Positions 1-5,865 of a DNA stretch of 5,865 bases are shown here, in pieces. The notes below the pieces were generated by a model. That model saw only the letters and a program-made list of their open reading frames with translations, was not told where the DNA came from and made no database searches. A program made the translations under genes and the position numbers. The stretch is from an uncultured Verrucomicrobiales bacterium. Its GTDB lineage: Bacteria > Verrucomicrobiota > Verrucomicrobiae > Limisphaerales > CANJSG01. Each line of letters opens with the position of its first letter. The first letter of the stretch is position 1. The stretch lies in NCBI GenBank assembly GCA_946480965.1, contig CAMLMI010000313.1:1-5865 (forward strand), written 5' to 3'.

Positions 1-34
1 CTCAGACCTGGCCCCCTCAATGCCCGTGCTCCCT

Positions 35-61
35 GCCGCCGGAGGACGAATCGCCGGCGGC
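35..61. repeat. GC-rich hairpin upstream of purF
   Basis: An 8-bp perfect inverted repeat (GCCGCCGG at 35-42, CCGGCGGC at 54-61) encloses an 11-nt loop. No T-run follows on either strand, so it is not a convincing intrinsic terminator. It could be a decayed terminator of a gene left of the window, or chance in GC-rich DNA. I see no gene in 1-213: the open frame over 20-217 has no recognisable protein. Confidence 0.25.
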
Positions 62-213
62 CCTAAAGTCCTCCGCCACACCGTCGATCACCGGGTGCTC
101 CGGCAACACCGCGCGGGGCTTTCCACGGCCCGCATTGACGCGCCGCCGTTTCCGACAACCTTTGGGGCTTGCGTCGGGGAAGGCCCATTGGTGCTATCCC
201 GGCGCACTTTTCG

Positions 214-1677
214 ATGATGCAGACCCATCCCAAGCACTACTGCGGCGTATTCGGCATTTTCGGCAACCCGAGCGCGGCGGAACTCACCTACTACGGCCTC
301 TACGCGCTCCAGCACCGGGGCCAAGAGAGCGCCGGCATCGTGACCTGCGACGGCAAGCAGTTCCGCATGCATAAGGGCATGGGCCTCGTTCCCCAGATCT
401 TCAACGGCGGGGAGCTCCACGACCTCGTGGGCCACATGGCGGTGGGCCACACCCGGTATTCCACCACCGGCTCCTCCCACATCCGCAACGCCCAGCCGCT
501 CACCGTCGACTGCGGCCGCGGCCAGATCGCCATCGCCCACAACGGCAACCTGACCAACGCCTCCCAGCTCCGGGAAGAACTGGAGGCCAAGGGCTCCATC
601 TTCCAGACCACGGTCGATTCCGAGATCATCCTCCATCTGCTCGCGCAGCCTTCGCTCAACGGCGCGGAGAACAACCTCGTCCACAGCATCCGCCGCATCG
701 AGGGCGCGTATTCCCTCGTCATCATGACGGAGAACGAGCTGATCGGCGTGCGCGATCCCCATGGGTTCCGCCCGTTGTCCCTCGGCAAGGTGGGCGACGC
801 CTGGGTGCTCTCCAGCGAGACCTGCGCCTTCGACCTGATCCACGCCAAGTTCATCCGCGACATCGAGCCCGGCGAGATCGTCATCATCAACAAGGACGGC
901 GTCCGCAGCATCAACGCCTTCCCCGAGCACAAGGAACGGGCCTTCTGCATCTTCGAATACGTCTACTTCGCGCGGCCCGATTCCAACATCGCCGGCAAGA
1001 ACGTCTATAAGACCCGCGTGGAGATGGGCCGCCAGCTCGCCCGCGAATTCCCCATCCAGGCCGATGTCGTCGTGCCCGTTCCCGACAGCGGCAACTGCGC
1101 CGCCCTGGGCTACTCCATGGAGAGCGGCATCCCCTACGAGATGGCCTTCGTCCGGAACCACTACGTCGGGCGCTCCTTCCTCCAGCCTTCCCAGCTCATC
1201 CGCGACTTCAACGTCCGAGTGAAGCTGAACCTCATCGCCGACCTGGTGCGCGGCAAACGCGTCGTCATCGTGGACGACTCCATCGTGCGCGGCACCACCT
1301 GCCGCACCCGCGTGAACAGCCTCAAGGAAGCCGGTGCCACCGAGGTCCACGTCCTCGTCAGCTGCCCGCCGCACATGAACCCGTGCGTCTATGGCATCGA
1401 CTTCCCGGACCGCTCGAAGCTCATGGCGGCGACCCACACCATCGAGGAGATCCGCAAGTATCTGAACGCCGACTCCCTCGGCTACCTCTCCCAGGACGGG
1501 CTCGTGGCCGCCACCGGGCTTCCCCGGAACAACTTCTGCATGGCCTGCTACGACGGCAAATACCCCGTGGCCTACGACCAGACGCTCGACAAGCACATCA
1601 TCGAGCGCCGCCGCGCCAAGCACGAGAGTCTCGGCCAAGCCCTCCTGACCGACCGCGGGCAGATCAAGCTGCTCTGA
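214..1677 (+). CDS. purF: Amidophosphoribosyltransferase (glutamine PRPP amidotransferase)
   Basis: This cytosolic enzyme makes 5-phosphoribosylamine from PRPP and glutamine, the committed step of purine synthesis. The N-terminal half is the Ntn glutaminase domain. From the ATG at 214 (487 aa) the leader MMQTHPKHY precedes Cys10 of CGVFGIFG, the expected N-terminal nucleophile after propeptide removal. LQHRGQESAGI and the HNGN motif follow. The C-terminal half is a type I phosphoribosyltransferase with the PRPP loop VVIVDDSIVRGTT at residues 350-362. Cys245, Cys391, Cys442 and Cys445 lie in the positions of the [4Fe-4S] ligands of the Bacillus subtilis type; subtracting the 9-residue leader gives 236, 382, 433 and 436, the B. 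subtilis numbering as I remember it. A TTG at 169 would add 15 residues that do not look like the family, so I prefer 214 (or the adjacent ATG at 217). There is no clear ribosome binding site: GGGGAAGG at 177-184 is about 30 nt too far upstream. The gene looks intact. Confidence 0.97.
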   Translation: MMQTHPKHYCGVFGIFGNPSAAELTYYGLYALQHRGQESAGIVTCDGKQFRMHKGMGLVPQIFNGGELHDLVGHMAVGHTRYSTTGSSHIRNAQPLTVDCGRGQIAIAHNGNLTNASQLREELEAKGSIFQTTVDSEIILHLLAQPSLNGAENNLVHSIRRIEGAYSLVIMTENELIGVRDPHGFRPLSLGKVGDAWVLSSETCAFDLIHAKFIRDIEPGEIVIINKDGVRSINAFPEHKERAFCIFEYVYFARPDSNIAGKNVYKTRVEMGRQLAREFPIQADVVVPVPDSGNCAALGYSMESGIPYEMAFVRNHYVGRSFLQPSQLIRDFNVRVKLNLIADLVRGKRVVIVDDSIVRGTTCRTRVNSLKEAGATEVHVLVSCPPHMNPCVYGIDFPDRSKLMAATHTIEEIRKYLNADSLGYLSQDGLVAATGLPRNNFCMACYDGKYPVAYDQTLDKHIIERRRAKHESLGQALLTDRGQIKLL

Positions 1678-1742
1678 GGCCGGAGCGATGAATGCGGAAG
1701 AGAGGAATATCCCTGCTCGGTCCGCGACCGTCGTTCTCATGG

Positions 1743-1850
1743 AGCAACCCACCCCTGACCCCTCCCAAGAGGGGATAGGACAGGACGCCATGAGGCCGCC
1801 GGACGGATGCCCACGAATCCCCTCCTCGGAGGGGTCAGGGGTGGGTTGCT
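1743..1850. repeat. 108-bp palindromic intergenic element
   Basis: The arms at 1743-1776 and 1817-1850 are inverted copies of 34 nt. The outer 23 bp pair perfectly, then comes a 3-nt segment with two mismatches, then 8 more perfect pairs around a 40-nt centre. Each arm is itself a small palindrome (CCCCTCC, three bases, GAGGGG), so the element can form one long hairpin or two short ones. It fills much of the 255-bp gap between purF and trpF. An open frame runs through it (1688-1936) but its translation has no family resemblance. The design is that of a REP/MITE-like dispersed element; copy number elsewhere cannot be judged here. It might also act as a transcription barrier or RNA-stability element between the two genes, but it has no T-run. 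Confidence 0.85.
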
Positions 1851-1932
1851 TGGGTCCTGAGCGCACATTTCTCCGGAACGCCGACCTGCCATTGACCGGA
1901 TTGTTCTGCCCTGAATCCTTCCCCCTGCGACC

Positions 1933-2556
1933 ATGATCAAGATCTGCGGCATCACCTCGGCGGAAGACGCCCGCGTGGCCGCCGCGGCCGGCGCGAGCGC
2001 CATCGGGCTGATGTTCTACGAGAAGAGCGCCCGCGCCGTGACCGTGGAACAGGCCGCTGGCATCGTCGCCGGGCTCGATCCCTTCACCGCCCGCGTCGGC
2101 GTTTTCGTGAACCCGCCGGAAGAACTCGTCTGGCGCGCGATCCATGCGGCCGGATTGACCATCCTCCAGTTCCACGGCGAAGAGCCGCCCGAGTTCTGCC
2201 AACGCTTCGGGCTGATGACGATGAAGGCCTTCCGCGTGAAGGACGCCTCGTCCCTCGACACCCTGCCGCGCTACCCGACCGACGCTTGGCTGCTCGACGC
2301 CTACTCGGCCAGCGCCCACGGCGGCACCGGCGAACGCTTCAACTGGGACTTGGCCCTCCAGGCCAAAGGCCTCGGCCGCCCCATCGTCTTGGCCGGCGGC
2401 TTGACCCCGGAAAACGTGGGCACCGCGATCCGTCAGGTCCGTCCCTTCGGCGTCGATGTCTCCAGCGGGGTGGAATCGGCTCCCGGTCGGAAAGATGCGG
2501 AGAAGGTGCGGAAGTTCATCGCCGAAGCGAAAGCGGCGATGGTGGAAACCGCTTAG
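1933..2556 (+). CDS. trpF: Phosphoribosylanthranilate isomerase
   Basis: TrpF converts N-(5-phosphoribosyl)anthranilate to the carboxyphenylamino-deoxyribulose phosphate (CdRP) in tryptophan synthesis, by an Amadori rearrangement on a TIM barrel. At 207 aa it has normal family length. The N-terminal KICGIT carries the general-base Cys5. Other family blocks are VGVFVN (55-60), LQFHGEE (78-84), LLDAYS with the general-acid Asp122, GGTGERFNW (130-138), LAGGLTPENV and GVDVSSGVE near the C-terminal phosphate-binding loops. No key residue is missing. The ATG at 1933 directly opens the first beta strand, so the start is well fixed although no Shine-Dalgarno is visible (CCCCCTGCGACC precedes it). It follows purF on the same strand across the palindromic element. 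Its 3' end faces the transposase remnant, and the broken frames of that remnant run up to the trpF stop. Confidence 0.97.
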   Translation: MIKICGITSAEDARVAAAAGASAIGLMFYEKSARAVTVEQAAGIVAGLDPFTARVGVFVNPPEELVWRAIHAAGLTILQFHGEEPPEFCQRFGLMTMKAFRVKDASSLDTLPRYPTDAWLLDAYSASAHGGTGERFNWDLALQAKGLGRPIVLAGGLTPENVGTAIRQVRPFGVDVSSGVESAPGRKDAEKVRKFIAEAKAAMVETA

Positions 2557-2609
2557 TCACCGGGCCGCAATGGTTGTGCCCGTATTGATTGGCTAAGATC
2601 GAGTGCGCT

Positions 2610-2846
2610 GTCGAAGTCCACAAGGGATTGGAAGCTGAGGATGCTTCTGAAGCCACCTGTGGTTGTAGAAGGTCTCGATCGAGTCGAACACGGCCGCCCG
2701 GACCTGGGCCCGGGTGGCGAAGCCCGTTTCGGGCACGGCTCCGGTCTTGAGGGTCGGGCAGAAGCCTTCCAAGGCAGCATTGTCGCAAGGGGTGACGTTG
2801 CGCCCCATGCTGGCTACGAGCCGTGCGGTTTCGAGGGCGCGACGCG
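2610..2846 (-). pseudogene. IS3-family transposase (OrfB) C-terminal remnant, frameshifted
   Basis: Only the tail of the DDE integrase domain remains. The translation LVASMGRNVTPCDNAALEGF followed by TLKT aligns with the common IS3 OrfB pattern (SMSRKGNCWDNA, ESF, LKTE). The catalytic Glu is in the DNAALEGF segment (codon at 2767-2769), with Lys seven residues later. It continues through ATRAQVRAAVFDSIETFYNHR. Past the YNHR the expected ending appears in another frame as LSFQSLVDFD, so a 1-nt insertion or 2-nt deletion lies at about 2640-2650. The upstream two thirds of the transposase, including both catalytic Asp residues, are absent; at the other side the sequence passes straight into rtcA. 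The exact joint (about 2845-2862) and the trpF-side end of the element cannot be placed by eye, and I did not find terminal inverted repeats. It is non-functional. Confidence 0.85.
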
Positions 2847-2849
2847 GCC

Positions 2850-3293
2850 GCTCCCCCGGAGTCCCATCCGGCACAGCAAGGGCAGGAACGCCGCCTGGAT
2901 GAACGGGAACGGCGGCGCGAAGGGATTGTGCGTCCCGCCTTCCAGCACGACCTCGCTCGGCCCGTCGGCCAGGAGCAACGGCGGCAGGATCGTCTGGAGC
3001 AGCAGCATCGTGCTGCCCGCGCTGCCGATCTTGAATTCGTGCGCGCCCGGCACGATCGGCCCGGGCTCGAAGGTCAACGCCGTGGAACCCAGCGCCGCCC
3101 CGTCCACCGCGGCCGACCCGATGCGCGCCGCCGCCTCCACGCAGGCCAGGTGCTGGCGCATGAGACCCGGCTTGGGCCGCCGCGCCCGGATGCGGTCGAT
3201 CCGGAACGGCCGCCCCGTGACGAGGCTCAAGGCCAATGCCGACCGCAGGATCTGCCCGCCGCCTTCGCCTTGGGATCCGTCGAGGGTGATCAT
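2850..3293 (-). pseudogene. rtcA: RNA 3'-terminal phosphate cyclase, truncated after about 144 residues
   Basis: RtcA uses ATP to turn RNA 3'-phosphate ends into 2',3'-cyclic phosphates. The start ATG at 3291-3293 gives MITLDGSQGEGGGQILRSA, which aligns at once with the start of E. coli RtcA. Further matches are RPKPGLMRQHL, LGSTALTFEPG, KIGSAGSTMLLLQTILP and LADGPSEVVLEGGTHNPFAPP. Similarity ends around FLPLLCRMG (near 2862), after which the frame enters transposase DNA and stops at 2814. The family is about 340 residues long, so over half is missing, including the inserted subdomain and the C-terminal catalytic His (His309 in E. coli) that carries AMP. The remnant should have no cyclase activity. 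It starts 7 bp after the stop of the DUF5677-like gene, so the two were probably translated from one message. The remaining part is well conserved, which suggests the break is fairly recent. Confidence 0.93.
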
Positions 3294-3300
3294 GGATTTG

Positions 3301-4482
3301 CTAAGATTGGTCAGGAGCATCGCTTGCGCTCTCCTTAGATTTCCGAATCCAAGTTTCGTAGAGTTCATCCGTTCTCCGCAATCGACCCAAGAGATCTTCG
3401 ATTCCTGAGATCAGCACTTGGCTTTCATTTACGCTTTGGAAATACCGATTCATGTAGTCCTTAAGGCCATCGAGGACAAAGGCCGCAGCAGGTAGGAAAA
3501 ATGCTGGGGTTTCGGGCGAAAAATCGAAGCATCCTCCGTAACGCCCTTCATTGATGTTTAAGTGGTATGTGACCAGATCCACCCAGTCGCCATGGACGCT
3601 GTGGGAAGGGATCCGTTGAAGGCTGCAGTATCTCTCCTCAATACTCAGATGCTTCAGCTTCTGTTTCATTCCCGCTCCCCAAGTCTGATGTCCCGGCAAT
3701 ACTTTCTCGATTGGGACTCCAGATATTCGACAGGTGTCGTGGATATGTTCCAGAATCCGCTCTTCAATCGGAACTAGGCATCCTCGGGCGCCTGAAATCT
3801 CCGTCACGAGATCGAAAAGCTCTCTTTCCGGGCCAAGACTCGAGTTCACAAATTTGTCGAAGAGGGAGGGATCGTTCTTCGAGATCAGAAACCGCAGGTT
3901 AACGATGCTTTCACTGATTGAACGAAGGAGAATTAAGTTCGCCTCAAGACCATTGCCTGTCGACCCGAGGCGGCACACCGCCGACATCAATTTGCAGGTT
4001 CGGACCAGAATGCCTACGCAGATTGCTTGGTCTCTTTCGTGAGGAAAATCGGCCCGGGCCGTCGCGAGATATGAACCAGCACCAATCAAGACGAACTGCA
4101 TCGCTTCCTGAAACAGATCGAAAGAGAGCTTTGTGAATTCATCCCTCCGTTCGAATTTGGAGATATCCTGCTCGTTTACCGGCGTAGGTTTTGGAGGCTG
4201 CATTTGGGTGGAATCTAGTTTGGCTGATTTCGCCTGATCGAGTTCTAGCCTAGCCAAGAAGCGGGCCATCGTTCGGACCTCTTGGTTGACGGTCTCGAAA
4301 ACAGGTTCTGCATTTGGGTCGAGCTTTACGGCCGACAACGAAGCGGCTGTCCGGGGACAATCGCTTGAAACTTGGAAGCGTCCTTCCCGTATCCGTTTGA
4401 AGAGAAGGCGAACGCATGCCTCTTCAAACTCAGTTTGCGGGTCTTTTGGTGAAGAGATTTTGTGCATGGCTTGTCCGAGCAT
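3301..4482 (-). CDS. DUF5677-like helical protein of unknown function, probably acquired
   Basis: The protein has 393 aa from the ATG at 4482 and is rich in predicted helices, with no signal peptide or clear membrane segment. Residues 115-310 carry an arrangement I associate with DUF5677-type proteins: a long helix with LLRSISESIVNLRFL (about 185-199, Arg187 and Glu191), then SHSVHGDW (293-300) with two His. That assignment is from memory of the pattern and is tentative; no activity should be inferred. The frame is open to a GTG at 4521, but this codon lies inside the upstream terminator hairpin, so I chose 4482, preceded by GGAACGG; the ATG at 4467 is also possible. Base composition differs from the neighbours: three hand-counted lines gave 43, 55 and 58% GC against about 68% in purF. 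It sits between slipin and rtcA with only 7 bp to rtcA. This suggests insertion by transfer into an existing RNA-repair locus. Confidence 0.8.
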   Translation of the reverse strand: MLGQAMHKISSPKDPQTEFEEACVRLLFKRIREGRFQVSSDCPRTAASLSAVKLDPNAEPVFETVNQEVRTMARFLARLELDQAKSAKLDSTQMQPPKPTPVNEQDISKFERRDEFTKLSFDLFQEAMQFVLIGAGSYLATARADFPHERDQAICVGILVRTCKLMSAVCRLGSTGNGLEANLILLRSISESIVNLRFLISKNDPSLFDKFVNSSLGPERELFDLVTEISGARGCLVPIEERILEHIHDTCRISGVPIEKVLPGHQTWGAGMKQKLKHLSIEERYCSLQRIPSHSVHGDWVDLVTYHLNINEGRYGGCFDFSPETPAFFLPAAAFVLDGLKDYMNRYFQSVNESQVLISGIEDLLGRLRRTDELYETWIRKSKESASDAPDQS

Positions 4483-4512
4483 CAGCTTGCCGTTCCATCT
4501 TTCGCTACCACG

Positions 4513-4545
4513 AAAAGCCACGCGGCCGTCATCCGGCCGCGTGGC
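4513..4545 (-). terminator. Rho-independent terminator after the slipin gene
   Basis: A perfect 12-bp GC-rich stem (4517-4528 with 4534-4545) closes a 5-nt loop. On the minus strand it is followed at once by TTTT (4516-4513). It starts 12 nt beyond the stop codon of the slipin gene (TAG at 4558-4560), the classic place for an intrinsic terminator. It implies that genes further on (DUF5677-like, rtcA) need read-through or their own promoter. The short T-run (4, then CG) may make it leaky. Confidence 0.8.
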
Positions 4546-4557
4546 CGTGGTCCCTGA

Positions 4558-5337
4558 CTAGGACGAACCTCCGTCCGTCTTGGGCTTGTTCCGGTCCGCC
4601 TCCTTGGCGACGGGCACAAATCCGTTCGGCAGGCCCCAGACGAAGGTGCTGCCGGCTTGGCCGGCGGTAGCCATCGTTTGGAGCAGGCGCAGGTTTTGGA
4701 GCGCTGGGTTTCCCTCCAGCATCTTGGCCGCGTTGGCCAGGTTGCGGAGGGCTGCCGTCTCGCCCCGGGCGCGCTCCAAGGCGGCGAGGCCTTCCTGCTT
4801 CGCCTTGAGCACCTCGCCGAAGAGCTTCTTCAGCTCGCCGGGCAGCATCACGTCCTTCACGGCCAGCGCGGAGAGGGTGACGCCGATCTTCTCGGCTTCG
4901 GGTGCGGCTTGGGCAAGCAACTGGGCTCCGATCTCCAGCCGCTTCTCCAGCAGTGTCTCGGACGGCTGGGCCGCGATGACGGAGCGGAGGGCGAGCTGGA
5001 CGATCTGGTAGAGGCTGTCGTGCCAGTTCTGCACTTCGTGCAGCGCCTTCACCGGGTTGGTGAGTTGCCAGGTGAGCGCGAGGCTGACCTTCAACCCGAC
5101 GTTGTCGGACGAGAGCACTTCCTGGCCGGAGAGGGTCAAGGTGGCCTTGCGGAGATCGACGCGGTGGATGGCGTGCCCGGTTCCCCAAAGGCGGCGGCGT
5201 CCGGCATCGAGACGACGGAGGAAGCGTCCGTGGCGGTAGAGCAGCACGCATTCGTAGTCGGCCACGGCAAGGCGCCGGACGAAGCCGGGCAGCTCGCGGG
5301 GCGTCTGCGTCTGCAGGAAGAGAAAGTCGGTGTTCAT
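4558..5337 (-). CDS. Slipin / SPFH (band 7) domain protein
   Basis: This stomatin-prohibitin-flotillin-HflK/C family protein has 259 aa from the ATG at 5335-5337. The SPFH core spans about residues 24-195: VADYECVLLYRHGRF, then GQEVLSSDNVGLKVSLAL (71-88) and the slipin-like WQLTNPVKAL, then VKDVMLPGELKKL. A helical tail follows with GETAALRNLANAAKMLEGNP, close to the ETAATRSLLNTAK pattern of bacterial slipins. The usual N-terminal membrane hairpin is absent (MNTDFLFLQ is too short and polar), so it is probably cytosolic or peripheral. SPFH proteins oligomerise into rings or scaffolds; no client is known here. As I recall, slipins recur in RtcR-controlled RNA-repair operons, and the nearby rtcA, sigma-54 element and RtcR-like start support that role. 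The open frame reaches back to 5412, but the extra 25 residues are Arg/Pro-rich and overlap the structured leader, so I reject that start. No Shine-Dalgarno is visible. It is followed by an intrinsic terminator. Confidence 0.92.
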   Translation of the reverse strand: MNTDFLFLQTQTPRELPGFVRRLAVADYECVLLYRHGRFLRRLDAGRRRLWGTGHAIHRVDLRKATLTLSGQEVLSSDNVGLKVSLALTWQLTNPVKALHEVQNWHDSLYQIVQLALRSVIAAQPSETLLEKRLEIGAQLLAQAAPEAEKIGVTLSALAVKDVMLPGELKKLFGEVLKAKQEGLAALERARGETAALRNLANAAKMLEGNPALQNLRLLQTMATAGQAGSTFVWGLPNGFVPVAKEADRNKPKTDGGSS

Positions 5338-5368
5338 GTTCAGATTGTTCGTTGTGGTGGGCCGGCAA

Positions 5369-5449
5369 CCGGGCTCCGCGTATCCACGGCGGGAAGGGAG
5401 TTCCCTTCGCAAAGCCGCTTCATCGCTGCGCCGAAGCGCCGGAGCCCGG
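5369..5449 (-). ncRNA. Structured leader RNA, multi-hairpin part
   Basis: Two perfectly complementary 10-mers (CCGGGCTCCG and CGGAGCCCGG on the minus strand, at 5449-5440 and 5378-5369) can close a domain of about 80 nt. Inside are a GCGC-TTCG-GCGC hairpin with a C(UUCG)G tetraloop (about 5438-5427) and a 6-bp hairpin GAAGGG-AACT-CCCTTC (5408-5393). It lies between the sigma-54 element and the slipin ATG, ending about 30 nt before the start codon. It could be a small RNA of its own, a translation control element, or chance pairing in GC-rich DNA. I cannot assign an RNA family. Confidence 0.45.
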
Positions 5450-5453
5450 ATGC

Positions 5454-5520
5454 CGACCGTTGATCGGGCTTCGAACCCGGTCGGATGGTGAGTCCGATTA
5501 CCAGTTGCTGATCCGTCGAT
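5454..5520 (-). ncRNA. tRNA-like stretch in the slipin leader
   Basis: Read on the minus strand, a perfect 5-bp stem TCGGA/TCCGA with 7-nt loop CTCACCA (5497-5481) resembles an anticodon arm; loop position two is T, and positions 3-5 would be CAC. It is followed directly by CCGGG-TTCGAAG-CCCGA (5480-5464), which has the standard T-loop sequence and four of five stem pairs. A D-arm-like segment ACTGGTAA with a GG pair lies just before (5505-5498). It is not a normal tRNA: the variable loop is missing, no 7-bp acceptor stem forms at the right distance (only CGAC/GTCG and GATC/GATC with bulges), and the D stem is abnormal. A tRNA mimic or decayed tRNA is the reading I favour. YrlA-type Y RNAs in other RNA-repair operons carry tRNA-like domains. 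Confidence 0.45.
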
Positions 5521-5583
5521 GCGCAGGACCGGTTGGGCGACTGCCGCCGGCTGCTGGGTTCGGTGTCAGCATCTCTCCCATTC

Positions 5584-5598
5584 GCAATGGCCGTGCCA
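5584..5598 (-). promoter_or_regulatory. Sigma-54 (RpoN) -24/-12 promoter for the slipin transcript
   Basis: The minus strand reads TGGCAC-GGCCA-TTGC, an exact match to the core TGGCAC-N5-TTGC, with GG at 5597-5596 (-24) and GC at 5585-5584 (-12). The expected start is near 5573, giving an untranslated leader of about 235 nt before the slipin ATG. Sigma-54 promoters need an activator ATPase. The gene starting divergently at 5833 looks like RtcR, which is such an activator, so promoter and regulator fit each other. Position, direction and sequence agree. Confidence 0.85.
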
Positions 5599-5740
5599 AC
5601 CGGCTGGACGGGCGAAAAGCGGTGGAATCGGGCCTGAAACCGAAGTTTGGTCAGGGAGTGGCGGAACACGATGACGCGAATAAGCGAAGGAGCGCGCTTT
5701 ACGGCGATGAGCAACCGAAGGCAGGCTAACCCCAAGGTAG

Positions 5741-5760
5741 GGCGGCGTTGCCGCGCCGCC
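5741..5760. repeat. GC-rich hairpin in the divergent promoter region
   Basis: GGCGGCG and CGCCGCC form a perfect 7-bp inverted repeat around a 6-nt loop, preceded by AGGTAG. There is no T-run on either side. It may be a dispersed intergenic palindrome of this genome; a link to regulation is not shown. Confidence 0.4.
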
Positions 5761-5769
5761 TCATCTGAA

Positions 5770-5791
5770 CGTCGGCGCTGCGCGCTCGACG
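5770..5791. promoter_or_regulatory. Inverted repeat, candidate activator (RtcR) binding site
   Basis: CGTCGGCGC and GCGC-T-CGACG (5770-5778 and 5782-5791) are inverted copies with one bulged base around TGC. The centre is about 185 bp upstream of the -24 element, within the usual range for sigma-54 enhancer sites, and about 50 bp before the rtcR-like ATG. The role is inferred from position and symmetry only. Confidence 0.3.
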
Positions 5792-5832
5792 AATAGTCAG
5801 GGCTGCAGGGCACCTCAGCCCCACCTTGGAAT

Positions 5833-5865
5833 ATGAAAAAGACCGTTGTGATCGGGACGTTGGGC
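5833..5865 (+). CDS. rtcR: Transcriptional activator RtcR, N-terminal 11 codons only
   Basis: The frame ATG AAA AAG ACC GTT GTG ATC GGG begins at 5833 and runs off the window edge, giving MKKTVVIGTLG. E. coli RtcR begins MRKTVAFGFVGTVLD, so the first residues agree in pattern (MxKTVxxGxxG). RtcR is a sigma-54 enhancer-binding protein: an N-terminal CARF-type sensor domain that responds to RNA ends, a central AAA+ ATPase and a C-terminal helix-turn-helix. Eleven residues alone would not identify it; the call rests on their combination with the divergent sigma-54 promoter and the rtcA fragment behind it. No strong ribosome binding site is visible (TTGGA lies only 2 nt before the ATG). Confidence 0.7.
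   Translation, partial: MKKTVVIGTLG

Follow-up and report, generated by a model that had tools for sequence, protein, structure and literature searches.

A candidate structured RNA with a reduced tRNA-like segment upstream of slipin in an RNA repair setting of Verrucomicrobiota

RNA repair by RtcR/RtcAB is controlled by broken tRNAs. For SPFH/Band-7 proteins in RNA repair, Burroughs and Aravind reportedly proposed in 2016 a 'novel tRNA-like molecule' as the cognate RNA. The RNA described here fits that description: it is tRNA-like, lies within an RNA repair operon and adjoins an SPFH/Band-7 gene. An RNA of a similar kind had thus apparently been predicted already. Set against that outline, the only basis of this comparison, it differs in that its tRNA-like part in the DNA studied has neither a D stem nor an acceptor stem. 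No description of an RNA partner for the SPFH branch of RtcR/RtcAB repair was found in the open literature searched, outside which Burroughs and Aravind 2016 lay. YrlA and other bacterial Y RNAs are likewise modular, carry a tRNA-like domain and occur in the RNA repair operons of some bacteria, whereas the present RNA has no Rfam match and is found with slipin in place of Ro60. RtcR has been reported to bind tRNA 5' halves with a cyclic phosphate (PMC7790460). The rtc locus of Pseudomonas aeruginosa is reported to include an SPFH gene (PMC13086221), and in Anabaena a slipin gene and rtcB are reported to rise upon deletion of a tRNA-operon repressor (PMC10272220).

The DNA analysed, hereafter the window, is the whole stretch of 5,865 nt from an uncultured Verrucomicrobiales bacterium. 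It contains purF, trpF, a truncated rtcA, a gene for a DUF5677 protein, slipin, and the start of a divergent rtcR. The genes around the leader and the promoter box were as follows.

2814 to 3368, minus strand: rtcA (RNA 3'-phosphate cyclase), first part of the domain only (PF01137, profile positions 2-139 of 221).
3301 to 4521, minus strand: DUF5677 protein gene between slipin and rtcA (Pfam scan).
4558 to 5337, minus strand: slipin, an SPFH/Band 7 protein (PF01145, E 8e-27), with its ATG at 5335-5337.
5584 to 5598, minus strand: sigma-54 (-24/-12) promoter box TGGCACGGCCATTGC, with the expected transcription start at ~5572.
5833 to 5865, plus strand: first codons of a divergent gene (MKKTVVIGTLG), rtcR by comparison, cut by the end of the window.

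The peptide MKKTVVIGTLG was near-identical to the start of the Pfam-confirmed RtcR in a related locus (L001; loci are given as L and genomes as G numbers), and the window had both a -24/-12 box and a divergent rtcR, as expected of an RtcR/sigma-54 regulon. The RNA repair setting of the leader was given by the rtcA fragment and the rtcR start in the window, and by rtcA/rtcB or Hen1/Pnkp-like genes in relatives: slipin was followed by rtcA and then rtcB in L001 and L002, by rtcB in L007, and by Hen1, ankyrin and Pnkp-like genes in L004. The DUF5677 gene was missing in L001 and L002, where only ~150 nt lay between slipin and rtcA. By eye, the truncated rtcA adjoined an ORF resembling the end of an IS3-type integrase (2593-3368, minus strand; no Pfam match). 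Since rtcA is truncated alongside this integrase-like end, the repair operon in the genome of the window may be broken, and the truncation together with the lack of rtcB within the window likewise suggests that the operon may be decayed. Elsewhere in the window, a long, near-perfect inverted repeat lay between purF and trpF (1744-1849), where Rfam microRNA matches were weak and far below their cut-offs. In an alignment inspected by eye, the hydrophobic N-terminus of the L008 slipin was absent from the slipins of the window, L001, L003, L004, L006, and L007, which may therefore be soluble.

The box TGGCACGGCCATTGC agreed at 11 of 11 specified bases with the sigma-54 -24/-12 consensus. By convention, the sigma-54 start site lies 12 nt beyond the final base of the box, and the start was placed in this way at ~5572, leaving a leader of ~235 nt before the slipin ATG. 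A sequence-only reading of this DNA had proposed a structured leader of about this length between the promoter and slipin, and the proposal held: the leader folded at -107.4 kcal/mol against a mean of -87.9 for shuffled sequences (z -4.17), and 0 of 200 shuffles were as stable. Both hairpins that the same reading had singled out, an anticodon-arm-like one and a TTCGAAG T-loop hairpin, were found where it had put them, separated by one base. From its 5' end onward, the RNA was resolved into the following parts.

5360 to 5571 (about), minus strand: candidate conserved structured RNA with a tRNA-like segment, from a covariance model match (R1, below), covariation and leader identity.
5561 to 5571, minus strand: 5' strand of helix P1 (UGCUGA..CCG), from the MFE fold and a permutation test over 15 loci in which the window itself was weak.
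5523 to 5554, minus strand: P2 hairpin, GCAGCC...GG-UC-CUGC, with a 2-nt UY bulge, from canonical pairing across loci.
5506 to 5515, minus strand: 3' strand of helix P1 (CGG.UCAGCA), from the MFE fold.
5498 to 5505, minus strand: single-stranded ACUGGUAA, D-loop-like with no D stem, from the sequence.
5481 to 5497, minus strand: anticodon-arm-like hairpin UCGGA-CUCACCA-UCCGA with the loop CUCACCA, weak on its own.
5465 to 5479, minus strand: T-arm hairpin CGGG-UUCGAAG-CCCG, from motif rarity and covariation.
5364 to 5454, minus strand: 3' domain, a junction with an outer stem, a GCGC hairpin and a UUUGCGA..UCCCGC arm, from compensatory changes.

Judged by these features, the leader looks like a conserved structured RNA of ~210 nt, the case for which rests mainly on covariation. 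In an RtcR/sigma-54-driven transcript it would stand at the 5' end and fold into a discrete RNA of three parts: a 5' domain in which P1 encloses P2, then the reduced tRNA-like segment, and last a junction domain on the 3' side, with slipin ~25 nt on.

We built covariance model R1 from L004, L006, and L007 only (Verrucomicrobia), leaving the window out. R1 matched the window at 5447-5576 with 58.2 bits (E about 2e-14), and it also found L003, L008, L001, and L002; all five, the window included, had E values of 2e-14 to 2e-7, and each lay upstream of slipin. The upstream motif was common to seven of ten slipin relatives in genome contigs (L001, L002, L003, L004, L006, L007, and L008), in the order CAGCAGYC, hairpin, GGUYCUGC, T-arm, and multi-hairpin 3' domain; among the other three, L005 begins inside slipin and L009 and L010 gave weak or no R1 matches. 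The blastn match ended a little upstream of the box, at 5604. Two sets of Verrucomicrobiota genomes, 387 and 146 in number, were searched with slipin and gave matches in 9 and 8 genomes. Through them further loci were added, L122, L131, L132, and L134 by R1 and L123, L124, and L133 by R2, a second model that had been trained on 12 sequences. When R1 itself was run over the 387 genomes, with 9 candidates scored per genome and hence not as a census, it gave two matches, of which the one in G001 was real; the other, in G148 (26 bits), was rejected as it had neither P2 nor T-loop.

The pairing in each part was then compared across loci, with L002, a near copy of L001, left out of the P1, P2 and T-arm counts. 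In P2, all 102 of 102 pairs were canonical over 17 of 20 distinct loci, a result reached by 0 of 20000 permutations, or by 6 of 20000 on the 7 unique rows. The variants were GCAG/CUGC in ten loci, GCAG/UUGC in L133, GUGG/CCAC in L122 and L124, and GCGG/CCGC in L123, L137, L149, and L151, and the two-base bulge was carried across GCAG/CUGC and the variant forms. P2 could not be placed in L120, L121, and L143. The sequence CCAGCAGCC resembles the 530 loop of 16S rRNA; this identification was dropped because the P2 bases change with compensation in relatives. For the T-arm, 55 of 60 pairs were formed on 12 unique rows (1 of 20000 permutations; L133 failed the T-arm rule). The strands of P2 and the T-arm came from loci in which they had been located by search pattern or by eye (T-arms with at least 3 of 5 pairs; P2 of L149 and L151 by eye), and both sets of counts are therefore partly circular. 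The 3' domain could be aligned for 10 of the 20 distinct loci. There, 15 of 25 pairs had compensatory changes, 96.8% of cells were paired versus 80.2% after shuffling, and 0 of 500 shuffles reached the native values on all five measures, with the structure derived from the same alignment; sliding the partners destroyed the signal. The support for P1 is a family-level result. In a register-constrained test over 15 loci, none of 20000 permutations attained the summed score. The window itself scored just 3 and was equalled or bettered by 26 of 28 swaps, owing to an internal loop in its P1. As unconstrained duplexes, native P1 strands had a mean of -16.8 kcal/mol versus -12.9 for swapped ones; the duplex of the window was equalled or exceeded in stability by 12 of 28 swaps.

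These data bear on whether the RNA could be a decaying remnant, that is, a tRNA gene trapped in the leader and drifting with no present function. The window lacks the D and acceptor stems while some relatives keep them, and the rtcA downstream is truncated, as such a remnant would have it. Drift is however hard to reconcile with the compensatory changes, and the leader was about as conserved as the slipin gene: identity of the window leader to L001, L002, and L003 was 81.0, 80.5, and 83.8%, compared to 84.2, 83.5, and 82.9% for slipin DNA. We therefore consider a remnant very improbable.

The tRNA likeness of the window segment was partial, in that ARAGORN found no tRNA in the window and Rfam, searched at E up to 10 with the tRNA (RF00005) and Y RNA models included, found nothing in the leader. 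The T-arm was the best-kept part. Among 5000 dinucleotide shuffles of the leader, 33 had a T-arm with 4 bp and a TTCRA loop; in the whole window, both strands included, this motif occurred once. The anticodon-like hairpin taken alone was not unusual in the window (p 0.27), and it is notable through its place and its counterparts in relatives. Conservation of both arms in relatives, the outcome by which the sequence-only reading had wished to be judged, was obtained for the T-arm, which covaries (with the selection bias noted above), and weakly for the anticodon-like arm, with a combined p of 0.004 over 18 loci, of which only 4 were individually below 0.06. More complete forms were seen elsewhere. 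A full D-arm was recognised by eye in L122-L124, L132, L143, L149, and L151; L122 (47.2 bits) and L132 (41.5 bits) matched the whole Rfam tRNA model above its cut-off of 29, and L124 matched model positions 7-64 with 38.6 bits. In the RtcR loci L149 and L151, ARAGORN placed a cloverleaf (Leu tag and Leu cag) in the interval from the sigma-54 box to slipin; judged by eye, it follows a 5' domain that AUCGACUC/GAGUCGAU closes. This cloverleaf has a short variable loop, unlike true tRNA-Leu. At the other extreme, L140 (the place of L121) had a box and slipin and no recognisable T-loop, and inspection of L131 by eye showed P1 and the T-arm with no further arm in between; tRNA likeness therefore cannot be strictly required. 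The tRNA mimic is unevenly kept across loci.

Compared to known RNAs, the segment shares the T-arm with tRNA, whose whole model L122 and L132 match, and differs from it in being embedded between 5' and 3' domains, in falling below detection in the window and in its variable anticodon. With tmRNA it shares a T-arm-like segment within a larger RNA, and weak tmRNA matches were seen in L134 and L123, but these span 18 model positions and are far below the cut-off. Rfam 15 scans gave no family for this leader RNA. A Y RNA or Ro-binding RNA, which had been put forward from the sequence, found no backing in the searches: no Rfam Y RNA model matched the window at E up to 10, and the Pfam scan detected no TROVE protein among the six window ORFs scanned. 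YrlA too is reported to pair a tRNA-like domain with an RNA-repair operon (PMC8394870). L008, however, carries Y-RNA-like matches beside its copy of the RNA. Its island (L008:1-8636) comprises 11 tRNAs, Ro60, the RNA, slipin, a CAAX protease-like gene and an HNH gene, with three YrlA-like matches and one of Deinococcus type, all below cut-off, separate from the RNA copy. A Y RNA or Ro-type RNA is hardly credible given these results. Near the RNA and tRNAs of L132, a stretch at 3486-3750 matched GOLLD RNA with 63 bits (cut-off 150; cut by the end of the locus).

The variable loop of the anticodon-like arm was further examined for a role as decoy or feed-forward sensor. Anticodon nucleases whose attack triggers RtcR would cut this loop, so that tRNAs would be spared or further cyclic-phosphate ends would be made that bind RtcR. 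Seven-base loops with U at the second position were present in the window, L004, L006, L008, L123, L124, L149, and L151, and by eye in L143, and the L149 loop CUUAGAA carries UAG. The 5' half of tRNA-Leu(UAG) is reported to have bound RtcR best of three tRNAs tested, but the same source, in its part on Salmonella, reports fragments of the tRNA-like YrlA as undetected (PMC7790460). Moreover, the hairpin is statistically weak and its loop varies in sequence, being shorter, longer or otherwise different in L001, L003, L007, L122, L132, L133, and L134. We regard a decoy or sensor as unlikely. A more elaborate form, to which we give slightly less credence still, is a sacrificial tRNA mimic whose loop would be cut in the attack that activates RtcR, shielding tRNAs and yielding a P1/P2 5' fragment with a cyclic phosphate that would keep RtcR on, with the slipin message split off. 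If true, tRNA repair would have a feed-forward switch encoded in RNA.

We then investigated RtcR loci in general. PF06956 matched in 65 of 387 genomes, at 69 RtcR places. The survey covered 55 of these and set aside 12 partial matches and 2 places that lay too close to the end of a contig. Of the 55 loci, 45 had a box agreeing at 9 or more of 11 bases, and slipin was divergent in 6, one of which, L139 (genome G001), was the centre of the survey. Under a single rule (TTCRA loop, a stem with 4 or more of its 5 pairs, at most 350 nt from the box, or within the first 700 nt where the box was absent), a T-arm followed the promoter in 5 of 6 slipin loci versus 8 of 49 others (p 0.002). With the stricter stem of 5 pairs, the numbers were 4 of 6 and 4 of 49 (p 0.003). 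An earlier comparison of T-loop motifs (5/6) with ARAGORN tRNAs (3/49; p 9e-5) mixed two rules and was discarded. Among the six slipin loci, the models recognised L139 (R1) and L143 (R2, E 0.019), and L144 only at E 0.28; L149, L151, and L121 gave no model match, L149 and L151 being placed by eye plus ARAGORN. In the 46 RtcR loci that lacked both slipin and an ARAGORN tRNA, no R2 match had an E value under 0.4. L202, L205, and L206, three more RtcR loci, had no slipin, nor did R1 match there, and the promoter of L202 leads, by eye, to an rtcB-like frame. Of the 8 T-arm loci that lacked slipin, 3 were ARAGORN tRNAs, in L155, L166, and L175. RtcR-type sigma-54 boxes precede these tRNA genes (Asn in L166, Trp in L175, Leu in L155), the tRNA of L175 beginning close to where transcription is expected to start. 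This arrangement suggests that RtcR may also switch on tRNAs.

The position of the RNA relative to the promoter stayed within a few bases where both could be measured. The box lay 26-31 nt ahead of the P2 helix in the window, L001, L002, L003, L004, L006, and L007, and with P1 positions read by hand, P1 began at about -1 to +5 of the expected start in all 7 of the 7 loci having both box and P2 (P1 being short in L001 and L002); L120 and L121 had a box and no P2 to measure from. RtcR was Pfam-confirmed in L001, L004, L006, and L007 and seen by sequence in L003 and the window. No sigma-54 box was found at the corresponding place in the nine other loci scored (L008, L122, L123, L124, L131, L132, L133, L134, and L137), of which L008, L123, L131, L132, and L133 had other tRNA matches nearby. 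The RNA stays with slipin even in loci lacking the box at that place. In 11 genomes, R1 gave exactly one match in 9 and none in G244; an extra match in G002 was a plain hairpin and was not accepted.

The association with slipin raises the possibility of a cis-acting 5' UTR element with no job in trans. Through it, the state of tRNAs would govern the translation of slipin or the stability of the mRNA, for instance when a tRNA-modifying or tRNA-cutting enzyme binds the T-arm. In the accepted loci the RNA lies directly upstream of slipin, its end in the window being only ~25 nt from the ATG; with no terminator or processing site demonstrated between the two, a pure 5' UTR is possible. Furthermore, all R1 matches accepted in the 11 genomes lay by slipin, which is partly built in, as most loci were found through slipin. 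The architecture, however, persists whether or not a sigma-54 box is present and across differing distances to slipin, and the start codon of the window lies outside the conserved fold. A cis element is a possible explanation, though on the whole a doubtful one.

Beyond Verrucomicrobiota, the RNA family may reach Actinomycetota. On the Tsukamurella plasmid L137 (3690-3982), P2 and then a T-arm lie upstream of an SPFH gene, probably forming a related RNA; the scores were E 0.05 and 5.6 with R1, and E 0.004 for P2 with R2. With the L008 slipin as query, 677 plasmid and 4 phage records were found to contain distant SPFH genes, and of the three plasmid records inspected only L137 had P2 and a T-arm upstream. 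The L007 slipin found nothing in plasmids at 1e-30. Queried with the SPFH genes of L137 and L124, the searches returned only the query itself and one distant record (L169), where an R2 match (E 0.002) was judged to be chance, lying ~700 nt from the SPFH gene. In viral contigs, the P2 pattern gave 98 stretches, none with a T-loop plus the 3' motif (L070 had a loose T-loop only), and a slipin alignment search gave no relative.

Taken together, the RNA is, with moderate confidence, most likely the cognate RNA of slipin in tRNA repair, derived from an RtcR/sigma-54-driven transcript. Being driven in this way, it is expected to be made upon tRNA cutting: when tRNAs are cut in the cell, RtcR would switch the transcript on. 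The RNA would be released from this transcript and act with slipin, an SPFH oligomer that would hold its 5' and 3' domains. The tRNA-like segment between them would serve as a tRNA surface bringing RtcA/RtcB, or the Hen1/Pnkp-like enzymes in L004, to broken tRNAs. An RNA cofactor of a slipin repair scaffold is the simplest reading, and its role would be analogous to that of Y RNA with Ro60.

What is added here beyond the molecule that Burroughs and Aravind reportedly proposed is a structure, an expected transcript start and a reduced tRNA part. The RNA is found in rtcR operons and, in L008, close to tRNAs, Ro60 and Y-RNA-like matches, which suggests a translation-repair module of wider scope. 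With an RNA that has boundaries, helices and covariation at a putatively damage-induced transcript start, the idea of an RNA cofactor for SPFH proteins, parallel to Ro60 and Y RNA, would become directly testable.
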